A DNA stretch of 64,000 bases from Sphingobium herbicidovorans (GTDB lineage Bacteria; Pseudomonadota; Alphaproteobacteria; Sphingomonadales; Sphingomonadaceae): the NCBI RefSeq assembly GCF_002080435.1, contig NZ_CP020538.1, positions 2,847,501-2,911,500 on the forward strand, given 5' to 3'. Shown in pieces: positions 1-64,000 of the stretch; within the stretch, counting starts at the first letter, position 1; each line of letters opens with the position of its first letter. The position numbers were made by a program, and so were the translations under genes. Under the pieces are notes generated by a model, which saw nothing but the letters and a program-made list of their open reading frames with translations, searched no databases and was not told the origin of the DNA.

Positions 1-32
1 GCTTGCGACTGCTTTCGATGCGTGCGTCCAGA

Positions 33-1328
33 TCAGTCTTCGTGGCGGAGGTTCGCGCTGCCCGCCTGATGCGATGGGCCAGCATGCAGGTAGATGTCGC
101 GCTGGGGATAGGGCAGGCCGATGCCATGCGTCTGAAAGAGGTCCCACAGCCGGTTGAGGATGTCGGACTGCACATTCCCCACACCCTGTTCAGGATCGAG
201 TATCCAGACCATGATGTCATGTTCCAGCCCCCGTTCGCCGAAGGCGAGGAGCCATACTGTTGGCTCGGGCTTTGGCAGAACCCGATGGGATGCCTTGGCT
301 GCCTGAATCATCAGCTTTTGCGCCAGGTTCAGGTCGCTCTCATAGGAAATGACGACGGGAATGTGGATGCGGACGTCCCGGTTGGAAAAGGACCAGTTTT
401 CCACGGCCTGGGTCATGAGTTGTTCGTTCGGGATCAGATGTTCCTTGCCATCGCGCGTGATGACGGACACCGCGCGAACGCCGATCTTGTTGATCGCCCC
501 GAACGTATCACCGACTGCAATCACGTCTCCCGGCTTGACCGACTTGTCCATCAGCAGGATCAATCCGGCGATCAGATTGCCAAAGGTTTTCTGAAGGCCG
601 AAGCCAACGGCAAGACCCAGCGCGCCGGAAAAGACCGTAAGCGTCGTCAGGTCGATCCCCAATATATCGACGCCAAACAGGATCGCCACGACCACCACGG
701 CAAGGCTTCCCAATTTCTGGAACAGCGCGCGCTGTGAAAGATCGAGGGCTGAAAGGCGGCCCACTGCATGTGTCATGATGCGGTTGGCTATTCTGGTCGC
801 GGCAAACAATATGGCGCCGACGAGCAGGAAGTTGACGACGTTGAGCAAGGATATCCGCCGGCGGCCAACATGCAGCGCAGTGGCGTCAAGGCTCGTCGTC
901 AGCGCCCCGACTCCGCCGAGGGCTGCGGCCAGGGTCAGGACGAAAGCTACTGCTGCGAGAAATATGCACATCCACAAAGGCAGGCTGGCGATGCGCAGCA
1001 CATAGCCCGTGGTCATCATGAGCGCGCCGCTGAATGCGAAAGCGATGATCATCAACGCAGGCTCTGCAAATGGCAGCAGCGCGAGAGGAAGAATGAGGAT
1101 GAGCGCCCCTGTCGCGAAACGCAGAAGGTCCGGGACGCGCTTGCCCAGCAATGCGCCTCGCGTCCCCACATCGGATCGCATCCACCGGCGAGATGCCGGT
1201 CCGCCCCAACGAGCGGCCGCTTCGCCCGCGATCACGGCAAAGGCGACGAGCGATCCGGCGATCACCAGTTGCGCCATGCTGGAGTTCCAGCCCATGTCGG
1301 ATAACCAGATCTCGATAGCTTCGGTCAT
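33..1328 (-). CDS. MscS-family mechanosensitive ion channel
   Basis: Inner-membrane channel predicted to open under membrane tension and release small solutes on osmotic downshock. The 431-residue protein has about seven hydrophobic segments (near residues 20-40, 68-88, 90-110, 118-140, 162-180, 205-225, 230-258). The last is the pore helix with the glycine/alanine pattern GALGLAVGFGLQ (235-246) and KTFGNLIAG, followed by KPGDVI, where the MscS beta domain starts. An alpha/beta cytoplasmic domain fills the C-terminus. It is longer than E. coli MscS (286 aa) because of extra N-terminal membrane helices. It is divergent from the next gene with a 233-bp gap in which I see nothing distinctive. 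The family call is secure. The ion preference and the threshold cannot be read from sequence. Confidence 0.93.
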   Translation of the reverse strand: MTEAIEIWLSDMGWNSSMAQLVIAGSLVAFAVIAGEAAARWGGPASRRWMRSDVGTRGALLGKRVPDLLRFATGALILILPLALLPFAEPALMIIAFAFSGALMMTTGYVLRIASLPLWMCIFLAAVAFVLTLAAALGGVGALTTSLDATALHVGRRRISLLNVVNFLLVGAILFAATRIANRIMTHAVGRLSALDLSQRALFQKLGSLAVVVVAILFGVDILGIDLTTLTVFSGALGLAVGFGLQKTFGNLIAGLILLMDKSVKPGDVIAVGDTFGAINKIGVRAVSVITRDGKEHLIPNEQLMTQAVENWSFSNRDVRIHIPVVISYESDLNLAQKLMIQAAKASHRVLPKPEPTVWLLAFGERGLEHDIMVWILDPEQGVGNVQSDILNRLWDLFQTHGIGLPYPQRDIYLHAGPSHQAGSANLRHED

Positions 1329-1561
1329 GGGTGCACCATCTCATGAAGGCGGCATGGACACCGCATGGCACTGGACAACGCCATTTCATCCCTTTCGTCG
1401 CAATTTTCGGCGCAGTGGGCAAGTGAGGGATGGCCGCGCCACCGAAACCGGTTTCGTGCGTTACCGGCTCTGTGGGGACGAACAGCAAAAAAATCGCCGA
1501 CCGCCATAACGCTTCTTGCTGTTAGACCGCATGCACGCCACCGCCGCATCAACGAGGTCCG

Positions 1562-3337
1562 ATGACATTACCCCAATGGCTTTCAGTCGCCACCCTGGCC
1601 GGGATGATGGCGCTCTTTCTTTGGGGTCGTTTCCGTTACGATGTGACCGCGGTCATTGCGCTGCTTGCGGCACTGCTCATCGGTGTCGTCAAGCCGGAAG
1701 ACGCCTTCAAGGGCTTTGCCGACGATATCGTCATTATTGTCGGCTCTGCGCTTGTTATCTCTGCCGCTGTGCGGCGATCGGGGGCCATCGAGATCGCCTT
1801 GGGTTTTCTGTCCGGGCGGGTGAAAAGCGTTCGGTCACAGCTTCTCGTGCTGACCGGATCGGTGGGCGTTTCATCCGCGCTGGTCAAGAATGTGGGAGCG
1901 TTGGCGATGCTGATGCCCGCCGCTTTCCAGATGGCGAAGAAGAACGGAGCCAATCCATCGGTTTTCCTGATGCCCATGTCCTTCGCATCGCTGTTGGGCG
2001 GGTTGATGACCCTTGTTGGCACGTCCCCCAATATCATCGTCAGCCGCGTGCGCGAGGAGATGACCGGCGAGCCATTTGGGATGTTCGACTATTTTCCGAC
2101 CGGTTTCGGCTTGCTGCTGGTCGGGCTTATTTTCCTGCGCTTTGGATACCGGCTGCTTCCTCGCGACCGTCGCGCGGCGCCGACCATGGGGGAGGCGCTC
2201 AACATTTCCGGTTATGTCACGGAAGCGTCCGTGTCGGAAGATTCCGAGGCGATTGGCGAGACGATCGCGGAGTTCACGGAGCGTCATGACAACCAGATCG
2301 CGGTGATGAGCCTGCTGCGCGGTGACATGCAGGGCACGGTCCACCCCAACGTCCATCTGCGGCAGGACGATATATTGATCCTCTCCGGTGAGCCTGACGC
2401 GCTGGAGCGGGTGATCGCCCGCGACCGCCTTTCGCTCACCGGGGAAGGCAAGGCGATGGCCGAGGGGCATGAGGGAGACGAGATCGGCGTGATAGAGGCG
2501 GTGGTCACGACGGATTCCGCGCTGATCGGCCGAACGGCTGGCCGCCTGTTACTTCGCGAGCGTTTTGGCGTGAACCTGATCGCCATATCGCGGGCGGGCG
2601 AACATCTTACCCGCAAGATTGGCCAGATCGTGCTTCAGGCGGGCGATGTCATCGTCATGCAAGGGCCGGTCGCCTTGCTGCCTGATCGCCTGCGCCAACT
2701 CGGCGCATTGCCGCTAGCGGCGCGGGAAATGCAGCTGGGCAAATCGAAACGTGGATGGCTCCCCATCCTGGTTCTCGCCACCGCCATGATCGCCACGGCG
2801 ACTGGTGTAGTTCCTGTTGCGGTGGCTTTCTTTGCTGCGGCCGGGGTGGTTGTCATTGCTGGCGCGCTGCCGGTGGGCGAGGCCTATGAGGCTGTGGAGT
2901 GGCCGATCCTCATCATGTTGGCCGCGCTGATCCCGCTCAGCGAAAGCCTGCAAACAACAGGTGCATCGGATGTGATCGCAACGGGGCTTGCGCGTGCTGC
3001 GACGATGTTGCCGGCCTGGGGTGCTGTCGCGTTGATCCTGGTAGCGGCCATGGCGGTCACGCCGTTCCTCAACAACGCCGCAACCGTTCTGGTAATGGCG
3101 CCCATCGCTGCCGTTTTCGCCAATGACCTGGGATACCGCCCGGAAGCCTTCCTGATCGCGACTGCCATCGGAGCGGGTTGCGATTTCCTCACGCCGATAG
3201 GGCATCAGTGCAACACGCTGGTATTCGGACCTGGCGGCTATCGTTTCAGCGATTACGCCCGTTTGGGCATGCCGCTGTCCCTGATTGTGGTGCTGGTCGG
3301 CACACCGCTCATTTTGTGGACCTGGCCGCTGCGCTGA
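1562..3337 (+). CDS. SLC13-family anion permease with two RCK_C (TrkA-C) domains
   Basis: Predicted sodium-coupled or proton-coupled inner-membrane transporter of the divalent anion symporter family (sulfate, dicarboxylates or similar). The 591 residues show an N-terminal membrane half (about 1-200), two cytosolic RCK_C regulatory domains (about 215-295 and 300-380), and a C-terminal membrane half. Each membrane half carries the substrate-loop signature of the family: LVGTSPNIIV near residue 155 and TPIGHQCNTLVFGPGGY near 545. Conserved asparagines (LVKNVGA; FLNNAATV) are present. The start ATG follows a GAGG ribosome-binding sequence by 4 nt. Proteins of this layout are often labelled sulfate or citrate transporters, but the substrate cannot be assigned here. 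Confidence 0.92.
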   Translation: MTLPQWLSVATLAGMMALFLWGRFRYDVTAVIALLAALLIGVVKPEDAFKGFADDIVIIVGSALVISAAVRRSGAIEIALGFLSGRVKSVRSQLLVLTGSVGVSSALVKNVGALAMLMPAAFQMAKKNGANPSVFLMPMSFASLLGGLMTLVGTSPNIIVSRVREEMTGEPFGMFDYFPTGFGLLLVGLIFLRFGYRLLPRDRRAAPTMGEALNISGYVTEASVSEDSEAIGETIAEFTERHDNQIAVMSLLRGDMQGTVHPNVHLRQDDILILSGEPDALERVIARDRLSLTGEGKAMAEGHEGDEIGVIEAVVTTDSALIGRTAGRLLLRERFGVNLIAISRAGEHLTRKIGQIVLQAGDVIVMQGPVALLPDRLRQLGALPLAAREMQLGKSKRGWLPILVLATAMIATATGVVPVAVAFFAAAGVVVIAGALPVGEAYEAVEWPILIMLAALIPLSESLQTTGASDVIATGLARAATMLPAWGAVALILVAAMAVTPFLNNAATVLVMAPIAAVFANDLGYRPEAFLIATAIGAGCDFLTPIGHQCNTLVFGPGGYRFSDYARLGMPLSLIVVLVGTPLILWTWPLR

Positions 3338-3377
3338 ATTTGACTTCGCAGAGGATCGCGGAGGCGTCGGGCATTAA

Positions 3378-3452
3378 TGGTGACCCCTACGGGAATCGAA
3401 CCCGTGTTTCAGCCGTGAGAGGGCCGCGTCCTGACCGCTAGACGAAGGGGCC
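3378..3452 (-). tRNA. tRNA-Glu (anticodon CTC), CCA encoded
   Basis: The minus strand folds as a complete tRNA of 75 nt including the encoded CCA. The acceptor stem GGCCCCT pairs with AGGGGTC (one G-U pair). The anticodon arm reads CGGCC-CTCTCAC-GGCTG, giving anticodon CTC. The T arm is ACGGGTTCGATTCCCGT. The body closely resembles E. coli tRNA-Glu, including the TTCGTCTAG D-arm start. It decodes GAG, the favoured glutamate codon of this GC-rich genome. No integrase or duplicated tRNA 3' end is visible nearby, so it does not mark an island here. Confidence 0.95.
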
Positions 3453-3539
3453 TTGGCCGCATTGGCGGCTGGCAGGCGGTCGCGTTTAGGAGCGCCGTCG
3501 CTTGCCGTCAAGCGAAACCGCGACCGGATTGAGCCACAT

Positions 3540-3571
3540 AAAAAACCACCCCATGTTTTCACACGGGGTGG
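3540..3571 (-). terminator. Intrinsic terminator of the candidate sRNA
   Basis: On the minus strand CCACCCC pairs with GGGGTGG (7 bp, 12-nt loop) and is followed directly by TTTTTT. This is a textbook Rho-independent terminator and the only strong one between sapC and the tRNA gene. Confidence 0.85.
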
Positions 3572-3650
3572 CCAAGGTTCAGGGAGGAGACGCCTCCAAA
3601 GGGGGAGGCGCCCATACGACACACCCGAAAGGGGGGCAGGTGCGCCGTAT
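3540..3650 (-). ncRNA. Candidate trans-acting small RNA with C-rich loops
   Basis: Minus-strand transcript of about 110 nt predicted from three features. A sigma-70-like promoter lies just upstream. Two internal hairpins follow: CATACG pairs with CGTATG, extended by CACC/GGTG, around a loop containing CCCCCC; then CGCCTCC pairs with GGAGGCG around CCCTTT. Next comes a single-stranded CTCCTCCCTGAACC stretch complementary to Shine-Dalgarno sequences. The transcript ends in an intrinsic terminator. C-rich loops that bind ribosome-binding sites are the hallmark of several alphaproteobacterial sRNAs (for example GsrN of Caulobacter and the cuckoo RNAs of Rhizobiales). I cannot assign this RNA to a named family. 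No plausible protein fits the same stretch. Confidence 0.72.
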
Positions 3651-3656
3651 GTTTGA

Positions 3657-3685
3657 AAGATAAAGAAGGTCTCCGTCACTTTCAA
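3657..3685 (-). promoter_or_regulatory. Sigma-70-type promoter of the candidate sRNA
   Basis: The minus strand reads TTGAAA (-35), a spacer of exactly 17 nt, then TATCTT (-10). This predicts a start near 3650, at the first base of the first hairpin. The agreement of promoter position and RNA structure supports both calls. Confidence 0.65.
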
Positions 3686-3736
3686 GTGGCGAGTGAAAAC
3701 CTTTTCCCTAGCGCGCTGAAAAAGACGATTATTCCG

Positions 3737-4525
3737 TCAGGCCTGGGCCGACTGGGGCGCCTGCGGGACAGAAATAGGGCCTTTGCCCTGTGCGACCTGA
3801 GACTCGAAAACCTCGCGTATCAGTTGCAGGGAGAACAGGTGGGCATGGATCAGGGGCAGCATGCCGTTCTGGCTGATCTTGCGCAGTTGGTCGCCGCGCA
3901 TGTCGCGCAGCTTTTCCTCGTTCACCATGCGGAAGCCGCGATATACGAACGGCTGATCATTGCCAGGAACCTGAATCGCGACCTCGCCATCCATCAGCAG
4001 GTCAAGTTCCTTGAGGTCTTTCATGAACTGGCCGGTACGGGCGGCAGCCTGCTCGAAATCTTCGCAGAATTTGAGAACCCCTTGGGTCAGTTCACTGGGC
4101 TTGCTGTCCTCGAACAGGGGCTGGCCTTCGTCAAATTCGCCGACCGCTTCGCTGGTCGGATCGAAGCAAAGCGACAGTTCGTCGCTGTCGGGGCGCAGCT
4201 TCGCCAGCATCCAGGGGTAGCGGCGAACATAAGCCGGCACATAGGCGGGCCCGCGCAACTTGCCTTCATCGTCGAGGAAGGTGTTGACGCCTTCGTTCAG
4301 GCCCATCAATGCGAGCGGCACGGCCTCGTCGCCTGCGGAAAAGATGATCGGGACGAAGCGCTGAGCCGCGACGAATTCATCGACGGTCAGGGGAACGGCA
4401 TGCTGCTTGGTGAGGAAGGGCGCGGTTTCCACCGTCCGGCTGCGATAGGCCGCATGATCGACGCTGTTGAGCGGCAACAGGTCGTTGTAGAAGACAGGAA
4501 GATTATTCGCGGGCGCGCTAGCCAT
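3737..4525 (-). CDS. SapC family protein
   Basis: Member of the SapC family, named after an S-layer-associated protein of Campylobacter. Its function in alphaproteobacteria is unknown. From the preferred start at 4525 the protein is 262 residues, beginning MASAPANNLPVFYNDLLPLN. An upstream ATG at 4621 would add 32 residues with no family character. Visible family features are the N-terminal FYNDLLPLN block, FVPIIFSAGDEAVPLALMGL and the aromatic PAYVRRYPWML. No signal peptide or membrane helix is seen. It stands alone between a candidate sRNA and the broken oxidase gene. The family call is firm and the role is open. Confidence 0.88.
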   Translation of the reverse strand: MASAPANNLPVFYNDLLPLNSVDHAAYRSRTVETAPFLTKQHAVPLTVDEFVAAQRFVPIIFSAGDEAVPLALMGLNEGVNTFLDDEGKLRGPAYVPAYVRRYPWMLAKLRPDSDELSLCFDPTSEAVGEFDEGQPLFEDSKPSELTQGVLKFCEDFEQAAARTGQFMKDLKELDLLMDGEVAIQVPGNDQPFVYRGFRMVNEEKLRDMRGDQLRKISQNGMLPLIHAHLFSLQLIREVFESQVAQGKGPISVPQAPQSAQA

Positions 4526-4656
4526 GATGCTGTTCCATTCTGTCAAAAGCAGCGCGTGCGTAGGCGCCGCCTTTCCTAAAAACTGGGTCAGGGCGATAAA
4601 GACCTTGGCGAGGCGAGGCAATCGCTTTGTCGGGGCGTGCCGGGCTTCCTTTCGCC

Positions 4657-6095
4657 CTATCCTTCTTCGGGGCGCGGTATCAGCTTGTCCGGGTTCATGA
4701 GGCCTTGCGGGTCGAAAGCAGCCTTGATCGCGCGCAACGCGTGGAGCCGGGCCGGGCTGGCCAGGCGACCCAGTTCAGCGCGCTTCATCTGTCCAATGCC
4801 ATGCTCTGCTGAAATGGAACCACCGACGGCGACGACCGCGTCATGCACGAAGGCGTTGATCGATTGGCCGTCCGTGGCGATCCAGTTTGGACCGTCGAGC
4901 GTGCCTTTGGGCGCCCGGACATGGAAGTGAACATTCCCATCGCCCAAATGCCCGAATGATGACGCGGTCGTACCGGGGAAGGCGCGTTCCGCAGCTGCGG
5001 CCGCATCGATCATGAAGGTGGGCATTCGCGCTACGGGCACGCTGATGTCAAATTGGAGGGCCGGACCTTGCGCGCGTTCGGATTCAGACAGCGATTCGCG
5101 GATCCGCCAGAAGGCCGATGCTTGCGCATCATTGGCGGCGATCGCGGCATCCACCGCGAGGTTTTTGTCCATTGCCTGTGCAAGTGCATCTTCAAGCCGC
5201 TCCGCCGGGCCGGGATCGGACAAGTCGGCATGATCCACTTCTATCAGCACGTGCCAGGGGGTTCGCGTCTCAATGGGGCATCGGGTGCCGGGAATGTGGG
5301 AAAGCACATGACCCAGTCCATCGTCGGCGATAATCTCGAACGCCTCTACGCTGTCGCCCAGGCGCGCCTCTGCCAGGCGGAGCAGCGCCAGCGCGTCGGC
5401 GGGGGTGCGGACACCCACCCAACCGACGGCGCGGGCGGAGATGGCCGGAACGAGGCGCAGTGAGGCCGCGGTGATGATGCCGAGCGTTCCTTCCGCGCCG
5501 ATCAGCAATTGCTTGATGTCATAGCCTCGGTTGTCCTTCTTGAGCGCGTCCAGCCCCTGGAAAATGCTGCCATCGGGCAGGACGGCCTCAATCCCTTCGA
5601 CGAGCGCTCGCATGGTGCCGTGACGCAAGACCTGAGTACCACCAGCGTTTGTGGATATCAGTCCGCCGATCGTCGCAGAGCCCTTGGCGCCGAGGCTGAG
5701 CGGGAAACGGCGTCCGGCTTTTTCGGCTGCATCATGCAACGTCGCCAGGATGACGCCCGCTTCGCATATGGCGAGATTGTCGTCGGGTGAGAGGGCGTGA
5801 ATGCGGTTCATCCGGCGCAGTGAGAGAATGAGCGCCGACCCATCGGGGGAGGAGTTGCGCCACCGACCATCGACGTATTTCCGCCCTGCGGCACAAGTGG
5901 AATTCCAAGCTGGCCGGCAAGGGTGACCGCCGCTGCGACCTTTTCTGTACTGTCGGGCTGCAGGATGGCGGGCGACGCGCCGTGGAATCGGCCGCGCCAA
6001 TCGGTAAGCCAGGGCGCGATGTCGTCCGGTTCCGTTACGACACCCTTGGGCCCCAGCAGCGCCACGAAACGATCTATGATCTCTTGTCCTATCAT
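4657..6095 (-). pseudogene. FAD-linked oxidase (D-2-hydroxyacid dehydrogenase type), frameshifted
   Basis: Two minus-strand reading frames together encode one flavoprotein of the GlcD/D-lactate dehydrogenase family, which oxidises 2-hydroxy acids with FAD. The N-terminal part starts at 6095 (MIGQEIIDRF) and reaches the FAD-binding block VPQGGNTSMVGGATP. The rest continues in another frame from DGSALILSLRRMN and carries LIGAEGTLGIIT, the FAD-oxidase C domain and the C-terminal SAEHGIGQMKRAEL signature. The switch lies at a run of five G (plus strand 5845-5849). Adding one base would give a single 479-codon gene, the normal family length. There is no other damage, so this is either a very recent inactivation or a sequence error. 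The substrate is not determinable. Confidence 0.85.
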
Positions 6096-6106
6096 GGGAC
6101 GATGCT

Positions 6107-6607
6107 ATGCCCCGGAATTCATCGACGGTTCAACCACCGGCTCCTAGCGTGCCGCCCCAAAAGGGGTTCGATTTGCTTCCTTCTGTTCTGCTGCTTCTCG
6201 TTGCGCCCGCTGGCGAACCCGTGCGGCTTGCGCAGATGATGATCGAACAGCGGGTCATCATCCGCGTGCCGATAGCGAAAAAGGGGCGAGCCCCAGCACA
6301 CATTGCGCCGCAGGCCGGACGCGCCTGGAAAGAAAAGAAGGGGCCGCGATGTATCGCCCTGCGATCGATAAGGTCCGCCAGCGTAGTAGTGGATAATGGC
6401 GTCGATCTTTTGCTGGCGGACAATCACCGCTATCGCGCGCGATTGGAAAGAGGCTGTAATTCTAACGGTTTCTATTCGGGATTTTATGTCGAGCCGGACG
6501 GTGATGGATCGCTTTGTTCAGGACGGGACGAATTGCAGGCCCGCAGCGGATTGACTTGCATCATAGGCAGTTTCAGGCGGCTGGAGCCGGCCGACCCGGA
6601 AGATTAG
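6107..6607 (+). CDS. Uncharacterised four-cysteine protein
   Basis: No function recognised. The 166-residue reading frame holds a convincing protein core from about residue 44: MMIEQRVIIRVPI, then CIALRSI, VDLLLADNHRYRARL, FYSGFYVEPDGDGSLCSGRD and CIIGSFRRL. Four cysteines (about 82, 117, 137, 151) are spaced as if to form two pairs. The first 43 residues include a hydrophobic stretch (LLPSVLLLLVAP) that could be a signal peptide, or the true start may be the ATG pair near 6236. I recall similar small proteins from other sphingomonads, but none with a known role. It lies divergent from the FAD oxidase, only 11 bp away if the first ATG is used. Confidence 0.6.
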   Translation: MPRNSSTVQPPAPSVPPQKGFDLLPSVLLLLVAPAGEPVRLAQMMIEQRVIIRVPIAKKGRAPAHIAPQAGRAWKEKKGPRCIALRSIRSASVVVDNGVDLLLADNHRYRARLERGCNSNGFYSGFYVEPDGDGSLCSGRDELQARSGLTCIIGSFRRLEPADPED

Positions 6608-6729
6608 GGCGATCGGCAGGGTCTCTGTTGCGCGATTTCCTTGACAAGAAGCCGATATTTCAGCAAGGCGCGCGCGATTTCCTTCGCATTTCAAAAGCGG
6701 CGGAGAGCCTCTTTGTCCCGGACAACTGA

Positions 6730-8100
6730 ATGACTTTTGCCGATCTCGGCCTATCCGATGAATTATTGAAGGCCGTTAATGAGGCCGGATATGACACGCC
6801 TACGCCGATTCAGGCGCAGGCTATCCCTCCCGTGTTGATGATGAAGGACATTATCGGCATCGCTCAGACGGGGACGGGCAAGACCGCCAGCTTCGTCCTG
6901 CCGATGATCGACATCCTGGCGCATGGCCGCGCTCGCGCGTTGATGCCGCGATCGCTGATCCTGGAACCCACGCGCGAACTGGCTGCGCAGGTTGCCGAGA
7001 ATTTCGAGAAATACGGTAAATATCACAAGCTCAACATGGCGCTGCTGATTGGTGGCGTGCAGATGGGCGATCAGCTCAAAGCCCTGGAAAAGGGCGTCGA
7101 TGTGCTGATCGCGACGCCTGGGCGCCTGATGGACCTGTTCCAGCGGGGCAAGATATTGCTGAACGGCTGTTCGATGCTGGTCATCGACGAAGCGGACCGG
7201 ATGCTCGACATGGGCTTCATCCCGGACATCGAGGAAATCTGCACCAAGCTGCCTTCGCAGCGGCAGACGTTGCTTTTTTCCGCGACGATGCCCGCGCCGA
7301 TCAAGAAGCTGGCCGATCGCTTTCTCACCAATCCAAAGTCGATCGAGGTGGCCCGGCCCGCCACTGCGTCGATTAACATCACCCAGCGGCTTGTTAAGGT
7401 CGATTCGCGCAAGAAGCGCGATGCTCTGCGCGCGATGCTGGAAGCCGAGGATGTGTTGAGCGCGGTGATCTTCTGCAATCGCAAGACGACCGTGCGCGAC
7501 CTGAACAAGAGCCTTCAGCGCCACGGCTTCAAGTCGGGCGAAATTCACGGGGACATCGACCAGTCGGCGCGTATCGCCGAACTGGAAAGGTTCCGCGCCG
7601 GCACGGTCAACATTCTGGTGGCGTCGGACGTGGCTGCCCGTGGGCTGGACATCAAGGGCGTCAGCCATGTGTTCAACTTCGACGCGCCCTGGCATCCCGA
7701 TGATTACGTCCATCGCATCGGACGCACGGGCCGCGCAGGCGCGAAGGGTGTAGCTTATACCTTCGTCACTGCCGAGGACGCAGAGGCGATCGACAATATC
7801 CAGAAGCTGATCGGGCAGAAGATCGAGATGATCAATGCGCCGGTCGCGGCGTCGCCAGCAGCCGTGTCGCAGGAGAGCGACGAGGAACCCCGCCGCGCCC
7901 AAGCCGAACGGAAGCCGGAGCGCAAACCCGAAAAGCGGCGCGATGACCGGCGGCGCGAGGAGCCTCGTGCGGCTCGGCAGGATTCTGCACGGCAGGAGCA
8001 AGCTCCGCGGCCACGCCGGCCTGAACCGGTGAATGATGGGCCGGATGATGGCTGGAACGGCCCGGTGCCCGAGTTTCTCTCCTTCGGATTTACGGGCTGA
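6730..8100 (+). CDS. DEAD-box ATP-dependent RNA helicase (RhlE-like)
   Basis: ATP-dependent RNA helicase that remodels structured RNA, typically in ribosome assembly, mRNA decay or cold adaptation. All helicase motifs are visible in order: Q motif (TPTPIQAQAIP), motif I AQTGTGKT, PTRELA, TPGR, DEAD in VIDEADRMLDMGF, SAT, then in the second domain VIFCNRK, ASDVAARGLD and HRIGRTGRAG. The two RecA domains end near residue 375. A charged tail rich in R, E and K follows (about 385-440) and ends in FLSFGFTG. Such tails help to bind RNA. The 456-residue length fits RhlE-type enzymes. The 120 bp before it hold a TTGACA hexamer at about 6639, but no matching -10 that I trust. Confidence 0.94.
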   Translation: MTFADLGLSDELLKAVNEAGYDTPTPIQAQAIPPVLMMKDIIGIAQTGTGKTASFVLPMIDILAHGRARALMPRSLILEPTRELAAQVAENFEKYGKYHKLNMALLIGGVQMGDQLKALEKGVDVLIATPGRLMDLFQRGKILLNGCSMLVIDEADRMLDMGFIPDIEEICTKLPSQRQTLLFSATMPAPIKKLADRFLTNPKSIEVARPATASINITQRLVKVDSRKKRDALRAMLEAEDVLSAVIFCNRKTTVRDLNKSLQRHGFKSGEIHGDIDQSARIAELERFRAGTVNILVASDVAARGLDIKGVSHVFNFDAPWHPDDYVHRIGRTGRAGAKGVAYTFVTAEDAEAIDNIQKLIGQKIEMINAPVAASPAAVSQESDEEPRRAQAERKPERKPEKRRDDRRREEPRAARQDSARQEQAPRPRRPEPVNDGPDDGWNGPVPEFLSFGFTG

Positions 8101-8151
8101 AACCTGTCCGAAGAAGCGCCTGCACTTGTTCATTGAGCGGGGGCAGGCGGT

Positions 8152-8847
8152 CTACAGAAGTCCCATCGCGCGCAGGCTGCTGTGCCCCTGTGATCCGATG
8201 ATGATGTGGTCATGAACCGCAATGTTGAGACGCTTGCCCGCTTCGGCGATCTGGCGCGTTATATCTATATCCTGGCGGCTGGGTTCGGGAGAGCCGCTGG
8301 GATGGTTATGCACCAGAATCAGCGCTGACGAACCCAGGTCGATGGCGCGGCGGATGACTTCGCGTGTGTAGATGGCGGCCTGATCGATGGACCCGTCGCC
8401 CATATGCTCGTCCCGGATCAGCATGTTGCGGCTGTTGAGGTGCAATACCCGGACGCGTTCCACGGTCAGATAAGCCATGTCTGCGCGCAGATAATCGAGC
8501 AGCGCCTGCCAACTCGCCAGCACCGGCCGCTCGGCAACGTCGTTACGCAACATCCGCAGCAGCGTCGCATGGACGATCTTGACAGCGGCGATGCTGGTGT
8601 CGCCCATGCCGGGCATGCGTGCAATGGCTTGCCAGTCCGCCGTCATCAGGCCGCCGATGCCGCCAAACTCACGCAGCAGCGCCTTGGCCAGCGGTTTGGT
8701 ATCTCGTCGGGGTATGGCGAGAGCAAGCAGATATTCGATCAGTTCATGATCGTGCAGTGCTTCACCGCCGCTGTCCGCCAATTTTTGCCGCAGCCTTGCA
8801 CGATGCCCCGCGCCATCATGGCTGACCGCAACATCCCTATCCGCCAA
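8152..8847 (-). CDS. radC: RadC-family JAB-domain protein
   Basis: Member of the RadC family, historically linked to DNA repair, although a direct repair function has been questioned in E. coli. The protein has an N-terminal helix-hairpin-helix region (about 40-95, including GGLMTADWQAIARMPGMG) and a C-terminal JAB/MPN metalloprotease-like domain. The JAMM metal signature HNHPSGSPEPSRQD is complete, with an acidic residue in strand one (HLNSRNMLIRDE). Its length of 231 residues is normal. It is divergent from ydbH. The chemistry of RadC metal centres is unproven, so this is a family assignment only. Confidence 0.93.
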   Translation of the reverse strand: MADRDVAVSHDGAGHRARLRQKLADSGGEALHDHELIEYLLALAIPRRDTKPLAKALLREFGGIGGLMTADWQAIARMPGMGDTSIAAVKIVHATLLRMLRNDVAERPVLASWQALLDYLRADMAYLTVERVRVLHLNSRNMLIRDEHMGDGSIDQAAIYTREVIRRAIDLGSSALILVHNHPSGSPEPSRQDIDITRQIAEAGKRLNIAVHDHIIIGSQGHSSLRAMGLL

Positions 8848-8966
8848 TGCCTTATCATCCTTTGTTCAGACAGATGGACCTATGCGTTGCACATTTGCGG
8901 GGCAAGGATATTTAAGGGGCGCTGGACGTTATGCAGGCGTTACGGATCAATGGTTGAAAGCCGGGG

Positions 8967-11900
8967 TTGGCCATAAATATGGAAGCTGAGGACGGCGAAG
9001 AGGAATTTCGCCGGGGCTGGCTACGCTGGCTGGGCGTGGGGACGGGCTCCCTCGCGCTCATCCTCTTGGCGCTCTGGACACAGCGCGCGCCCATTGCCGA
9101 GAACTTCATCGGCCGGGAGATGAACCGGCGCGGCTTGCAAGCGAGCTACGATCTGAAGGAGATCGGCCTGCGCACGCAGCGAATCGAAAATATCGTCCTG
9201 GGCGACCCGGCCAATCCTGATCTGACCGCGCGATGGGTCGAAGTAGACATCGCCTTCACGGCTCTTTCCCCTCGCGTTGCGGCGGTTCGAGCGGGCGGCG
9301 TCCGGTTGCGGGGGTCCTATCGGGACGGGGTGCTTCGCCTTGGCGAGCTCGACAAGTTCCGTGATCCTGCATCAAAGGCGCCATTCAGCCTGCCCGATAT
9401 CAAGCTGGCGTTGAACGACGCGCGCCTGCGCCTGGATACCGATGCCGGTGTGATTGGCATGCAGATCGAGGGCAAAGGCAATCTGCGCTCGGGCTTCAAG
9501 GGGCGCGTCGCTGCCGCAATGCCACGCGCCACCTTCGCAGGGTGCAGCGTTGCCGATTCGAGCGCATTGCTGGACGTTGCGATGGTAAACGAGCGCCCGC
9601 ATCTTTCCGGCCCCGCGCAAGCCGACGCTTTTGGTTGCAGGGACAGTGCGACCGCGATTGCCAAGCCGCAGGTCGAGCTGGACCTGTGGCTTGGAAAGGC
9701 GCTTGACCGGTGGAACGGCCATGTCGTTCTGGCGGGCGAAGCGTTGAAGTCCAACGGTGTGGTGCTCGCCAAACCTTCCGGCCGGATAGAGTTTAACGGA
9801 AATTCAGCAGGCACCGCCGGGCGAGCGAGGATCGATGCATCCGCCCTGTCGATGGCGGGCGCCGTGACGGGGCAATCGGACATTGTCGGTGGCTGGAGCA
9901 TCGGCAAAGGCGGCGCTCAGGCGCAGGGGCGGCTTTCCGCGCATCAGGTGCGTCTTGCGGGGCGCGATCCGCTGGCGGGTTTGAAGCGCTCGGCCGCAGG
10001 CACGCCGGTCTCGCCTCTGGCTGCGCGGCTTGCCGACGCTGTACGGCGGGCGGGCAACGACAATGTTCTGCGCAGTAACATAGCATTTTCACAGCGGGGG
10101 AAGGGCGGGGGCCTTGTGCTTACCGGCACCCGTTTCGACGCCAGAAGCGGCGCGAGGATAGCCGTACCCGGCGATGGGCGCATAACCATTGGCTGGCCCG
10201 GAAATGCGGGCGCGGCGATCGACTGGGCGTTGGACGGGGCGGTGACAACTGGAGGAGGGGGGCTGCCTAGCGGAGCGCTTCGCCTGGCGCGGCGGCCCGG
10301 CGGCGGCTTTGGCGGTCAGCTCTTCGTCGATCCATATGCGGCCGGTGAAGCGAAGCTGGCGTTGGAGCCGGTCCGGTTCAGCGCCGGGCCGCAAGGCGAC
10401 ACCCGCTTTTCTACGGTCGTCAGACTGGACGGACCGCTGCCCGACGGGCGGCTGCGTGGGCTTGCGGTGCCTGTGGAAGGACAGATGAGCGCGAACGGGG
10501 CGATAGCCATCAATCGCCGCTGCGTGCCCCTGTCGTTGGAAGAGGCGCGCTATGGCAGCTTCTCCGTGGGGCGGACGCGGCAAACGCTGTGCCCTATAGG
10601 CGGCGGCGCCTTGTTCGCGACCGGGCCTGCGGGGATGCAGGCTGGCGCGGAAATCCGCAGCCTGGATTTGCAGGGCCGCAGCGGCCAGAGCCCGATGCGA
10701 TTGTCCGCCGATCGCGCGAGAATCGCTTTGGGGCAGGAAGGCTTTGGCCTGTCACGAGTCGAACTGGCGATTGGAGAAAAGGAATCGCCTGTTCGGCTCA
10801 CGGCCGAGGCGCTGACGGGGAAAAGCGATGCGCAAGGCCTGAACGGCCGGTTGACTGGCGCGGCCGGAAGGATCGGCAACGTTCCCCTGATCGTGGAAAA
10901 TGGCGCAGGGCAGTGGAGCTTCGCGCGAGGAACGTTGACGCTGGCGGCGGCGATCACGGTGCGCGATGCTCAGCTTCCCGCGCGCTTTGAACCTTTGCAG
11001 TCGCCGGATTTTGCGCTCACGCTGCGGGACGGCAGGATCGTGGCGACGGGGTCGCTTCGCGCGCCGCGCAATGACGCGCTGGTCGCTCGCGCCGATATCA
11101 TGCACGACCTTGGTTCTGGAAAGGGCAATGCTGACCTGACCGTGCCGGGGCTGGTTTTCGGTCCCGCCCTGCAACCGGAAGATGTGACCCGGCTTGCGCT
11201 GGGGGTTGTCGCCAATGTCGATGCAACCGTGACGGGCCAAGGCCATATCCGCTGGGACGGAACAGCGGTAACCAGTGACGGGCTGTTCCGCACGGATAAT
11301 GCCAATCTTGCCGCGGCCTTCGGTCCTGTCGAAGGCCTGTCCGGGGAATTGCGCTTCACTGACTTGCTGGGGCTTGTAAGTGCTCCGGGACAGGAAGTGC
11401 GGATCAAAACAGTCAATCCCGGCGTGGAAGTGCGCGACGGTGTCGTCCGTTACAGGCTGGAGCCAGGCCAGAAAGTGCGTATCGAGGGCGGCGGATGGCC
11501 TTTTTCGGGCGGGCAACTGGTCCTCCTTCCCACCACGATGGATTTTAGCGCGGATGTTGATCGCTATCTGACTTTCCGGGTCATCGGGCTGGACGCCGGC
11601 GCCTTCATTCAGACTATGGAGCTGGACAATATCTCCGCCACGGGGACATTCGACGGGCTCATGCCACTTATCTTCAACGCTCAGGGCGGTCGTGTGGCGG
11701 GCGGCGTGCTGGTCGCGCGGCAGCAGGGCATGGCTCCGTTGATCATGCCGGAAGGGGTGCTGCCTGCTATACCGTGCGATCCGGCACGCCAGTCGGGCAC
11801 CCTGTCCTATGTCGGGCCGGTTTCGAACGAGCAATTGGGCGTGATGGGGCGGCTGGCCTTCGACGCGCTCAAGAATCTGCAATATAAATGCCTCACGATC

Positions 11901-12200
11901 CTGATGGACGGCGCGCTGGATGGTGAGATGGTGACCAATGTCGTGTTCAATGGGGTTAATCGTGGCAAGCTGGGCGACGTGCCGGAAGGCATGGCGCAGA
12001 ATCTGACGGGCCTGCCCTTCATCTTCAACGTGCGCATCTCCGCGCCTTTTCGCGGGCTGCTGGGAACCGCAAAATCCCTGATCGATCCCTCCACGCTTAT
12101 TCAGAACAGCATAGGCGACCAGATGCAGGATAAGATTCGCGAGGGGATTGCAGTTAAGCCTGTGGAAAGCGACACTGTGCCAAACAGGGAGCAGAAATGA
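8967..12200 (+). CDS. ydbH: YdbH-family AsmA-like envelope lipid transport protein
   Basis: Large AsmA-like protein of 1077 residues anchored in the inner membrane by one N-terminal helix (about 22-42, LGVGTGSLALILLALW). The rest is periplasmic beta-rich repeat. In E. coli YdbH works partly redundantly with TamB and YhdP in moving phospholipid to the outer membrane and pairs with the lipoprotein YnbE. Here the gene is followed by ynbE and ydbL homologues, each overlapping by 4 bp (ATGA). That reproduces the E. coli triad and supports the assignment more strongly than the diverged sequence alone. The C-terminal third (from about residue 830, LEPGQKVRIEGG onward) is the best conserved part of the family. 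Confidence 0.88.
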   Translation: MAINMEAEDGEEEFRRGWLRWLGVGTGSLALILLALWTQRAPIAENFIGREMNRRGLQASYDLKEIGLRTQRIENIVLGDPANPDLTARWVEVDIAFTALSPRVAAVRAGGVRLRGSYRDGVLRLGELDKFRDPASKAPFSLPDIKLALNDARLRLDTDAGVIGMQIEGKGNLRSGFKGRVAAAMPRATFAGCSVADSSALLDVAMVNERPHLSGPAQADAFGCRDSATAIAKPQVELDLWLGKALDRWNGHVVLAGEALKSNGVVLAKPSGRIEFNGNSAGTAGRARIDASALSMAGAVTGQSDIVGGWSIGKGGAQAQGRLSAHQVRLAGRDPLAGLKRSAAGTPVSPLAARLADAVRRAGNDNVLRSNIAFSQRGKGGGLVLTGTRFDARSGARIAVPGDGRITIGWPGNAGAAIDWALDGAVTTGGGGLPSGALRLARRPGGGFGGQLFVDPYAAGEAKLALEPVRFSAGPQGDTRFSTVVRLDGPLPDGRLRGLAVPVEGQMSANGAIAINRRCVPLSLEEARYGSFSVGRTRQTLCPIGGGALFATGPAGMQAGAEIRSLDLQGRSGQSPMRLSADRARIALGQEGFGLSRVELAIGEKESPVRLTAEALTGKSDAQGLNGRLTGAAGRIGNVPLIVENGAGQWSFARGTLTLAAAITVRDAQLPARFEPLQSPDFALTLRDGRIVATGSLRAPRNDALVARADIMHDLGSGKGNADLTVPGLVFGPALQPEDVTRLALGVVANVDATVTGQGHIRWDGTAVTSDGLFRTDNANLAAAFGPVEGLSGELRFTDLLGLVSAPGQEVRIKTVNPGVEVRDGVVRYRLEPGQKVRIEGGGWPFSGGQLVLLPTTMDFSADVDRYLTFRVIGLDAGAFIQTMELDNISATGTFDGLMPLIFNAQGGRVAGGVLVARQQGMAPLIMPEGVLPAIPCDPARQSGTLSYVGPVSNEQLGVMGRLAFDALKNLQYKCLTILMDGALDGEMVTNVVFNGVNRGKLGDVPEGMAQNLTGLPFIFNVRISAPFRGLLGTAKSLIDPSTLIQNSIGDQMQDKIREGIAVKPVESDTVPNREQK

Positions 12201-12385
12201 AGAGAGAAGCAATCTTGGCGGCGGCTTTGGCCGGTTTGGCTCTTACGGGCTGCATCCAGGTCAAGGCGCCGGACAAGCCGATCGAAATCAACCTCAATGT
12301 GAAGGTGCAGCAGGAGGTGGTCGTCCGGTTGCAGCGCGATGCGCAAGACCTTATCCAGAATAATCCGGAGTTGTTCCCGCAATGA
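12197..12385 (+). CDS. ynbE: YnbE-like outer-membrane lipoprotein
   Basis: Small lipoprotein of 62 residues with signal peptide and lipobox ALTGC (Cys at about residue 19). After it come IQVKAPDKPIEINLNVKVQQ and the C-terminal NNPELFPQ, typical of YnbE. In E. coli YnbE sits in the outer membrane and forms an intermembrane bridge with YdbH. Its start overlaps the ydbH stop and its stop overlaps the ydbL start, so the three products are translationally coupled and probably made in fixed ratio. Confidence 0.9.
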   Translation: MKREAILAAALAGLALTGCIQVKAPDKPIEINLNVKVQQEVVVRLQRDAQDLIQNNPELFPQ

Positions 12386-12786
12386 CACGCAAATTTTTGA
12401 TGATCGCCGCTGGTGCAGCCTTTGCCTTGGCAACCGGATTGGTGGTGAGCGCTCCGGCTCGTGCGCAATCAGGGGCGGTCGCCTCCGCGATGGCGGAGGG
12501 CGCGGTAGGCGAACAGGCCGACGGCTATCTGGGCATCGCCGGATCGGTAAGCGCCTCTGTGCGGTCTGAAGTCGAATCGATCAATATCAAGCGCCGCGCC
12601 GCTTATACCGATCTGGCGTCCAAGCGCGGGGTCACCGTGCAGGACGTCGCCGCCGCCACCGGGTGCCAGACGCTGAGCAGTCGCGTGAAGCAGGGGCAGG
12701 TCTATCGCGTGGGCGCAGGGCCGTGGCAGACGAAAGGCGCAGCGCCAATCGCGCTTCCTTCCTATTGCGCGACGGCAGGGCAGTAA
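12382..12786 (+). CDS. ydbL: YdbL-family (DUF1318) periplasmic protein
   Basis: Exported protein of 134 residues with a cleavable signal peptide (cleavage likely after SAPARA, about residue 28) and the DUF1318 domain. Family features are VNSIN-like VESINIKRRAAYTDLA and the single-cysteine segment AAATGCQTL. YdbL homologues occur next to YdbH and YnbE, and in E. coli YdbL is reported to influence the YdbH-YnbE complex. Here it is the third gene of the same overlapping operon. A 170-bp gap follows, with no clear terminator, before atpI. Confidence 0.9.
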   Translation: MTRKFLMIAAGAAFALATGLVVSAPARAQSGAVASAMAEGAVGEQADGYLGIAGSVSASVRSEVESINIKRRAAYTDLASKRGVTVQDVAAATGCQTLSSRVKQGQVYRVGAGPWQTKGAAPIALPSYCATAGQ

Positions 12787-12960
12787 GCTCGCCAATTAGC
12801 GGAGTTTTTTCGCTGCTTCGTCCTGCAGGAAGATTCTCCTGCCCAACTACGGTTGACTATCCCGAAAGCCCTTTCTAAACGGGCCGCGCCTTGACGGGTG
12901 CAGCCGCACGCGCCATGCCGCCAGACGTCGGCTTATCTGTCCGATCGGAAAGGAATGGCC

Positions 12961-13284
12961 ATGGCAGCGGATGTACCTGGGCAAGACCCGGCGGATGAGG
13001 ACGCGCGGATTGCTTCTCTTGAGGAGCGGATCGCGAAGGCCGAACGAGCCGAGAAGGTCAGACAGGGGACCACGAAGCAGCAGGCCGATGATGGATCGCG
13101 CCTGGGCAACAGGGTTCTCGCAGAACTGATCGGTGGTCTTGCTGGCGGTGCCGTCGTTGGTGGGACTTTGGACTACTTTCTGCGGACATCCCCATGGCTC
13201 CTGCTTGCCTTCCTCGGTCTTGGGATCGTGGTTGCTTTCAGGAACATCATCAGATTGACGACGACGAAGCGTCCCGGCGAATAG
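12961..13284 (+). CDS. atpI: ATP synthase protein I (AtpI)
   Basis: Small membrane protein of 107 residues thought to assist c-ring assembly or Mg2+ supply for F-type ATP synthase. It has a charged helical N-terminus (DARIASLEERIAKAERAE) and two membrane segments (about 50-70 and 76-96) carrying GGLAGGAVVGGTLDYFL, typical of AtpI. Start 12961 is preferred because GGAAAGG lies 7 nt upstream. The ATG at 12955 and the upstream GTG-type starts are too close to it or lack one. It heads the F0 operon, as is usual in alphaproteobacteria. Confidence 0.92.
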   Translation: MAADVPGQDPADEDARIASLEERIAKAERAEKVRQGTTKQQADDGSRLGNRVLAELIGGLAGGAVVGGTLDYFLRTSPWLLLAFLGLGIVVAFRNIIRLTTTKRPGE

Positions 13285-13330
13285 GGGCGCTTTTATCTTA
13301 GTCCGCATACCAGACGTTACAGGGGTCAAC

Positions 13331-14116
13331 GTGGCAGAATCCGGCAAAATCGATCCGATGCACCAGTTTGCGATCGAACCGCTGTTCGGTACGGATGATC
13401 TGTCCCTCGGCGGCTTCAACATCGCCTTCACCAACAGCGCGCTCTATATGGTTGCCGCTGCCGTGGTCCTTTGGATCTTCGTGATCGGAGGCCTGAAGCG
13501 CGAACTGGTGCCCGGCCGTTGGCAGATGGCGGTCGAATATATGACCGGCTTCATCAAGAGCCTGCTGATCGCCAATGTGGGTGAAGGCGGCAAGAAGTAC
13601 ATTCCCTATGTCTTCTCGTTGTTTATGTTCATCCTGCTGGCGAATCTCCTCGGCCTGCTGCCGCTGGGCCTGGTTGGTCTGCACCCCTTCACCTTCACCA
13701 GCCATTTCACCGCAACCGGTGTGCTGGCGATCCTGAGCTTCTCGATCGTGCTGGCGGTGGGCTTCTGGAAGCACGGCCTGCACTTCTTCTCGCTGTTCGT
13801 GCCCCATGGCACGCCGCTGCCGATGATCCCGGTGATCTTCCCGATCGAACTGGTGTCGTTCATGGTGCGCCCGTTCAGTCTTGGCCTGCGACTGTTCGTC
13901 GCCATGACTGCCGGCCACGTGCTGTTGAAGGTGTTGGCCGGGTTCGTGATCAACAGCTCCAATGCAGGCATCGGCTATGGCCTGACGGTCGGTTCGGCGA
14001 GCTTCATCCTGATGATCGGCATCAGCGCGCTGGAAATGCTGGTCGCCGTCATCCAGGCTTATGTGTTTGCCCTGCTGACCTCGGTCTATCTCAACGACGC
14101 CGAGAATCTGCACTAA
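13331..14116 (+). CDS. atpB: F0F1 ATP synthase subunit a
   Basis: Stator subunit that forms the two proton half-channels against the c-ring. The 261 residues hold five to six membrane helices, with the family block LANLLGLLP near residue 100 and the essential arginine in VRPFSLGLRLFVA (about 178-190), followed by MTAGH. The start is GTG at 13331, preceded by AGGGG, 46 bp after atpI. The F1 genes are not in this window. Splitting of F0 and F1 operons is normal in alphaproteobacteria. Confidence 0.97.
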   Translation: MAESGKIDPMHQFAIEPLFGTDDLSLGGFNIAFTNSALYMVAAAVVLWIFVIGGLKRELVPGRWQMAVEYMTGFIKSLLIANVGEGGKKYIPYVFSLFMFILLANLLGLLPLGLVGLHPFTFTSHFTATGVLAILSFSIVLAVGFWKHGLHFFSLFVPHGTPLPMIPVIFPIELVSFMVRPFSLGLRLFVAMTAGHVLLKVLAGFVINSSNAGIGYGLTVGSASFILMIGISALEMLVAVIQAYVFALLTSVYLNDAENLH

Positions 14117-14170
14117 GTTTTCCGCTATTCCTCAACCGTTTGTACAAGTTTAGAAAAGGGAGTTTACGAC

Positions 14171-14398
14171 ATGGACGCAGAAGCCGCAAAGCTGCTCGGT
14201 GCTGGCCTGGCCGCCATTGGTGCGGGTCTCGCATCGCTTGGTGTGGGCAACGTGTTCGCATCGTTCCTGGAAGGCGCACTGCGCAATCCGGGCGCTGCTG
14301 ACGGCCAGCAGGGCCGCCTGTTCATTGGTTTCGCCGCAGCCGAACTTCTGGGTCTGCTGGCGTTCGTTATCGCCATGATCCTGGTGTTCGTGGCCTGA
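14171..14398 (+). CDS. atpE: F0F1 ATP synthase subunit c
   Basis: Proteolipid of 75 residues forming the rotor ring. Two hydrophobic helices are joined by the polar loop ALRNPGA. The glycine-rich first helix (IGAGLASLGVG) and the proton-binding carboxylate Glu58 in AAAELLG of the second helix are intact. No sodium-type Q-E-S-T ligand set is evident, so proton coupling is expected. A good AAAGGGAG ribosome-binding sequence precedes the ATG. Confidence 0.98.
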   Translation: MDAEAAKLLGAGLAAIGAGLASLGVGNVFASFLEGALRNPGAADGQQGRLFIGFAAAELLGLLAFVIAMILVFVA

Positions 14399-14483
14399 CA
14401 ACCGCTTGGCGAGCGGGCAGGGCGGCGTGTGCCGCTCCGTCCGCTCGCACGAACTGACGGTGCCCTGATCGGACGGACCCAAA

Positions 14484-14978
14484 ATGCCTCAAATCGCGCA
14501 AATCGCCGAAACATATGCGTCGCAGATCTTCTGGATGTTGGTGACGTTCGGCTTTGTCTTCTTCGTCATCGGCCGGGGTATGGTCCCCAAGGTTCAGGGG
14601 ACGGCCGACGCGCGCGACGCGAAGATCACGGGTGATCTGGACGCAGCCAAGGCTGCGTTCGCTCGCGCCGATGAAATAGAGGCCGATTATCGCGCGCGTG
14701 ACGCCGAAAACCGTGCTGCAACTCAGGCGACACTGGCGCGGGCCAAGTCGGAAGCCGCCAAGCTATCCGAGGGTCAGCTCGCAGCTGCCGATGCAGAGAT
14801 TGCCAACCGGATCGGCGCAGCCGAAGCGCGTATTCAGGCTGCCAGCCAGGCAGCGTTGGCAGAGATTGAAACCGTCGCAGCCGACGCGGCGCGCGACATG
14901 GTGGCCCGCATTTCCGGCGTGCAAGCGTCGGAAGAGGCGGCCCGCAACGCAGTAAAGGCGGCACTGGTCCATGGCTGA
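14484..14978 (+). CDS. atpF': F0F1 ATP synthase subunit b' (first b-type)
   Basis: Peripheral-stalk subunit of 164 residues: one N-terminal membrane helix (FWMLVTFGFVFFVIGRGM, about 15-32), then a long alanine- and acid-rich coiled coil. Photosynthetic and alphaproteobacterial ATP synthases use a b/b' heterodimer. The gene straight after atpE is usually b', here shorter and without an extra N-terminal tail. It overlaps the next gene by 8 bp (14971-14978). Confidence 0.92.
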   Translation: MPQIAQIAETYASQIFWMLVTFGFVFFVIGRGMVPKVQGTADARDAKITGDLDAAKAAFARADEIEADYRARDAENRAATQATLARAKSEAAKLSEGQLAAADAEIANRIGAAEARIQAASQAALAEIETVAADAARDMVARISGVQASEEAARNAVKAALVHG

Positions 14979-15585
14979 GGCAGCAGCACAGCATAGCGAA
15001 GGTGCGCCTCCGCACCTCAACGAAGCGATTCACGCCGAAGGCATGGAGCCGGTCGGCACCGTGGCTCACGAAGGCGTCGTCCCGCATACCGACCCCAAGG
15101 CTGTCGGCATGGACGCAACCGCCTGGGTGAGCCTGGCGATGGCGGTGTTCATCGTTATCCTGCTCATCAAGAAGGTTCCCGCCCTGATTGGCGGCGCTCT
15201 GGACGGTCGGATTGCCCAGATCAAGAGCCAGTTGGCCGAAGCCGAAAAGCTGCGTGCCGAAGCGGAGGCGCTGAAGGGCGAGTATGAAGCAAAGCTGGCG
15301 GCTGCCGCTGGTGAAGCCGAGGCAATGCGCAAATCGGCCGAAAGCGAAGCGGCCACGCTGCTGGAAGATGCGAAGGCGAATGCGGTCGCATTGGTAGCCC
15401 GGCGTCAGAAGATGGCGGAAGACAAAATCGGCGCGGCGGAACGCGCGGCTATTGCCGGGATCCGTACCAAAGCCGTCAATGCGGCGACGAGCGCTGCGGC
15501 GGCTTTGATCGCGCAGAAGCATGATGCCGGGGCCGACAAGCAGTTGGTAGACAGCGCCATCAGAAGCCTGGGCGCCAGCGCCTAA
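14971..15585 (+). CDS. atpF: F0F1 ATP synthase subunit b (second b-type)
   Basis: Second peripheral-stalk subunit, 204 residues. Compared with b' it carries about 45 extra N-terminal residues (histidine/glutamate-rich, MAEAAAQHSEGAPPHLNE) before the membrane helix (WVSLAMAVFIVILLIKKVP, about 52-70). The rest is coiled coil. Which of the two is named b or b' rests on order and length, so the pair could be labelled the other way round. The operon ends at the terminator 24 bp downstream. Confidence 0.92.
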   Translation: MAEAAAQHSEGAPPHLNEAIHAEGMEPVGTVAHEGVVPHTDPKAVGMDATAWVSLAMAVFIVILLIKKVPALIGGALDGRIAQIKSQLAEAEKLRAEAEALKGEYEAKLAAAAGEAEAMRKSAESEAATLLEDAKANAVALVARRQKMAEDKIGAAERAAIAGIRTKAVNAATSAAAALIAQKHDAGADKQLVDSAIRSLGASA

Positions 15586-15608
15586 GCGCAAAAAGTCACA
15601 CGCCTGCT

Positions 15609-15644
15609 AAAAGGGCCGGTGCGGATTGCCGTACCGGCCCTTTT
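15609..15644. terminator. Strong bidirectional-type terminator after the F0 operon
   Basis: AAAAGGGCCGGT pairs with ACCGGCCCTTTT (12 bp, 12-nt loop). The stem has A and T runs on both sides, so it can work on either strand. It closes the atpI-atpF operon before uvrC. Confidence 0.9.
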
Positions 15645-15869
15645 GCGTTGGGGCTGACATGCCCCTTCGAAGGGCTGTGCCAAGGCCCGTTCGGCCTGTT
15701 CAAACAATGGGGATGGCCTCCTTTGGAGACCCTCGGGGCGTGCGCTGACGCGCTGCATCCAGAATGGTGGGAGTAGTGGTAAATCTCCAGCCCGTTTCAT
15801 GGCGGGCTTGAGCCAGTGGGCGGCGTCAGAGGCATTGCGCTTGTCTCCGCCACCGCTATCTCTGCAGGC

Positions 15870-17786
15870 ATGTCGCATCCCCAATCTCCCGATCGTTTCC
15901 ATGAGGACAAGGCCAGCTTCACTGTACGGGGGGCGGGGGCGCCCGATATCGAAGCTGGGGTGGAAGCGATCCGCACGACGCTGAAAACCCTGCCAACGCG
16001 GCCCGGTGTCTATCGCATGCAGGATGCGCGGGGCGATGTCCTCTATGTCGGCAAGGCGCGCGCGCTACGCAACCGGGTTGCCAATTACACCCAGGTCGAT
16101 CGTTTGCCCAAGCGATTGCAGCGCATGGTGGCCCAAACGCGCTCCATGACGATCGTCACCACCAATAGCGAGGCGGAAGCGTTGCTGCTGGAGGCGCAAC
16201 TGATCAAGCGGTTCCGTCCGCCCTACAATGTTCTGTTGCGCGACGATAAAAGCTTTCCCTTTATCCTGCTGCGGGAAGATCATGATTTCCCGCGCGTGCA
16301 GAAGCATCGCGGAGCGCGGAAATATAAGGGACGCTATTATGGCCCCTTCGCCAGCGCCGGATCTGTGACGCGGACGATCAATGCGCTTCAGAAGCTGTTC
16401 CTGTTGCGAAGCTGCACCGACAGCTTTTTCGCCAACCGGTCGCGACCCTGCCTGTTGTTCCAGATCAAGCGATGTTCGGCTCCCTGTGTCGGACGGATCG
16501 GCGATGCGGATTATGCCGAGCTCGTGAAGGATGCGCAGGACTTTCTGGGCGGGAAATCGACCGCCGTGCAGAAGAAGCTGGGCGAGGCGATGGAGGCGGC
16601 GTCGGCGGCGCTGGATTTCGAGCAGGCGGCGGTGCTGCGCGACCGGCTGAAGGCGTTGACCTTCATCCAGGGCAGTCAGGCGATCAATGCCGAGGGGCTG
16701 GGCGACGCCGATATCTTTGCGCTGGCGACGAAGGGCGGGGCGATGTGCATCCAGGCCTTCTTCATTCGCGGCGGGCAGAATTGGGGGCATCGCAGCTTCT
16801 TTCCCGTCCATACCGCCGAAGTGGCCGAGGATGAGGTGCTGGCGAGCTTCATGGCGCAGTTTTATGAGGAGGTGCCCCCGCCCAGGCTGATCCTGTCCGA
16901 TCGCGCGCCCATGGAGTGCGACCTGATGGCGCAGGCGCTGAGCGAGCGGATCGGGTTCAAGGTGCGGATAGAGGTGCCTCAGCGCGGCGATCGCACCCGG
17001 CTGATCAAACAGGCGCAGCGTAACGCGGTGGAGGCGCTGGACCGGCGGCTGGCGGAAACGACGACGCAGGCGAAGGTGCTTGACGACATGGTCGAGACCT
17101 TTGGCCTGGACGGGGTGCCTGACCGGATCGAAATTTACGACAACAGCCATATCCAGGGCAGTCATGCGTTGGGCGCGATGGTGGTCGCGGGGCCGGAGGG
17201 ATTCCGCAAGAATGCCTATCGCAAGTTCAACATGAAGAACCCGGAGACGTCGAACGACGACTTCGCGATGATGCGGGAGATGTTCGAGCGGCGATTTGGC
17301 CGGGCGGCGCGAGAAGACCCGGACCGTGACAGCGGCGAATGGCCCGACCTGGTACTGATCGACGGCGGCAAGGGACAGTTGTCGGCGGCGCGGGCGATCC
17401 TGGAGGATATGGGGATCGAGGATATCTGCATGATCGGCATCGCCAAGGGGCCGCATCATGGGCGCGATGGCCGGGAGGTTTTCCATATGCCGGACGGGCG
17501 GGAGATCAGCTTTCCGATCAATCATCCGGTGCTGTTCTACCTGCAACGTCTTCGGGACGAGGCGCACCGCTTTGCGATCGGGGCGCACCGGCAGAAACGG
17601 AGCAAGGCGATCTCGACAAGCTCGCTGGACGAGGTGCCGGGGATCGGGCCGTCGCGCAAGAAGGCGCTGTTGATGCATTTCGGAACGGCGAAGGCGGTGA
17701 AGAGCGCGGCACTGGAAGATCTGCTGAAAGCGCCGGGCGTTTCGAAGGCGGTGGCGCAGCAGGTTTATGATTATTTTCATGAATGA
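15870..17786 (+). CDS. uvrC: UvrABC system protein C
   Basis: Dual-incision nuclease of nucleotide excision repair that cuts both sides of a lesion after UvrA/UvrB loading. Domains in order: GIY-YIG nuclease (RPGVYRMQDARGDVLYVGKA, about 45-65), UVR motif for UvrB binding (about residue 230, LDFEQAAVLRDRL), RNase H-like 5' nuclease domain (EIYDNSHIQGSHALGAMVV, VLIDGGKGQLSAA), and a tandem helix-hairpin-helix end (VPGIGPSRKKALLMHFG, APGVSKAVAQQVYDYF). It is 638 residues from the ATG at 15870. An in-frame ATG at 15816 is possible but adds only unconserved sequence. Confidence 0.96.
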   Translation: MSHPQSPDRFHEDKASFTVRGAGAPDIEAGVEAIRTTLKTLPTRPGVYRMQDARGDVLYVGKARALRNRVANYTQVDRLPKRLQRMVAQTRSMTIVTTNSEAEALLLEAQLIKRFRPPYNVLLRDDKSFPFILLREDHDFPRVQKHRGARKYKGRYYGPFASAGSVTRTINALQKLFLLRSCTDSFFANRSRPCLLFQIKRCSAPCVGRIGDADYAELVKDAQDFLGGKSTAVQKKLGEAMEAASAALDFEQAAVLRDRLKALTFIQGSQAINAEGLGDADIFALATKGGAMCIQAFFIRGGQNWGHRSFFPVHTAEVAEDEVLASFMAQFYEEVPPPRLILSDRAPMECDLMAQALSERIGFKVRIEVPQRGDRTRLIKQAQRNAVEALDRRLAETTTQAKVLDDMVETFGLDGVPDRIEIYDNSHIQGSHALGAMVVAGPEGFRKNAYRKFNMKNPETSNDDFAMMREMFERRFGRAAREDPDRDSGEWPDLVLIDGGKGQLSAARAILEDMGIEDICMIGIAKGPHHGRDGREVFHMPDGREISFPINHPVLFYLQRLRDEAHRFAIGAHRQKRSKAISTSSLDEVPGIGPSRKKALLMHFGTAKAVKSAALEDLLKAPGVSKAVAQQVYDYFHE

Positions 17787-18017
17787 AATGGCGAATTGGA
17801 CGGCGTTTTTGGATTAGTTGTTACGGTATCGTAATATCTAATTTTGGTCGGGTTTCGCGCACAATTCCCAAGTTGGCCTTGCGCAACAGGGGTGGTCCTG
17901 CGATGGTTCGCGGGAGACGCTGGCAATCATGGCGCGGGGATGATGAATGAGGGTCGTGGATTTCATTAGGTTCAGTTCGGTCGTAATTGCCGTTAACCGC
18001 GTGGTTTTCGGTAATTA

Positions 18018-18043
18018 ACTTCGCCGTTATTATACGGTGAAGT
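18018..18043. promoter_or_regulatory. 26-bp inverted repeat in the 322-bp gap before the histidine kinase
   Basis: ACTTCGCCGT and ACGGTGAAGT are inverted copies (one mismatch) around TATTAT, 66 bp before the kinase start. There is no T tract, so an operator or mRNA hairpin is more likely than a terminator. The rest of the uvrC-kinase gap (17787-18108) is moderately AT-rich. It has a possible TAATAT -10 element near 18073 and an excellent AAGGAGG ribosome-binding site at 18092. No gene is seen in it. Confidence 0.4.
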
Positions 18044-18108
18044 CCTGATGCTTCGCTAAAGTCATATAACTAATAATATAGACCGAGCGCCAAGGAGGTC
18101 GTGACCGC

Positions 18109-19767
18109 GTGATCCATGGGCATGCCCATCTGCTGCGGACGTTGAACGGGCGACGTTCGCTTTCCCTGTCCGCGCTCAGGCCATGGCGGATGCTGGACTT
18201 GACGCGGCTGGTGCTGGCGGTCGTCTACACAGCGACGAGCTTTGGCTTTGCAACGCCGCGATCATGGGCCGAGAGCGCCGAGAACGGCATCATCCTGGCC
18301 ATGTTGGCGCTGGCCGCCGGGACGCTGTTTCTGTCGGGACGGTCCTGGGTCACGGAGATGCGGCTGCGCAAGCCGGTGGTCTGCCTGGACGCGATGCTGT
18401 TCCTGGCGCTGCTGGTGGTGACGGACCCGGCCAACAGCCCCTATTTTTCCGGCAGCCTGTTCGTCGCGGTCGAGATCGCGCTGATCGTGCGGCGGCGTCT
18501 GCACATGCTGGTCGCCGTGTTCGCAGCGGTCACGGCGCTGCTGACCGTGTGGACCGACGAGGTGGTTGCGGTGCCGTCGGAACCGGATGCGGAGCGGATC
18601 GCGCTGCGCATACTCTATCTGGCGGTGGTGATCGCCATCACGGGCATGCTGCTGGGGCCGGGCCGCGATACGCTGCTGGAGCGAGAGCGCGCGCGGCGAT
18701 TGGCGGACAGCGCTTTCCCGCCCGTCAAGGGAAGCGCGGGGTCGTTCCTGTTGCAGGCGCTGCGGATCGCGTCGGGCGGCGAGAATGTCGCCGTGCTGTT
18801 CCGCGCGGACAGCGAGGAGCCATATCGGTTCGCATCGAGCCGCCTGGGCGACCAGATGCCGGAGGGCAATGGCGGGCTGTTGTCCGTGGAGACGGGTTGG
18901 CATGACCGCCCTCGCGGTGCGTCTATCATCCTGCCGCCCGACGGCGTGGGCGAGATCCATCCGCTGTCCCGTGGAGGGCGGGCGTGGGCGATGGCGCTGG
19001 AGGCCGAAAGGCTGCTGACGGTCCGCGTATCGCTGGGCACGTTCGATGCGGTCGGCGCGGTCCAGTTGGACGATCCCACGCATGAGGATGTCGCGGCCGT
19101 CGCCCAACGGGTGTTCGAAGGCGCCTGCGAGGAATTGATGGTGCGCAACAGCCTGGACCTGGCCCACGCCATCGCGGGCGCGCGGGAACGGGAGCGGTTG
19201 CAGCGCGAACTGCACGACAGCGTGTTGCAGGCGCTGGCCAGCATCCGGTTTCAGGTCGCGCCGGCGCTGGACGGATCCATCGAAAATCCCCGGACGGTGA
19301 TCGAGAATGTCGATCGGATCGCCAAGGACCAGATCGCCACCATCCGCTCCATCATCGACCCGGAGAAAGATGAGGAGGATTTCGCCTATCTGCCCGAAAC
19401 CCTGTCCATGGTCGTGCGGTCGCTGGCCGACCAATGGGGCATAAGGTGCGAACTGAAGGTGGAGGACGGCAATTGCGCGACCAGCGCGATGATCGGCCGG
19501 GAATTGAGCTTTGCCGTGCGCGAGATCGTCGCCAACGCCGTCCGGCACGCGGGCGCCCGTGCGGTCGAATTTTCGTTGCAGCCCGCCGGGAACCGCATCG
19601 CATTGCATGTGACCGACGATGGCGTGCCCAATCTGGCGCGGCTGGGATCGACGGGCGCGGTGCCTTCGCGGTCGCTGATGCGGAGGGTGCAGGCGCTGGG
19701 TGGGGAGGTGTTCCTGCGCAATATTGGCGGGCGGACGATGATCCAGATTACGGTGCCCCGGAGATAG
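18109..19767 (+). CDS. Membrane sensor histidine kinase (HisKA_3 type), orphan
   Basis: Two-component sensor of the NarX/DegS-like class. The 552 residues hold five to six membrane helices (about 30-180), a poorly conserved sensory region with GAF-like hydrophobic spacing (about 205-345), the phosphoacceptor helix ERERLQRELHDSVLQALASI with His369, and a HATPase_c domain with N box VREIVANAVRHAG. The ATP-lid motifs are weak: the usual DNGxG reads DDGVP, and the GxGLxxM box is replaced by PSRSLMRRVQ. The start is GTG, 10 nt after AAGGAGG. No response regulator is adjacent. The next genes are a DUF2569 protein and the Tad pilus locus, so a role in pilus control is possible but only inferred from position. 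Confidence 0.85.
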   Translation: MIHGHAHLLRTLNGRRSLSLSALRPWRMLDLTRLVLAVVYTATSFGFATPRSWAESAENGIILAMLALAAGTLFLSGRSWVTEMRLRKPVVCLDAMLFLALLVVTDPANSPYFSGSLFVAVEIALIVRRRLHMLVAVFAAVTALLTVWTDEVVAVPSEPDAERIALRILYLAVVIAITGMLLGPGRDTLLERERARRLADSAFPPVKGSAGSFLLQALRIASGGENVAVLFRADSEEPYRFASSRLGDQMPEGNGGLLSVETGWHDRPRGASIILPPDGVGEIHPLSRGGRAWAMALEAERLLTVRVSLGTFDAVGAVQLDDPTHEDVAAVAQRVFEGACEELMVRNSLDLAHAIAGARERERLQRELHDSVLQALASIRFQVAPALDGSIENPRTVIENVDRIAKDQIATIRSIIDPEKDEEDFAYLPETLSMVVRSLADQWGIRCELKVEDGNCATSAMIGRELSFAVREIVANAVRHAGARAVEFSLQPAGNRIALHVTDDGVPNLARLGSTGAVPSRSLMRRVQALGGEVFLRNIGGRTMIQITVPRR

Positions 19768-19796
19768 GGGGCGTGTTTTGATTCTGCTGGGATTTT

Positions 19797-20043
19797 GAGT
19801 GTTCGCGCAGAGGGCGCCGAGGCTGGGTCCATCACGACATCGCGCCCTTTTCAAACAACATCTCAGCGGCCTCTGCGCCTCTGCGCGAATTTGGTTCACG
19901 CGGAGGCGCGGAGGCGCGGAGAGGGGCTTGCCGGGTGGCAGGGGTGTGCGCCCTTGCTTGTTAGTGGCGCTTGTAGGCAGGGCCATTAGTCGGTCGCTGC
20001 GCGAGGGCCCTTTCTCCGCGCCTTCGCGTCTCCGGGTGAACCC
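19797..20043. repeat. Four alternating copies of a GC-rich REP-like element
   Basis: In the 437-bp gap after the kinase four related segments alternate in direction: 19802-19822 (TTCGCGCAGAGGGCGCCGAG), 19870-19889 (CCTCTGCGCCTCTGCGCGAA), 19895-19924 (TTCACGCGGAGGCGCGGAGG and a further repeat of GCGCGGAG), and 20009-20040 (ending CTCCGGGTGAA). The consensus is TTCRCGCGGAGGCGCGGAG or its complement. Adjacent pairs could fold into hairpins. Elements of this look are common between genes of sphingomonads. No RAYT transposase is seen here. No gene was found in the gap. Confidence 0.7.
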
Positions 20044-20204
20044 ATGGGATCGCTTTGACCTGGCTTGGAGCAATATTGACAGGCGCCAGGGTTGGCATTT
20101 TGTGGAAAGAACTTTCTGGCTGCCTGCGCATTTTACCCTGCATTAACCAGAAGTGCGGATAGTCGGCGCTTCGTTCGGCAATTGGGGTGGAGGATCCCGT
20201 TCCC

Positions 20205-20987
20205 ATGGTGCGATTGGTGCAGGATCATCTCTATCGGCGGAGCGTGGCGCTCGTCCTGTCCATGCAGGTGAACCTGCATCGCATCATCGCCATCTGGGTT
20301 CTTGTTGCGGCGTTCGCCTGCGGCCTTCGTCTGGCCTTTCCCGCTACGCCCTATGCAAGTGCGCCGTGGATGAGCGCCGCGGGGCTGGCGCCCTATCTGC
20401 TGGTCGTGGCGGCTCCCGTGGGCGCGCTGTTGCTGGGGCTGAAACTGTTTCCGGCGGGGCGGGTGCTTGCGCAGCCCAGTTTCCGGCTGGCGCAGGTCGG
20501 CCGCTGGCGGAAGATCGATTGCCTGAAGGCGCGGGAAATGTCGCAGTTCGGCCTGTATGGCGTGATGGCGTCGCTGTTGCTGGGCATCGCGCTGAACGTG
20601 CCGGTACGGACGCTGGAGTTTTTGAGCGCGGTCCCCGCGCTGGGCAGCTATCCGCCGAGCTGGTATGTCAGCATGTATGCCGTGATGCTGGCGGACGTGG
20701 TGCTGCTGTCGAGCATGTACATGTTCGCATTCGCCATGGCGCTGCGGATGGCGCCGCTCTTTCCCCGTTTCCTGGTGATGGTGTGGGGCGTGGACCTGGT
20801 GGCGCAGCTGGGCATCGCGCAACTGGTGGTGCGGATCGGGGATGTGCCCCCGGCCGTCCAGATGGCGCTGGCGGACCTTTTGACCGGCAATGTGAAAAAG
20901 GTGCTGATCAGCGCGGCGCTGTGGCTGCCCTATCTGCTGCTGTCGGAGCGGGTGAACATCACCTTTCGCAACCGAATGAGCGCCTGA
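20205..20987 (+). CDS. DUF2569-like integral membrane protein
   Basis: Polytopic membrane protein of 260 residues with about six hydrophobic segments. The C-terminal VKKVLISAALWLPYLLLSER plus VNITFRNR strongly recalls the DUF2569 end (WxPYxxxSxRVxxTF). The family has no known function. Start 20205 (ATG) is preferred because GGAGGAT lies 9 nt upstream. The GTG at 20187 has no ribosome-binding site. It is separated from the Tad locus by a long AT-rich spacer, so it need not belong to it. Confidence 0.72.
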   Translation: MVRLVQDHLYRRSVALVLSMQVNLHRIIAIWVLVAAFACGLRLAFPATPYASAPWMSAAGLAPYLLVVAAPVGALLLGLKLFPAGRVLAQPSFRLAQVGRWRKIDCLKAREMSQFGLYGVMASLLLGIALNVPVRTLEFLSAVPALGSYPPSWYVSMYAVMLADVVLLSSMYMFAFAMALRMAPLFPRFLVMVWGVDLVAQLGIAQLVVRIGDVPPAVQMALADLLTGNVKKVLISAALWLPYLLLSERVNITFRNRMSA

Positions 20988-21526
20988 CGCGCGTTCGCCC
21001 CTACGTCAATGGGCCGACCGAGTCGGTTTGTAGCACCCCGAATCGCGGAAATAACCCGCTACCGACAGTCGGCAGGCCGTATGTGATTCGCGACGAGTCG
21101 TGGACGGCGGTGCGGGGCGCGGTTGTCGGGGCAGTTCAGCAGGCGCATGGGTCAGCGCCCTGCCATTGGTTGTATTTCCATTGTCGGCGCAGATAAGCGA
21201 GTGAATATCCGGCGCAGATATATACCGGGTCATTACTCCGCTATTTCGGAATTTGTTCGAATTAAGCAGATCGTTAACTATTTTCTTGTCTGATACTGTC
21301 TATTGTCATGGTTGAGGCTTATAGAAGCAAAAAAGTAATTGATAAGAATAACTTGAAAAAACATTGGCCATATAACCAAAGATATACTCTGTGTTTCTTG
21401 ATTTTTACTGTGCAGCCGCAATATAGCAAGCGGAAATGGTTAACAAAAAATCGCCATAAATTACTGAAAAATAAAGCTATTTTTTACCCTGTTGACTTGC
21501 ATCAGCATTGGGCCAATTTGGGGTCA
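20988..21526. other. Long spacer before flp, AT-rich in its second half
   Basis: No convincing gene lies in this 540-bp stretch. From about 21190 to 21500 it becomes strikingly AT-rich. Lines 21301-21360 and 21421-21480 are about 27-28 percent G+C by direct count, against about 65 percent in neighbouring genes. It contains GTTAAC twice and TTGACT at 21492. It is the probable promoter and regulatory region of the Tad pilus operon. A short reading frame starting at 21308 has no ribosome-binding site and no protein-like composition. Confidence 0.5.
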
Positions 21527-21625
21527 AGTTCTACGGGAACTGCCCAACTGCCTGGTCGGTGAAGCATATCACTGCTGGGGTCGCCAGGTGGCAAAGGCCC
21601 CTCCGCAGAACTGTGCGAGAGCAAT
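21527..21625 (+). promoter_or_regulatory. Possible structured mRNA leader of flp
   Basis: Just before the pilin start the plus strand can form consecutive hairpins: GGTGA/TCACT near 21560-21575, and GGGG...CCCC with an inner GCC-AGGT-GGC near 21580-21600. This may be a 5' UTR that protects or controls the abundant pilin mRNA. It does not match c-di-GMP (GEMM) riboswitch landmarks when compared by eye. Confidence 0.25.
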
Positions 21626-21661
21626 CGGAAAGTGGTTTCCGGCGAAATAGGGGTAAAAGAC

Positions 21662-21859
21662 ATGACTTTCTTCAAGAATCTTTGGAATGATGAGAGCGGC
21701 GCTTCGGCGGCTGAATATGCGCTGATCCTTGCGATTGTTGGCACCGGTATTGCGGTTGCATCTTGGACCCTAGGGGGAGCAATCGGTAACGCTATCGGTA
21801 ATGCTGCCAATTGCATTCAAGATAGCTCCGGCGCGGATGCCCAGCCGGCGTCCTGCTGA
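21662..21859 (+). CDS. flp: Flp/Fap-type IVb pilin
   Basis: Major subunit of the Tad (Flp) pilus used for surface attachment and biofilm formation. The 65-residue prepilin starts MTFFKNLWNDESGASAAEYA. The prepilin peptidase site is G|ASAAEY, leaving Glu5-Tyr6 of the mature pilin, the hallmark Flp motif, followed by the hydrophobic helix ALILAIVGTGIAVASWTL. A short tail with two cysteines (NCIQ ... ASC) may form a disulfide. The start at 21662 is backed by AGGGG 9 nt upstream. An in-frame ATG at 21632 would break the short polar leader rule. CpaA at 33845 is the matching peptidase. Confidence 0.93.
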   Translation: MTFFKNLWNDESGASAAEYALILAIVGTGIAVASWTLGGAIGNAIGNAANCIQDSSGADAQPASC

Positions 21860-21871
21860 GGCACTCGCTAA

Positions 21872-21900
21872 GATGGCTGGTCGTGATTTGACCAGCCATC
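21872..21900 (+). terminator. Perfect 11-bp hairpin between flp and cpaB
   Basis: GATGGCTGGTC and GACCAGCCATC are exact inverted copies around a 7-nt loop, 12 bp after the flp stop. There is no T run, so it is better read as an attenuator or 3' stabiliser that lets pilin mRNA exceed that of the downstream assembly genes. Confidence 0.6.
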
Positions 21901-21928
21901 GATATTCACAGTTCCGGGGGGAGTTGGC

Positions 21929-22852
21929 GTGGGGCAGCGCAGATCTTTAATCATCCTTGGCTTTGCAATCCTGCTTGGTCTGGCGGCGGTATTCGTCGCC
22001 AATAGCTATTTGAGCAGGGCGGAGCAGCAGCAGGCAGCTGTCCCGGCGGGCATGGCCAAGGTTGTCGTGGCGTCGATGCCGCTGCCCTTTGGCACCGCGA
22101 TCACGCCGGAAAAGATGAGGGTGGTCGATTGGCCCGCCAATTCGGTGCCGCCGGGCGCTTTCCGCGATCCGTTGCAGCTTACCTCCCTGGGCAAGCAGCG
22201 CGTCGTGCTGCGGCAGATCGAGCCGGGCGAGCCGATCCTTACATCCAAATTGTCAGGCGAAGGCGGTCGCGCCACCATGTCCGGTGTGCTGCGGCCCGAA
22301 ATGCGTGCGGTCGCCGTGCGGGTGAATGATGTGGCGGCGGCTGGCGGCTTCGTGCTGCCGGGCGATACCGTCGACGTCTTCGTCACGCGCACGATGCAGG
22401 ACGGCATGGGCGGGGCGAGCGAGCAGATCACCGATGTCCTGTTGCAGAACACCCGCGTCATCGCCATCGACCAGAACGCGAACGATACGTCCAAGGACCC
22501 GGCCATCGGCAAGACCGCCACGCTGGAGGTCAACCAGGTGGACGCGCAGAAGCTGGTCCTGGGCCAGCAGGTCGGCCAGTTGACGCTGGTGCTGCGCAAT
22601 GTGACGGACCAGCCCAATCCGGCGGTGCAGACCGTGGGGACGGAGGATCTGCGCGATGGCGCCTATGTCGGCGGCTTGGCCGGGCCGCGCGCCCGTGTCG
22701 CCAACGTCGCTTATCTGCCTGCGCCCGCCATGCGCGCGCCGCGCCGGGCCGTGCCCCGCAATGTTTCCGCTCTGCCCGCGACCGCATCGGTCGAAATCGT
22801 GCGCGGCACGACCGGCACCAGCTATGAGGTGAAGCGCTATGGTTCCCGCTAA
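21929..22852 (+). CDS. cpaB: Flp pilus assembly protein CpaB/RcpC
   Basis: Periplasmic component of the Tad machine, thought to interact with the secretin. Of its 307 residues the N-terminal 25 form a membrane anchor or signal (SLIILGFAILLGLAAVF). A SAF domain (about 35-110, VVVASMPLPFGTAITPEKM) and the RcpC/CpaB domain follow (RAVAVRVNDVAAAGGFVLPG, about 125-145). The start is GTG with a strong GGGGGGAG site. It overlaps cpaC by 14 bp. The gene is GC-rich like the motor genes, unlike flp just before it. Confidence 0.94.
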   Translation: MGQRRSLIILGFAILLGLAAVFVANSYLSRAEQQQAAVPAGMAKVVVASMPLPFGTAITPEKMRVVDWPANSVPPGAFRDPLQLTSLGKQRVVLRQIEPGEPILTSKLSGEGGRATMSGVLRPEMRAVAVRVNDVAAAGGFVLPGDTVDVFVTRTMQDGMGGASEQITDVLLQNTRVIAIDQNANDTSKDPAIGKTATLEVNQVDAQKLVLGQQVGQLTLVLRNVTDQPNPAVQTVGTEDLRDGAYVGGLAGPRARVANVAYLPAPAMRAPRRAVPRNVSALPATASVEIVRGTTGTSYEVKRYGSR

Positions 22853-24479
22853 ATCCGCCGCGATGCTGGCGCTGGGGGTGGCGATGGCCACCGGGACGGC
22901 GATACCGGTCCACGCGCAGGTCGCTTCGTTGACCACCAGCAACGTCAATCATGCCGGGCAGTTCGACGTGCCGCTCAACAAGAGTCAGGTGCTCACGGTC
23001 GACCGGCCCTTTTCCAAGGCGATGGTCGGCAATCAGGAGATTGCCGACATTTTGCCCATGACCAACCGGTCGCTGTACGTGCTGGGCAAGAAGGTGGGGA
23101 CGACCAGCCTGACCCTCTATGACAGCCGCAACATGTTGATCGCGGTGGTCGATGTGGCGGTGGGGCCGGACGTCGTGACGCTGAAGCGCCAGCTGTCCGA
23201 ACTGATCCCCGGCGAGCAGATCGGCGCGCGTATCTCCAACGACGCGGTCGTGCTGACCGGGACGGTGTCGAGCGCCTCTGCGGTCGACCGGGCGGTGCAG
23301 ATCGCCAAGACCTATGCCGGGGGCGACGAGAAGGTCGTCAACATGCTGTCGGTCGGCGCTTCGCAGCAGGTGATGCTGGAGGTGCGCTTTTCGGAAGTGA
23401 ACCGGCAGGCGGCGAAGGAATTGGGGATTAATCATTCCTTCATCAACAACAGCGGGAAATTTGTTGGTGGCGTAGGGGAGAACGGACTGGCCGGTGTTCC
23501 CGTAACTGGTAGCACATCCTCCGTCGGTTCTGGATCGACTAGTGGTTCTTCACTTACGAACACAATCACTACTACAAACGGCGCTCCCAACACCGTCAAC
23601 CAAGCTGTCACATCCAATTCGCAATTCTCGAACAACTCTTCCTCTTCAGTTACGGCTAGAGGCGGAAACGGCGTTTTGGATTTGCTTCTGCCCGCAACCG
23701 CATTTAGCGCGCTTGGGCTGGTGACGAATATTGGAGGACTGAAGATCTCCTCGGCGCTGGATGCGCTTGAACGGAAAGGGCTGGTCAAAACGCTAGCCGA
23801 ACCGACGCTCGTGGCATTGTCGGGTGAAACGGCCTCATTCCTTGCAGGCGGGGAATTCCCCATCCCGGTGGCACAGAACAACAATGGGACCGGCGGCGGC
23901 AATTCGATCACCGTGGAATTCAAGCCATTTGGCGTCAGTCTGGGCTTTACACCAACGGTGTTGAGCGATGGTGTTATTAACCTTGTTGTTGAGCCGGAAG
24001 TCAGCTCGATCGATCCTTCGGCATCGGTTCAAATCAATGGCCTTGTCATTCCGGGGTTGCTGACGCGGCGGGCCAAGACGGTCGTAGAGTTACGTGACGG
24101 GCAGTCCTTTGCCATCGCGGGACTGCTGCGCAACGACTTCCAGGATACGATACGTCAGGTTCCTGTGCTCGGGTCGCTGCCGATCATCGGCGCGCTCTTC
24201 CGGTCTTCCGCCTTCCAGAAGCAGCAGACCGAACTGGTCATGATCGTAACCCCGCGGCTGGTGAAGCCGATGCGTGCGGAGGATGTGAGCTTGCCGACCG
24301 ACCGGGTGGGCGATCCCAATGAGCTGGACCTGTTCCTGATGGGCCGGACCGACAAGGCGGTGGGCATCAACCCGCTCAATCCCGACGCGATGCCGCCCGA
24401 ACGGCGTCAGGCGGCTCCGGCTCCGGCCGCACCGGCTGCCGATCCGGCTGGCGCAACGCAGAGCGGATATGAACTATGA
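22839..24479 (+). CDS. cpaC: Tad pilus outer-membrane secretin CpaC/RcpA
   Basis: Forms the outer-membrane pore for the Flp pilus. The 546 residues have a signal peptide (cleavage near VHA, residue 26), an N-terminal pilus/BON region (about 40-175), and the secretin core (about 290-470) with VPVLGSLPIIGALFRS and ELVMIVTPRLVKP. A proline/alanine-rich tail follows. Residues about 198-277 form an unusual low-complexity insert rich in Ser, Thr, Asn and Gly (SVGSGSTSGSSLTNTITTTN). It is encoded by distinctly less GC-rich DNA than the rest. It overlaps cpaB and the downstream lipoprotein region. Confidence 0.93.
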   Translation: MVPAKSAAMLALGVAMATGTAIPVHAQVASLTTSNVNHAGQFDVPLNKSQVLTVDRPFSKAMVGNQEIADILPMTNRSLYVLGKKVGTTSLTLYDSRNMLIAVVDVAVGPDVVTLKRQLSELIPGEQIGARISNDAVVLTGTVSSASAVDRAVQIAKTYAGGDEKVVNMLSVGASQQVMLEVRFSEVNRQAAKELGINHSFINNSGKFVGGVGENGLAGVPVTGSTSSVGSGSTSGSSLTNTITTTNGAPNTVNQAVTSNSQFSNNSSSSVTARGGNGVLDLLLPATAFSALGLVTNIGGLKISSALDALERKGLVKTLAEPTLVALSGETASFLAGGEFPIPVAQNNNGTGGGNSITVEFKPFGVSLGFTPTVLSDGVINLVVEPEVSSIDPSASVQINGLVIPGLLTRRAKTVVELRDGQSFAIAGLLRNDFQDTIRQVPVLGSLPIIGALFRSSAFQKQQTELVMIVTPRLVKPMRAEDVSLPTDRVGDPNELDLFLMGRTDKAVGINPLNPDAMPPERRQAAPAPAAPAADPAGATQSGYEL

Positions 24480-24493
24480 GCGGGAGTGAGACC

Positions 24494-24784
24494 ATGCGCA
24501 GACTGTCCCTGGCCGCGATGCTGGCCGTTCCGGCGCTGGCGGGCTGCACCGCGAACGACCCGACCTTTGGCGGCTCGGTGCGCAGCAACTATGCGCAACA
24601 GGTGATCAACCCCGAACCGCGCTACGAAGGCACGATCGTCGAAGGCGGCGATGGCGCGAAGAGCGCCGCGGCCGTGGAACGCTACCGCACCGACAAGGTG
24701 AAGAAACCAGCGACGATCAGCACGACGCAAGGTTCTGGTGGCGGTGCAGGCGGCGGTTCGGGCGGCGGCTCGGGCGGCCGGTGA
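24494..24784 (+). CDS. Small lipoprotein of the Tad locus (CpaD position)
   Basis: No named family recognised. The 96-residue protein has a lipoprotein signal with lipobox ALAGC, then TANDPTFGGSVRSNYAQQ, and ends in a glycine/serine tail (GSGGGAGGGSGGGSGGR). It occupies the place where CpaD/RcpB, the outer-membrane pilotin-like lipoprotein, sits in classical tad loci. It is about half the normal CpaD length. Start 24494 is chosen for GGGAGTGAG upstream. An ATG at 24476 overlapping the cpaC stop is the alternative. Confidence 0.75.
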   Translation: MRRLSLAAMLAVPALAGCTANDPTFGGSVRSNYAQQVINPEPRYEGTIVEGGDGAKSAAAVERYRTDKVKKPATISTTQGSGGGAGGGSGGGSGGR

Positions 24785-24803
24785 TCGGGGAGGGCTTCCA
24801 ACC

Positions 24804-26384
24804 ATGTCTGCCCGTCGGAATAGCCTGATCAGGTCAACCAGCGGTGCGGTAGCGCCGACGGTAGCCCTGTCGCTGTTCGCTCTGATTGCGGCGGGGGGCA
24901 TCGCGTTTGATTATGCGCGGATGGCGGCAATGGATACCGAGTTGCAGAATGCAGCTGACCAAGCCGCCTTGGCTGCCGTAACTCAGCTTGATGGTGGAGA
25001 GGATGCCATCGTGCGGGCGACGGCGGCTGCCCAGGACCTGATTACTAATAACACCCGCTTTGCCAATGATGGCGGAGGCGCAGCGATCGGTGTGCCTACG
25101 CTGGTCTTCTATGAGAGCTATGATCAGGAGGCAGATGATTTCGTTGGCCAGATTGATGCTGCTGACGAAGATGCCGATACAAGAGCGCGCGTCGTTCAGG
25201 TGACCGTCGCTGGTCGTGAAGCATTCTTTGCTCTGACCCCGATTGTGTCAATTCTCAGTTCCGGTGACATTGCCGCCTCCGCTGCAGCAGGGCTTGGGCG
25301 CTCTATCTGCAAGGTTCCACCCCTAATGATTTGCAATCCAACTCCGGGGGAGGAATTTAATCCCTTCGATCCCGACACAGGTCAGGAGGCCCTAAGGGGC
25401 TTTGGGGTTAAAGTCGTTGGTCAGGCGGGCAATAGCTGGTCGCCGGGGAATTTCGGTTTCCTTGACGTAGGCCAGGATGACGTCGGTGCTCCCGACTTGC
25501 TCTCGGCGCTCGCTTATCAGAATCCTACTCTCGACTGCCTCAATGTAGAAACAAATGACGTTGATCCGGGCGTTACTGCTCCCGCGTTCGATGCAATCAA
25601 TACACGATTTGATATTTACAACTTCGGCGGTGGCGGTGGTTCAACTTTGGGTGCTTGCTTCAACGGTGCCTGTCCGGCTGCTTCAAATGTGATCAAAGAC
25701 TTGGTGCGACCGGACAATGCAAATAACAATGGCAACGGATGCAAAATACATAATCAAGGCTGGCAGCTTCCATCAAATCAGTTCTCGCCGCAAGCGTATA
25801 GTGCGAGCCAGACCGTCACGACTTTAATGGACCCTAATGGTGTGGATGCGATGGGGCTGCCCAGAGACAACTGCCATTATTTAAGTTATGGTCAGTCATG
25901 TCCTGGCTCTAACGCGGATGAACAGCGTGTAGGCAACGGAAATTGGGCCCGCCAGGATTATTTCACGAAGTACCACAACGCGACACGGCCTTCTGGTTGG
26001 CAGACGATGACCCGCTACGAGACCTACGTTTGGGAGCAGCAGGCGGCGACGCCCAGCAACTTGCCCAACAATGTGAGTGCTGGTGGAAACCTGCGGCAAT
26101 ATGGTGTTCCCCAGTGTTCGTCGGGAACGCTGGATAGCGCGCGTGACCGACGGCTCGTTACAGTGGCTGTTGTCGATAATTGCGCAGATCTCAACGGCAC
26201 ATCGGTGCCCGCAGAGATTGGGAAGTGGGTTGATATGTTTTTGGTCGAACCTGCTTATAACCGTGGCAATGGCGTGACCGGGACAGAAGTATATTTTGAG
26301 GTGGTACGCAACAATACTGTTGCTGGCAGTGAAAGTACGGGATCGCAGGTTATCCGCCGCGATGTTCCGTATCTCATACGTTGA
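24804..26384 (+). CDS. tadG: TadG-like Flp pilus assembly protein
   Basis: Large minor-pilin-like protein of 526 residues. After a short basic leader comes the TadE/TadG-type helix APTVALSLFALIAAGGIAFD followed by YARMAAMDTELQNAADQAAL, the signature of the putative Flp pilus-assembly TadG N-terminal domain. The rest is a predicted periplasmic or surface domain with ten or more cysteines and much Asn/Gly. No clear von Willebrand A metal site is visible. It is encoded by markedly less GC-rich DNA than cpaE-tadC. The start follows GGGGAGG. An upstream ATG at 24738 lies inside the preceding gene's glycine tail. Confidence 0.85.
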   Translation: MSARRNSLIRSTSGAVAPTVALSLFALIAAGGIAFDYARMAAMDTELQNAADQAALAAVTQLDGGEDAIVRATAAAQDLITNNTRFANDGGGAAIGVPTLVFYESYDQEADDFVGQIDAADEDADTRARVVQVTVAGREAFFALTPIVSILSSGDIAASAAAGLGRSICKVPPLMICNPTPGEEFNPFDPDTGQEALRGFGVKVVGQAGNSWSPGNFGFLDVGQDDVGAPDLLSALAYQNPTLDCLNVETNDVDPGVTAPAFDAINTRFDIYNFGGGGGSTLGACFNGACPAASNVIKDLVRPDNANNNGNGCKIHNQGWQLPSNQFSPQAYSASQTVTTLMDPNGVDAMGLPRDNCHYLSYGQSCPGSNADEQRVGNGNWARQDYFTKYHNATRPSGWQTMTRYETYVWEQQAATPSNLPNNVSAGGNLRQYGVPQCSSGTLDSARDRRLVTVAVVDNCADLNGTSVPAEIGKWVDMFLVEPAYNRGNGVTGTEVYFEVVRNNTVAGSESTGSQVIRRDVPYLIR

Positions 26385-26932
26385 TTGCCGTGCACCTTCG
26401 AACAATCATAAGATTGGCGGTTTGTCGCAGGGGGGCAGCGGCCGCGGAGATGGCGCTGGTTACACCTCTGCTCATTATACTGATGTTCGGCTCATTCGAA
26501 CTGGGAAACTATTTCCTCAGCGAGCATGTCGTGGTGAAGGCTGTGCGCGACGGCGCACGCTATGCTTCGCGGCTGAATCTGTCCAATTTCGATTGCAGCT
26601 CCGCTTCTTCTGATAACACATTAGCGGACGCGGCAATTGAAGAGAATATCCAGAACCTCGTTCGGACGGGCCTGATAGACATCGATGAGGATGAAGAGGC
26701 TCGGTTGCGGGGTTGGAGTGATGGGTCGGACATCCATGTGGAATATGACTGCGTCGCCGTTGATGAGGCCGATCCGCCCTACAGCGGCATTTATGCCGGT
26801 TTGGACTTTGTTCCGGTCGTGCATGTGGAAGTTAGGGGGTTGGATTATACTTCCCTATTTAACGACCTAGGTTTCACCAGTTCGACCATAACCTTAAATG
26901 CCGAGGCTCAATCTGCGGTGATGGGGATATGA
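26381..26932 (+). CDS. tadE: TadE-like pseudopilin
   Basis: Minor pilin of the Tad system, 183 residues. The helix after RRGAAAAEMALVTPLLIILM contains the AAEMAL processing site, which resembles the Flp E-M/Y motif and is a substrate type for CpaA. GSFELGNYFL and VKAVRDGARYASR follow, as in TadE proteins. The start is probably TTG overlapping the tadG stop (TTGA). No ribosome-binding sequence precedes it, so coupling to tadG translation is likely. Two tandem TadE-like genes are normal in these loci. Confidence 0.87.
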   Translation: MIAVHLRTIIRLAVCRRGAAAAEMALVTPLLIILMFGSFELGNYFLSEHVVVKAVRDGARYASRLNLSNFDCSSASSDNTLADAAIEENIQNLVRTGLIDIDEDEEARLRGWSDGSDIHVEYDCVAVDEADPPYSGIYAGLDFVPVVHVEVRGLDYTSLFNDLGFTSSTITLNAEAQSAVMGI

Positions 26933-27552
26933 AGTCCCTCAAGAGCCTCATTCGTGACAATAGGGCAAGCTCAGCAGCCGAGTTCGCGTTGGTTTTGCCG
27001 CTGCTTCTGATTTTCCTCTTGGGCATTCTTGATGTCGGCCGGTTGATGTGGACGTGGAATAAGGCTGAGAAGGCGACACAGATCGGGGTTCGTTATGCGG
27101 TGGTGACTGACGTTGCTGCCGGCGAGCTGTCTGACTTTAAATTTACCGTCGATGCGGGGGTGGGGCAGGGGAATGCAGTCCCTGCGACGGTCTTTGATTA
27201 TCTGATTTGCACTGAGGACAATGACTGCTCGGATTGCTCCGGTACTGCATGCAATAGCATTGACCCCTCGCTCGATTCAGATGCTTTCGATGCGCTTGTT
27301 GGAAGAATGCAAACTATGTTTCGCGAAATTGGCTCCGAAAATGTCGAGGTTGAATATCGCAACGTTGGTCTTGGCTTCGCAGGTGATCCTAACGGAGCCG
27401 ATGTGTCTCCGCTGGTAACGGTAAGGTTTCGGGAAGACAATCCGATCACCTTTACTCCGATTTTGTCGCAAATCTTTGGTGTGACCATCTCCCTACCCAG
27501 CTTCAGCGCCGCCCTCACTATGGAAGACGGCCAGGGCGCGGTATCAAATTGA
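26929..27552 (+). CDS. tadF: TadF/TadE-like pseudopilin
   Basis: Second minor pilin, 207 residues. The N-terminal RASSAAEFALVLPLLLIFLL carries the AAEFAL cleavage signature, then GILDVGRLMWTWNKAEKATQ. The C-terminal periplasmic part has a Cys-rich DCSDCSGTACNS loop. Its start overlaps the tadE stop (ATGA). Base composition matches tadG and tadE rather than the following cpaE. The label TadF rather than TadE2 is by position. Confidence 0.82.
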   Translation: MKSLKSLIRDNRASSAAEFALVLPLLLIFLLGILDVGRLMWTWNKAEKATQIGVRYAVVTDVAAGELSDFKFTVDAGVGQGNAVPATVFDYLICTEDNDCSDCSGTACNSIDPSLDSDAFDALVGRMQTMFREIGSENVEVEYRNVGLGFAGDPNGADVSPLVTVRFREDNPITFTPILSQIFGVTISLPSFSAALTMEDGQGAVSN

Positions 27553-27563
27553 GGAACAAGATC

Positions 27564-28784
27564 TTGGGCATCGTGACGAACACAGCGGAAGCGACCGAGA
27601 GTTGGACCCTTGATGTGGGTGACGAGGGCATCCACCTTATCCTGTCCGAGCAGGAAGTGGCGGCTTCCGATATATTGGGGGATCGGTTGAGCGGGCAGTC
27701 GCTCACGCTGTCCATGCTGGCGCCGGGCGCGGCTTTGCCGCAGTCGCTGGTGGGAGAGGCGAAGGCCGTCATCCTTGAGGTGCAGCCGGACGACGAGGCG
27801 TCGATGCGGCGGCTGGCGGCTTTGCGGGCGGCCAATCCGGCGCTGCTGGTGGTCGCGGCGGTGCGCAATGCGGAAATTCCGCTGGTGCGTGCGCTGTTGC
27901 GCAGCGGGATCAATGATGTGGTGGCGCTGCCCTTGCAGGCGAGCGAACTGACCGCGGTACTCGATCAGCTGCGCACGGAGATCGCGGCGAAGGGTGGCCG
28001 CGACGTCAAGATGGGCGCGCTGGTGTCGATCATCAAGAGCGTCGGCGGCGTGGGCGCGACGACCATCGCGACACAGGCGGCCAGCCTGCATGCGCGGTCG
28101 GCGAAACAGGCGGGCGAGCGGGTGTGCCTGTTCGACTTTGACGTGCAGTTCGGCGGTGCGGGAACGTGCCTGAACATCACATCGTCGCTGACGCTGGCGG
28201 ACTTGTTGCAGGCGGGCAATCGGGTGGACCGGGAACTGCTCGGCTCCGTCACTGTCGAAACGCCCACTGGGCTGCATGTGGTGACTGCGCCGACCGAAAT
28301 CATGCCGCTGGAGGCGGTGAACGCGGATCAGGTGTTCCGTGTCATCGAACTGGCGCAGCGGAACTTCGACACCATCTATCTGGACTTGCCGGGCAACTGG
28401 ACCAACTGGTCGATGTCGCTGGTGGCGCGGTCGGAAGTCATATTCCTGGTGTGCGAACTGACCATCGCCAGCCTGCGCCAGGCGCGGCGGCAGATCGCCC
28501 TGCTGCGCGACCAGGACATTGATCCGGCCCGCATCCATGTGATCGCCAACCGGGTGGAAAAGAAGCTGTTTCGCGCGATCGGGCTGGAGGATGCGGCGGC
28601 GGCGCTGGATCATCCGGTGAATTTGAGCATCGCAAACGACTTTCCGCTGGTCAGCTCGGCGCTGGACCAGGGCGTGCTGATCCAGGAACTCAAGGCGCGC
28701 AGCCGCATCTGCAAGGACATGGCGGACATCGTCGATTGCACCACGCAAGCGGTTGAAGCGCGGCGTCAGGCGGAGAAGAGCTGA
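27564..28784 (+). CDS. cpaE: CpaE/TadZ pilus-localising ATPase
   Basis: ParA/MinD-like protein that places the Tad machine at its site in the cell. About 406 residues: an N-terminal receiver-like domain (about 15-125, lacking a clear phospho-Asp pocket) and a P-loop ATPase with the deviant Walker A SVGGVGATTIATQAA, where Ala replaces the usual Lys as in many CpaE proteins. FDFDVQFGG and YLDLPGN are also present. Start TTG at 27564 is preferred since GAGGAAC precedes it by the right distance. A TTG at 27549 overlapping the tadF stop is the alternative. G+C rises sharply from this gene onward. Confidence 0.9.
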   Translation: MGIVTNTAEATESWTLDVGDEGIHLILSEQEVAASDILGDRLSGQSLTLSMLAPGAALPQSLVGEAKAVILEVQPDDEASMRRLAALRAANPALLVVAAVRNAEIPLVRALLRSGINDVVALPLQASELTAVLDQLRTEIAAKGGRDVKMGALVSIIKSVGGVGATTIATQAASLHARSAKQAGERVCLFDFDVQFGGAGTCLNITSSLTLADLLQAGNRVDRELLGSVTVETPTGLHVVTAPTEIMPLEAVNADQVFRVIELAQRNFDTIYLDLPGNWTNWSMSLVARSEVIFLVCELTIASLRQARRQIALLRDQDIDPARIHVIANRVEKKLFRAIGLEDAAAALDHPVNLSIANDFPLVSSALDQGVLIQELKARSRICKDMADIVDCTTQAVEARRQAEKS

Positions 28785-30145
28785 TGTGGCAGATCCGAAA
28801 AGGCGACGGCCGGTTGGGCGACACCCGCGACGAAGTGGGGCCGACCGATACGGAGCTGGTCCATTGGGAAGACGACCGGCACACCGAGCTGAAGGTCGCG
28901 CTGCACCAGAAGCTGATCGACCTCATTAACCTGTCCGCGCTGGAGAATATGTCGCGCGCGCAGGTGGAAGCGGAAGTGGGCGAGATCGTCCATGAACAGC
29001 TTGCCTTGCAGAAGCATGCGCTCAATCTGGAGGAACGGCGGCGGCTGGTGTCCGACATATTGGACGAGCTGCTGGGGCTGGGGCCGTTGGAGCCGCTGCT
29101 AAAGGACCAGAGCGTCACCGACATATTGGTGAACGGGCACAAGATCGTGTTCGTGGAGCGCGGCGGGCGGCTGGTGGAGACGGCGACGCGGTTCAAGGAT
29201 GAAAAGCATCTGTTGCGCATCATCCAGAAGATCGTGGCGGCGGTGGGCAGGCGGGTGGACGAATCATCGCCATTCGTCGATGCGCGGCTGGCGGACGGTT
29301 CGCGCGTCAATGCGGTGGTGCCGCCGCTGGCGGTCGATGGATCGCTGTTGTCGATCCGCAAGTTCGCCAAGGTGCCGATCAGCATGGCGCGGCTGACTGA
29401 ACTGGGCAGCGTGCCCGCCCCCATGGCGCAGGTGCTGTCGGCGGTGGTCGCGTCAAGGCGCAACGTGCTGATTTCGGGCGGCACGGGTTCGGGCAAGACG
29501 ACGCTGCTCAACGCCATGTCGGCGAGCATCGATGAGGCCGAGCGGATCGTCACCATCGAGGATTCGGCCGAGCTTCAGTTGCAGCAGCGCCATGTCGTGC
29601 GGCTGGAAACGCGGCCCCCGAACATCGAGGGGCGGGGCGAGGTGACGCAGCGCGATCTGGTGAAGAATGCGCTGCGCATGCGGCCCGACCGCATCATCGT
29701 GGGCGAAGTGCGCGCCGGGGAAGCGTTCGACATGCTTCAGGCGATGAACACGGGCCATGACGGGTCGATGACGACGGTCCACGCCAATACGCCGCGCGAC
29801 GCGCTGTCCCGCGTGGAACAGATGATCGGCATGAGCGGCATCGACATTTCGCCGCGGTCGGCGCGGGCGCAGATCGCGTCGGCGCTGAACGTCATCGTGC
29901 AGGTGGGGCGACTGTCCGATGGACGCCGCCGCCTGCTGAGCATTTCGGAGATCACGGGCATGGAGGGTGAAGTCATCACCATGCAGGAAATCTTCCGCTT
30001 CAAGATGACGGGCCGGGACGAGAATGGCATGGTGCGCGGCCATTTCGAGGCGACCGGCATCCGGCCCAAATTCATGGGCGAGCTGGCCGACCGGGGCATC
30101 AGCCTGCCCGCCGAGCTGTTCCGTCCCGATGCGGTGGTGCAATGA
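28784..30145 (+). CDS. cpaF: Tad pilus secretion ATPase CpaF/TadA
   Basis: Hexameric motor that drives pilin polymerisation, and in Tad systems probably retraction as well. The 453 residues carry an N-terminal helical domain and the type II/IV secretion ATPase core: Walker [14 protein letters not shown] (about residue 232), Asp box EDSAELQL, Walker [16 protein letters not shown] and His box [15 protein letters not shown]. All catalytic parts are intact. The start overlaps the cpaE stop by one base (TGATG). Confidence 0.96.
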
Positions 30146-31146
30146 TAAACCCGCTTTACATCCGCGCCCTCGTCCTGGTCCTGCTGTTCGCGGCGGTGAT
30201 CCTGACCATCGAGGGGGTTTCCAGCTGGCTGCGCGCGCGGGCGGGCAAGGAAAGGGTCGTCAACAAGCGGCTCAAGATGATCGCGGCGGGCTATGAGCGC
30301 AGCACCGTGCTGTCCAAGCTGCGGCGGAATGACGACAGCCTGAATTTCAACCATGACAGCGTCTTTGGCCGCATGGGGCTGAGCATCGTGCGGGCCTTGC
30401 ATGGCGCGGGGCTGAGCGTGCCTGCGCGGACCGTGTTGACGGTGATGGGCATTGCGACGGGCGTGCTATTCCTGATCGTGGTCGTCGGCGCGCTGGCGGC
30501 AGGCTATGGCATGACGGCGGGCATGATCGTCATGGCGGGCGCTTTCGCCGCGTCGCTTGGCGTGCTGCTGCCCATCATGGTGCTCAGCCGGATGAGCCAG
30601 CGGCGGCGCAAGAAGATGGAGGAGCAGTTTCCGGTCGCGCTCGACACCTTTGTCCGGGGGCTGCGCGCGGGACACCCGATCGCGGCGGCGCTCGACCTGC
30701 TGACCAAGGAGATGCGCGATCCAATAGGCAGCGAATTCGGCATTGTCGTCGATGAAGTAACCTATGGTTCGGACCTGCGCGATGCGTTGCAGCGCATGGC
30801 CGAGCGGTGGGACATGAACGAGATGCACATGTTCGTGACGTCGCTGTCGGTGCAGGCGGAGACGGGCGGCAATTTGGCCGAGATCCTCGAAAATCTGTCG
30901 GCTGTCATCCGCGAGCGGGCCAGCCTGTTCATGAAGGTGCGGGCGCTGAGTTCCGAAGGGCGGATGACTGCGGTCATGCTGACGGCCCTGCCGATCCTGG
31001 CCTTTGTCGCGCTGTTCCTGCTCAATCCCGCATTCTACCTGGATATCGCGCAGGACCCGATGTTCATCTTCGGTTTTTCCGGGCTTATCATCCTCTACAT
31101 CATCGGCTTCGTCACGATACGCCGCATGGTTGACCTGAAAGTGTGA
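30142..31146 (+). CDS. tadB: Tad pilus inner-membrane platform protein TadB
   Basis: One of two T2SSF-domain proteins that couple the ATPase to pilin in the inner membrane. The 334 residues have N-terminal helices (about 8-30, 105-135) and a T2SSF domain with FPVALDTFVRGLRAGHPIAA and TGGNLAEILENLSAVIRERA. Two C-terminal membrane helices follow. It overlaps cpaF (ATGA), typical of cpaF-tadB-tadC coupling. Confidence 0.94.
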   Translation: MINPLYIRALVLVLLFAAVILTIEGVSSWLRARAGKERVVNKRLKMIAAGYERSTVLSKLRRNDDSLNFNHDSVFGRMGLSIVRALHGAGLSVPARTVLTVMGIATGVLFLIVVVGALAAGYGMTAGMIVMAGAFAASLGVLLPIMVLSRMSQRRRKKMEEQFPVALDTFVRGLRAGHPIAAALDLLTKEMRDPIGSEFGIVVDEVTYGSDLRDALQRMAERWDMNEMHMFVTSLSVQAETGGNLAEILENLSAVIRERASLFMKVRALSSEGRMTAVMLTALPILAFVALFLLNPAFYLDIAQDPMFIFGFSGLIILYIIGFVTIRRMVDLKV

Positions 31147-31150
31147 GCTG

Positions 31151-32122
31151 ATGCTGGACCTTGCCCTTATATCGCAGCTTCGCCCGGTATTGCTGGTCCT
31201 GCTGTTCGTCGCGATTGTCGCGATCGTCTATGGCGTGTCCGAAATGCTGTCGCGCACGGCGAAGGTGCGCAGCCGGCTGGACGTCGTCAGCGGGTCCGGC
31301 GGCGCTGCGCAGGGCGTCGGGCAAAGCCTGCGTAACGAGCGCAATAACAGCGAATGGAAGAAGCTGGTCGATCGTATCGAAAAGCTGGGCATTTCGCTGG
31401 CCGATACGCAGAGCGATTCCCTGCGCAAGCGGCTGATCGCGGCGGGCTATCCCTCGCCCGAAGCGCCCAAGGTCTTTACCTTCATCCGGCTGACGCTGAC
31501 GCTGGCGCTGCCCGCGGTGATGGTGCTGATGTCGCTCAGCAAGCCGGAGCCGCCCAGCCCGGTGAAGCTCTATTTCATGGCGACCGCAATCGCGGTGCTG
31601 GGCCTGTATCTGCCCAACCTGTTCATTTCGGCCAAGGCGGCGCGGCGGCAGGAGGCGATCGTTCACGGCTTTCCCGATGCGCTGGACCTGATGCTGGTGT
31701 GCGTCGAGGCCGGGCTGGGGCTGGAAGCGGCGATGGATCGGGTGGGGCGTGAGCTTGCCATATCGCATCCACTGGTGTCGGCGGCGCTGGGCAAGGTGGT
31801 GCTGGAACTGCGGGCGGGGCGCAGCCGGGCCGACGCGCTGCGGCGGATGGCGGACGATGTCGATGTGGATGAGATCCGGTCGTTCGCGACGCTGCTGATC
31901 CAGTCGGACCAGCTGGGATCGAGCGTCGGGCAGACGCTGCGCGTCTATGCGGCGGAAATGCGGGAAAAGCGGCGGATGCGGGCGGAGGAGAAGGCCCACC
32001 GTTTGCCGGTGCTGCTGTCGGTGCCTCTGGTCGCCTGCATGTTGCCGGTGATGATCGGGGTGCTGATGCTGCCCGCCGTGGTGCGCGTGGTCCGCGAAAT
32101 TCTGCCGGTTATGGCACGATAA
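31151..32122 (+). CDS. tadC: Tad pilus inner-membrane platform protein TadC
   Basis: Second T2SSF platform protein, 323 residues, 4 bp after tadB. Family features are FPDALDLMLVCVEAGLGLEA near residue 175, LIQSDQLGSSVGQTLRVYA, and the C-terminal double helix LLSVPLVACMLPVMIGVLML. TadB and TadC are thought to form a heteromeric platform. Confidence 0.94.
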   Translation: MLDLALISQLRPVLLVLLFVAIVAIVYGVSEMLSRTAKVRSRLDVVSGSGGAAQGVGQSLRNERNNSEWKKLVDRIEKLGISLADTQSDSLRKRLIAAGYPSPEAPKVFTFIRLTLTLALPAVMVLMSLSKPEPPSPVKLYFMATAIAVLGLYLPNLFISAKAARRQEAIVHGFPDALDLMLVCVEAGLGLEAAMDRVGRELAISHPLVSAALGKVVLELRAGRSRADALRRMADDVDVDEIRSFATLLIQSDQLGSSVGQTLRVYAAEMREKRRMRAEEKAHRLPVLLSVPLVACMLPVMIGVLMLPAVVRVVREILPVMAR

Positions 32123-32142
32123 ACGACAATGGGGGACGGGGC

Positions 32143-33036
32143 ATGATGAGACGGGCAGTGGCAGTGGCGCTCATCCTTGCGAGCGCGGCATGCAGTTCGG
32201 CGAACCGGGAAATCGCTGTCCGGCCCGTCAATGGCGACGCCGCCGCTACGGGCGCTGGCGCACTGGCGCGGGGCCACCTGCTGTTTTCGCGCGGCGAGCA
32301 TGCGTTGGCGCTGGACGCCTATCGCCGGGCGATGCGGCACGAGCCGGGCAATGCACATGCGCTGAACGGCGTTGCGATCAGCTATGCGGCGATCGGGCGG
32401 CATGATCTGGCGCGGCAATATTTCGAGCTGGCGCTGGCGCGGGCGCCGCAGGATGAGCGTATTCACCGCAACTTCGCGCGCAGCCTGACAGCGCAGGGTT
32501 TGCAGGCTGAGGCGAACGCACTGTTGGCGCAGATCGGTCAGGGCGCAGCGCAGGGACCGGCGCGCCGTCCGACGCTGGCGCAACTGGCGGGGGGTGGTTC
32601 GGTGGCCTCTGCCGGGTTGGATGCGCGGGCCTTCGGGCCGGAGCTGGAGCGTGTTTCGATGGGCGAGGTGCGGTTGCAAACCGTCGCTGCCAGCGCGGCG
32701 CGGCCTGCCATGGCGGGTAGCAAGACGGCGCAACTGACGACGGCCATCGTGACCGTGGCAGATAATGGCCGGTCGGCGCCCGTTCTGTCGCTGGCGCGGG
32801 AGTTGAAGGCGCCGATTGCGTCTGTCGCGGCGGCGCGGGCGCGGCCGGTTGCCGCCCTTGGCTGCGGGCAGGCGGGGACGGTGGGCGTGAAGCTGCCCGC
32901 GACCGGATATTCCATCGATCTGTCCCCGGTTCGCGCGGACGCCAGACCGTCGCATGCCTGCGCAACGATGGCGGGCGGCGATGGGACGGACGATCTGTTC
33001 GAAAAGCTGTGGAAGTGGGGCGGGGGACAGGGATGA
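32143..33036 (+). CDS. tadD: TadD-like TPR lipoprotein
   Basis: Lipoprotein of 297 residues with lipobox ASAAC (Cys near residue 18) and at least two tetratricopeptide repeats (ALARGHLLFSRGEHALALDA, YRRAMRHEPGNAHALNGVAI), as in TadD, a pilotin-like factor needed for secretin assembly. The C-terminal half (from about 125) is alanine/arginine-rich with a final block GYSIDLSPVRADARPSHACA. That block hints at an SPOR- or peptidoglycan-related end but matches nothing I recognise. Confidence 0.82.
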   Translation: MMRRAVAVALILASAACSSANREIAVRPVNGDAAATGAGALARGHLLFSRGEHALALDAYRRAMRHEPGNAHALNGVAISYAAIGRHDLARQYFELALARAPQDERIHRNFARSLTAQGLQAEANALLAQIGQGAAQGPARRPTLAQLAGGGSVASAGLDARAFGPELERVSMGEVRLQTVAASAARPAMAGSKTAQLTTAIVTVADNGRSAPVLSLARELKAPIASVAAARARPVAALGCGQAGTVGVKLPATGYSIDLSPVRADARPSHACATMAGGDGTDDLFEKLWKWGGGQG

Positions 33037-33848
33037 GCGTCCTTCTGCTGCTGGCGGCTGCGGTTGCATCGCCGGTTGTCGATGCTCCGGCTTCCGTGCT
33101 GGACTATGGCCGGTTGATCGATGACGCCATCGACGGCGGGCGCATGATCCAGGCCGAAGCCATGCTGAGCCAGTGGCGCGCCGATGCGCAGCCGCAGGAC
33201 GGCGCGGCGATGGAGATAGCCCAGGCGCGCATGGCGCTGGCCAGGAGGCAGGACGCAGAGGCGGCAACGCGCTTTGCCGCGATCAGTCAGGCGGGATCGA
33301 CCGATTGCCGCGTCGATGAAGGGCTGGGCATCGCCCATATGCGACTGGGCCGGGCCGAGCAGGCGGCGCAGGCGCTGCGGCGCGCGGTTGAACGATGCGC
33401 AGATAGATGGCGGGCATGGAACGCGCTGGGTATCGCCTATGACGCGGCGAAGAACTGGGCGCTGAGCGCTGCGGCTTATGAAAAGGCCTTCCAACTGACC
33501 GACAAGCCGGTGCAGATCCTCAATAATTATGGCCTGTCGCTGATGGCGCAGGGGCAGGCGGAAAAGGCCGCCGCGATATTCGCCAGGGCGCAGGAGATGA
33601 CGCCCGACGATCCGCGCATCATCGCCAATGGCGACGCGGCGCAGGTGATGGCGGGCCGCGACATAGAACGCCGCCCGGCGGATGACGCCAATGGCTGGGC
33701 CAAGCGGCTGGGCGATGCGGGCAAGGTGGCGTTGAACATCGGCGACACGGCCAGGGCGCGCGCCTATCTCAGCCGCGCCGTGACGGTGTCGGAAAGCTAT
33801 CAGGCGGATGCCGCGGCCGCATTGGCAGGCATGGGAGGAACGCCGTGA
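33033..33848 (+). CDS. Second TPR protein of the Tad locus
   Basis: Tetratricopeptide-repeat protein of 271 residues, probably exported (hydrophobic MSVLLLLAAAVASPVVDA start). Repeats are visible at about 95-130 (GLGIAHMRLGRAEQAAQALR) and 130-195 (NALGIAYDAAKNWALSAAAY, NNYGLSLMAQGQAEKAAAIF). It overlaps tadD and cpaA by 4 bp each. It may act with TadD in outer-membrane assembly. Start 33033 overlaps the preceding stop. An ATG at 33009 lies inside tadD. Confidence 0.8.
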   Translation: MSVLLLLAAAVASPVVDAPASVLDYGRLIDDAIDGGRMIQAEAMLSQWRADAQPQDGAAMEIAQARMALARRQDAEAATRFAAISQAGSTDCRVDEGLGIAHMRLGRAEQAAQALRRAVERCADRWRAWNALGIAYDAAKNWALSAAAYEKAFQLTDKPVQILNNYGLSLMAQGQAEKAAAIFARAQEMTPDDPRIIANGDAAQVMAGRDIERRPADDANGWAKRLGDAGKVALNIGDTARARAYLSRAVTVSESYQADAAAALAGMGGTP

Positions 33849-34369
33849 CAAAGGACCTGATCCTGCTGGCCGTATGCCTGATCCTGCTGGCCGCCGCGAT
33901 CGAGGATATCGCCAAGCTGCGCATTTCCAACATCTTCCCGCTGCTGGTCATCGGCCTGTTCGTGCCGTGGGTGGCGGTTGTGGGATGGGAGAATGACATC
34001 TGGCAGAACGGCACGCTGTTCCTGGCGGTATTCGCATTGGGATCGGCGCTGTTCGCGATGCGATGGATGGGCGGGGGTGACGTCAAGCTGCTGGCGGCAT
34101 GTGCGCTGTGGTTCGACTGGCAGGCGTCGGTGGCGTGGTTCTTTTACGTGACGGTGGGCGGCGGCGTGCTGGCGCTGTTGATCATGGCGGGGCGGCGAAT
34201 GGTGCCGCGATCTGTACGCGACGGCTCATCGCTGGCGATCTTCGCGCCGAAGGGACCGATACCCTATGGCGTGGCGATCGCGCTGGGGACGATCATGGCG
34301 CTGTATATGGCGGGGCCTAACCCCAGCGGCATCGCGCATCTGCCGGAATTTGTGAGGGGGTTGCGGTAG
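33845..34369 (+). CDS. cpaA: Prepilin peptidase CpaA/TadV
   Basis: Membrane aspartyl protease that removes the leader from Flp and the TadE/F pseudopilins. The 174 residues have about five helices. The two catalytic aspartates are visible in IEDIAKLRISN (near residue 21) and in the GxGD-type motif MGGGDVKLLAA (near residue 79). It lacks the N-terminal methylase part of PilD, as CpaA enzymes do. The start is GTG overlapping the previous stop (GTGA). It is the last gene of the Tad operon. Confidence 0.93.
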   Translation: MTKDLILLAVCLILLAAAIEDIAKLRISNIFPLLVIGLFVPWVAVVGWENDIWQNGTLFLAVFALGSALFAMRWMGGGDVKLLAACALWFDWQASVAWFFYVTVGGGVLALLIMAGRRMVPRSVRDGSSLAIFAPKGPIPYGVAIALGTIMALYMAGPNPSGIAHLPEFVRGLR

Positions 34370-34430
34370 GGCGGAGAGGGGTGGTTAGCGGACTGGCGGC
34401 TTTCGGTGGAGCAGATCGAATTAACGCGAT

Positions 34431-34793
34431 TTATGGCCTGCCTAGCTGGCTTTCTCGTTGTGCTCGGTCACTACGAATGCGGTTCAGCATATTCAGGAAA
34501 TTGGGCTTCGCTGAAGCATCCATCGAGGCTAAAACCTTGTCAGCTTCCGGCGGCGAAACTTGCTGGCGGATTGCTTCGACCAACTTATCCTTCAGTGGCG
34601 AACATGACTTTGTAGCTTCGGCGTAAATGGCCTCGTCCGGCGCTGTGGTTCGTGTCAGGCGCACGGCATAGGTAGCCATACAACGGTCATATGCTTGAGC
34701 AATGATTTGGATGTTTGGCTGCGCCTCTTGCGCAGATGCATTCTGGAGACAAATCGCAAAACAGAATGCGATTACTGAGGATTTCAACTGCAT
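34431..34793 (-). CDS. Small exported protein of unknown function
   Basis: No family recognised. The 120-residue protein has a clear Sec signal peptide (SSVIAFCFAICLQNASAQEA, cleavage near residue 22). It has a helical mature part with two cysteines (YDRCMATYAV and ATKSCSPLKDKL) and a conserved-looking IRQQVSPPEADKVLASM. It runs opposite to and just after the Tad operon and is more AT-rich than it. The 270 bp on its 5' side carry only fragments resembling sphingomonad intergenic repeats (near 34970-35055). Confidence 0.62.
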   Translation of the reverse strand: MQLKSSVIAFCFAICLQNASAQEAQPNIQIIAQAYDRCMATYAVRLTRTTAPDEAIYAEATKSCSPLKDKLVEAIRQQVSPPEADKVLASMDASAKPNFLNMLNRIRSDRAQRESQLGRP

Positions 34794-35062
34794 GATCGAT
34801 GATTACCTTTTCAATCCTGCATCTGCGTTATCTACTCAGCATTAACAAATCACCACTCACACGAAATCCGGCGATAATGTCGGCTATGTGGGTTATAGGG
34901 GTGGCTCGCGAATGCCTGCTACTGGTCGCAAGCAGATTGGCTGCTTTGATCCTCTGCCGTTTAGGGGAGTGGCGCCGACCGCCCTCATCCAACTTCGCCT
35001 GGCTCCGCTCTGCAAGGCTGCGTATCCTTCTCCCGCTGGCGAGAGAGGTTTGAGGGAGCGGA

Positions 35063-35737
35063 TCAGGCGCGGGTGAGGAGGCCTTCGACCAATCCTTCGA
35101 AAAGGCGGCGGCCGTCGGTTTTGCCGTGGGCGGGTTCGATCACGCGTTCGGGGTGGGGCATCATGCCCAGCACATTGCCCGCTTCGTTCAGGATACCCGC
35201 GATGTTGCGGGCGGAGCCGTTGACGCTTTCGCCATAGCGCAGCGCGACGCGGCCTTCGCCTTCCAGGCGGTCGAGCGTTTGCGTGTCGGCGAAATAATTG
35301 CCGTCATGATGGGCGACCGGGAAGATCACCGATTCGCCTGCATCATAGCGGCTGGTGAAGGCGGTCCGCGCGTTTTCCACTGTCAGCGAAACGTCGCGGC
35401 AGATGAAGTGGCCGCCCGCATTGCGCAGCAGCGCGCCGGGCAGCAGGCCGCTTTCGGTCAGCACCTGGAAACCGTTGCAGATGCCCAGCACATAAACGCC
35501 GCGCTCGGCTGCCTTGGCTACGGCCTGCATGACGGGCGAGCGGGCCGCCATCGCGCCGGAGCGGAGATAATCGCCATAGGAAAAGCCGCCCGGAACGCCG
35601 ATCAGGTCGATGTCGTCGGGCAGTTCGGTGTCGCGGTGCCAGATCATGGCCGGTTTTGAACCGCTGGCCGCTTCGAACGCCGTGGCGAGGTCGCGGTCGC
35701 AATTGCTGCCGGGGAAGACGATGACAGCGCTCTTCAT
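35063..35737 (-). CDS. purQ: Phosphoribosylformylglycinamidine synthase glutaminase subunit
   Basis: Supplies ammonia from glutamine for step four of purine synthesis, in a complex with PurS and PurL. The 224-residue class I amidotransferase shows FPGSNCDRD at the start, the nucleophile elbow LGICNGFQ (Cys near residue 87) and the His in VAHHDGNYF, with a final [11 protein letters not shown]. It lies 3 bp after purS. The small three-subunit form of the enzyme is typical of alphaproteobacteria. purL is not in this window. Confidence 0.97.
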
Positions 35738-35740
35738 GGC

Positions 35741-35974
35741 TCAGGCCACCTTTTCGATGCGGTAGTTTTCGATCACCGTGTTGGCGAGCAGCTTGCGGCA
35801 CATGGCGTCGATGTCTTCGTCGCTGGTGCCGTCGGCCAGGTCCAGCTCGATGAGCTTGCCCGCGCGCACGTCGTTCACGCCCGAAAAGCCAAGACCGTCG
35901 AGTGCGTGGTGGATCGCCTTGCCCTGCGGGTCGAGAACGCCGCCCTTGAGCGTGACGAAGATGCGGGCTTTCAT
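35741..35974 (-). CDS. purS: Phosphoribosylformylglycinamidine synthase subunit PurS
   Basis: Small structural subunit, 77 residues, that bridges PurQ and PurL. MKARIFVTLKGGVLDPQGKA, GFSGVNDVRAGKLIEL and the C-terminal ANTVIENYRIEKV are all present. Start 35974 is chosen because the family starts at MKAR and GGAG lies 11 nt upstream. An ATG at 36007 would add an unconserved tail. Confidence 0.96.
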   Translation of the reverse strand: MKARIFVTLKGGVLDPQGKAIHHALDGLGFSGVNDVRAGKLIELDLADGTSDEDIDAMCRKLLANTVIENYRIEKVA

Positions 35975-36100
35975 GCGGCCAAAACTCCGTGAATTGCTAT
36001 GGCGCACCCCCTAGTGTGCTGTGCAGCAGCAGGCAAGGCATTATCCCTTTATTAGCGGACGCCGCGCTATTGAAGATGCACTGGATGAAGGGTTTTCGCG

Positions 36101-36250
36101 ATGGCTGGTCTTGCGCTGGCGATGTTTGTCGGGCTTTTCGCCTTTGGGCAGCAGATCGTCGGCTATGACGATCCCCATGGCCGCGTCCAGCTGGCGCTGC
36201 TCGCCACCTTCACTTTCGGCGTGCTGATCGGTTATCGCGCCAACGGCTGA
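36101..36250 (+). CDS. 49-residue membrane protein
   Basis: Short reading frame in the gap between purS and the TauE gene. Its translation reads MAGLALAMFVGLFAFGQQIV, then GYDDPHGRVQLALLATF and an end at GYRANG. Two hydrophobic helices flank a polar DDPHGR turn, a believable small hairpin membrane protein. GAAGGG lies 8 nt before the ATG. No function can be given. Confidence 0.55.
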   Translation: MAGLALAMFVGLFAFGQQIVGYDDPHGRVQLALLATFTFGVLIGYRANG

Positions 36251-36297
36251 GCAAAAACCGACTTTCGCCGGATCGTCCGTCTGTCTAGGCGGTCGGC

Positions 36298-37050
36298 ATG
36301 AGCGGTGACACATTATATTATGCCTGCGCCATATTGGCGGTGATCCTGTCGGGACTCGCCAAGGGTGGCTTTGCCGGGGTCGGGGCGCTCGCCATGCCGG
36401 TCATGGCGCTGGGGATCGACCCGGTGCGGGGCGCGGCGATCCTGCTGCCCATCCTGATCCTGCAGGATACGGTCAGCGTCTGGACGTTCCGGCATAGTTG
36501 GGACCGGCACATATTGACGGTGATGCTGCCGGGTGCGGCGATTGGGATCGGCCTCGGCTATTTCTTTGCAGCGCAGGTGTCGGAAACAGCGGTGCTGGCG
36601 GTGCTGGGACTGATTTCGACGCTGTTCGGGCTACATCGGTTGTGGATCGAGCGGGGCGGCGCGGTCGTGCTGCCTTCCAGTTCGCCCGACTGGGTGGGCG
36701 TGCTTTTCGGCGTGGCGAGCGGCTTTACCAGCCATATCGCACATGCCGGATCGCCGCCCTTCCAGATGTGGGTGCTGCCCAAGCGGTTGCCGCGCGACAT
36801 GCTGGTCGGGACGACTGCAATCGCCTTTGCAACGATGAACTGGATGAAGGTGCCCGCCTATGCGGCGCTGGGGCAGTTCACGCGCGCCAATCTGATGGCG
36901 ACGGCGATGCTGGTCCCCGTGGCGGTGGCCGCGACCTTTGCCGGGGTGGCGTTGGTGCGGCGGGTGGACGCGGCGCGTTTCTACACGCTGATCTATGTGC
37001 TGATGGTGCTGCTGGGCATCAAGCTGATGGCGGACGCGGTGATGGGGTGA
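36298..37050 (+). CDS. TauE/SafE-family permease
   Basis: Inner-membrane transporter of the sulfite/sulfoacetate exporter family, 250 residues with about eight helices. The internal repeat is visible: the first half begins ILSGLAKGGFAGVGALAMPV and the second has SGFTSHIAHAGSPPFQMWVL, the two signature regions of the family. The substrate is unknown, since members move sulfite, other organosulfur anions or unrelated solutes. It is transcribed against the purine genes on either side, so it is not part of their operon. Confidence 0.9.
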   Translation: MSGDTLYYACAILAVILSGLAKGGFAGVGALAMPVMALGIDPVRGAAILLPILILQDTVSVWTFRHSWDRHILTVMLPGAAIGIGLGYFFAAQVSETAVLAVLGLISTLFGLHRLWIERGGAVVLPSSSPDWVGVLFGVASGFTSHIAHAGSPPFQMWVLPKRLPRDMLVGTTAIAFATMNWMKVPAYAALGQFTRANLMATAMLVPVAVAATFAGVALVRRVDAARFYTLIYVLMVLLGIKLMADAVMG

Positions 37051-37058
37051 TTTCCGTC

Positions 37059-37104
37059 CACCGCCTTCGGCGGTCCCCCTCCCCATCGGTGATGGGGAGG
37101 ATTT
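37059..37104. repeat. Tandem palindromes between convergent genes (REP-like, possible terminator)
   Basis: Two back-to-back hairpins: ACCGCC-TTC-GGCGGT, then CCTCCCCATC-GGT-GATGGGGAGG (10 bp perfect, 37078-37100) followed by ATTT. The pair separates the convergent TauE permease and purC genes. The sequence resembles a widespread intergenic element of sphingomonads. It may also end transcription from both sides. Confidence 0.6.
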
Positions 37105-37114
37105 GGGAGCTGGA

Positions 37115-37897
37115 TCAGTCCTTGCTGCGCTTCTTGCGGTGGGTGTCGAGGTCCAGCACGGTGGTATCGGCGCCTTCGGGCATCAGGCCCAGACGGCGCG
37201 CGACTTCCTGATAGGCTTCGACTTCACCGCCCAGGTCACGGCGGAAACGGTCCTTGTCCAGCTTTTCGCCGGTGTTCATGTCCCACAGGCGGCAACCGTC
37301 CGGGCTGATTTCGTCGGCCAGGATGACGCGGCTATAGTCGCCGTCCCACAGGCGGCCGAACTCCAGCTTGAAATCGACCAGGCGGATGCCGATGGCTGCG
37401 AACAGGCCGCACATGAAGTCGTTGATGCGGATCGCCATGTCGGCGATGTCGTGCATCTCTTCCTGCGTGGCCCAGCCGAAACAGGCGATATGCTCTTCGG
37501 ACACGAGCGGGTCGCCCAGCGCGTCGTCCTTGTAGCAATATTCGATGAGGGTGCGGGGCAGCTGCGTGCCTTCCTCAATCCCCAGCTTCTTGCTGAGCGA
37601 ACCGGCGGCGACGTTGCGCACGACGACCTCGATCGGCACGATTTCCACCTGGCGCACCAGCTGCTCGCGCATGTTGAGGCGGCGGATGAAGTGGGTGGGT
37701 ATGCCGATCTGGCCGAGCAGGGTGAAGATATGCTCGGAAATACGGTTGTTGAGCACGCCCTTGCCGGAAATCGTGCCCTTTTTCTGCGCGTTGAAGGCCG
37801 TCGCGTCATCCTTGAAATATTGGATGATCGTGCCGGGTTCGGGGCCTTCATAAAGGATCTTTGCCTTGCCTTCGTAGATCTGGCGGCGACGAGCCAT
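37115..37897 (-). CDS. purC: SAICAR synthase (phosphoribosylaminoimidazole-succinocarboxamide synthase)
   Basis: Joins aspartate to CAIR with ATP in purine synthesis. The 260 residues start [20 protein letters not shown], the family's ATP-binding start, and contain [22 protein letters not shown] and [10 protein letters not shown] plus the [10 protein letters not shown] metal/substrate loop. purS and purQ lie 1.1 kb downstream on the same strand. A permease on the other strand sits between them. Confidence 0.97.
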
Positions 37898-38023
37898 GCG
37901 CGCTCCTGTCTTCCCAAGAAAGAAATGTGCCCCGGCAAACGCGAATCGAAAAAGGATCAGCGGGTGCCGGGGCTGCTAGGGGTCGGCCCATAGACCAAAG
38001 AGCGCGGGGGTGCAATTAGCGCG

Positions 38024-38155
38024 CTACAGCACATCGCCAAACATGAACCAGACAAGCGCCAGCCAGGCGGCCAGACCGACAACGCCCAACAGGACGCCCG
38101 ATCGCGACCGGATCGCTTCGGCCAGGCGGCCGCCTTCGTCTCCGTCATCCATCAT
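38024..38155 (-). CDS. 43-residue membrane protein
   Basis: Very short minus-strand frame between purC and otsA. It starts MMDDGDEGGRLAEAIRSRSG and ends in one clean membrane helix (VLLGVVGLAAWLALVWFMFG). An acidic-then-basic N-terminus before a single helix gives the expected cytoplasm-in topology. No ribosome-binding site stands out. Function unknown. Confidence 0.5.
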   Translation of the reverse strand: MMDDGDEGGRLAEAIRSRSGVLLGVVGLAAWLALVWFMFGDVL

Positions 38156-38192
38156 CGCGCCAATGTAGCGGAGCCAGCCGGAGAGGAAAGCG

Positions 38193-39602
38193 CTATTCCG
38201 CTACCTCGATCTGCGGTTTCTGGGCCTCATCCTCTCGCCGCACAGCCATCAGGCGGTCAGTGAAGCATTGCCGCCACCAGCTGATGTCCTGTTCCTCGAC
38301 GCATTTCATCATGGATTTCCAGCGGCGCTTGCGCTCGTCGAGCGGCATGGACAGCGCGCGGTTGATGGCGTCGGACATTTCCTCCGGGCTGTAGGGGTTG
38401 ATGAGCAACGCGTCCTTGAGCTGCGTCGCCGCCCCGGCAAAGCGCGAGAGGATGAGGACGCCGGGATCTTCGGGATCCTGGGCGGCGACATATTCCTTTG
38501 CGACCAGGTTCATGCCGTCGCGCAGCGGCGTCACCAGCCCGATCTGCGCGGCGCGGTAGATGCCCGCCAGCTTGTCGCGCGGATAGCCCTGGTTCACGTA
38601 GCGCACCGGGCTCCAGTCCACATCGCTATATTCGCCGTTGATCCGGCCCGCGAGCGCGTCGAGCGTGGCGCGGATATGCTGATAGCTTTCCACTTCGCCG
38701 CGGGACGGCGGCGCGATCTGCGTCAGCACGACATTGCGATGATGTTCGGGATGATCCTTCAGGAAGCGGGCATAGCCGTTGAAGCGTTCCTCCAGCCCCT
38801 TGCTATAGTCCAGCCGATCGACGCCGACGATCAGCGCGCGGTGCTGTAGCGAGCGGCGGACCTGTTCGAACATCGTGTTGGCGGTGTCGCTGACGGCGGC
38901 CTTCGCAAATTCCTGCGCGTTGATGCCGATGGGGCAGGCGATCGCCTGAATGGTCCGGCCGTTGAGCGTGACGAAGTCGCCATTGACGCTGCCGCCCATT
39001 TCCCGTTCCACATAATGGCGGAAGGATTCGAGCCATTCTTCGGTGTGGAACCCCACCACATCATAGGCGAAGAGCGTCTGGACCAGCTTGGTATGATGAG
39101 GCAGCGATACGAGCAGCCGTGTCGGCGGCCAGGGGATGTGCAGGAAAAAGCCAATCCGGTTCTGAAGCCCCTTGTCCCGCAGCATCTGGCCGAGCGGGAT
39201 CATATGATAATCCTGAACCCAGATGATGTCTTCGGGCTCGATCAGCGGGCTGGTCGTGTCGGCAAAACGCTTGTTTACGCGGTTGTAGCCGCCTTCGAAA
39301 TCGCGAGCATATTCGGCAAGGTCGATACGAAAATGGAAGAGCGGCCACAGCGTCTTGTTGGCGTAGCCGTTATAATATTCATCGACGTCCTGCTCCTCCA
39401 GGTCGATCGTCGCGGTCTTTACGCCTTCGTCCTCGGAAAAGCCGATATGGCCGGTGAAATTTTCGGTGACCTCGCCCGACCAGCCGACCCAGATGCCCCG
39501 GCTTTCACGCAACGCCTGCGCCAGCGCGACGGCCAGCCCGCCCTGGTTGCCGGACTTGTTGGGCCTGCTTACCCGATTGGAAATGACAATCAGCCGGCTC
39601 AT
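38193..39602 (-). CDS. otsA: Trehalose-6-phosphate synthase
   Basis: Glycosyltransferase family 20 enzyme that joins UDP-glucose and glucose-6-phosphate to trehalose-6-phosphate, a compatible solute precursor. The 469 residues start MSRLIVISNRV. Visible family blocks are WVQDYHMIPLGQMLR (substrate pocket), NRIGFFLHIPWP, VGVDRLDYSKGLEERFNGY and the nucleotide-binding end LRDGMNLVAKEYVAAQ. The ATG at 39602 overlaps the GH15 stop (ATGA), so translation is coupled. An upstream ATG at 39686 lies inside GH15. It is the last gene of the otsB-GH15-otsA cluster. Confidence 0.97.
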   Translation of the reverse strand: MSRLIVISNRVSRPNKSGNQGGLAVALAQALRESRGIWVGWSGEVTENFTGHIGFSEDEGVKTATIDLEEQDVDEYYNGYANKTLWPLFHFRIDLAEYARDFEGGYNRVNKRFADTTSPLIEPEDIIWVQDYHMIPLGQMLRDKGLQNRIGFFLHIPWPPTRLLVSLPHHTKLVQTLFAYDVVGFHTEEWLESFRHYVEREMGGSVNGDFVTLNGRTIQAIACPIGINAQEFAKAAVSDTANTMFEQVRRSLQHRALIVGVDRLDYSKGLEERFNGYARFLKDHPEHHRNVVLTQIAPPSRGEVESYQHIRATLDALAGRINGEYSDVDWSPVRYVNQGYPRDKLAGIYRAAQIGLVTPLRDGMNLVAKEYVAAQDPEDPGVLILSRFAGAATQLKDALLINPYSPEEMSDAINRALSMPLDERKRRWKSMMKCVEEQDISWWRQCFTDRLMAVRREDEAQKPQIEVAE

Positions 39603-41428
39603 CGCATCACGCTCCAGGGTTTGCTCAACAGAACGGCGCAATTGATGATGCCGACCAATGAGTAGGTCTGGGGATAGTTCCCCCACAATTCCCCGGTTAC
39701 AGGGTCAATATCCTCCGACAGCAGCCCGGCGGCGGTGCGGCGGGACAGCATTTCCTCAAACAGCATTCGGGCTTCTTCCGTCCGCCCGGTGCGGTGCAAC
39801 GCCTCGATCAGCCAGAAAGTGCAGACGTTGAAGGCGGTGACCGGTTCGCCGAAATCATCCGGCGTGCTGTAGCGGAGCATATTGTTGCCCCGGCGCAGAT
39901 CCTGCTCCAACGCCTTGAGCGTGCCGACGAACATGGGATTGTCTGCGGTGAGGAAGCGCAGGTCCAGCAGTTGCAGCAGCGAGGCGTCGCGGGCGTCATC
40001 TTCGAAATTGGCGGATATGGCGTTGCTTTCGGTGCGCCAGGCCGATTGCAGGATGCGGGCCTTCATGATTTCCGCCCGCTCGCGCCAGTGCACCTCCCGC
40101 TGGGGCAGGCCGAGCGCTGCGGCTGCATGGGCCAGGCGATCGCACGCCGCCCAGCACATGACCGCGCTGTAGCTGTGCACATGGGCGCGGGTGCGCAGTT
40201 CCCACAGCCCGGCGTCCGGCTGGTCATAGACCTTCCAGGCGCGGTCGCCCACCGCCTCCAGCGCTTCAAAATCGGACATGCCGGCCATGCGCAGCAGGCG
40301 CTGGTCGATAAAGCCCTGGACCGACGAAAGGACGATCTGGCCGTAGGCGTCATGCTGGATCTGCGAATAGGCGGCGTTGCCGACGCGCACCGGCCCCATG
40401 CCGCGATAGCCGGGCAGGCACTCAGCCTCCTCCTCATGCAAGGTCGCGTTGCCGCGCACATCATAGAGCGGCTGGATATGGCCGCCCTTTGCTCCATCGA
40501 CGATATTGCGGAGATAGACGAGGTAGCTTTCCAACACGTCGAGCGCGCCCAGGCGGTTGAGCGCCTCCACCGTATAATAGGCGTCGCGAATCCAGCAGTA
40601 GCGATAGTCCCAGTTGCGGCCCGAATCGGCATGTTCGGGGATGCTGGTGGTCAGCGCGGCGACGATGGCGCCGGTTTCCTCATGCTGGCAAAGTTTCAGC
40701 GTGATGGCGGAGCGGATGACCGCTTCCTGCCATTCGGCGGGAATGGCGAGGCCGCGCACCCACACCTGCCATTCGCGGATGGTGTCGTCCAGCATCCGTT
40801 CCAGCGCGGGACGCAGCGCGTCGGAAAAGCTCTCATCCGGGCCGAGGAAGAAATGCATGTCCTGTTCCAGCCGGAACCAGCTTTCCTGGCTGATTAGGCC
40901 GATGGGCGCGTTGGTCGACATCCGCATCGCCATGTAGGACAGGACGATGCGGATATGGTTGGAACCATAGCTGATCGGTACGGTTTCAGAATGCCATGAC
41001 GTCGTCGGGCGGAGCCGCACGCGGATGCGCGGGCTTCCCGCGACAGGGCGCACGATGCGTGTGAAGGCGACCGGACGATACATGCGCCCCATGCGGCGAT
41101 GGCGGGGGCAGAAGTCGTAAAGTTCGATCGCGTTGCCATGGTCGTCGCTTTGCCGGGTGACGAGGATGGGCGTGTTGCGAATATAATGCTGTTCTACGTT
41201 GATGCAGTTTTCCAGCTCGATCGCCCAGAATCCCTGTGCGTCGGGCGTGTCCCACGCCTTGTCATCGAGCAGGGCGGAAAAGACGGGGTCGCCGTCCACG
41301 CGGGGCACGCAGGCCCATGTCATTCGTCCGGCGCGATCGATCAGCGCGGATGCCTGGCAATTGCCGATGGGCCAAAGATCGAGATTGCGCTCGTTCCCGG
41401 CGTAGGTTGTTTGACTGTGCCTGACTAT
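39599..41428 (-). CDS. GH15 glucoamylase/trehalase-like hydrolase, probable ATA start
   Basis: Glycoside hydrolase family 15 protein. Homologues between ots genes have been shown or proposed to be trehalases or glucoamylase-like enzymes. The catalytic-domain features WDYRYCWIRDAYYTVEALNR and GNAAYSQIQHDAYGQ are intact. The first ATG in frame is at 41323, but conserved sequence clearly begins earlier: NERNLDLWPIGNCQASALID reads straight through with no stop. No ATG, GTG or TTG exists before the upstream stop. An ATA codon at 41426-41428 sits 7 nt after AAGGGG and would give 609 residues. This is either a rare AUA start or a sequence error in an ATG. Confidence 0.88.
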   Translation of the reverse strand: MVRHSQTTYAGNERNLDLWPIGNCQASALIDRAGRMTWACVPRVDGDPVFSALLDDKAWDTPDAQGFWAIELENCINVEQHYIRNTPILVTRQSDDHGNAIELYDFCPRHRRMGRMYRPVAFTRIVRPVAGSPRIRVRLRPTTSWHSETVPISYGSNHIRIVLSYMAMRMSTNAPIGLISQESWFRLEQDMHFFLGPDESFSDALRPALERMLDDTIREWQVWVRGLAIPAEWQEAVIRSAITLKLCQHEETGAIVAALTTSIPEHADSGRNWDYRYCWIRDAYYTVEALNRLGALDVLESYLVYLRNIVDGAKGGHIQPLYDVRGNATLHEEEAECLPGYRGMGPVRVGNAAYSQIQHDAYGQIVLSSVQGFIDQRLLRMAGMSDFEALEAVGDRAWKVYDQPDAGLWELRTRAHVHSYSAVMCWAACDRLAHAAAALGLPQREVHWRERAEIMKARILQSAWRTESNAISANFEDDARDASLLQLLDLRFLTADNPMFVGTLKALEQDLRRGNNMLRYSTPDDFGEPVTAFNVCTFWLIEALHRTGRTEEARMLFEEMLSRRTAAGLLSEDIDPVTGELWGNYPQTYSLVGIINCAVLLSKPWSVMR

Positions 41429-41470
41429 CGGTCTGCCCCTTGTTTCACCCGAACGGAGGGGCGCTGGCCG

Positions 41471-42328
41471 TCATTCAGCCCGGCCGGACAAACCCCGTTG
41501 GAGATAATGCCTGACGGCGGCAACCTGTTCCAGAGAGAATGCGGCCAGCGTCTCCCGGGGTGGGCCGACCAATATGCCTGCGCCGCCAAGTTGCGCGGCG
41601 GCGGCGAACCCTTCTTCATCGGTGACGTCATCGCCGATGAACAGCGGGCGGCCCCCAGCCATGGGCATGCGCGTCATCAGCGTATGTACCGCGCTGCCCT
41701 TGTCCGCGCCGCCGGGGCGCAGTTCAAAAAGCATCTTGCCCGGTTGGACCGCAAGGCCGAGCCGGGCGGCCAGTTCGCTCGCCAGCTCGCCTGCATCGAC
41801 ACCCCATTGCGGCGCACCACGGAAATGCAGGCCGACGCTGATCGATTTGCGTTCGACCAGCACGCCGGGCTTGCCGTCAGCGAAGGCGTGGAAGGCGGCC
41901 TCCGCATCATCCACGGCCGGGCGGCGCGGCGGCGCTTCGACATCCTCGCCCGGACCGGCGAATTCAAGGCCATGCGTCCCGGCGAGGAGGAAATCGGCGA
42001 AACCCAGGTCGCGCAGGGTCGTGATCGACCGGCCGCTGACAATCGCCAGGCGACCTTCCAGCCCGTCGCGCAGCCTGGCGAGCATGGCAAGCAGGTCATT
42101 GTCCACGATCACGCCGTCGGGCGTATCCGCGATCGGCGCGAGCGTGCCGTCGAAGTCGAGGAACAGGGCTGCGCCCACCAGCAACGAAGCTGGCGGCGGG
42201 GGCAGGTCGGGCAGGGGGGAAGGGGTGGATTCGGACACGCGCGCAAGGTGGCGCGTGCCGTCAGATGTGCAACCCCCTGCAACGGGGGTGGAGCGATTTT
42301 TTCGGCTTGATCCCTTGGGAGGCGGCAT
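41471..42328 (-). CDS. otsB: Trehalose-6-phosphate phosphatase
   Basis: HAD-superfamily phosphatase completing trehalose synthesis. The motifs are clear: FLDFDGTLAPIADTPDG (motif I with both aspartates), VSGRSI (motif II), the Lys in PGKMLFELRP, and GDDVTDEEGF (motif IV). From ATG 42328 it has 285 residues with a proline-rich leader. AGGGGG stands 9 nt upstream. A GTG at 42238 would give 255 residues and a more typical N-terminus. The frame stays open far upstream through parC, but that part is antisense shadow. It is the first gene of the trehalose cluster. Confidence 0.94.
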   Translation of the reverse strand: MPPPKGSSRKNRSTPVAGGCTSDGTRHLARVSESTPSPLPDLPPPPASLLVGAALFLDFDGTLAPIADTPDGVIVDNDLLAMLARLRDGLEGRLAIVSGRSITTLRDLGFADFLLAGTHGLEFAGPGEDVEAPPRRPAVDDAEAAFHAFADGKPGVLVERKSISVGLHFRGAPQWGVDAGELASELAARLGLAVQPGKMLFELRPGGADKGSAVHTLMTRMPMAGGRPLFIGDDVTDEEGFAAAAQLGGAGILVGPPRETLAAFSLEQVAAVRHYLQRGLSGRAE

Positions 42329-42345
42329 GATGTCGTTCCCCCTGA

Positions 42346-42370
42346 AACATCGTTTCCGTTTTGTCGTTCC
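42346..42370 (-). promoter_or_regulatory. EcfG-type general stress promoter of the trehalose cluster
   Basis: The minus strand reads GGAAC, 16 nt, TGTT, one base from the alphaproteobacterial EcfG consensus (GGAAC, 16-17 nt, CGTT), just upstream of otsB. Trehalose genes are known EcfG targets in several alphaproteobacteria. The predicted transcript start (about 42337-42341) falls near the otsB ribosome-binding site. The shorter GTG start would fit such a transcript better. Confidence 0.55.
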
Positions 42371-42388
42371 GCTGCTATTCCGATCGCG

Positions 42389-44677
42389 ATGACCGATTTT
42401 CGCGACCCGTTCGACGCTATCAAGGATCACCCGTTCGACGATGCGCTGTCCCAGCGTTATCTCGTCTATGCGCTTTCCACCATCACGGCGCGATCGCTGC
42501 CGGACCTGCGCGATGGGTTGAAGCCGGTGCATCGGCGGCTGTTGTGGGCGATGCGGCTGCTGCGGATGGAGCCGGCCGGCGCGTCGCCCGATGTGCTGGT
42601 CGCCAACCCCGCGCGCAACACGACATCCTACAAGAAATGCGCCCGCGTGGTGGGCGACGTCATCGGCAAATATCACCCGCATGGCGATACGTCCGTTTAT
42701 GACGCCATGGTGCGGTTGGCGCAGGATTTTTCGCTGCGCACCCCGCTGGTCGATGGGCAGGGCAATTTCGGCAATATCGACGGCGATAACGCCGCGGCCA
42801 TGCGCTACACCGAGGCGCGGCTGACGCAGGCGGCGGCCGACCTGATGGCGGGGCTGGACGAAGGGACCGTCGATTTCCGCCCCACCTATAATGGCGAGGA
42901 TGAGGAGCCGGAGGTTTTCCCCGGCCTGTTCCCCAACCTGCTGGCCAATGGGGCCAGCGGCATCGCGGTGGGCATGGCGACCAGCATCCCACCGCATAAT
43001 GTCGCCGAACTGATCGACGCCGCGAGCCTGCTGATCGACAATCCGGACGCCGAACATGCCGATTTGATGCAGATCGTGCGCGGGCCTGATTTTCCGACCG
43101 GCGGCGTGCTGGTGGACAATGCGGCGATTATTTCAGAGGCTTATGCGACGGGGCGAGGATCGTTCCGCACCCGTGCGCGCTGGCACAAGGAAGATGGCGG
43201 GCGCGGCACATGGGTCGCGGTGGTCACGCAGATCCCGTTCCAGGTGCAGAAGTCGAAGCTGATCGAGCAGATCGCTGCGCTTATCAACGACAAGAAGCTG
43301 CCTATCCTGGCCGATGTGCGGGATGAAAGCGACGCGGAGATCCGCATCGTCATCGAACCGCGCGCCCGCACGGTCGATCCAGATGTGCTGATGGACAGCC
43401 TGTTCCGGCTGACCGACCTCGAAAACCGCTTTCCACTGAACCTCAACGTGCTGGATGCAACGCGGACGCCGCGCGTGCTGGGGCTGAAAACGGTGCTTGT
43501 CGAGTGGCTGAGGCACCAGATCGACGTGCTGGTCCGGCGCGCGCGGCACCGGCTGGACAAGATCACGGCGCGGATGGAGCTGCTGGACGGCTATATCATC
43601 GCCTACCTCAACCTCGACCGGGTGATTGAGATCATCCGCACCGAGGATGAGCCCAAGCTGGTGATGATGGAGGAATTCCAGCTTACCGACCGGCAGGCCG
43701 AAGCGATCCTGAACATGCGGCTGCGTTCCTTGCGCAAGCTGGAGGAGATGGAACTGCGGCGCGAGCATGCGGAGTTGCTGAAGGAGCGCGACGACCTCAT
43801 CAAACTGGTCGAAAGCCCTACGCGGCAGCGAACGCGGCTGAAGAAAGACCTGGCGGACCTGCGCAAACGCTATTCGCCTGACAGCGATTTTGGCAAACGG
43901 CGCACGCTGGTCGAGGAAGCGGGGCCGGCGCGCGAAATTCCGCTGGAGGCGATGATCGAGCGGGAGCCTATCACCGTCATCCTGTCCGAACGCGGCTGGA
44001 TACGGGCGATGAGCGGCCATCGGGACCTGGCGGCTGCCGATACGCTGAAGTTCAAGGAAGGCGACGGCCCCAAGATCGCCTTTCACGCGCAGACGACAGA
44101 CAAGCTGCTGCTGGCGACGTCGAGCGGGCGCATCTTCACGCTGGGCGCGGACAAGCTGCCGGGTGGGCGCGGGTTTGGCGATCCGGTCCGCTCTCTGGTC
44201 GATATGGATGACCAGGGCGAGATTGTGACGCTGTTTCCGGCCAGCATGGGGGGCGAATTGCTGCTGGCTGCGTCGGACGGGCGCGGCTTTGTCGCAGCGG
44301 TGGCTGACGTGATCGCCGAAACGCGCAAGGGCAAGCAGGTGGTGAACGTGCGCGCCGGAGCCAGGCTGGCCATTGTTCGCAAGATCGGGGCGGAGGCGGA
44401 CAGCGTCGCCGTCGTCGGCGAAAACCGCAAGCTGCTGGTTTTCCCGCTCGTCGAAATGCCGCGCATGGCGCGCGGTCAGGGCGTGCAGATGCAGCGATAC
44501 AGGGACGGCGGACTATCCGATGCGGTGACATTCCGCATGAGTGATGGCCTAAGCTGGACGATGGGTGGCGGCAGCGGTCGGACACGCACAGAGGCGGACA
44601 TGACGCCGTGGCGCGTGGCGCGCGGGGCGGCTGGACGAATGCCGCCGGTAGGGTTCCCGCGCGACAACCGTTTTTGA
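42389..44677 (+). CDS. parC: DNA topoisomerase IV subunit A
   Basis: Type IIA topoisomerase subunit that unlinks daughter chromosomes. The 762 residues contain the winged-helix breakage domain with catalytic Tyr140 in [10 protein letters not shown], the quinolone-determining stretch [14 protein letters not shown] (Thr101 and Asp105 at the usual resistance positions), the coiled coil and the C-terminal beta-pinwheel. Length and lack of a full GyrA-box fit ParC rather than GyrA. It starts 61 bp from the divergent otsB gene. Confidence 0.95.
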
Positions 44678-44760
44678 ACGGACGTCAGATTAATTCCATC
44701 TGGTTGAAATCAGGGGAAGTTGTTTCCTGAAAATTTACCACTTCCGCCTAGTTCGTAGGT

Positions 44761-46512
44761 ATGAAGTCGCTTCCCGTGCGTATTCGGCCAGAGCAAAGGC
44801 CGGACCATGACCTCCTGGCGAGGTTCGCCCGCACGCATCTGCGCTGCTTGGGGGAAATGGATCATTGGCTGGACGCCATGCCCCAGCCGGCGGCATTGTT
44901 CTGCTTGAAAGACAGGGATTTAACGATCGTTGCTGTCAATCAGTCTTTCTATCACACGTTTCTGGTAAACTACGATATCGACGCCAAGCCGTCCCATTCG
45001 GATGCCTGGCGTGACCGGATCATCGAGACGGCCCTGGCGAAGACCACTTCGTCATTTTTCGAATTGAGGCGCGATGGGGCGCTGGGTCCTGAATATTTTC
45101 TCTGCACCGCCGGGTTGCTGCCCGCCGAAGAAGAAGGCGCGAAGCTGGTCCTGTTCACGGCGCTGGATCGCACGGGTGATCGCACGACGGAAAAGAGTTT
45201 GCGGCGCGAACTGCTGTCGGATGGTCTGACCGCCTTGCCCAATCGCGCGGGCTTTGGCGAAGAAATTGACGACCGGCTGCGCAATGGTCCCTGGCCGGAG
45301 AATGCCAAGTTCGGGATCATCGCCATCGACCTGAGCCGTTTCAGCCGCGTCAATGAATCCCTTGGGCCATTGGCGGGCGACGAATTGCTCATCACGGTTG
45401 CAAAGCGTCTGAAGTCGAACCTGCGGCAGGGGGATGTACTGGCGCGGATCGGCGGCAATGATTTTGCCATATTCGCTCGCCTTAACAATGGCTTGTCGGA
45501 CTGCATTCATATCGTTCAGAGGGTCAAGGATTCGCTGAAATCCCCGATTCGGCTCAGCGATCTTCAGATTCGCGTCGATTGCGCGATTGGCTGCGCCTTG
45601 TCGACGGGCCTGGACGATGACCCGGACGATGTCGTGCGCAAGGCGCAGGCAGCGGTGAAGATCGCCAAGCGCAGCGGCAAGGTGGAAATCTACCGCAACG
45701 GCGTATTGAAGGAAGCACAGCGCCGTTTTTCCATAGAAAGCCGGCTGCGTACGGCACTGTCGCAGGGCGAGTTGACGCTGGCGTACCAGCCGTTGATCCA
45801 TCTGCAGACGGGCGAGATCACCGGTTTCGAAGCGCTTGCTCGCTGGCATGACCCCGATCTGGGCCATGTGTCGCCCGCGGAGTTCATCGCCGTGGCGGAA
45901 GAAAGCGGCCTGATTACCGCGCTGGGCCGTTGGGCGGCCTATGAGGCGGCGCAGGCGCTCAGCCGATGGGACGGAAAATTCGGCAAACCACTGCCCGTGG
46001 GCGTCAATGTGAACCTGTCGCCGATCCAGATGGCGCGCGACGATGTGGCGTCGGTGTTTGAGGAGGCGCTGCGCTATTCGGGCGTGTCCGGCAACCGGCT
46101 GACCGCCGAACTGACCGAAAGCGCGATCATCGTCGATCCTGACAAGGCGCGCAAGCTGCTGGTCGCGCTCAAGGATTTGCACATGCCGATCGCGATGGAC
46201 GATTTCGGCACCGGCTATTCGAACCTGGCCAGCCTTCACAGCCTGCCGATCGACATTTTGAAGATCGACCGCAGCTTCATTTCGACGATGCTGGATGACA
46301 AGGACAAGCAGGCCATCGTGCGCACCATCCTGTCGCTCGCCGAATCGCTGAACCTGTCCGTCACGGCCGAAGGCATCGAGACGCAGGAACTGGCGCATGC
46401 GTTGCAGACCATGGGTTGCGGCAATGGTCAGGGTTTCTATTTCGCGCGGCCGATGCCGGAAGCCGAAGCGTTCGACTACTGGCGTGCGCGCTGGAACTTC
46501 GAAACGGTCTGA
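44761..46512 (+). CDS. PAS-GGDEF-EAL protein, probable c-di-GMP phosphodiesterase
   Basis: Cytosolic 583-residue protein with a PAS-like sensor (about 40-145), a GGDEF domain (about 150-310) and an EAL domain (about 325-575). The diguanylate cyclase motif is degenerate (GGNDF instead of GGDEF), so synthesis of c-di-GMP is doubtful. The EAL domain keeps its metal and catalytic residues: FEALARW, NVNLSP, ELTES, DDFGTGYSNL, LKIDRSFI and AEGIET. It should hydrolyse c-di-GMP, perhaps with the GGDEF half as a GTP-binding regulator. No membrane segment is seen. Its end overlaps the convergent CCA gene by 37 bp. Confidence 0.92.
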   Translation: MKSLPVRIRPEQRPDHDLLARFARTHLRCLGEMDHWLDAMPQPAALFCLKDRDLTIVAVNQSFYHTFLVNYDIDAKPSHSDAWRDRIIETALAKTTSSFFELRRDGALGPEYFLCTAGLLPAEEEGAKLVLFTALDRTGDRTTEKSLRRELLSDGLTALPNRAGFGEEIDDRLRNGPWPENAKFGIIAIDLSRFSRVNESLGPLAGDELLITVAKRLKSNLRQGDVLARIGGNDFAIFARLNNGLSDCIHIVQRVKDSLKSPIRLSDLQIRVDCAIGCALSTGLDDDPDDVVRKAQAAVKIAKRSGKVEIYRNGVLKEAQRRFSIESRLRTALSQGELTLAYQPLIHLQTGEITGFEALARWHDPDLGHVSPAEFIAVAEESGLITALGRWAAYEAAQALSRWDGKFGKPLPVGVNVNLSPIQMARDDVASVFEEALRYSGVSGNRLTAELTESAIIVDPDKARKLLVALKDLHMPIAMDDFGTGYSNLASLHSLPIDILKIDRSFISTMLDDKDKQAIVRTILSLAESLNLSVTAEGIETQELAHALQTMGCGNGQGFYFARPMPEAEAFDYWRARWNFETV

Positions 46513-47686
46513 TCGGCGATCTGGCCGACACGTTCTGCGTGGGGAAAGCCTTCTTCCACCCACTGGCGCTGCACTTCGCCAAGCGCTTTGGCCACATCCG
46601 GGCCGGGCGCCAGGCCGCGCGCGATGAGCGCGCCGCCGCCGATGGGCAGTTGCGGCGGGGTCCAGCCTTCAAGAAACCGGAGGCTTTCGAGTGGAGCAGA
46701 GGGGTCGAGCAGGATGCGGTCGATCGCGCCTTCCACGCCGATGTGAAAGGCGAGCGCCCTGGGTGACATGCCGGCCGCGTCGCCATCGAGCGCCAGGACA
46801 AGGCGTTTGCGCACCTTGTTCGACAATTTCAGGCGAGCGCCGACCAGATCGGCGGTGCGCGGGTCTGGCGGCAGCAGCGCGGCAAGGCGGCGCAGCGCTG
46901 CGGGCGGCGTCGCCGAAGAGGCTTCGCGCGCGATCAATTGCTCCACGCGCGCAATCCCCCCGCGTCGATTTCCGGCAATACCGGGATGAGTATCCCGCCG
47001 TCGATCATCAGCCGCAGCGAGGCGAGCGGGGCAGGGAGTGCGAGCAGTTTCAGCAATTCGTCGGCGATGCGCTCGCGCGACAGGGCCATCAGGCTGTTGG
47101 CGGCGGCGCGACAGGCGGCATAGGCTTCCTCATCCGGCATGTCCCGGCCGAAGCGCGCGAGGAAACGGAAATAGCGCAGGATCCGCAGGTGGTCTTCAGC
47201 GATCCGCGCGGCGGCGCTGCCGATAAAGCGGACGCGGCCTGCCTGCAGGTCCGCCACGCCGCCGAAATAGTCGGCTATTTCAAGGGTGAGCGGATCGGCA
47301 TAAAGCGCATTGATCGTGAAGTCGCGCCGCGCGGCGTCCTCCCGCCAGTCGCTGGTATAGGCGATGGTGGCTCGGCGGCCGTCCGTGCTGACGTCCCGGC
47401 GCAGGGTGGTGATCTCCACGGGCCAGCCGCCGATGACGGCGGTGATGGTGCCATGGTCGATGCCCGTCGGCACCGCCTTTATGCCTGCCGCCTTCAGATG
47501 ATCCACGACCGCGCGCGGTTCCAGCACGGTCGCGATGTCGAGGTCGCTGACGGGCAGGCCGAGCAAGCCGTCGCGCACCGCGCCGCCAACATAGCGAACA
47601 ACGCCTCGCTCCACCTCCAGCGCGGCGAGCAGGCCGTCCAGCCCCGGCCGATGACGCCATTGTGCGTCAGGCAAGAAGGCGGTCAT
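46476..47686 (-). pseudogene. cca: CCA-adding tRNA nucleotidyltransferase, frameshifted
   Basis: Enzyme that builds or repairs the CCA end of tRNA. The nucleotidyltransferase head is complete (YVGGAVRDGLLGLPVSDLDI with the DxD metal pair, RRDFTINALY). The helical tail reads on in another frame from VEQLIAREASSATPPAALRR. The break is at a run of six C on the plus strand (46956-46961). One added base restores a 403-codon gene ending KFQRARQ, the usual length. tRNA-Glu here encodes its own CCA, so the enzyme may be needed only for repair. A sequence error is the simpler explanation. Start 47686 follows CGGAGA. Confidence 0.85.
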
Positions 47687-48278
47687 GGCGCAGTCTCCGC
47701 GAGAGGTTGGCAAGGATGGCGGCGGTGATCCCCCAGATCCTGCGGTTGTTCCACATTATTTCATAATAATGACGCTCAAGTCCCTGAAAATCAATGGAAT
47801 GTCGAGTGCGATTGGCAGGGTCAAGGGCGTAGGACAGGGGCAATTCAAACCAGTCGGCAACTTCGCCGGCATGTGGGGTCAGCGGTAGATCGGGCGGAAT
47901 GACTCCCAGGACCGGCACAACGTCGAAACCGGTGAAGGTAAGATAGCGATCGGATATGCCGACGATGTCCACCATATGCGGGGCGAGACCGATTTCCTCC
48001 TGTGCCTCCCGCAGGGCGCCGGCGATCTCGTCGGCATCGCCTTCATCGACGCGGCCGCCGGGGAAAGCGATTTGCCCGGCATGCGTCCGCATGGACGCGG
48101 CCCGCTCGGTGAGAATGAGGCCAGGATCGGGCCGGTCGGTGATGGCGACCAGCACCGCGGCGGGGGAGAGGGATATGTCCCCACTGATGCGCGGATCGCG
48201 CGTGTCGGCATGGGTTAGCCCGACTTCGCGCGCATGCCCTTCCATCAGGGCCATGCGCAACCGCTCCGCCAGCGTCAT
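47667..48278 (-). CDS. Nudix hydrolase, CoA pyrophosphatase type
   Basis: Predicted to cleave coenzyme A or related nucleotide pyrophosphates. The 203 residues carry the NudL/UPF0035 signature THAGQIAFPGGRVDEGD and the Nudix core REAQEEIGL, with metal-binding glutamates intact. Start 48278 overlaps the DUF1285 stop (ATGA). Its end overlaps the CCA gene start by 20 bp, so DUF1285, Nudix and cca form one compact operon. Confidence 0.92.
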   Translation of the reverse strand: MTLAERLRMALMEGHAREVGLTHADTRDPRISGDISLSPAAVLVAITDRPDPGLILTERAASMRTHAGQIAFPGGRVDEGDADEIAGALREAQEEIGLAPHMVDIVGISDRYLTFTGFDVVPVLGVIPPDLPLTPHAGEVADWFELPLSYALDPANRTRHSIDFQGLERHYYEIMWNNRRIWGITAAILANLSRRLRHDRLLA

Positions 48279-48841
48279 GCCGATCCGTCCAGCGCAAAAA
48301 AGACGCCGTTGCTCCACAAGCCGACCGGATCGCCGCCTTCATCCAGGGCGAGGTTCATCAACTCATAATAGACGCTGCGGTTGACGAGCGCATCAAGCCC
48401 GCCGCGTACGTGAAGATAGGGATGTGGGCCATCGGCCGTTTCCCGGATCGTCAGCGCATGCGCGGCGTCGGCGGCGACAAGGTCGCCGGTGTTGAGGCGG
48501 AATGCCAGCGCGCGTTCGCGTCCTTCGCCCTCGCTTTTCAACTCGACGGCGACGAAAGGCGCGTCTTCAACCTCTATGGAAAGCTTTTCCACAGGTGTTA
48601 CAAGAACATAAGCCCCGTCCTTCTCACGCCGCAGGATCGTGGAGAACAGCCGCACCATCGCTTCGCGACCGATCGGGGACCCTTGATGAAACCATGTTCC
48701 GTCGCGGGCGATGCGCATTTCGCTGTCGCCGCAATGATCGGGATTCCAGTTTTCGACCGGGGGCGGGCGCTTTTCCGCCAGCAGGCGGACGATGTCGGTC
48801 AGCGACAGGCTGGAAAGATCGGGGGGCGGGTCCATCGGCAT
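48275..48841 (-). CDS. DUF1285 domain protein
   Basis: Protein of 188 residues matching the DUF1285 family by its order of blocks: PPVENWNPDHCGDSEMRIAR, DGTWFHQGSPIGREAMVRLF, REKDGAYVLVTPVEK and YLHVRGGLDALVNRSVYYEL. A regulatory or ligand-binding role has been suggested from a structure of the family, but none is established. Start 48841 (MPMDPPPD) is where family similarity begins. The open frame continues upstream without conserved sequence. Confidence 0.88.
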   Translation of the reverse strand: MPMDPPPDLSSLSLTDIVRLLAEKRPPPVENWNPDHCGDSEMRIARDGTWFHQGSPIGREAMVRLFSTILRREKDGAYVLVTPVEKLSIEVEDAPFVAVELKSEGEGRERALAFRLNTGDLVAADAAHALTIRETADGPHPYLHVRGGLDALVNRSVYYELMNLALDEGGDPVGLWSNGVFFALDGSA

Positions 48842-48884
48842 GGCGTCGAGATAGGATCGCGCGCCACCGAAGGCAAAAGGGAAA

Positions 48885-49403
48885 TTACGCGCGCGCCGTG
48901 ATTCGCGGGCCGAGCATGCCTTGGCCGCCCAGTGCGCGGCCATCCACGGACAGGGCGAGCAGGCGGCGTGCCTCGAACGGGCCGGGGCAGGTCCAGCCTT
49001 TCGTCGCGTTCGCCGTAAAGCCCCAGAAGCGGCCATAATATTCGGGGTCGCCGATCATCATGAGCGGCTCGCTGCGGTGATTGCGGGCGGCGGTGACCAC
49101 AGCGTCCATCAATGCGCGGCCATGGCCGGTGCCCTGCAGCGCGGGAGACACGGCGACAGGGCCGACCATGATGAGCGGCGTCTGCGCGCCATCCTGATCC
49201 GTGAGGGCCACGGGCCAGCTTTGCAGGGAGCCGACAAGTTCGCCATGCTCATCCAGGATGCCGAAAGACAGTTCGGGCAGCCAGGGCATCCCGTCCCGGA
49301 TCAGATAGGCGGTGCGGCCGTGCCGGTCGGGACCGAATGCGGCGTCGAGCAGGTGCTCGATCGCCCCTTCCGCCACCATGTTGAGGGGCACGATATGAGA
49401 CAC
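48885..49403 (-). CDS. GNAT-family N-acetyltransferase
   Basis: Acyl-CoA-dependent N-acetyltransferase of about 172 residues. The acetyl-CoA loop is VSPALQGTGHGRALMDAVV, with FWGFTANATKGWTCPGPFEA near the end, as in a GNAT subgroup related to YhbS. The substrate is unknown. Start GTG at 49403 (VSHIVPLNMVAEGAIE) is preferred, because the frame further upstream is antisense to folB. It lies 43 bp before DUF1285 on the same strand and may head that operon. Confidence 0.85.
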   Translation of the reverse strand: MSHIVPLNMVAEGAIEHLLDAAFGPDRHGRTAYLIRDGMPWLPELSFGILDEHGELVGSLQSWPVALTDQDGAQTPLIMVGPVAVSPALQGTGHGRALMDAVVTAARNHRSEPLMMIGDPEYYGRFWGFTANATKGWTCPGPFEARRLLALSVDGRALGGQGMLGPRITARA

Positions 49404-49514
49404 GTCTTGCCGATCCGTCGTCAATGGCGCATGGACCGCGCCGGGAGCGGCGGGATTAGCGTCTGCTTCGCAAAATAAAAGTCTATTCTGGCCATCGCCA
49501 GCAGCAGGAAAGCC

Positions 49515-49898
49515 ATGAACGCCGGATTTGACGATTTTCTGACGCTGGAGGTCAATCATCTGGATGTCGATGTCCTGACCGGCATCTATTCGGAAGAAAC
49601 GCACCTGCCCCAGCCGCTGCGCATATCGATCCGCGCGCGGTTGAAGATTGCCGATCATTATGGGCTGGACACGCCGCTGTCGCGGTCCAAAAATTACATG
49701 GACCTCAAACATGCGGCAACGGCCGCGCTGCCCGAGGGCCAGCATTTCACGCTGATCGAAGCGGTCGCCGACCATATCATCGAAACGATCTTCTTGCAGG
49801 ACGACAAGGTGCTGCATGTCGAGGTCAAGATCATCAAGCTGGCGCTGAGCGAGAAGGGTGAGGAAATCGGGATCACGCTGGGACGCTGGCGCAAATAG
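49515..49898 (+). CDS. folB: Dihydroneopterin aldolase-like protein (FolB)
   Basis: Folate-pathway enzyme that converts dihydroneopterin to hydroxymethyl-dihydropterin. The 127 residues follow the FolB tunnelling fold with LEVNHLDVDVLTGIYSEE near the start and a final VEVKIIKLAL. AGGAAAGCC precedes the ATG. The typical substrate Glu in the middle appears as LIEAVADHIIE. Other folate genes are not nearby. The assignment is by fold and length, and a related pterin role cannot be excluded. Confidence 0.85.
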   Translation: MNAGFDDFLTLEVNHLDVDVLTGIYSEETHLPQPLRISIRARLKIADHYGLDTPLSRSKNYMDLKHAATAALPEGQHFTLIEAVADHIIETIFLQDDKVLHVEVKIIKLALSEKGEEIGITLGRWRK

Positions 49899-49907
49899 GC
49901 TGCTGCC

Positions 49908-50852
49908 TTACGCCTTGATCAGGCCGATTTCGCGAAGCCGCTCGGTCAGATAGTCATGCGCGGTGATCGGCGGATCGCGGCGCGGGTGCGCTGCGTCCAC
50001 GCACTGGGGCAGCGGTTCGATCAGGAAATCGGGCCTTAAATGCAGGAAGAAGGGCATGGAATAGCGCGCGACGCCGCGCCGGTCGGGCGGCGGATTGACG
50101 ACGCGGTGGCTGGTCGAGGGCAGGCGGTGGTTGGTCAGGCGCTGGAGCATGTCGCCGACATTGATGGCCAGAGCGCCCGGCGGCGGCACAACCGGCAGCC
50201 AGTTGCCCTGCCGGTCGCGCAGCTCAAGCCCGCCTTCTTCCGCGCCCAGCAACAGGGTGATGAGGTTTATGTCCTCATGAGCGCCCGCGCGGATGCCCGG
50301 CGCATCGGGGGAGACGGGCGGATAATGGAGCAGCCGCAGGATCGAGTTGCCATCCTGTATGGCGCTGTCGAACCAGCTTTCCGGCAAGCCGAGATAGATG
50401 GCGATGGCCGAGAGAATCTGCCCACCGACGCGGTCGAACTCCTGATAGAGGCGGCGGAATAGCGGCTGGAACCGAGGAATTTCGCTGGGCCAGACATTTG
50501 CGGGCATGGTCGCGGCCAGGGGATTGCCGCGGGGCAGGTCTCGCCCGACGTGCCAGAATTCCTTGAGGTCGTTTTCGCTCGCGCCCTTCGCGATTTCACG
50601 GCCGAATGCAGTGTAGCCGCGCTGGCCGCCATTGGCTTTGGCGTCATAGCGCCGTTTCTTTTCTTCAGGCAGGGCGAAGAAGGCGCGGGCGAGCGCCCAG
50701 CCTTCATCGATCAGGGCGGCGTCCATGCCATGATCCTTCACCATCGCGAAGCCGAACTGCTGAAAGGAGTTGCCGATCGCAGCGGCGAAATCCTGCTTCG
50801 CCATGGCCGCCAGCGACAGCAGTGGCACTTGTTCCAGCGAGGCTTGCGGCAA
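49908..50852 (-). CDS. 2-oxoglutarate/Fe(II)-dependent oxygenase (isopenicillin N synthase-like)
   Basis: Non-haem iron oxygenase of the IPNS/ACC-oxidase superfamily. An N-terminal DIOX_N domain (about 10-120, FQQFGFAMVKDHGMD) is followed by the jelly-roll core with the iron triad HED in RAGAHEDINLITLL and His in LPSTSHRVVNPP. The oxoglutarate-binding RYSMPFFLH is also present. The substrate is unknown. A TTG start at 50852 is favoured because AGAAGGA lies 10 nt upstream and similarity starts there (LPQASLEQVPLLSL). An ATG at 50906 would leave only 17-23 bp to the divergent EVE gene. Confidence 0.88.
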   Translation of the reverse strand: MPQASLEQVPLLSLAAMAKQDFAAAIGNSFQQFGFAMVKDHGMDAALIDEGWALARAFFALPEEKKRRYDAKANGGQRGYTAFGREIAKGASENDLKEFWHVGRDLPRGNPLAATMPANVWPSEIPRFQPLFRRLYQEFDRVGGQILSAIAIYLGLPESWFDSAIQDGNSILRLLHYPPVSPDAPGIRAGAHEDINLITLLLGAEEGGLELRDRQGNWLPVVPPPGALAINVGDMLQRLTNHRLPSTSHRVVNPPPDRRGVARYSMPFFLHLRPDFLIEPLPQCVDAAHPRRDPPITAHDYLTERLREIGLIKA

Positions 50853-50929
50853 GGCTACAGGGTTCCTTCTGTCACGGCGTCTATGCCGCATCCTTGATCG
50901 GCTCACGCGGCTGATGCAAGGATATGGTC

Positions 50930-51337
50930 ATGAACTATTGGCTGATGAAATCGGAACCCGACGTCTTTTCCTATGACGATCTCGTCGCGAAGGGGAAAGC
51001 GGAGTGGGACGGTGTGCGCAACCACGCCGCCCAGCTCAACATGAAAGCCATGCGGAAGGGCGATCTTTGCTTTTTCTATCACAGCAACATCGGCCTTGAA
51101 GTAGTGGGCGTCATGGAGATCGTCGAGGAAGCCGCGCCCGACAGCACGGATGAAAGCGGCAAATGGATCGCCGTGCATGTCGCGCCCAGGAAGAAATTGG
51201 CCAAGCCCGTCACGTTGAAAGCGATGAAGGCCGATCCGGCGCTGTCCGACATGGTCATGTTGCGGCAGTCGCGTCTCTCGGTCGCGCCGCTGACGCAAGC
51301 TCAGTTTCAGCACATAATCGCGATGTCCGAAGCATGA
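50930..51337 (+). CDS. EVE-domain protein
   Basis: Small protein of 135 residues consisting of one EVE domain, a PUA/YTH-related fold thought to bind modified bases in DNA or RNA. MNYWLMKSEPDVFSYDDL, WDGVRNHAAQLNMKAM and GDLCFFYHS are canonical. Start 50930 has AAGGA 7 nt upstream. The ATG at 50924 is too close. In many proteobacteria this gene stands alone, as here, and its natural ligand is not known. Confidence 0.93.
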   Translation: MNYWLMKSEPDVFSYDDLVAKGKAEWDGVRNHAAQLNMKAMRKGDLCFFYHSNIGLEVVGVMEIVEEAAPDSTDESGKWIAVHVAPRKKLAKPVTLKAMKADPALSDMVMLRQSRLSVAPLTQAQFQHIIAMSEA

Positions 51338-51474
51338 GCGGCGATTGATTGCGCAAAGCGCAACTGTGCAGCCGTCATTTGCGATTGTCGCGCAGACCTA
51401 CGCCGACATAGGATGCAATCAACAGAACAAGAATATCCAGAGGTGTTTGATCGGCATTCACAAGGAGTAAACCT

Positions 51475-51759
51475 ATGCGAATGCTGTCGAAAATTGTACT
51501 CACCGGCGCCTTTGGCGCTGCCATCGCCGCCGTTGCTCCCGCTCAGGCGGAAGAAGCCAAGCAGCGCTTCACTCATGAAGGCTACACCTACGTCTACGAC
51601 GTTAAGGACACCAAAACCGGCAAGGTGATTTCGGGCCGCCGTTATCCCGACGCCGTCGCCTTCAACCTGGCCGTGAAGAATGGCAAGGTTTCCGGCGTGT
51701 CCGGTGGCCATTCGGTCGCTTTCAAGGTCGATGACGCGCGCGGCGCCACGGCCAAGTAA
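51475..51759 (+). CDS. Small exported protein of unknown function
   Basis: 94-residue protein with a signal peptide (KIVLTGAFGAAIAAVAPAQA, cleavage about residue 25) and a basic, glycine-rich mature part: RFTHEGYTYVYDVKDTKTGK, VISGRRYPDAVAFNLAVKNG. No family recognised, although the layout looks like a single small beta domain. AAGGAG precedes the ATG. A strong terminator follows at once, so it is a single-gene unit. Confidence 0.72.
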   Translation: MRMLSKIVLTGAFGAAIAAVAPAQAEEAKQRFTHEGYTYVYDVKDTKTGKVISGRRYPDAVAFNLAVKNGKVSGVSGGHSVAFKVDDARGATAK

Positions 51760-51782
51760 AAGTTCCGATCTGGATAGGATAA

Positions 51783-51814
51783 GGGCGGCTCCCGGTAGGG
51801 AAGCCGCCCTTTTT
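51783..51814 (+). terminator. Intrinsic terminator
   Basis: GGGCGGCT pairs with AGCCGCCC (8 bp, 11-nt loop) and is followed by TTTTT. It ends the small exported-protein gene just before the convergent glycine-zipper gene. Confidence 0.9.
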
Positions 51815-51826
51815 CATGAGCAGAAT

Positions 51827-52129
51827 TCAGCGGCAGCGGCGCTTGCTGTCGATTTCCTTGCCCAGCAACGCACCGCCTGCGGCGCCCAGGATCGTGCCGG
51901 TCGCACGGTCGCCACGGGTGTCGATCGCCCGGCCGAGCAGGGCGCCGCCCACGCCGCCTACGATCAGGCCGGTCGTGCCATCCGACTTGCGGCAGTACGT
52001 GCGCCCGTCACGGCCGCGCCATTCGCGATAGCGGTGATGCTCGCGGGCGCTGACCCCATCAGTGGGAATCGCCATGGAAACGGGAATGGCCATCGAAACG
52101 GCCGACAGGGCAATAATCGCTTTACGCAT
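51827..52129 (-). CDS. Glycine-zipper 2TM domain protein
   Basis: Exported 100-residue protein. A signal peptide (AIIALSAVSMAIPVSMAIP) leads to a short YCRKSDGTTG segment. A double glycine zipper follows, with the repeated phrases GLIVGGVGGALLG and GTILGAAGGALLGKEID, ending in a basic KRRCR. Such Rick_17kDa/SlyB-like proteins associate with the outer membrane. No lipobox is visible. GGAGGAG sits 6 nt before the start. Confidence 0.88.
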   Translation of the reverse strand: MRKAIIALSAVSMAIPVSMAIPTDGVSAREHHRYREWRGRDGRTYCRKSDGTTGLIVGGVGGALLGRAIDTRGDRATGTILGAAGGALLGKEIDSKRRCR

Positions 52130-52250
52130 GAATTTCTCCTCCGAACCAATGATTTGGTAGCTGAACCCGCCAATATTGGAGGAGGTTTCATGAACGTACC
52201 ACAACGCCATAAGCCATTTACTATAAAGGGAAAAAATAGGGAGATGAGCT

Positions 52251-52560
52251 GTGAGGGGCAGTGGTGGTGACCAGGCGGGGACGCTGATCGAAGCGTTTAG
52301 GCTCCAACCCCACCCGGAAGGCGGATGGTATCGGGAGACATGGCGCGCGGCGGTCGAAAGCGGGAAGCGCGGGGGCGGGACGGCGATCTATTTCCTGCTC
52401 GAATCGCGTCAACGGGCACGTTGACGCCGGGTCGAGGCCGATGAACATTGGTTCTGGCACGGCGCTGTCGGTTGCCCTGGACGGCGGGCCTGAGGAAAGG
52501 ATCACGCTGGCCCCGCCCGGCTGGCATCCGGCAGACCAGGCGGCGATGCCGCGCAAGTGA
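52251..52560 (+). pseudogene. Decayed DUF985 cupin gene
   Basis: Remnant of a DUF985 (cupin superfamily) protein. From GTG 52251 the frame gives LIEAFRLQPHPEGGWYRETW and GGTAIYFLLESRQRAR, then TGA where the family has Trp, then RRVEADEHWFWHGA. After that the frame slips and continues ALSVALDGGPEERITLAPPG and GWHPADQAAMPRK before a stop. The conserved C-terminal third is missing. It carries a nonsense codon, a frameshift and a 3' truncation, so this is genuine decay, unlike the single-base breaks elsewhere in the window. Confidence 0.82.
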
Positions 52561-52658
52561 AAAATTTGCCTTCTATGGACATGTTAAAGCCAATCGACGG
52601 CGCGCGCCGGGGTCGCTAAGGGGAATCGCAATGACATGTTCCTGGTTACCCTTCGCTC

Positions 52659-53288
52659 ATGCATGACAAGCCCAAGCGTAGCCGGGCGATTGCTTTGCCC
52701 AACGGCGAATTCCGCACGCGTGCGACGGAATATCTGGATTTTCTGGCAGCCTGGGTAAAAAAGCCGCGGCAGACGGCGTCTGTTGTGCCCAGCAGCCGTT
52801 ATCTCGCCCGGTTGATGGTCGGCCATATCGATCCGCTCGATGGCCCGGTGCTGGAACTGGGCGGCGGCACCGGGGTTTTCACGCGCGCGATCCTGCAGAC
52901 AGGGCTGCCAGCCGAAAAACTGGAAGTGGTTGAAATAAATCCGGCTTTCGCGCGCGGGCTGCGGCGGCACTTCCCGCATGTGTCGGTGCTGGAAACCCCA
53001 GCGCAGATCGTTTCGACCGTAGCGGCGGGGGAACCGGGGCAGTATCAGACCGTGGTGAGCGGCCTGCCGTTGCTGGCGATGGACCGGCACATGCATGCGG
53101 ACATATTGTCCGAATCCTTCCGCATGTTGCGTCCCGGAGGTAGCTTTATCCAGTTCACCTATTCGACGCGGCCGCCGGTCAGCCGCGATGTGCTGCATGC
53201 GCTGGACCTGGAAGTGGCGCGCGTGGGACAGACGGTGCGCAATTTCCCGCCAGCCACGGTCTTCCGCTTCCATCGCCGGGGCGAATAG
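52659..53288 (+). CDS. PmtA-like phospholipid N-methyltransferase
   Basis: Class I S-adenosylmethionine methyltransferase of 209 residues, similar in layout to bacterial phosphatidylethanolamine N-methyltransferase (PmtA). [20 protein letters not shown] precedes the SAM-binding motif [31 protein letters not shown] and VVSGLPLL follow. The [13 protein letters not shown] arrangement is typical of the PmtA/rRNA-adenine-like group. A role in making phosphatidylcholine or methylated PE is plausible but not proven. Confidence 0.83.
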
Positions 53289-53353
53289 CCAAGGTTGCGC
53301 GGCGGCGTCGCCGCCCTATCTTGGCGTCCAGTTATAAAGGGGCATTCGCGCGC

Positions 53354-54286
53354 ATGGCGTCGATCATTACTATTTCCGGCCTGACGAAGAGCTATGCGTC
53401 CGGCTTTCAGGCGCTGAAGGGCGTCGATCTTGAGATTGAGGAAGGCGAGATTTTCGCGCTGTTGGGGCCGAACGGCGCTGGCAAGACGACGATGATCTCC
53501 ATCATCTGTGGCAATGTGCGGCCCAGCGGCGGCACGGTGACCGTGGCGGGGCATGACATCGTGCGCGATTATCGCGGGTCGCGCTCTGCGATCGGGCTGG
53601 TGCCGCAGGAACTGTTCACGGATGCGTTCGAGCGGGTGATCGACACGGTCCGCTTTTCGCGCGGGCTGTTCGGCAAGCCGCGCAACGATGCGCATATCGA
53701 AAAGGTGCTGCGCGACCTGTCGTTGTGGGACAAGCGCCACGCCAAAATCCTGGAATTGTCGGGCGGCATGAAGCGGCGCGTGATGATCGCCAAGGCGCTG
53801 TCCCATGAGCCGCGAATCCTGTTTCTGGACGAGCCGACTGCGGGCGTCGATGTCGAATTGCGGCGCGACATGTGGAAGCTGATCGGCGAATTGCGAAAAA
53901 CCGGCGTCACCATCATCCTGACCACCCATTATATCGAGGAGGCCGAGGAAATGGCCGACCGTGTGGGCGTGATCAGCGGGGGCGAACTGATCCTGGTCGA
54001 GGAAAAGACCGCGCTGATGCAGAAGCTGGGGAAAAAGTCGCTGACCGTGGCGCTCAACGAGCGATTGGAGCGCATTCCCCCCGACCTTGGCGAATGGAAT
54101 GTCGCGTTGAAAGCCGATGGGCACGAAATCGAATATGTGTTCGATACGCGGGCGGAGCGGACGGGCGTATCGTCGCTGCTGCGCAAGCTGGGCGACCTTG
54201 GCATCGGCTATAAGGATCTCAACACGCAGCAAAGCAGCCTGGAGGATATTTTCGTGAGCCTGGTCCATCGGGAGAAGGCGGCATGA
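53354..54286 (+). CDS. ABC-2 type exporter ATP-binding protein
   Basis: ATPase subunit of 310 residues, YadG-like, driving the permease encoded by the next gene. Walker [11 protein letters not shown], signature [14 protein letters not shown], Walker [13 protein letters not shown] and the H-loop THYIEE are all intact. A C-terminal regulatory stretch follows to the end. Start 53354 is preferred to the ATG at 53321 since family similarity starts at [17 protein letters not shown]. It overlaps the permease gene by 4 bp. The substrate is unknown. Confidence 0.94.
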
Positions 54287-55053
54287 GCGGTTTCAACTTC
54301 CGGGCGATCTGGTCGATCTACAAGTTCGAATTGCATCGGTTCAGCCGCACGTTGCTGACCGGATTGCTGGTTCCTGTCATCACCACATCGCTATATTTCG
54401 TGGTGTTCGGCGGCGCGATCGGGTCACGCATGACGGAGATTGACGGCATCCCCTACGCCGCGTTCATCGTGCCCGGCCTCATCATGATGTCGATGTTCAC
54501 CGAAAGCATCTTCAACGCCAGTTTCGGCATCTACATGCCCAAATTTTCAGGGACCATTTATGAACTGCTGTCGGCGCCGGTGTCCGCTGCGGAGACGGTG
54601 ATCGCCTATGTCGGGGCGGCGGCGACCAAGTCGTTGATCGTGGGCAGCATCATCTTCGTGACGGCGCATCTGTTCGTGGACATTCAGGTTGCTCACCCCG
54701 TCGCCATGGTGGGTTTCATGCTGCTGATCGCGATCAGTTTCTGTCTGTTCGGCTTCATCCTTGGCATCTGGGCGCAGAGTTTCGAGCAGTTGCAGGTGAT
54801 CCCGCTGCTGCTGGTCATGCCCATGACATTCCTGGGCGGTGCATTTTATTCAGTGCAAATGCTGGCCGAACCGTGGCGGACGGTGACGCTGTTCAACCCG
54901 ATCGTTTATCTGGTGTCCGGCTTCCGCTGGACCTTCTTCGGGCGTGGGGATGTGGGGATAGAATTCAGCCTGCTGTTCATCGCGGCGATGCTGGCGGTGT
55001 GCCTGGGCATCATCGGGTGGATGTTCCGCACCGGCTACCGGCTGAAGAAATGA
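54283..55053 (+). CDS. ABC-2 type exporter permease
   Basis: Membrane partner of the preceding ATPase, 256 residues with six helices, YadH-like. [19 protein letters not shown], the GxxP-like [16 protein letters not shown] and [15 protein letters not shown] plus [14 protein letters not shown] are typical of ABC-2 permeases of this group. Start ATG overlaps the upstream TGA. A GC-rich hairpin (55057-55078) lies just after the stop. Confidence 0.94.
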
Positions 55054-55056
55054 GAA

Positions 55057-55078
55057 GGGCGGTCTTGCCGGACCGCCC
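55057..55078. terminator. Hairpin between convergent genes
   Basis: GGGCGGTC pairs exactly with GACCGCCC (8 bp, 6-nt loop) 3 bp after the permease stop. It lacks a T run, so it is a weak intrinsic terminator at best. It lies between convergent genes. Confidence 0.5.
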
Positions 55079-55087
55079 GATGGATAT

Positions 55088-55408
55088 TCAGGCCGCAGCG
55101 CTTTCGGGCGCGATGGCGAAGAGGGTGACGCCCTTATATTTGTCGTCGCCTTCATTGTAGAGGCCGTACATCGCCTCAAACGTCTCATCCATGACGCTGA
55201 CGTCGTTAAGGCCCGCCAGCTTGAACGTGCCGAGCTTCAGTTCGCGCGGGGGACGGCCTTCGCGTTCCACGGTCACAGCGTCGATGAACATTTCGTCATG
55301 ACGGGTGTAGAGGATGTGCGGCGCCAGCTTGACGACCATCTTGTTGTAGGTCGCCATCAGGCATTTCTGAAGCGCGATCGCTTCGAAAATGGTCGTCGGG
55401 GCAGTCAT
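55088..55408 (-). CDS. Conserved hypothetical protein
   Basis: No family recognised. 106-residue soluble protein starting MTAPTTIFEAIALQKCLMAT. It has the order-rich stretch MVVKLAPHILYTRHDEMFID followed by AVTVEREGRPPRELKLGTFK. That resembles the core of small transcription-related or WYL-like folds, but the resemblance is too weak to name. Start 55408 is favoured by AAAGGA upstream and by the absence of conserved character before it. It lies 86 bp after the MATE gene on the same strand. Confidence 0.7.
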   Translation of the reverse strand: MTAPTTIFEAIALQKCLMATYNKMVVKLAPHILYTRHDEMFIDAVTVEREGRPPRELKLGTFKLAGLNDVSVMDETFEAMYGLYNEGDDKYKGVTLFAIAPESAAA

Positions 55409-55494
55409 AATGACCCGTCCTTTACCGATTTGACGCCTGTGTTCAATTGCTTTGTGCGATGCACCATCGCCGCTTGACGCATCCGGGGCATTTT

Positions 55495-56871
55495 TCAGGA
55501 CGAGCCGACAAGCCCCAGCCGATAGCGCATCGCCCACCGGGCGAGCAGCAGCACGGCCACTACCCCAAGGCCGCTGGCGAGCCCCAGCCAGATGCCGAGC
55601 CCCTCCATCCCCAACGGGAAAGCGAGCAGCGTTCCAACGCCCACGCCGATGATCCAGTAACCGATCAGCGCGAAGATCATCGGCACCTTCGTATCGTTCA
55701 GCCCCCGCAGGACGCCTGCGCCGATTACCTGCGTGGCGTCGACCAGCTGGAAAAGCGCAGCGATGGCGAGGAAGCTGACGGCCAGCGCGGCGGTGCGGGC
55801 ATTGGCGGGATCGGCGAGGTCCAGGAAGGCTCCGATCAGCAGGCGCGGAGCGGCGATCAGCAGGATCGCGGCGGCAAGGGCAAATCCGAAGCCGAGGATG
55901 AGGGCGAGCCAGCCCGACCGGCCAACGGCGGCTGTATCGCCGCGCCCATGGGCCAGGCCTACGCGAACGGTCGCGGCCTGGCCGATGCCCATGGGCACCA
56001 TGAAAAGGAGCGCGGCGATCTGCATCGCGACGGCATGGGCGGCGAGCGAGTCGCGGCCGATAAGGCCCATGAGCAGTGCGGAGGCGTTGAATACGGTGGT
56101 TTCAAATCCGACCGTGATGGCAATCGGCAGGCCCAGCGCCCACACGGCGCGATGCCGTTCCCTGTCATGACTCCAGAAACGCCCCAGCAGCCGATAGCGC
56201 CGGAAGCGCCGGTCGATCAGGATCACGGCGAGCAAGCCCAGAAACAGGAAAAGCGACGAAAGGCTGCTTGCCAGCCCTGCGCCGAACAGGCCGAGCGCGG
56301 GCAGACCCGCATTGCCGAAAATCAGCAGCCAGCCCGCGAGCAGGTTGAACGGAATGGCGAGCAGCATGATGACCACCGCCCAGATGGGCCGCTCCAGCGC
56401 GGAGATGAAATTGCGCAGGGTGGTAAAGCCCAGAAAGGGCAGCAGCGCCCATTGCAGGCCATGCATCATCCGCCCGGCCTGATAGGCAAGATCGGGCTGC
56501 TGCCCCATGGCGAGCAGCAGGCCCTCGCTTTGCGACAGCAGCAGCCAGGCGGGCAGGACGAAGAGGAATGCGGCGCGCAGCGTCTGCTGGACGGTGCGGC
56601 GGACGTCCCGCACCGAATGGCGGCGGCGGCCACGTTCGTTGGCGATCAGCGGGGCGGCGGCCGTTACAAGGCCCATGCCGAAGATCAACAGCGCGTGGAA
56701 CAGGTTGATGGCCAGCGCGCCGGCCGCGACGCCCTGCGCGCCGATGCGGCCGATCAGCAACAGGTCCGTCACGGCAATGCCCGCCCAGGCGATGTTGCCC
56801 GCGATCATGGGAAGCGCCAGCGCCAGCAGCGCGCCTGCCTCGATACGCCAGGAGGATGCCTGTCTATTCAT
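55495..56871 (-). CDS. MATE-family multidrug/toxin efflux transporter
   Basis: Cation-coupled exporter of 458 residues with about twelve helices in two related halves. The first half has IAGNIAWAGIAVTDLLLIGR near the N-terminus and LQWALLPFLGFTTLRNFISA. The second has ATQVIGAGVLRGLNDTKVPM. These match the NorM branch of the MATE family. Substrates cannot be inferred. It is flanked by unrelated genes. Confidence 0.93.
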   Translation of the reverse strand: MNRQASSWRIEAGALLALALPMIAGNIAWAGIAVTDLLLIGRIGAQGVAAGALAINLFHALLIFGMGLVTAAAPLIANERGRRRHSVRDVRRTVQQTLRAAFLFVLPAWLLLSQSEGLLLAMGQQPDLAYQAGRMMHGLQWALLPFLGFTTLRNFISALERPIWAVVIMLLAIPFNLLAGWLLIFGNAGLPALGLFGAGLASSLSSLFLFLGLLAVILIDRRFRRYRLLGRFWSHDRERHRAVWALGLPIAITVGFETTVFNASALLMGLIGRDSLAAHAVAMQIAALLFMVPMGIGQAATVRVGLAHGRGDTAAVGRSGWLALILGFGFALAAAILLIAAPRLLIGAFLDLADPANARTAALAVSFLAIAALFQLVDATQVIGAGVLRGLNDTKVPMIFALIGYWIIGVGVGTLLAFPLGMEGLGIWLGLASGLGVVAVLLLARWAMRYRLGLVGSS

Positions 56872-56908
56872 GTCGGGTCCAACGCGCGACTGGCAGGCTG
56901 CCGGTCGG

Positions 56909-57838
56909 TCAGTGTTTCTTGAACAGATGCATGGCCGCGACGATGATGCCGCCGATGACCAATCCTACGATGGCCGCGCCTATCGCATTCACCACCCATT
57001 CCACCACGGGAGCCATCATGGGTGTGGCGTGGGCCGCCCCTTCCGCGACATGATGGATCGCGCCGGGGATCAGATCCCAGTGAAATTCGTGCAGGCCGTG
57101 GACGATCAGCCCGCCGCCGACCCACAGCATCGCAGCGGTGCCGACGACCGACAGGATCTTCATCAATATGGGCATCGCACGCACCAGTCCGCGGCCCACG
57201 GCGCGGGCCGTGGAGGAGGCGCGTTCGGCAAGGTGAAGGCCGATGTCGTCCATCTTCACGATCAAGCCGACCACGCCATAGACGCCCGCGGTTATGAGTA
57301 TGGCGACGACCAGCAGGATGAGCGCCTGTTCCCACAATGGTTCCGTAGCGACCGTGCCCAACGCGATCGCCATGATCTCGCCCGAAAGGATGAAGTCGGT
57401 GCGGATCGCGCCAGAGACCTTCTGATCCTCCAGTTCCTGCGAGCTGTGCGTCACCAGCGCTTCCTGCGCGACGTCATGGCCGCCCTGCACCGCCTCCAGC
57501 AGCTTTTCAGCCGCTTCGAAGCAGAGGAAGGCCCCGCCGAGCATCAGCAGCGGGGGTAGCAGCCAGGGCGCAAAGGCGCTTAGCAGCAATGCGGCGGGGA
57601 GGAGGAAAAGGAGTTTGTTGCGCAGGGAACCGCGCGCGATCTTCCAGATGATGGGAAGTTCGCGGTCGGGTGTCAGGCCCATGACATAACGCGGCGTTAC
57701 AGCCGCGTCGTCGATGACCACGCCGGCCGCTTTCGTGCCTGCCTTGCCCGCTGCCGCCGCGACGTCATCAAGCGAGGTTGCGGCAAGCTTTGCGATGCCC
57801 GCTACGTCGTCGAGCAGCGCGATCAAACCCGAAGGCAT
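56909..57838 (-). CDS. DUF808 (YedI-like) membrane protein
   Basis: Inner-membrane protein of 309 residues. The start MPSGLIALLDDVAGIAKLAA and DAAVTPRYVMGLTPDRELPI are diagnostic for DUF808, as is FLCFEAAEKLLE. About six to seven helices are visible. The family function is unknown. The E. coli member YedI is uncharacterised. Confidence 0.92.
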   Translation of the reverse strand: MPSGLIALLDDVAGIAKLAATSLDDVAAAAGKAGTKAAGVVIDDAAVTPRYVMGLTPDRELPIIWKIARGSLRNKLLFLLPAALLLSAFAPWLLPPLLMLGGAFLCFEAAEKLLEAVQGGHDVAQEALVTHSSQELEDQKVSGAIRTDFILSGEIMAIALGTVATEPLWEQALILLVVAILITAGVYGVVGLIVKMDDIGLHLAERASSTARAVGRGLVRAMPILMKILSVVGTAAMLWVGGGLIVHGLHEFHWDLIPGAIHHVAEGAAHATPMMAPVVEWVVNAIGAAIVGLVIGGIIVAAMHLFKKH

Positions 57839-57944
57839 GGATATATTTCCCCTGTTGCAGGGCCAGTGCGAGGCCCTTCACGGCCCGTCTCATAAGGGGG
57901 CGGGCGGTCTGGGGCAATAACGGCGGGAGTGATGAAAGATGGTG

Positions 57945-58190
57945 TCAGGCGACGCCGCGATAATTTCCGGGCGGGTCGCTGGCGGGGAAGGACTCGTCCG
58001 CCTGTTCATCGACCATGTCCCAGTCCCGCGCGTCGATATGCTGCTCCTGCGGTCCTGCATCGCGCACGATGCCGGATGAGCCGACAGAACCGCGATCGTC
58101 AATGTCTCGCCTCGCCTGCCTTTCCTTCCAGCTTCGCCATGCGACGGCGCCAAGGCCGCTAAAAAATGCGAGTTTCAACAACCCCTTCAT
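57945..58190 (-). CDS. Small protein with DESFPASDPPG motif
   Basis: 81 residues: an N-terminal hydrophobic helix (LLKLAFFSGLGAVAWRSWKE) and a polar tail ending ADESFPASDPPGNYRGVA. The xESFPASDPP tail occurs in small, often stress-induced alphaproteobacterial proteins of unknown function. AGGAG precedes the ATG at 58190, which overlaps the upstream stop (ATGA), so it is the second gene of a two-gene unit. Confidence 0.78.
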   Translation of the reverse strand: MKGLLKLAFFSGLGAVAWRSWKERQARRDIDDRGSVGSSGIVRDAGPQEQHIDARDWDMVDEQADESFPASDPPGNYRGVA

Positions 58191-58519
58191 GATGATTTCT
58201 CCTGTGGATCGTGAACATGGACCCAATCTGCCCGGTTGTCGGTCACGCCATCGCGCGGCAGGGATATTTCCCCCTCCTCATCCGTGCCGGGTTCTGCCTG
58301 ATCCCCGCCGGGGCTGGTCGCGACGGTCCAGCGTTCGCGCAGCGCCGCGTCGATCATCGCGCGCCACTGGCTCTCGTCGCCCACTTCCCGCATTGCGGGA
58401 TCGGGATCCTTCATGATGGCGAGGATGCTTGCCGCGTCGGCGACCCGGTCTTGCCACTGGTCGGGGCTGCCCGTCGCGAGATGGCGGGCCAGCCGCTCGA
58501 TAAGGGTGCGTTGTTCCAT
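58187..58519 (-). CDS. Small hydrophilic protein, probable stress gene
   Basis: No family recognised. 110 residues from ATG 58519 (MEQRTLIERLARHLATGSPD), acidic, with ILAIMKDPDPAMREVGDESQ and the Trp-containing DESQWRAMIDAALRERW. An ATG at 58540 would add seven residues but lies inside the EcfG-like promoter, so the shorter form is preferred. In that case the transcript would have almost no leader. It overlaps the DESFPASDPPG gene. Confidence 0.65.
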   Translation of the reverse strand: MEQRTLIERLARHLATGSPDQWQDRVADAASILAIMKDPDPAMREVGDESQWRAMIDAALRERWTVATSPGGDQAEPGTDEEGEISLPRDGVTDNRADWVHVHDPQEKSS

Positions 58520-58527
58520 GGCCGGGG

Positions 58528-58552
58528 AACGCCTGCTCATGGCTTCCGTTCC
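58528..58552 (-). promoter_or_regulatory. EcfG-type general stress promoter (minus strand)
   Basis: The minus strand reads GGAAC, 16 nt, CGTT, an exact match to the EcfG consensus. It points into the 58519-57945 two-gene unit with a predicted start near 58521. Confidence 0.6.
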
Positions 58553-58581
58553 GCCGATTTCGTGACGGAAGCGCAGCAGTG

Positions 58582-58606
58582 TGAACCGGGCTGACGGATG
58601 GTCGTT
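58582..58606 (+). promoter_or_regulatory. EcfG-type general stress promoter (plus strand)
   Basis: TGAAC, 16 nt, CGTT: one mismatch to the EcfG consensus. It gives a leader of about 29 nt with AAAGGAG before the small basic protein at 58642. It lies 30 bp from the minus-strand EcfG site, forming a divergent pair. Confidence 0.55.
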
Positions 58607-58641
58607 GAACGGGGGGCGGTACGGATGAAAGGAGAGCGACC

Positions 58642-58947
58642 ATGCCTCGCGGCGACAAGAGCAGCTATACCGGCAAGCAGAAACGCAAGGCTGAGCATAT
58701 CGAGGAAGGCTATGAAAAACGTGGCGTTTCGCATGAGGAAGCGGAACGGCGCGCATGGGCCACGGTCAACAAGGAATCCGGCGGCGGGAACAAATCGGGT
58801 TCCGGGCGCGGAAAGCCCGACAGCCATGTGTCGTCGCGCAAGGGCGGACGAAAGGGTGGCGCGGTGTCTTCCCGCCGATCTGCGGCGGACCGTTCAGCGG
58901 CCGCGAAGAAGGGTTGGGAAACCCGGCGCAAGAAGGCCGCCGGATAA
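58642..58947 (+). CDS. Small basic glycine/lysine-rich protein
   Basis: 101-residue highly charged, mostly disordered protein: MPRGDKSSYTGKQKRKAEHI, EEGYEKRGVSHEEAERRAWA, then NKESGGGNKSGSGRG and a Lys/Arg/Ala-rich tail. Homologues are often labelled plasmid stabilisation protein, with little support. The composition suggests a nucleic-acid-binding or stress role. It is preceded by AAAGGAG and an EcfG-like promoter. Confidence 0.8.
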   Translation: MPRGDKSSYTGKQKRKAEHIEEGYEKRGVSHEEAERRAWATVNKESGGGNKSGSGRGKPDSHVSSRKGGRKGGAVSSRRSAADRSAAAKKGWETRRKKAAG

Positions 58948-58955
58948 GCCCATCA

Positions 58956-58985
58956 CCGTCATTCCCGCTGCTGCGGGGATGACGG
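58956..58985. repeat. Palindromic CGTCATTCCCGC element
   Basis: CCGTCATTCCCGC and GCGGGGATGACGG form a 13-bp stem (one G-T pair) around TGCT. This is a widespread intergenic palindrome type in proteobacterial genomes. Here it runs into the 3' end of the glutaminyl cyclase gene and supplies its last codons. It sits between convergent genes. Confidence 0.75.
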
Positions 58986-59771
58986 AGGGGCGGCGTCAGC
59001 AGGCTGCACCTGTATTTCGAACAATTTCGACCAATATTTGCCGGTGACGAATATCCGGTCCGTCTTTTCATCATAGGCGATGCCGTTGGCGACCGCCTCG
59101 TCATCCGTCGCCCCGCTGGCTTTCAGGAGTGGGGCAAGGTCGATCCAGTCGATCACATTGCCGTTCGCCGGGTCGATCCGGGCGATATGGCTATCGTACC
59201 AGATGTTCGCCCAGATTTCGCCCTTCACATATTCCAGTTCGTTGAGCCGGTCGACGGGCCGCCCATTGAAGGAAACGGTGATGCGGCGCGTTTCGGCGAG
59301 CGTTTCGGGGTCGAGGAAGCGAAGCTGGGCAGTGCCGTCGCTCATGATGATGTTGCGGCCATCCTGCGTCAAACCCCAGCCTTCGCCTTCATAGCGGAAG
59401 CGCGAGACGGGCGAGAAGTCCTTGAGGTTCCACACAAAGCCCTGACGATGCCGCCAGGTGACGCTGATGAGCCGGTCTTTCCAGTTGACGATGCCCTCGC
59501 CGAAATAGGGCCGGGGAATGGCGCGCCGCTCAATGACTTTTCCGCTTTTCAGCGCGACCTTGCGGATCTCAGAGCGCCCCTCAAGCCCCGTGCTTTCGTA
59601 AAGCGCGCCTTCGTGGAAGAAGAGGCCCTGCGTGAAGGCGGACGGGTCGTGAGGATAGGTTCTGATGAGCGTCCATGGCGTATCTGCCTGTGCGGGGACG
59701 GCAAAGCAGGCGAGGAGCGTCAGCCACAACGCTATCCATCGCCGTTGACCGCGCCAGAAATGCGTCTTCAT
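58959..59771 (-). CDS. Glutaminyl-peptide cyclotransferase (plant/bacterial type)
   Basis: Converts N-terminal glutamine to pyroglutamate, in the envelope. The 270 residues start with a signal peptide (WIALWLTLLACFAVPAQA). A five-bladed beta-propeller follows with RTYPHDPSAFTQGLFF, YESTGLEGRSEIRK and LNELEYVKGEIWANIWYD, the family's active-site strand. The C-terminal DAAPPSSPQQRE is encoded by a palindromic repeat and is not family sequence. Its start overlaps the ygfZ stop. Confidence 0.92.
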   Translation of the reverse strand: MKTHFWRGQRRWIALWLTLLACFAVPAQADTPWTLIRTYPHDPSAFTQGLFFHEGALYESTGLEGRSEIRKVALKSGKVIERRAIPRPYFGEGIVNWKDRLISVTWRHRQGFVWNLKDFSPVSRFRYEGEGWGLTQDGRNIIMSDGTAQLRFLDPETLAETRRITVSFNGRPVDRLNELEYVKGEIWANIWYDSHIARIDPANGNVIDWIDLAPLLKASGATDDEAVANGIAYDEKTDRIFVTGKYWSKLFEIQVQPADAAPPSSPQQRE

Positions 59772-60505
59772 TCGGCGGCTTGCTCAGCGATCGCGGAGGC
59801 GAGCCATGATGGCAAGATGGCGGGATCAATGTCCTCCACCCGGCGCAATTCTATCGACAGGCCTAGGTCGGGCAGGGCCGCGCGCTGGCGCTTCTCGTCG
59901 GCTCGCTCCAGCGGCACGGCGATCAGGCGGCGGTTTATCTTGCTGCGATAATGCATGCGGGCGGTGTTTTCCTGCCCGACATAGCATCCCTTGTCGAAAT
60001 CGACGCCGTGCAGTTCCCCCGCGTTGGTTTCCAGCCAGAGCGTCTGGTCCTGCCCCAGTTCGCCCGCGCCCTCGAACACGCCAAGGGACAGGCGATGGGC
60101 GCGGAAGGCCGTGGACGCGTCACCCGGTTCCGCCGGGGCGAGCCAGCGATGCCCAAGCGCGGGCAGCCGCGGGTCAAGCGGCCTGTTCGCTGCATCGGGC
60201 GACCAGTGAACGGCGAGGCCCTCTTCGCGCGCGATCGCGGCCTTCCGGCGCAGGCGATAGAGCGTCAGGCGCTTCGCCAGCGTATCGGCCTGCGCCGCTT
60301 CGCAATCGATCAGCACATCATCGCCATCGGCCCACAGGATGAAATCGAACAGCGCCTTCCCCTGAGGCGTGAGCAGCCCGGTCCATCGCGGTTCGTCGGG
60401 CCGGAGCGTCAGTACGTCGCGGGTAAGCAGGCCCTGGAGGAAGGGTTTTGCTTCTTCGCCTGAAATTCTGATGATCGCGCGATCGCTTAGGGTGGTGCCG
60501 GTCAT
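59768..60505 (-). CDS. ygfZ: Folate-binding iron-sulfur assembly protein YgfZ
   Basis: GcvT-like protein that supports maturation and repair of iron-sulfur enzymes using tetrahydrofolate. From the preferred ATG 60505 (MTGTTLSDRAIIRISGEEA) it has 245 residues. Diagnostic features are KPFLQGLLTRDV near the N-terminus and the conserved cysteine motif DKGCYVGQE near residue 165. An ATG at 60598 is less likely because it lies inside the divergent pyrC gene. Confidence 0.92.
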   Translation of the reverse strand: MTGTTLSDRAIIRISGEEAKPFLQGLLTRDVLTLRPDEPRWTGLLTPQGKALFDFILWADGDDVLIDCEAAQADTLAKRLTLYRLRRKAAIAREEGLAVHWSPDAANRPLDPRLPALGHRWLAPAEPGDASTAFRAHRLSLGVFEGAGELGQDQTLWLETNAGELHGVDFDKGCYVGQENTARMHYRSKINRRLIAVPLERADEKRQRAALPDLGLSIELRRVEDIDPAILPSWLASAIAEQAAE

Positions 60506-60553
60506 CGGCTTTAGGTAGGACAGGCGCCGATCATATCCAAGCGGCGAGCGACC

Positions 60554-61885
60554 ATGTCCCAGAATTTCGACCTGATCCTGAAGAACGGCACCATCCACAC
60601 GCCCGGCGGCGCGGACAAGGCCGATGTGGGCGTGCGCGGCGGCCAGGTGGTGGCGATCGGTACGTCACTGGGCGATGCGGGCGAGGTGATCGACTGCACC
60701 GGGCTGGACGTCCTGCCGGGCTGCATCGACAGTCAGGTGCATTTCCGCGAGCCGGGGCTGGAGCATAAGGAAGATCTGGAGTCGGGCAGCCGCGCGGCGG
60801 TGCTGGGGGGCATCACTGCCGTCTTTGAAATGCCCAACACCAATCCTAACACCGACAGCGAGGAGCGGGTGCGCGACAAGCTCAACCGCGCGCATCACCG
60901 CATGTGGTGCGATCATGCCTTTTACGTCGGGGCGACTGCGGACAATGCCGAGCAGCTCAAGGAACTGGAGCGGATTCCCGGCACGGCGGGCGTCAAGATA
61001 TTCATGGGCGCATCGACCGGCAGCCTTCTGGTCGATAACGACGCCGCATTGGCCCGCGTGCTGGCGAGCGGCACGCGGCGCGTCGCCATCCACGCAGAGG
61101 ACGAGGCGCGGATGAACGCGCGCAAGGATTTGCGGGTGGAGGGCGATCCGTCATCGCACCCCGTGTGGCGCGACGATGAAAGCGCGATGATCGCGACTCA
61201 GCGGATCATCGGGCTGGCCCGGAAGGCGCGCCGCCGCATCCACATATTGCATGTGACGACGCCCGCGGAACTGGAATATATCGCGGCGCACAAGGATATC
61301 GCGACCTGCGAAGTGACGCCCCAGCATCTGACGCTGGCGGCCGAGGATGCCTATCCGCGCCTGGGCACCTATGCGCAGATGAACCCGCCGATCCGGTCTG
61401 GCGCGCATCGCGATGGCCTTTGGCGCTGGCTCAATCAAGGGGTGCCCGATGTGCTGGGCAGCGACCATGCGCCGCATACGATCGATGAAAAGGCGAAGGT
61501 CTATCCCGCCTCGCCCAGCGGGATGCCGGGCGTGCAGACGCTGGTTCCCCTGCTGCTCAACCATGTGGCCGAGGGGCGGCTGTCGCTGCGGCGCTTTATC
61601 GAGCTGACCTCGTCCGGCCCGCAGCGCGTGTTCGGCCTGGTGGGCAAGGGGCGCATCGCGCTTGGCTATGATGCGGACTTTACCATCGTCGACCTGAAAA
61701 AGCGGTGGACCGTGGGCAGCGACTGGCTGGCGTCGCGCTGCGATTGGTCGCCTTTCGAGGGGATGGAACTGACCGGCAAGGCGGTCGGCGCCATCGTGCG
61801 TGGTAATCGCGTGATGTGGGAAGACACGCTGGCCAATGAAGCGGTGGGTGAGGCCGTGCGGTTCGAGGCGACGGAGTTCGCCTGA
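60554..61885 (+). CDS. pyrC: Dihydroorotase
   Basis: Amidohydrolase of 443 residues that closes carbamoyl-aspartate to dihydroorotate in pyrimidine synthesis. It has the carbamylated Lys region GVKIFMGASTG, metal His in IHAEDEARMNAR and ILHVTTP, and the catalytic Asp in LGSDHAPHT. The first metal motif reads SQVHFREPG instead of the usual HVHFREPG, so one HxH histidine is Gln. The same change seems usual in this alphaproteobacterial branch. An allantoinase-like or inactive paralogue is the alternative. Confidence 0.88.
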   Translation: MSQNFDLILKNGTIHTPGGADKADVGVRGGQVVAIGTSLGDAGEVIDCTGLDVLPGCIDSQVHFREPGLEHKEDLESGSRAAVLGGITAVFEMPNTNPNTDSEERVRDKLNRAHHRMWCDHAFYVGATADNAEQLKELERIPGTAGVKIFMGASTGSLLVDNDAALARVLASGTRRVAIHAEDEARMNARKDLRVEGDPSSHPVWRDDESAMIATQRIIGLARKARRRIHILHVTTPAELEYIAAHKDIATCEVTPQHLTLAAEDAYPRLGTYAQMNPPIRSGAHRDGLWRWLNQGVPDVLGSDHAPHTIDEKAKVYPASPSGMPGVQTLVPLLLNHVAEGRLSLRRFIELTSSGPQRVFGLVGKGRIALGYDADFTIVDLKKRWTVGSDWLASRCDWSPFEGMELTGKAVGAIVRGNRVMWEDTLANEAVGEAVRFEATEFA

Positions 61886-61895
61886 ACCGCGGGCG

Positions 61896-62798
61896 TCAGC
61901 TTGCCGCCGGCCTGTTGCGCCGTGCGGATGCGACACTGTCTGCCACGAACAGGATGAGGCCGAGCCAGATGAGCGCGAAGCTCACCATCTGGCCATGTGT
62001 CAGCTTTTCGCCATAGAGGAACACGCCGCACAGGAACTGCAATGTGGGGGCCAGATATTGGATTACCCCCAGCGTCGCCAAGGGAAGCCGCTGGGCCGCC
62101 ATAGCGAAGAGGACGAGCGGCGCCGTAGTCAGCGCGCCCGATGTGACGAGCAGGCTGCTCACATAGGCGTTCTGGCCAAAGCCGATGCCGCCATGCGCCG
62201 AAAGCCAGACCAGATAGGCGAGCGCCAGCGGCGTCAGGATCATCGTTTCCGCGCCCAGTCCGACCAATGGCGATACCGGTGTCAGCTTTCTGACGAGGCC
62301 ATACAGGGCGAAGCTGACGGCTAGCCCGACGCTGATCCACAAGGTGGTGAGTGCTGCGGCGGCCATGATCGCGACGCCAAGCGCGGCGACGCCAATGGCG
62401 ATCGCCTGCCCACGCCGCAGCCTTTCCTTCAGCACCATGACACCCAACGCCACGTTGACCAACGGGTTGAGGAAATAGCCGAGGCTGGCTGAGACCACAT
62501 GGCCGCCGTTGACCGCCCAGACATAGACCAGCCAGTTGATCGCGATGAACAGCGCGGACAATGTCAGCGGCAGCAGGAGGCGACGGTTGCGCAGGGTAGC
62601 GACGAGCGCGCCCAGGCTGCGGCGCGCGGCAAGAAGCGTCAGGATCAGCGCCAGCGACCAGATGATGCGCTGGCTGACTACCTCAACCGGGGTGACGGCA
62701 TGCAGCAGTTTGAAGAAGATGGGCAGGAGCCCCCAGATGCCATAGGCGCCCAGTGCTGCCAGCAGGCCGGCCCGCAGTTCCTCACGATCGGGGTTCAG
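61896..62798 (-). CDS. rarD: EamA-family transporter RarD, probable CTG start
   Basis: Ten-helix drug/metabolite transporter of the RarD group. Conserved sequence is continuous from REELRAGLLAALGAYGIWGL and PIFFKLLHAVTPVEVVSQRI to GEKLTHGQMVSFALIWLG. No ATG, GTG or TTG lies in frame at the 5' end; the first such codon is TTG at 62561, deep in helix three. A CTG at 62796-62798 overlaps the upstream stop as CTGA, just as ATGA overlaps couple genes elsewhere here, and gives the normal 300 residues. A CUG start with coupled translation is the best reading. Confidence 0.87.
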   Translation of the reverse strand: MNPDREELRAGLLAALGAYGIWGLLPIFFKLLHAVTPVEVVSQRIIWSLALILTLLAARRSLGALVATLRNRRLLLPLTLSALFIAINWLVYVWAVNGGHVVSASLGYFLNPLVNVALGVMVLKERLRRGQAIAIGVAALGVAIMAAAALTTLWISVGLAVSFALYGLVRKLTPVSPLVGLGAETMILTPLALAYLVWLSAHGGIGFGQNAYVSSLLVTSGALTTAPLVLFAMAAQRLPLATLGVIQYLAPTLQFLCGVFLYGEKLTHGQMVSFALIWLGLILFVADSVASARRNRPAAS

Positions 62799-63016
62799 AA
62801 GATGCCGCCACCCAGGAACAGCCGCAGCGCGCCAAAGGCCGCGACGAACAGGCAGAAATTGCGGCCGCTGTTCCGCGTCGACAATATGCCGATCACGGCT
62901 CCAAACAGGGCGATGGGCACCAGCAGCCAGTTGAAGATACCCAGCAACGGCAGGAATGCCGGAATCATGAGTATCAGCGCGAACAGGCCGATCAGAATGG
63001 AAAGGGCGTTAAGCAT
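62795..63016 (-). CDS. Small membrane protein upstream of RarD
   Basis: 73-residue protein made of two or three hydrophobic segments (MLNALSILIGLFALILMIP, LGIFNWLLVPIALFGAVIGI) separated by STRNSGRN, ending RLFLGGGIF. No known family is certain. Start 63016 is preferred to 63079, whose extra N-terminus is polar and unconserved in appearance. It is coupled to rarD by the CTGA overlap. Confidence 0.75.
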   Translation of the reverse strand: MLNALSILIGLFALILMIPAFLPLLGIFNWLLVPIALFGAVIGILSTRNSGRNFCLFVAAFGALRLFLGGGIF

Positions 63017-63163
63017 AATTGTAGAAATGGCGCTTTCCTTGCGCGGGGGCAAGATGGTCTTTCGGTCAAATGCATCCATCTGGAATATTTTAGTCGTTTA
63101 CCAAAATCCCTAACGGAAAATTAACCTGCGATCTTCATGCCTTGTTTACGAAGGAGTGAAGCC

Positions 63164-63880
63164 ATGCCGCGTTTCCGTTCTGCCTGTGTCGTTGCCGTGT
63201 TGCTGGCGTTGCCGCTGGCCAGTTGCGGCAAGGGCGACAAGGAGGCTGACCTTAACGCGCTTGACGCCCAGCTTACCAATGATGCGGTCGATCCGCTGCT
63301 AAATGAAGCGCTGGCGGGCAAGATCGTGGTCGATCCCAAGCTGACCGGTCAGTCCAATCGCAACGCCACGCTTCCCGTGTTGAAGGGTGACGCCGCCAAG
63401 GCGCTGGCCGAATCGGTCAAGCTGGCGGGCGGGAAGCTGCTTGCGACGCCCGCGCCGACGCAGGGGGAAGCCGTCGAATCGAAGGCTTCGCTCACGGCCG
63501 TCGCGCAGGAGCAGGAAAAGCCGGGCGGGAACGTATTTTGCCGCAAGCAGCTGGCCTATGGCATGCAGTGGGCCAGCCGGTTGCCCGACCCCTTTACCGT
63601 CTATCCCGGCGGCCAGTTGAAGGAAGCGGCGGGCGCCGACAAAAATGGCTGTACCCTGAGGGTTGCGACATTCGTGGCGCCGGTCCCCCGGCAGAGCGTG
63701 ATGGACTTTTATTACACCCAGGCGCGCCGTTCGGGCTTTGACGCCGAACATAGGCTGATGGATGGGGGCCATGTGCTGGGGGGCACGCGCAAGGATGACG
63801 GCGCTGCGTTCCTGCTGATGTTCAGCGATGCGCCGGGCGGACGGACGAACGTCGATATCATTGCCGATAACGGGCAGTAA
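63164..63880 (+). CDS. Exported lipoprotein of unknown function
   Basis: 238-residue lipoprotein with lipobox LASC (Cys near residue 21) after VVAVLLALPLASCGKGDKEA. The mature part has two cysteines (NVFCRKQLAYGMQWASRLPD and GADKNGCTLRVATF) likely to pair, and a C-terminal domain VMDFYYTQARRSGFDAEHRL. I recognise it as a sphingomonad-type hypothetical protein, with no function. AAGGAG stands 8 nt before ATG 63164. An ATG at 63137 has no such site. Confidence 0.82.
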   Translation: MPRFRSACVVAVLLALPLASCGKGDKEADLNALDAQLTNDAVDPLLNEALAGKIVVDPKLTGQSNRNATLPVLKGDAAKALAESVKLAGGKLLATPAPTQGEAVESKASLTAVAQEQEKPGGNVFCRKQLAYGMQWASRLPDPFTVYPGGQLKEAAGADKNGCTLRVATFVAPVPRQSVMDFYYTQARRSGFDAEHRLMDGGHVLGGTRKDDGAAFLLMFSDAPGGRTNVDIIADNGQ

Positions 63881-63941
63881 GCGGCCAGAAAGGCGCGCGC
63901 GCCCATTTTCTTTGCCGCGTTTTGCCTCTAGGGCGGGCGGC

Positions 63942-64000
63942 ATGAACAATATCCTCCTCGTCATGAGCGGCGGCGCCGTGGGCGCATTGGCCCGCTACCA
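63942..64000 (+). CDS. crcB: Fluoride exporter CrcB (N-terminal fragment, runs off the window)
   Basis: Only 19 codons are present: MNNILLVMSGGAVGALARY. The GGAxGALxRY pattern is the conserved start of CrcB/Fluc fluoride channels. GGCGGGCGGC precedes the ATG. No fluoride riboswitch is seen upstream. The gene is cut by the window end. Confidence 0.78.
   Translation, partial: MNNILLVMSGGAVGALARY

Follow-up and report, generated by a model that had tools for sequence, protein, structure and literature searches.

Which kind of RNA, if any, is made from the minus strand between sapC and a tRNA-Glu gene of Sphingobium herbicidovorans? For this place in the window (the whole 64,000-nucleotide stretch of DNA that was analysed) a sequence-only reading had proposed an undescribed regulator with two C-rich-loop hairpins and an anti-Shine-Dalgarno (anti-SD) stretch. 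We best read it, with a probability of about 0.8, as an aR8-type (Rfam suhB/mmgR) trans-acting sRNA of ~110 nt and as the Sphingomonadaceae ortholog of these RNAs.

Architecture and conservation of the locus

The layout of the ~110-nt sRNA lies on the minus strand at about 3685–3540 and consists of a promoter, two hairpins, the exposed CCUCCCUGAACC and a terminator (Table 1), with hairpin borders that move by one or two bases between the two fold predictions. The stretch 3535–3655 is predicted to fold with -64.6 kcal/mol compared to a mean of -37.7 (sd 3.6) for dinucleotide shuffles (z -7.5), and 0 of 200 shuffles were as good. In the predicted fold of CUCCUCCCUGAACC (3589–3576) the first two bases are mostly paired and the last 12 are 0.88–1.00 unpaired.

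Table 1. Features of the sRNA locus and its neighbours (positions in the window).
Feature	Position	Strand	Basis or remark
sapC (PF07277)	3737..4621	-	same-strand upstream neighbour, conserved in relatives
-35 element TTGAAA	3680..3685	-	17 nt spacer to -10; conserved in relatives
-10 element TATCTT	3657..3662	-	start inferred about 3652-3650, sequence only
Transcript (inferred extent)	about 3651 to about 3540	-	sequence only
Hairpin 1	about 3614..3650	-	loop CCCCCCUUU 3636-3628, C-rich; predicted fold and covariation
Hairpin 2	about 3588..3613	-	loop CCCUUU; predicted fold and covariation
Anti-SD seed UCUCCUCCCUGAACC	3576..3590	-	predicted fold, alignment, RF00519 match
Intrinsic terminator	stem 3573-3544, T run to 3538	-	terminator call, fold, alignment
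tRNA-Glu(CTC)	3378..3452	-	downstream neighbour, ~90 nt past terminator

A DNA search of 249 Sphingomonadaceae genomes (own genome included) gave matches in 170, and the own locus was aligned without structure with the 29 best of these 170 DNA matches (alignment A1). Each of the 30 loci alone folds to a similar three-hairpin layout, with variations, and CCUCCCUGAACC is invariant in all of them and lies mostly outside the stems; as A1 was chosen by DNA similarity and the database loci described below by an exact 20-base pattern, the conservation of the core in both is partly by construction. Changes on both sides were found in 17 of 26 consensus pairs compared to 11.5 in shuffles, 94.3% of the cells are paired, against 83.1% in shuffles and no more than 48.6% in slid versions, and covariation scores 0.445 compared to 0.225 in shuffles and 0.125 at best in slid versions, where the comparison to the slid versions favours the consensus structure because it was derived from the same alignment. 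All consensus pairs of hairpin 1 (6/6, with 84.3% of cells paired) and of hairpin 2 (7/7, with 93.7%) have changed on both sides. The proposed layout from promoter to terminator, including the anti-SD stretch with a core unpaired here, is thus borne out by the fold and its recurrence in 30 loci, and the changes follow base pairing with gaps that do not come in threes, in agreement with a non-coding region. Judged from these comparisons, the RNA is real and widely conserved in Sphingomonadaceae.

When relatives were folded with the same program (79 of 80 kept, as L114 is incomplete at one end), the 12-base core was wholly unpaired in 42/79 and had at least 9 of its 12 bases unpaired in 51/79, so that in many relatives some of its bases are predicted to pair. 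Loop 1 carries CCC in 72 of the 79 relatives, while loop 2 does so in 10 and the loop sequence of hairpin 2 is not conserved. From the two C-rich loops put forward in the sequence-only reading the first therefore stands and the second does not. Its comparison to the cuckoo RNAs (CcsR), which have two stem-loops with conserved C-rich loops, falls with the second loop, and a cuckoo-type double C-loop RNA was rejected on the same count. Outside Sphingomonadaceae CCC occurs in loop 1 of 5 of the 25 scorable loci, a count omitting 7/32 loci for which less than two hairpins were predicted upstream of the core; three of these seven show CCC by eye, giving 8/32 with the dropped rows added.

The promoter is the sole sigma-70-type site in 2400–4800, where 0.6 (sd 0.9) are expected by chance. 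As a single-site match is no better than chance, the promoter call rests on conservation. The -35 element is exactly TTGAAA in 15 of the 30 loci, TTGCAA in 5 and another TTG hexamer in 10, and the -10 element is exactly TATCTT in 10/30, similar in most others and weak in some (L016, L035). A pair made of a TTG hexamer and, 16–18 nt further on, a TATCTT-like hexamer is located 58–70 nt upstream of the core in 30/30 loci, a count that leans on the script reporting the best pair for every locus. A genome-wide sigma-factor test gave no further site, as CTTGAAA-N16-18-TATCTT was found once, at the sRNA alone.

At E<=0.01 the covariance model R1 of this RNA found a match in 242 of the order's 296 genomes, with lower scores outside the family, and across the class it found matches, mostly weak ones, in 66 of 190 genomes. 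It recovered 80/80 database loci tested, one of them incomplete (80 from at least 120 found by pattern), and the matched records include Sphingomonas, Sphingobium, Novosphingobium, Erythrobacter, Qipengyuania, Croceicoccus and Rhizorhabdus. For the stretch from the sRNA to sapC the five best matches show 79–84% identity, four of them being Sphingobium records. In its own genome R1 detects the sRNA at the window locus only.

Relation to the aR8 and suhB RNAs

The Rfam family RF00519 (suhB/mmgR) matches the RNA over its full length (77 positions) with 36.2 bits, the cut-off being 41, and hairpin 2 corresponds to the 5' hairpin of the model in the alignment. As 36.2 bits are below 41 the RNA does not count as a member of RF00519, and calling it an aR8 ortholog rests on other traits. 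The aR8 RNAs carry UUUCCUCCCU after a hairpin, plus a terminator (PMC12559287). The core UCUCCUCCCU here equals 9 of the 10 positions of this published 10-mer, and the Rho-independent terminator, an aR8 trait, is present. Among 80 relatives UUUCCUCCCU is exact in 6, with one mismatch in 29, two in 42 and three in 3, its last seven bases being fixed by the search pattern; 28 of the 32 R1 loci outside the family have it exactly.

An RF00519 scan of 20 Sphingomonadaceae relatives listed 16 at 26.8–38.8 bits and left 4 unlisted, with none over the cut-off, while of the 20 R1 loci scanned in other families or orders 18 reach 41 bits (L100 exactly 41; L072 and L083 are below). By these scans the RNA is continuous with the RF00519 RNAs of other Alphaproteobacteria and sub-threshold in Sphingomonadaceae. 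The full-length match, the 18 outside loci at the cut-off and the N-formylglutamate amidohydrolase (FGase) neighbour in relatives speak against the claim that this regulator is undescribed as a kind. It is most plausibly a divergent representative of a known kind and not a new kind of RNA, and what sets it apart is a score below the RF00519 cut-off together with the C-rich first loop. No published account of the window RNA was found among the papers listed by the literature searches, which covered subscription papers only in part.

With SisA-D of Caulobacter crescentus (PMC12559287) the RNA shares the hairpin, the CCUCCCU core, the Rho-independent terminator and, in most sphingomonad relatives, the FGase neighbour. 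It differs by the 9/10 core, the conserved C-rich loop in the first hairpin, the sapC neighbour and the sub-threshold Rfam score, and its core is at about position 61–70 of the RNA, compared to G33–C45 in SisA. MmgR of Sinorhizobium meliloti, an aR8 RNA of 77 nt (PMC7143759), has the full-length covariance match in common, whereas the ~110-nt RNA described here has an extra 5' hairpin outside the 77-position model and scores below 41. The ar14 (RF02344) and AbcR/ar15 RNAs likewise have anti-SD motifs and several hairpins. ar14 was rejected (22.9 bits, cut-off 58.8), as was 6C RNA (27 bits, cut-off 47), and ar15 gave no match among the Rfam hits listed for the RNA.

Six other loci of the own genome (L002–L007, on three replicons) pass the RF00519 cut-off, and so by Rfam's rule these six, rather than the window RNA, are suhB members. 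The own-genome scan used E<=10, a level at which 14 control genomes give weak hits as well, and the hits used were those over the cut-off and L009 (28.1 bits); locus set A2, with reverse-strand terminator matches, was excluded from all counts. The six copies and the weaker L009 share GGCATCCTCTCC(T/C)AA without UUUCCUCCCU, and neither sapC nor FGase was found at these seven other suhB loci of the own genome. RF00519 is over the cut-off in 46 of 59 family genomes, and the places of the window RNA recognised there (own, G011, G029, G043, G046, G050, G053, G057) are all below it. L002–L007 also share GGCATCCTCTCCTAA, and by eye an ATTGCA...TGCAAT-like palindrome stands upstream of most of them, perhaps as a common operator. 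At L228 (G000:C1:2636200-2636271, minus strand) a CU-rich TTCCTCTCCTCCCT directly precedes a strong terminator; with 23 bits for RF00519, far below the cut-off, this is possibly a further small RNA.

The alternative that survives best, although we consider it unlikely, is a separate Sphingomonadaceae sRNA family that looks aR8-like since anti-SD stretches and terminators evolve easily. It would explain why no listed relative reaches the RF00519 cut-off and six other loci of the own genome do, why R1 matches none of the six suhB copies nor L009 at E<=1, and why loop 1 differs between the groups. However, the string CCUCCCU-RAAC-YUKGGCC is common to many loci inside and outside the family and extends past the anti-SD core, R1 also detects RNAs of the RF00519 type in further families and orders, and the FGase neighbour is in common (19/32 outside loci). 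Going beyond the preferred aR8 assignment, we offer a tentative scenario with the odds somewhat against it: the FGase-linked aR8 RNA would have become a two-seed regulator that kept CCUCCCU and gained a conserved C-rich loop seed, and suhB copies with the altered core GGCAUCCUCUCCUAA would have assumed some of the original role and carry the database suhB label.

Gene neighbourhood

In most species one aR8 copy adjoins an FGase gene, for example Caulobacter SisA (PMC12559287). This trait is present in the relatives and absent at the locus of the own genome. Among 51 distinct family genomes, the own one not counted, FGase is located beside the RNA in 41, usually with a response-regulator gene beyond, and sapC was found no more than 1.5 kb away in 27 of 29 relatives and in 47 of the 51 distinct genomes after adding 22, some flanks ending at contig ends (L059). 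Among the 120 database loci listed, FGase is within 1.5 kb in 108, both genes in 92 and neither in 1. Where the record extends 2.5 kb or more to either side of the database locus (40 loci), FGase is found in 40/40 and sapC in 35/40, four Sphingobium records being outside this subset; near the RNA in the four listed Sphingobium records FGase was not found. At the 32 loci outside the family sapC was not found (0/32). In the window's genome the FGase link is broken, because both FGase-family genes sit elsewhere, the nearer about 437 kb off and still beside a response-regulator gene. Such a pair of FGase and response regulator, without sapC within the flank, was observed in this genome at L224 (G000:C1:2413834). 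In the record of L149, which bears the title Actinobacteria bacterium 21-64-8, the sphingomonad sRNA is present next to sapC and FGase, and for this reason the title looks wrong for the contig.

The constancy of sapC on the same strand (within 1.5 kb in 103 of the 120 listed loci) would also fit a processed 3'-UTR fragment of the sapC mRNA with no gene of its own, yet this is very improbable, as a promoter-like site is located directly before hairpin 1 in 30 loci and the RNA stays in some relatives where sapC is about 650–880 nt off or was not found in the flank. The RNA had also been expected to keep its structure between sapC and tRNA-Glu in sphingomonad genomes: covariation was found and sapC is kept, whereas tRNA-Glu stands next to the RNA in only 2 of 29 relatives. 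Thus a leader or attenuator of tRNA-Glu, as the gene beginning about 90 nt past the terminator could suggest, has next to no probability, all the more since the terminator is strong and conserved and FGase occupies that side in most relatives. The 103-aa minus-strand open frame at 3685–3374 is hardly a short coding gene, as the changes track base pairing, alignment gaps are not in threes and the frame crosses terminator and tRNA.

Predicted action and meaning

SisA represses mRNAs by pairing via UUUCCUCCCU, and the sponge CrfA counteracts it in a pairing helped by Hfq (PMC12559287). As the RNA described here has UCUCCUCCCU, ends in poly-U and belongs to a genome encoding Hfq, we infer the same mode of action: it probably covers ribosome-binding sites and switches off mRNAs. 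With the aid of Hfq its CCUCCCU would pair with a group of mRNAs at their Shine-Dalgarno regions and lower their expression, and by analogy to Caulobacter SisA and S. meliloti MmgR this repression would be part of a circuit linked to the status of carbon or nutrients. The C-rich loop 1 may serve as a second pairing site in Sphingomonadaceae. The adjoining Hfq-domain matches L039 and L040 (G000:C1:369588-370013; 107.8 and 86.8 bits) both fall in open frames of 168 aa and evidently form one predicted tandem-domain Hfq.

A genome-wide search for exact seed complements gave no convincing target. The complement AGGGAGGAGA has 5 sites in the genome compared to 2 for the reversed control, one being opposite the sRNA itself and one opposite another CU-rich terminator; two of the three others have an ATG 16–18 nt downstream, with frames of 120 and 123 aa.

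The Rfam name is shared by SuhB of Sphingopyxis granuli TFA, a sphingomonad sRNA of 61 nt that binds the thnR 5' UTR with Hfq (PMC6563040). Judged by this description, SuhB of TFA may be the counterpart of the suhB copies over the cut-off and not of the window RNA. Taken together, the results suggest that in sphingomonads the Rfam label 'suhB' is attached to other loci, whereas the copy in the customary aR8 place has no label. The RNA can be compared directly with the circuit of SisA and CrfA in carbon-starved Caulobacter and represents a conserved regulator in a bacterial family known for pollutant degradation, in which few sRNAs such as SuhB of TFA have been characterised in the literature searched.
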